Of a DNA stretch of 6,601 nucleotides, positions 1-6,601 are shown piece after piece. The notes beneath the pieces were generated by a model. The model was not told the origin of the DNA. It saw only the letters and a program-made list of their open reading frames with translations, and made no database searches. The position numbers were made by a program, and so were the translations under genes. How positions within the stretch are numbered: position 1 is the stretch's first letter; the number at the start of each line of letters is the position of its first letter. Source of the stretch: an uncultured Methanomicrobiales archaeon. GTDB lineage: Archaea > Thermoplasmatota > Thermoplasmata > Methanomassiliicoccales > Methanomethylophilaceae. The stretch spans positions 1 through 6,601 of the forward strand of contig CAMMYR010000039.1 in assembly GCA_946528255.1 (NCBI GenBank), given 5' to 3'.

Positions 1-790
1 CGATCAGCGTGATGGATGTCAGGAACTTCATGACGTTGGAAAGGGAGTGGTTCAGATCGGCTTCCACCAGCTGGCGGGTACCTTTGATGATCTGGCTGTA
101 CGTGGTGGTCATCTCCAGTGCCTGGTTCGTCTCGATGACCACGTCGTCCAGCAGGTCCCTGTCCTCCGGGGAGGATACGAAACGGGACTGCTTGCCCATC
201 CTGTCGATGATGCTGGCATTCACGCTCAGGCTGGTCTTGAAATAGACCAGGTTGGACTCAAGCTCGTGGAGCTCGAAGAGGTCCTCCCTGCGGGTGAACC
301 TGCGGATGGACTCTTCGATGGCCATCCTCTTGACCTCGATGTACTTGAGGTCGGCCTGATAGTTGATCGCGATGCGGAAGAGGATCTGCAGGACGAACCT
401 GGCCCTGTTGGCCACGTTGACGCTGTTGATGTTCCTGTTCCTGTTGGCGACGATGTTGCTGATCGCGAAGAGCTCCTGCAAGCAGACGGTGACGACCGCC
501 CTGTCGGTGACGGCTATGGAGATGGGATAGGTGGTGAACTCCTCCCTGCCGTTCCTCCACTCGCGGGTAGGCGCATCGATCAGGATCAGGGTGTAATCCG
601 GGGTGACCTCGACCCTGGAGCCCTCCTCGTCGTCCAGAGCAGCGGTTATGGCCTCGCGGTCGATGTCGAGGGCCTTGTGGACCAGCTCGATCTCCTCCGG
701 TGTGGGATTGGTGAGGTTGATCCAGACGTCGTCGGTGATCTGTTCGGTCTTGCTGGGCCTTCCGTCCTTCATCTCGTAGATGTCGATCAT
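1..790 (-). CDS. corA: CorA-like Mg2+/metal ion transporter, N-terminal part (cut by left edge)
   Basis: About 263 codons are present; the gene continues past the left edge. The visible part is the cytosolic domain of a CorA-family channel: an alpha/beta N-terminus, then long charged helices (RFTRREDLFELHELESNL around 187-204) and the stalk helix with SLSNVMKFLTSITLI at the edge, which in CorA leads straight into the first membrane helix and its GMN loop. Those lie outside the window, so selectivity cannot be read. The family moves Mg2+ (sometimes Co2+ or Ni2+) into the cell as a pentamer. The ATG at 790 follows a doubled SD-like GAGGT GAGGT GAG (805-793). The gene starts just after the M50 protease gene and is probably cotranscribed with it. 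All 21 Arg codons are AGG, CGC or CGT; none is CGA. Family call is confident; substrate is inferred. Confidence 0.88.
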   Translation of the reverse strand, partial: MIDIYEMKDGRPSKTEQITDDVWINLTNPTPEEIELVHKALDIDREAITAALDDEEGSRVEVTPDYTLILIDAPTREWRNGREEFTTYPISIAVTDRAVVTVCLQELFAISNIVANRNRNINSVNVANRARFVLQILFRIAINYQADLKYIEVKRMAIEESIRRFTRREDLFELHELESNLVYFKTSLSVNASIIDRMGKQSRFVSSPEDRDLLDDVVIETNQALEMTTTYSQIIKGTRQLVEADLNHSLSNVMKFLTSITLI

Positions 791-792
791 TT

Positions 793-805
793 CTCACCTC
801 ACCTC
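793..805 (-). promoter_or_regulatory. Doubled Shine-Dalgarno-like tract before corA
   Basis: GAGGT occurs twice in tandem followed by GAG, placing GGTGAG 7 nt and 2 nt before the corA ATG. The upstream copy has the usual spacing. It overlaps the proposed end of the M50 gene, as expected for translational coupling. Confidence 0.6.
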
Positions 806-806
806 G
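804..806 (-). other. Candidate CGA termination codon of the M50 protease gene
   Basis: This is the only in-frame CGA of the gene, placed directly after its last membrane helix. It abuts the corA ribosome binding site (CGA GGTGAGG), the same arrangement as the rps19e stop and the next gene's SD (TGA GGAGG). That it terminates translation is inferred. Confidence 0.6.
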
Positions 807-2393
807 TATCAATACAGCAATGAACACTAGCACGAACATAAATAATGCTATGGTGGACACAGAGCGAGATATGTTGTCGGCCATGGCCTGCCTGGTCTCC
901 TCGTCCTTGCCGACCTTCAGCTTCTCCAGCAGCCAGCTGACCCCGCCGCCGAAGATGAATCCTCCGTCGAATGGGTATGCGGGCAGGGCGTTGGTTATGC
1001 CCAGCAGGAGGTTGAGCCAGAACACCCAGTACAGGCACGCCACAAGCACCCAGAACACCTCGCCGCCGGGGGCGTCGTACCACCACTCCGTGGCGTTCGG
1101 TATGGGGTCCTTCCCGTTGAATGGTCCGGCGAGATAGGTGAAGATGCTCTGGACGTAGGATATGGGGGTGTCGGCGGCGTAGAACGGGTCCTTGGCGGAG
1201 TCCATGAGGATGTTAGGGGTGGAAAGCCTCAGGCCGGAATCGTCAACTCCGATGCCCACGAACCCTATGTCGCCCTTGGAGCCCAGCTCGAAGGTGTAGG
1301 TCTCCATCTTCAGGGGCACGCCGGACTTCATCACGGAAACGGTGGTGAGGGTGACCTGCTCGCCGGGGACGGTGTCTTCCATGGCGGTGTTGAAGTCGTC
1401 CCATGTGCCGATCATGTACGTATTGGTTGACGTCTCCAGGGAATACAGCAGCACTCCCTTCTCCAGACCGGCCTTGTGCGCCGGGCCGTCCTTGACCACG
1501 TTCTGGACGAACGCGCCCATCTGGACGCCGTCTATCCGCTTATTCTCGTCATGGTAGATGTATTCGATAGAATACGTGGAAGTTGGATCGAACCGATTAT
1601 CGGGATCGTTGACGAAGAACACGCTGACTCCCTCGGTGCGGGTTTCGAAGTTCACCGGGTCGCCGTCCTCATCGTATATGCCGACTATCAGGGCGGTGGT
1701 CGGGATGCCTGCGACGTACATGGGCGAATCCTCGTCCACTGCGAATACTCCCAGGTCGTCCCCGTACTGCGTGGATGTGGCGTTCAGCGAGAACACCATC
1801 AGGAATATGCACAGGAGCGCAACGAACGTGTTGACGGATATCCCCGCGGTGTACATGTCCATCTGGACGCGGCGGGGCTGCTTCCTCATCTCCTCCTCGT
1901 TGGGCTCCACGAAGGCGCCCACGGGCACCACGGCGTACAGCAGGCCGGTGGAATCGACCTTGGAGCCGTTGGCGCGGGTCTGTATCCCGTGGCCCATCTC
2001 GTGCACGACCATCGCGATGCACAGGGCCAGGACACCGTAGCTCAGGGGGAGCATGGGGTTGAACCCGGGGATCGCAAGCGCGTACCTTATGCCCACGGAT
2101 GACTGCCCCAGAGAAGTGGGCAGGTTTATGAGCGCCACGATGAGCATGTACAGCATCAGCAGCAGCAATACGAGGGCCACCACTTTGGAAATGAAGCCGA
2201 AGACCCTCCAGAAGCGCTGGTAGCGGGCGAGGCGGTCCATCGCCTTCATCCCCAGCTTCGTCTTGATCATTATAGCGGGGCCGTATTTGGACAGGTGGTA
2301 CTTCTCCGCCTGCTCCTTGTGGGTGTAGACCCAGAGCCAGAGCGGGACGTATATCACGCAAAGTGCAATCAGTACGATATACGCCGTATCCAT
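804..2393 (-). CDS. Site-2 protease family (M50) intramembrane metalloprotease with PDZ-like insert; ends at CGA
   Basis: A 529-residue membrane zinc protease if CGA (806-804) ends it. HEMGH at 131-135 sits in a membrane segment and supplies two zinc ligands and the catalytic Glu. NALPAYPFDGG at 468-478 is the second hallmark, with Asp476 the third ligand. AGISVN at 183-188 matches the motif after the active site. Residues about 215-390 are a soluble insert with PDZ-like stretches (GPAHKAGL at 303-310). Other membrane segments lie near 5-22, 70-90, 186-204, 447-467 and 512-529, so CGA falls right after the last helix. Family members cleave membrane-bound regulators; the substrate here is unknown. 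With a standard code the frame runs to a TGA at 258, adding about 180 Arg/His/Gln-rich residues that are the out-of-frame shadow of corA. Start: ATG with GGTGAG 3 nt upstream and its own TATA box. Confidence 0.85.
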
Positions 2394-2396
2394 GGC

Positions 2397-2430
2397 CTCA
2401 CCTGTCGCGACGATGCCTTCATCTTATAAA
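2397..2430 (-). promoter_or_regulatory. TATA-box promoter and SD of the M50 protease gene
   Basis: TTTATAAG at 2430-2423 is a good archaeal TATA box, 30 nt upstream of the ATG at 2393. It predicts transcription starting near 2398-2402. An SD-like GGTGAG lies at 2402-2397. The box follows the mptE stop codon directly, so the M50-corA pair can be transcribed separately from DUF373-mptE. No experimental start site is known. Confidence 0.55.
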
Positions 2431-2434
2431 GGGA

Positions 2435-3079
2435 TTATTCGCGCGCGCTCGACTGGGATGCGATGATCTCCCGCGCCCACTTCAGCTTCCTGGCCTTGTA
2501 TCCGTCGGGATCCGGCTTCCCGTAGGGCTCGTCGAAGTCGAAACCCCTCAGCCTGACCTGGGACCCGAAGTGCCTGGCCATGCAGACCGCCCTGTCCCCG
2601 TCGGTGAACCCGCCGAAGTCGTAGACGGTGTTCTCGGGCCTGCCCTGCGTGGAGAGCACCACCGGCCCCTTGAATGAAGCGGCGTGCATCCTGATCAGGT
2701 CCATGTTGTCCCCGTGGGCATGGATGACAGTGACCGTCCCTGATGCGCTGGCCTCCAGCTGCGGCCCTATATCCCCATCCAGGTCCGTGACCAGGATGTC
2801 GGGGGCTATCCCCAGGTCCAGGACCCTGCCGCAAGCGGATCCAGCTGCAATGACCGTGCCCTCTGTACCTTTCTCGGATATGTCGGATTCCATGCACCCG
2901 GCTGCCCCGATAACGGTGCTGACCGGGCCTATGAGCTCCCCCAGGTCGTCATCCGATATCAGATCGCAGTTCACCGTCGAGGCTTTCAACACGCGGACCG
3001 CCATGGCATCCGCGTCCGGGTCGAACCCGAAATCTTCGCAGATGCGCCTGTAGACCGGTTCCCAATCGGTATACCTCAT
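2435..3079 (-). CDS. mptE: 6-hydroxymethyl-7,8-dihydropterin pyrophosphokinase MptE (DUF115 family)
   Basis: 214 residues, close to the family norm, ending in TAA. The archaeal MptE/DUF115 signature is complete: VIAAGSA at 76-82, VTDLDGD at 97-103, HAHGDN at 120-125, TQGRPE at 144-149, GGFTDGDRA at 156-164, and the C-terminal KARKLKWA helix at 195-202. The enzyme transfers diphosphate from ATP to 6-hydroxymethyl-7,8-dihydropterin, a step of tetrahydromethanopterin (or archaeal folate) synthesis in the cytosol; it is unrelated in sequence to bacterial FolK. The ATG at 3079 is supported by GGAGG at 3090-3086 (6 nt spacing) and by the conserved N-terminus (DWEPVYRRICEDFGF). The DUF373 gene upstream overlaps its first codons, so the two are probably coupled. 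All 14 Arg codons are AGG, CGC or CGG. Confidence 0.93.
   Translation of the reverse strand: MRYTDWEPVYRRICEDFGFDPDADAMAVRVLKASTVNCDLISDDDLGELIGPVSTVIGAAGCMESDISEKGTEGTVIAAGSACGRVLDLGIAPDILVTDLDGDIGPQLEASASGTVTVIHAHGDNMDLIRMHAASFKGPVVLSTQGRPENTVYDFGGFTDGDRAVCMARHFGSQVRLRGFDFDEPYGKPDPDGYKARKLKWAREIIASQSSARE
3066..3068 (-). other. Candidate CGA termination codon of the DUF373 gene
   Basis: This is the first and only in-frame CGA before the standard-code stop at 2949 is approached by shadow sequence. It is formed by the last base of mptE codon 4 (ACC, Thr) and the first two of codon 5 (GAT). Changing it to TGA would be silent in mptE (ACT), so MptE does not force CGA here. Termination is inferred. 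Confidence 0.55.
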
Positions 3080-4193
3080 CCGCCGCCTCCGGCTGGTTGA
3101 CCGACCTGAGGCGGTTGGTGTAGAACGCTATGACGATGGATGATACCACTCCGGCGACGATCTCCACGATGGCCATCAGGAGGGATTCGACGTCGTACAT
3201 GTAGTACATGATGATGTCCAGGATACCGGATGCGACCAGCGAGATGGCCGCCAGGTTCAGGAACGAGATTATGGCCTTCCAGCTGATGGTCTTCTTGGTA
3301 CCGTAATCCTGGATGACAGCCCCGAGTATGTAGACGAAAAGGGCTATGGTGGTGGGCCATACCATACCGGACAGGACGTAGAGGACCTGGTGGAACAGCG
3401 ACAGGGAGTACATGCTATCCACGTCGAAGAACATGACCAGCATGCAGACGAAGAACAGGGTTATCGCGATAATGGTGAAAATGAATTTGATGCTCTGAGT
3501 GACCATGATGTCCTTAACGGATACCGAGAAATTCGTCATCCTGGTGCGCGTATCGTACGAGTACAGGATGATTACCACGCCTATTGCGAACACGGTGAAC
3601 GCCCCTGTCAGGCTGGCGTAAGCGCGGGGCTCCCCTCCCTCGGACCAGGCGATGTACAGGCCTGGGATCAGGAATATCAGGGCTATGACGGTCATGAGCG
3701 CACCCAGCGGAAGCAGGAACCTCTTCCTCTTCGCGGGGTCGGCCAGCATCCTGGTGAGGATGTAGAATGTACCTTCGACTCCGGGGGCCTGCTTGACGTA
3801 GACCTTGCGGACGGAGTCCACATGTGCCCTGGAGGAGATGATCGGGTAGATGTACTCGTCCTCCGCCCCGTCTCCGACCAGGACTATGCTGTCTGGTTCG
3901 ACCGATGACAGGACCTCCTCCAGCTGCGTGGCGAGGGCCAGATCGGATTTGTATCCGACCTTCTCGTTCCCGCATATCAGGGCGCATTCCGCATCCTGGC
4001 CGTCCTCCTGGAGCTCCAGGCAGGTGCTGATCGCGGCATACAACGCATTGAGATCGGAGTCCTCCGGGTCGGCGATGCCCAGGGCTGTCGCAGCCTCGGT
4101 GCATCCCTGGACGCCGATAACGGGGGTGCTGACCTTGCCTTTGACGCCGAAGTCATCATCCCTGTCCACGACCAGAACCAGAGTCCTCTTCAT
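3066..4193 (-). CDS. DUF373 family multi-pass membrane protein; ends at CGA
   Basis: 375 residues if CGA (3068-3066) ends it. The N-terminal soluble domain carries DUF373 hallmarks: LVLVVDRDDDFG at 5-16, VGDGAEDEYIYPIISSR at 106-122, and VKQAPGVEGTFYILTR at 133-148. About six membrane helices follow, near 160-181, 193-212, 234-256, 272-294, 308-330 and 338-358. The function of this archaeal family is not established. The ATG at 4193 has no SD, but a TATA box ends 23 nt upstream, so the mRNA is probably leaderless. No canonical stop occurs until a TGA at 2949, inside mptE; the 39 extra residues would be out-of-frame mptE sequence. The only CGA of the frame lies 11 nt inside mptE, giving a 14-nt overlap. 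The 12 sense Arg codons are AGG or CGC. Alternative end: a one-base indel would reach a TGA overlapping the mptE ATG. Confidence 0.83.
3086..3090 (-). promoter_or_regulatory. Shine-Dalgarno of mptE
   Basis: GGAGG lies 6 nt before the mptE ATG, within the end of the DUF373 gene. It fixes the mptE start and so the 14-nt overlap. Confidence 0.7.
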
Positions 4194-4279
4194 GACCGTA
4201 TAATCGCTGGAGTCCGTATATAAGTGTCGCCCCGTTTTTTCCGATAAGGCTTATTTCCAACCCGCGCCTACCCCGTGGC
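4194..4279. promoter_or_regulatory. Divergent promoter region between the DUF373 and MBL hydrolase genes
   Basis: This 86-nt gap serves two divergent genes, neither with an SD. On the minus strand CTTATATAC (4224-4216) ends 23 nt before the DUF373 ATG. On the plus strand CTTATTT (4250-4256) ends about 24 nt before the MBL ATG. These distances put transcription starts at or next to the start codons, so both mRNAs are predicted leaderless. The 11-bp palindrome ATAAG-G-CTTAT (4244-4254) overlaps the plus-strand TATA element and could be a regulator site or just TATA symmetry. Confidence 0.6.
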
Positions 4280-4921
4280 ATGCGGATCAGGTGGCACGGC
4301 CATTCATGCTTCGAATTCGAGGACTCCCGGGCTAGGGTGGTCATCGACCCCCACGACGGCAAGTCCATCGGCATCAGGCCGCCCTCCGTCACCGCCGACA
4401 TCGTGCTCATGACGCACGACCATTACGACCACAACGTGAGCCGCATCGTCCAGGGCGCCCACCAGGATTTCATGGCGACCAGGGGCGGATTCACCGCCAA
4501 GGGCATCTCCTTCGAGGGCTTCGGGACCTTCCATGACGAGGAGGGCGGGGCCGCCAGGGGCCAGGACACCATGTACATGTTCGAGATGGACGGCATGACG
4601 GTCTGCCACTGCGGGGACCTCGGATGCGTCCCCTCGCAGGACATAATCGACAGGATCCGCAACGTGGATTTCCTCTTCGTGCCCGTGGGCGAGGTCTTCA
4701 CACTTTCCATGCCCCGGGTCAAGGAGCTCATAGAGAAGGTGAACCCCAATGTGGTCGTCCCCATGCATTACAGGGTCGGCGGGCTGACCATACCCGTCGG
4801 GAGCTTAGACGGATTCCTGTCCATAATCCCCGAGGATGCCGTGGATTACATCGGCAACGAGGTCGACGTATCACGCGACGACATAGGGGACAGCAAGGAA
4901 TGCTGGATCTTCGAGAGGCGA
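4280..4921 (+). CDS. MBL-fold metal-dependent hydrolase (UPF0173/UlaG-like); ends at CGA
   Basis: 213 residues if CGA (4919-4921) ends it, within the usual size for short single-domain metallo-beta-lactamase-fold hydrolases. HGHSCF at 6-11 is the typical start. THDHYDHN at 45-52 is the HxHxDH metal site; His110 with GD at 112-113 and His163 (PMHY) supply further ligands. IDPH at 22-25 also fits the UPF0173/Lactamase_B_3 group. The substrate cannot be read; the family hydrolyses diverse esters and lactones in the cytosol. The start is the ATG 24 nt after a TATA-like element, with no SD, so probably leaderless. No canonical stop occurs until a TGA at 5054-5056; the 45 extra residues would be antisense to aif6. 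I scanned every CGA trinucleotide in the gene: only the one at 4919 is in frame. Its 14 sense Arg codons are AGG, CGC or CGG. Confidence 0.87.
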
Positions 4922-4925
4922 TTCG
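4919..4925. other. Tail-to-tail candidate CGA stops of the MBL hydrolase and aIF6 genes (CGA-T-TCG)
   Basis: The palindrome CGATTCG holds an in-frame CGA for the plus-strand MBL gene (4919-4921) and an in-frame CGA for the minus-strand aif6 gene (4925-4923), separated by one base. Each is the first CGA of its gene and lies at the expected protein end. With a standard code the two genes would overlap by about 330 nt; with CGA as stop they abut. Confidence 0.65.
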
Positions 4926-5582
4926 GTAGAGAGCCAAACCTTCTTCGACCCTCCCCATCTCTATGGGGGTGGTCTCGTCGCCCAGGATCGCGCCCTTTGA
5001 ATTGGCGAGGACTCCGGCGCCGACCATCCTGGACCCGTGGTTCACGGTGGTCCTGACCACATCCACCTTCAGGACATCCTTCAGGAGCGCGACGTCCTCA
5101 TCGGAGGCGCCCACATGGCAGATGCATCCCTTGTTGGTGGCGCAGCACACGGATCCCACGGTGGCGCATCCGGCGATGTCGGCCTTGACGCATTCCACGC
5201 CCAGGGCATCGGCGATGGCATCCACGGCGGGCTTCTCGTAATAAGTGCTGACGACCGCTCCCTTGTCGTTGCAGAGGATGTTGTTCCCCGCGGCGTTGAG
5301 GGGGTCGTCCAGGGCGGCGCACGGGAGGCACTCCGATACGAGGGAAATCTCCCTCGGGTCGGCGAGTCCCGATACGACCGCCCCGTTGGAATTTAAGGCG
5401 ATGAGGGAGCCGATCACGAACGAACCGGCCACGGTCATCGTTTTGACATCGACCTCCAGGCCGCGCTCCAGGGAGTTCACGAACTCCTCGGAGACGTCGG
5501 AGGCGACGAACGCCACGCTCTCGTTGACCGCTGCGAACACCCCGATGTTGGGGTTACCTGCGTAACGGGCGCGGCGCATCAT
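4923..5582 (-). CDS. eif6: Archaeal translation initiation factor 6 (aIF6); ends at CGA
   Basis: 219 residues if CGA (4925-4923) ends it, a normal length for aIF6. The protein binds the large ribosomal subunit and blocks joining with the small one. Pentein-fold repeats are recognisable: GNPNIGVFA at 9-17, the GNNILCNDKGAVVS stretch at 99-112, ATNKG at 148-152, and GVLANSKGAILGDETTPIE at 190-208, ending in RVEEGLAL as the family does. The frame otherwise runs to a stop at 4728, adding about 65 residues antisense to the MBL gene. Two ATGs occur in tandem (5582, 5579); the first lies 7 nt after GGAG and is chosen. It is the last gene of the rps19e operon, 4 nt after the rpl31e stop. Oddity: nine cysteines, including ECLPC (84-88) and a VCCATNKGCIC stretch (145-155). 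Its 8 Arg codons are AGG, CGC or CGT. Confidence 0.9.
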
Positions 5583-5586
5583 GGGA

Positions 5587-5850
5587 TCACTCCGCGAGGG
5601 AGACCTCGACGAGGCCGTCATCGAATTTGACGGCCTTGACGGTGATCTTGTTCGGAGGGTTGCGGATTCCGTTCTCCCAGATCTTGTCGTTGACACTGGC
5701 GTCGATCCAGACGTGCTCCGCATCGACCTTCATGTGCCTCATGATGTTCTCCCTGACCTCCTTGACCGCGCGGTTGGACCTCCTGGTGCGGGGGGCCTGC
5801 TTGGTCTTCCTGAGGGGGATGACTATGATTCTCTCGATCTCGTCTGCCAT
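5587..5850 (-). CDS. rpl31e: Large ribosomal subunit protein eL31
   Basis: 87 residues ending in TGA. IERIIVIPLRKTKQAPRTRR at the N-terminus, then SNRAVKEVRENIMRHMKVD and the VWIDASVNDKIWENGIRNPP region, are diagnostic of eL31, a basic protein near the peptide exit tunnel that occurs in archaea and eukaryotes only. The frame is open further upstream to an ATG at 5883, but those residues lie inside rpl39e. The ATG at 5850 is chosen because it gives the family N-terminus and follows GGAG (5862-5859) by 8 nt. The gene sits 5 nt after the rpl39e stop and 4 nt before aif6, so it is part of one operon. No CGA among 9 Arg codons. Confidence 0.96.
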   Translation of the reverse strand: MADEIERIIVIPLRKTKQAPRTRRSNRAVKEVRENIMRHMKVDAEHVWIDASVNDKIWENGIRNPPNKITVKAVKFDDGLVEVSLAE

Positions 5851-5855
5851 TGGAA

Positions 5856-6011
5856 TCACTCCTTGAGCTTGCTCATGCGCCACGACCTTCTCTTGGGGTG
5901 GCGGAGGAACTGCCTGTTAGTCCTGATCATGACCCAAGCGGGAACACGGCGGTTCTGCTTGGTCTTCTTGTTGAGCCTGGTCTTCATTGCCGGGGCCTTT
6001 GTGCTTGACAT
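5856..6011 (-). CDS. rpl39e: Large ribosomal subunit protein eL39
   Basis: A 51-residue, strongly basic protein ending in [23 protein letters not shown], then [20 protein letters not shown] and [11 protein letters not shown]. This matches eL39 over its whole length, including the nearly invariant NRRVPAWV...T core. eL39 lines the nascent-peptide exit tunnel in archaea and eukaryotes, where bacteria have none. The ATG at 6011 follows GAGGAG by 6 nt. The gene lies 2 nt after the PDCD5-like gene stop, and its last codons (AAG GAG TGA) form the SD of rpl31e. Confidence 0.96.
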
Positions 6012-6013
6012 GA

Positions 6014-6343
6014 TTATCTCCTCTGTATCGTGATCTCCCTCTTCTGAGGGACGATCTGTGCAAGGATGTTCTTCAGCATGTTGTCGTCGATCATTCCCTG
6101 GAGCCTTCCGCTCTGGGCCAGCTGTATCAGCTGCATCTCGACGCTGTCCGCGAGCTGGGGGTTCGCCAGCTTGATGTTGGCGAGCCTGTCGCGAGCCTCA
6201 GGTGTGAGAATCTGCCTGAGGACCGACTGCTTCTGGGCTTCGAACTGCTTGGCCTGCTCCTCCTGTGCAGCCTGGTTCTGAGCCTGCTGCTGGAGCTCCG
6301 CCATCCTCTTTTGCCTCAGTGCCGCCAATTCCGGATCGTCCAT
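6014..6343 (-). CDS. PDCD5-family DNA-binding protein
   Basis: 109 residues ending in TAA. The acidic start ([20 protein letters not shown]), a Gln/Ala/Glu-rich helix to about residue 35, and the core [42 protein letters not shown] (about 40-81) are the signature of the PDCD5/TFAR19 family, ending in a basic tail (KREITIQRR). Archaeal members are small three-helix-bundle proteins described as DNA-binding; their cellular role is poorly defined. The position between rps19e and rpl39e is the conserved archaeal arrangement. The ATG at 6343 follows GGAGG by 7 nt. The end reads AGG AGA TAA, so its last codons form the SD for rpl39e. Confidence 0.94.
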
Positions 6344-6350
6344 GCTGAAA

Positions 6351-6355
6351 CCTCC
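6351..6355 (-). promoter_or_regulatory. Shine-Dalgarno of the PDCD5-like gene
   Basis: GGAGG directly follows the rps19e TGA and lies 7 nt before the next ATG, so termination and restart are close enough to be coupled. The M50-corA junction has the same layout with CGA in place of TGA. Confidence 0.75.
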
Positions 6356-6601
6356 TCAGGCGTTCATCTCGTCGTAGACCTCTTTCGCCGTGTTGTCCAG
6401 GAGGGACTGTCCGGCGGGGCTGATTGCACGGCCCTGCTTTTCCTTGGAAACCAGGTACCCGGCGGCCTCGAGCTGCATCATGCACTTCCTGGCGATGTTG
6501 CGGCTTCCCTTGACTGCCTTGTTGGGCATGGATCCCTTATCGGCGTATCCGCCGTACTCAGCGGCGAGCCTGGAGGATCCCATGGGGCCCTTAACGTAGA
6601 G
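6356..6601 (-). CDS. rps19e: Small ribosomal subunit protein eS19, C-terminal part (cut by right edge)
   Basis: The last 81 residues and a TGA stop are present; the N-terminal part lies beyond the right edge. LYVKGPMGSSRLAAEYGG at the edge, then the KGSRNIARKCMMQLEAAGYL helix and the C-terminal ISPAGQSLLD region, match the winged-helix-like half of eS19, a small-subunit head protein of archaea and eukaryotes. It is the first gene of the five-gene operon visible here; the promoter is outside. The stop is followed at once by the SD of the next gene (TGA GGAGG). No CGA among its Arg codons. Confidence 0.95.
   Translation of the reverse strand, partial: LYVKGPMGSSRLAAEYGGYADKGSMPNKAVKGSRNIARKCMMQLEAAGYLVSKEKQGRAISPAGQSLLDNTAKEVYDEMNA

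Follow-up and report, generated by a model that had tools for sequence, protein, structure and literature searches.

In the gut-methanogen lineage examined here, CGA marks the ends of about four in ten sampled genes, is hardly ever found inside them, and so likely acts as a fourth stop codon. We put at roughly three in four the probability that aRF1, the sole release factor of archaea, reads this codon as a stop, with the history and early-site feedback set out below. Judged from the available genomes, CGA stands where relatives have TGA, is nearly absent inside sampled genes, and lacks a cognate tRNA in G001, the nearest genome compared, whose aIF6 is 89% identical to that of the window (the whole 6,601-nucleotide stretch of DNA analysed). 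Termination at CGA, its readthrough and its regulatory use are what we infer from these sequence patterns. To our knowledge, changes of code in cellular genomes run from stop to sense or from sense to sense, and sense-to-stop changes come only from organelles; if our reading is true, we know of no earlier case of a sense codon turned stop in a cellular genome, nor of another autoregulated release factor in archaea. No paper on CGA as a stop in archaea was found in the open-access literature searched.

Ten genes of the window were named by way of Pfam (CorA, Peptidase_M50, MptE-like, DUF373, Lactamase_B_3, eIF-6, L31e, L39, dsDNA_bind and S19e). Four of them have CGA in frame as their last codon, at exactly the positions given by an earlier, sequence-only reading of this DNA.

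2..790, minus strand: CorA-like protein; extends beyond the window, in-frame CGA absent
804..2393, minus strand: Peptidase M50; last codon CGA, 804-806 (orthologue at locus L001: TGA at the same place)
2435..3079, minus strand: MptE-like protein; ends in TAA
3066..4193, minus strand: DUF373 protein; last codon CGA, 3066-3068; its end overlaps the MptE-like start (L001 orthologue: CGA, offset 0)
4280..4921, plus strand: beta-lactamase-fold hydrolase (MBL; Lactamase_B_3); last codon CGA, 4919-4921 (L001 orthologue: also CGA)
4923..5579, minus strand: aIF6; last codon CGA, 4923-4925, convergent with the hydrolase gene (L001 orthologue: CGA)
5587..5850, minus strand: ribosomal protein L31e; ends in TGA
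5856..6011, minus strand: ribosomal protein L39e; ends in TGA
6014..6343, minus strand: dsDNA-binding protein (PDCD5-like); ends in TAA
6356..6601, minus strand: ribosomal protein S19e; ends in TGA, cut by the window

The remaining five gene ends are TGA (three) and TAA (two), as had been read, so standard stops are still in use. Our recount reproduced the earlier tally of 115 Arg codons (AGG 67, CGC 35, CGG 6, CGT 4, AGA 3) with internal in-frame CGA at 0 of the 2,140 codons in the ten genes; out of frame, in the two alternative frames of each gene's strand, CGA occurs 153 times. That four CGA ends exceed chance was likewise borne out, with a binomial p of ~1e-12 for at least four among nine gene ends when the background is the in-frame CGA rate of genome G056, itself a generous count (27/87,947). 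At the aIF6 end, which is listed for 44 of 80 loci, the codon is TGA in 38, TAA in 4 and CGA in L001 only; at L014, also among the 44, the alignment is short and the frame reads on to a stop.

The same pattern extends across G001. When 221 of its gene ends were placed against a relative, the codons were TGA 118, CGA 89, TAA 11, TAG 2 and none 1; 54 of the 89 CGA ends fall exactly at the relative's end and 79 lie no more than 3 codons from it. Counted at the exact-end position before shadow filtering, CGA occurs at 56/240, and each of eleven other non-stop codons 0-6 times. In coding-like stretches, internal CGA amounts to 0/84,792 codons, a count made with a coding filter that can miss true codons, as it did the aRF1 CGA of G022. 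Raw internal counts of 86 and 189 are mostly antisense or out-of-frame shadows. A shadow filter, which dropped 29 of 331 matches, left 18 CGAs that we read by eye. Apart from a single internal CGA, L258 (0-based 10725), between two domains, each of them falls either upstream of the true start or where the gene ends. With that one exception, the confinement of CGA to gene ends predicted by the sequence-only reading holds in G001; of the features it had named as telling against a stop, neither many sense CGAs nor a tRNA-Arg(UCG) was seen there. Its interpretation of CGA as a stop is supported. As for sense-to-sense reassignment of CGA, the coding filter left G001 with no internal CGA, and the aRF1 CGA of relatives aligns to Arg.

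It is hardly credible that CGA is plain Arg with genes running on, or that the four window sites are sequencing or assembly errors. The frames do stay open past the CGAs, and one stop-loss, at L007, yields a two-residue tail. However, the tails in the window are shadows of neighbouring genes, as had been recognized from the sequence, CGA ends are seen in separate assemblies (the window, SUTA01000002.1, G022 and G068), and in G001 they make up 89/221 ends, far above other codons. C-to-U editing of mRNA from CGA to UGA at gene ends, under a standard code, had been offered as an alternative mechanism and is much less likely than a stop; we regard it as very improbable. A single edit per site would yield UGA, and the G056 counterparts of 79 G001 CGA ends are TGA in 74 cases and TAA in 5, but an editor would need to recognize the reading frame to pass over the 153 out-of-frame CGA in the window genes, editing needs neither the near-absence of sense CGA nor the lost cognate tRNA, and the CGA within aRF1 genes of relatives aligns to a conserved Arg.

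As the sequence-only reading predicted, tRNA-Arg(UCG) is absent from G001, and tRNA-Arg genes with GCG and CCG anticodons are present. Two genes that flank tRNA-Arg(UCG) in a relative adjoin mid-contig in G001 with no tRNA between them; at this deletion site a search for a tRNA relic gave only short chance-level pieces by BLAST and nothing from Rfam. Loss of this tRNA, part of the earlier proposal, is seen in G001 but is not a requirement, because G022 and G068, whose positions on the tree are different, end genes with CGA (15/36 and 9/35, respectively) and keep tRNA-Arg(UCG). Since the tRNA is kept, CGA must be ambiguous in these two genomes, where it would carry both meanings. An older loss in G052, G054 and G064 was rejected after ARAGORN found diverged copies; a pattern search of 102 genomes for this tRNA misses G052 and also matches tRNA-Pro(CGG), and is a hint only.

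The lost tRNA, together with the presence of aPelota in G001, would also fit a CGA that is unassigned, at which stalled ribosomes are rescued by aPelota and partners and which aRF1 does not read. We consider this improbable: G022 and G068 have CGA ends and retain the tRNA, ~40% CGA ends would turn rescue into the normal way of terminating, and both the early CGA in aRF1 genes and the change at residue 68, described below, would be left unexplained.

Only two eRF1_1-domain proteins were found in G001, which leaves no room for another release factor of that kind. On inspection of the aRF1 motifs, as suggested earlier, GTE, NIKS and YRCDxxF are intact in G001, and the likely relevant residue is instead the match of eRF1 Arg68, which is Met or Leu in 47/48 family aRF1 genes and R, K or Q in 14/14 outgroup genomes. 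In the simulations excerpted from PMC5681627, a factor that has lost Arg68 rejects first-base C less strictly, the penalty falling from ~6 to 1-2 kcal/mol, and is predicted to accept it; the factor simulated was human eRF1 carrying Ala, whereas this family has natural Met/Leu. A Met or Leu where eRF1 has the Arg that holds the NIKS loop steady may be what lets family aRF1 accept C at the first position. To be set against the Arg68 prediction, CAA occurs at 0/240 exact G001 ends; CAG lay outside the tabulation. Met or Leu at position 68 alone does not suffice, as G054 and G056 carry it and have exact-end CGA at 0/139 and 0/128 (nearby CGA, 3 and 4). CGA also persists within genes despite M/L68 at L047 (G008, 5/104 Arg codons) and L048 (G036, 3/87). 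Four changes distinguish aRF1 of G001 from 21 family aRF1 genes (D43E, K65N, N66H and L285F); as a cause these were rejected, given that K65N and N66H are missing from P0123, which is 89% identical and has a tail suggesting a CGA end, and that G022 and G068 carry the common residues there, yet have CGA ends.

In-frame CGA lies in the N-domain region of 38/42 and a further 6/6 family aRF1 genes (44/48 in all), at three different early positions across genomes, one of them shared by 24/24 aRF1 genes from genomes G051-G080. It is the one internal CGA to survive the filter in G054 (1/57,344) and G068 (1/10,679). The base that follows is C in 24/25 genes with the +20 site and G in ten tabulated genes with the -33 site. 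In G001, without tRNA-Arg(UCG), the aRF1 gene has CGC at the usual site and no early CGA; G002 and G045 have Met68 and an N-domain region without CGA, the latter with CGA at 121 and 211. We regard the early CGA as a candidate autoregulatory stop. Abundant aRF1 would halt its own synthesis there, and when aRF1 is scarce tRNA-Arg(UCG) would read through. A plausible history is that misreading of CGA by aRF1 purged the codon from coding sequences and left it at this early site; in the lineage of G001, and probably of the window, both the tRNA and the early CGA would then have been lost, making CGA a plain stop.

Alternatively, CGA may end genes and yet act within aRF1 merely as a slow codon that sets expression level, with no termination there. 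This seems unlikely, although a tRNA-Arg(UCG) with almost no other codon to read may be scarce: the site lies within the gene for the factor that would itself read CGA, like that of bacterial RF2 (PMC3521657, in part), and occupies three different early positions among genomes. Feedback through termination has a precedent in the portion of PMC3521657 on RF2 (prfB) autoregulation in bacteria and on recoding in the class-I release factor genes of giant viruses, where a stop-like codon likewise lies inside the release-factor gene and feedback is proposed; the C after CGA in the +20 group also recalls the C context of those sites. Unlike those UGA, UAG or UAA codons, passed by frameshift or readthrough (PMC3521657), the CGA here is in frame and would be decoded as Arg with no shift. 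A programmed frameshift as in RF2 was not seen, the aRF1 frame continuing in register through CGA.

In vertebrate mitochondria AGA and AGG serve as stops, so that an Arg codon without cognate tRNA ends genes, as CGA does in G001; that is an organelle code using AGR, whereas a CGN codon is involved here. In green-algal mitochondria UCA/UCG underwent sense-to-stop reassignment, vanishing from genes, with a release-factor change proposed as the cause (PMC6821328, in part), a close likeness to CGA; those are organelles with the bacterial-type mtRF1a, whereas here the genome is cellular and archaeal and the factor of eRF1 type. In bacteria the rare Arg codons AGG, CGA and CGG were reassigned after becoming rare, with tRNA changes, but to other amino acids (PMC8629427, in part). 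The archaeal table, in the excerpt of that survey, has no sense codon inferred to mean another amino acid (PMC8629427); a stop would presumably go unreported by a method built to infer amino acids.

CGA is nearly gone from the genes of nearer relatives and makes up 1/2,366 Arg codons in L001-L025, 23/5,417 in 62 family loci and 61/1,003 in 16 outgroup loci. In separate tabulations of loci, some CGA rows are shadows or an Arg codon just before the stop (e.g. L015, L020, L042), which we do not claim as CGA users, and a few loci overlap in the genome. A single origin for the window, L001, L058 and L051 was rejected (p-AU 0.012, from a rapidly built tree based on a single short protein), and repeated spread of CGA-as-stop is likely, not proved. 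With some reserve, we lean towards the fuller account that, family-wide, aRF1 no longer strictly requires U as the first base of a stop and reads CGA as one, so that the codon has two meanings within a cell, CGA serving as an end stop in several lineages and as an Arg thermostat site in the aRF1 gene, and becoming a dedicated fourth stop, with tRNA and thermostat gone, in the lineage of the window and G001. The likely steps stand next to one another in living relatives (CGA nearly gone, CGA used both ways, tRNA lost), one residue (Arg68, eRF1 numbering) offers a testable cause, and in-frame CGA in aRF1 genes opens feedback on archaeal termination to direct testing. The early CGA of most related species would let the release-factor gene sense its own product. 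Standard-code gene models of such organisms extend too far where CGA is a stop.

Neither the nucleotide that follows the stop nor how far away the next stop lies differs clearly between the CGA and TGA ends of G001. The preceding base does: A precedes 33/112 TGA but 3/79 CGA ends (p 3e-6), and TGA is retained where A precedes, as in ATGA overlaps.

Ten genes, named by Pfam, lie in the window, and in four of them (those for the M50 protease, the DUF373 protein, the beta-lactamase-fold hydrolase and aIF6) the frame reaches the family end without a standard stop and has CGA in that position. The statement of the sequence-only reading that CGA stands at these four ends and nowhere else in frame proved exact, with 0 more in 2,140 codons; in the two remaining frames of these strands CGA occurs 153 times. 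The closest to the window of 80 loci from relatives is L001 (SUTA01000002.1, MAG Thermoplasmata archaeon SIG8), in which aIF6 is 89% identical and CGA again directly follows the conserved aIF6 end. Among the 44 loci printed, the codon after this end is TGA in 38, TAA in 4 and CGA only in L001, with one aligned short. The nearer aIF6 loci were assigned to Methanomethylophilaceae or Methanomassiliicoccaceae; by "the family" we mean that of G001, the genome of L001, with 102 genomes. In an aIF6 tree of 39 rows the window and L001 are sisters with support 100, and the species of the window would be expected to resemble G001. Two further loci, L058 and L051, are placed elsewhere in the tree, and one clade of all four was rejected (p-AU 0.012, quick tree, aIF6).

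Against 708,567 bases of G001 (41 stretches of ~1.9 Mb) we aligned ORFs from 794,212 sampled bases of G056, another family genome; the 1,961 raw matches fell to 331 after overlap removal and to 302 after 29 with a shadow-like comparator frame were dropped. The 221 gene ends placeable in these 302 matches comprise TGA 118, CGA 89, TAA 11, TAG 2 and none 1. For those no more than three codons from the G056 end the counts are TGA 112, CGA 79, TAA 11 and TAG 2, and exactly at that end 80, 54, 7 and 2. Before the shadow filter, CGA accounted for 56 of 240 exact ends and ten other tabulated codons for 0-6 each. The G056 counterparts of the CGA ends are TGA (74) and TAA (5). An A precedes the stop at 33/112 TGA ends versus 3/79 CGA ends (Fisher p 3e-6), so TGA is retained where preceded by A, e.g. 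in ATGA overlaps; CGA and TGA ends show no clear difference in the base after the stop or in how far off the next standard stop lies. In L007 (0-based 8197) a gene ends with CGA followed by a single further codon and a stop; its G056 counterpart, whose protein is 100% identical, has TGA there, a recent stop change.

Confinement of CGA to gene ends, as the sequence-only reading had it, is borne out in G001: internal CGA number 0 in 84,792 codons once both sides are filtered by coding score. All but one of the 18 CGA inside matches either precede the true start or lie where the gene ends. The exception, ambiguous by eye (L258, 0-based 10725), is in frame, with a membrane-protein frame upstream of it and, downstream, a domain that has no clear start codon; it is either a gene end or a true internal CGA. 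The predicted loss of tRNA-Arg(UCG) holds as well. ARAGORN, applied to every one of the 43 Rfam tRNA matches in G001, gave the Arg anticodons GCG, CCG, TCT and CCT, and Arg TCG is the only anticodon common to the family genomes G056 and G054 that was not found in G001. The order Arg(GCG), Thr(GGT), Arg(TCG) is common to G064, G054 and G052; the two protein genes flanking Arg(TCG) in G064 are neighbours mid-contig in G001, separated by 373 bases that hold no tRNA. We put the probability that CGA is a stop codon in this lineage at about 95%. Our search of the open-access literature, with most subscription papers and preprints outside its reach, returned nothing on CGA as a stop in archaea or on in-frame CGA in aRF1. 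In the portions available, one paper describes sense-to-stop changes in mitochondria (PMC6821328), and another, a large survey of bacterial and archaeal codes, reports Arg codons reassigned to different amino acids in bacteria, with no such case among archaea (PMC8629427).

The simplest account would be that a relaxed aRF1 terminates translation at CGA, and we consider it likely that aRF1 reads this codon. The earlier suggestion of an aRF1 accepting C at position 1 draws support from residue 68 and not from the motifs, for GTE, NIKS and YRCDxxF are all intact in G001. In the alignment Met64 of G001 lies opposite human eRF1 Arg68, which is also Arg in the archaeal chains 4af1 and 3agk. According to the sections available of PMC5681627, eRF1 was computed to reject CAA, CAG and CGA by ~6 kcal/mol, largely via Lys63, R68A was computed to cut this penalty to 1-2 kcal/mol, and Lys63Arg is the only change at its place that keeps activity. 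The aRF1 of family genome G068 (L453) has NIRS in place of NIKS, the only exception among 42 family genes. The residue matching Arg68 is M or L in 47/48 family aRF1 genes, with R in G081, and R 10, K 3 and Q 1 in 14 outgroup genomes; protein-list entries P0121-P0240 have M 118, L 1 and unread 1, and P0241-P0352 have M 64, R 30, K 10, L 7 and unread 1. The change is thus a marker of the group depleted in CGA, but it is not sufficient to turn CGA into a common stop.

The aRF1 gene itself carries an in-frame CGA in its N-domain region in 38 of 42 family genes read, at NIKS+20 (25), NIKS-33 (11) or NIKS-47 (2); the +20 group contains all 24 genes from genomes G051-G080, plus G036. The four without one are G001 (CGC at +20), G002, G045, whose CGA come later, at positions 121 and 211, and G081, the genome with R at residue 68. 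Six further members all have an in-frame CGA, at -33, -31 or +20, and more than one occurs in G036, G102, G003 and G008. The +20 context is [GT]CT CGA CTN in 24/25 genes, a set chosen for CGA there, and the other Arg columns of these 25 genes use two to four codons each. A relaxed aRF1 may have purged CGA from genes but spared a useful one within the aRF1 gene, for whose decoding tRNA-Arg(UCG) would have been kept; at gene ends TGA might have drifted to CGA where tolerated. That the CGA in aRF1 is an autoregulatory stop is a reading towards which we lean; autoregulated class-I release factors are described, in the part available of PMC3521657, for bacterial RF2 and giant viruses. G001 has neither tRNA-Arg(UCG) nor an early CGA in aRF1, and its aRF1 gene ends in CGA. 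The 3' end there (L112) reads CGATG, the A of CGA beginning the ATG of the next gene, presumably an arginyl-tRNA synthetase.

The sole internal CGA passing the filter in G054 (1/57,344 codons) and in G068 (1/10,679) is the one in the aRF1 gene. G056 has 1/56,552, at the same aRF1 site; a further set of matches gave 2/83,443, one of the two again at this site. True codons can escape the filter, as did the aRF1 CGA of G022. CGA makes up 23 of 5,417 Arg codons in 62 family loci, with 1/2,366 in L001-L025 and the other 22 in L027 and later loci, most (5) in AT-rich L047; the figure for 16 non-family loci (L059, L061-L075) is 61/1,003. A few sense CGA (2-5 per locus) persist in L047, L048, L044, L045 and L054, and in these loci the codon thus probably still stands mainly for Arg.

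Of 501 placed ends in family loci apart from L001 and the window, 14 have CGA exactly at the end (against AGA 2, GGA 3, TGG 5, TCA 1), 6 of the 14 in L051 and L058. Their genomes, G022 and G068, have CGA at 15/36 ends (8 exact) and 9/35 (7 exact), and both possess tRNA-Arg(TCG). Exact CGA ends number 0/139 in G054 and 0/128 in G056, with 3 and 4 near the end. The metagenome aIF6 proteins P0001, P0002, P0004, P0048 and P0052 continue beyond the aIF6 end via Arg at the protein level, and P0003 has no such run-on; P0048 and P0052, with aIF6 66-67% identical, probably represent CGA ends in other lineages. In five loci, L010, L023, L051, L058 and L155, CGA likewise stands at the end of the beta-lactamase-fold hydrolase gene, in some cases with a short tail; further lineages may use CGA. 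Two different aIF6 loci, L021 and L023, carry one MAG name, RGIG6908, which may be a mixture of two organisms.
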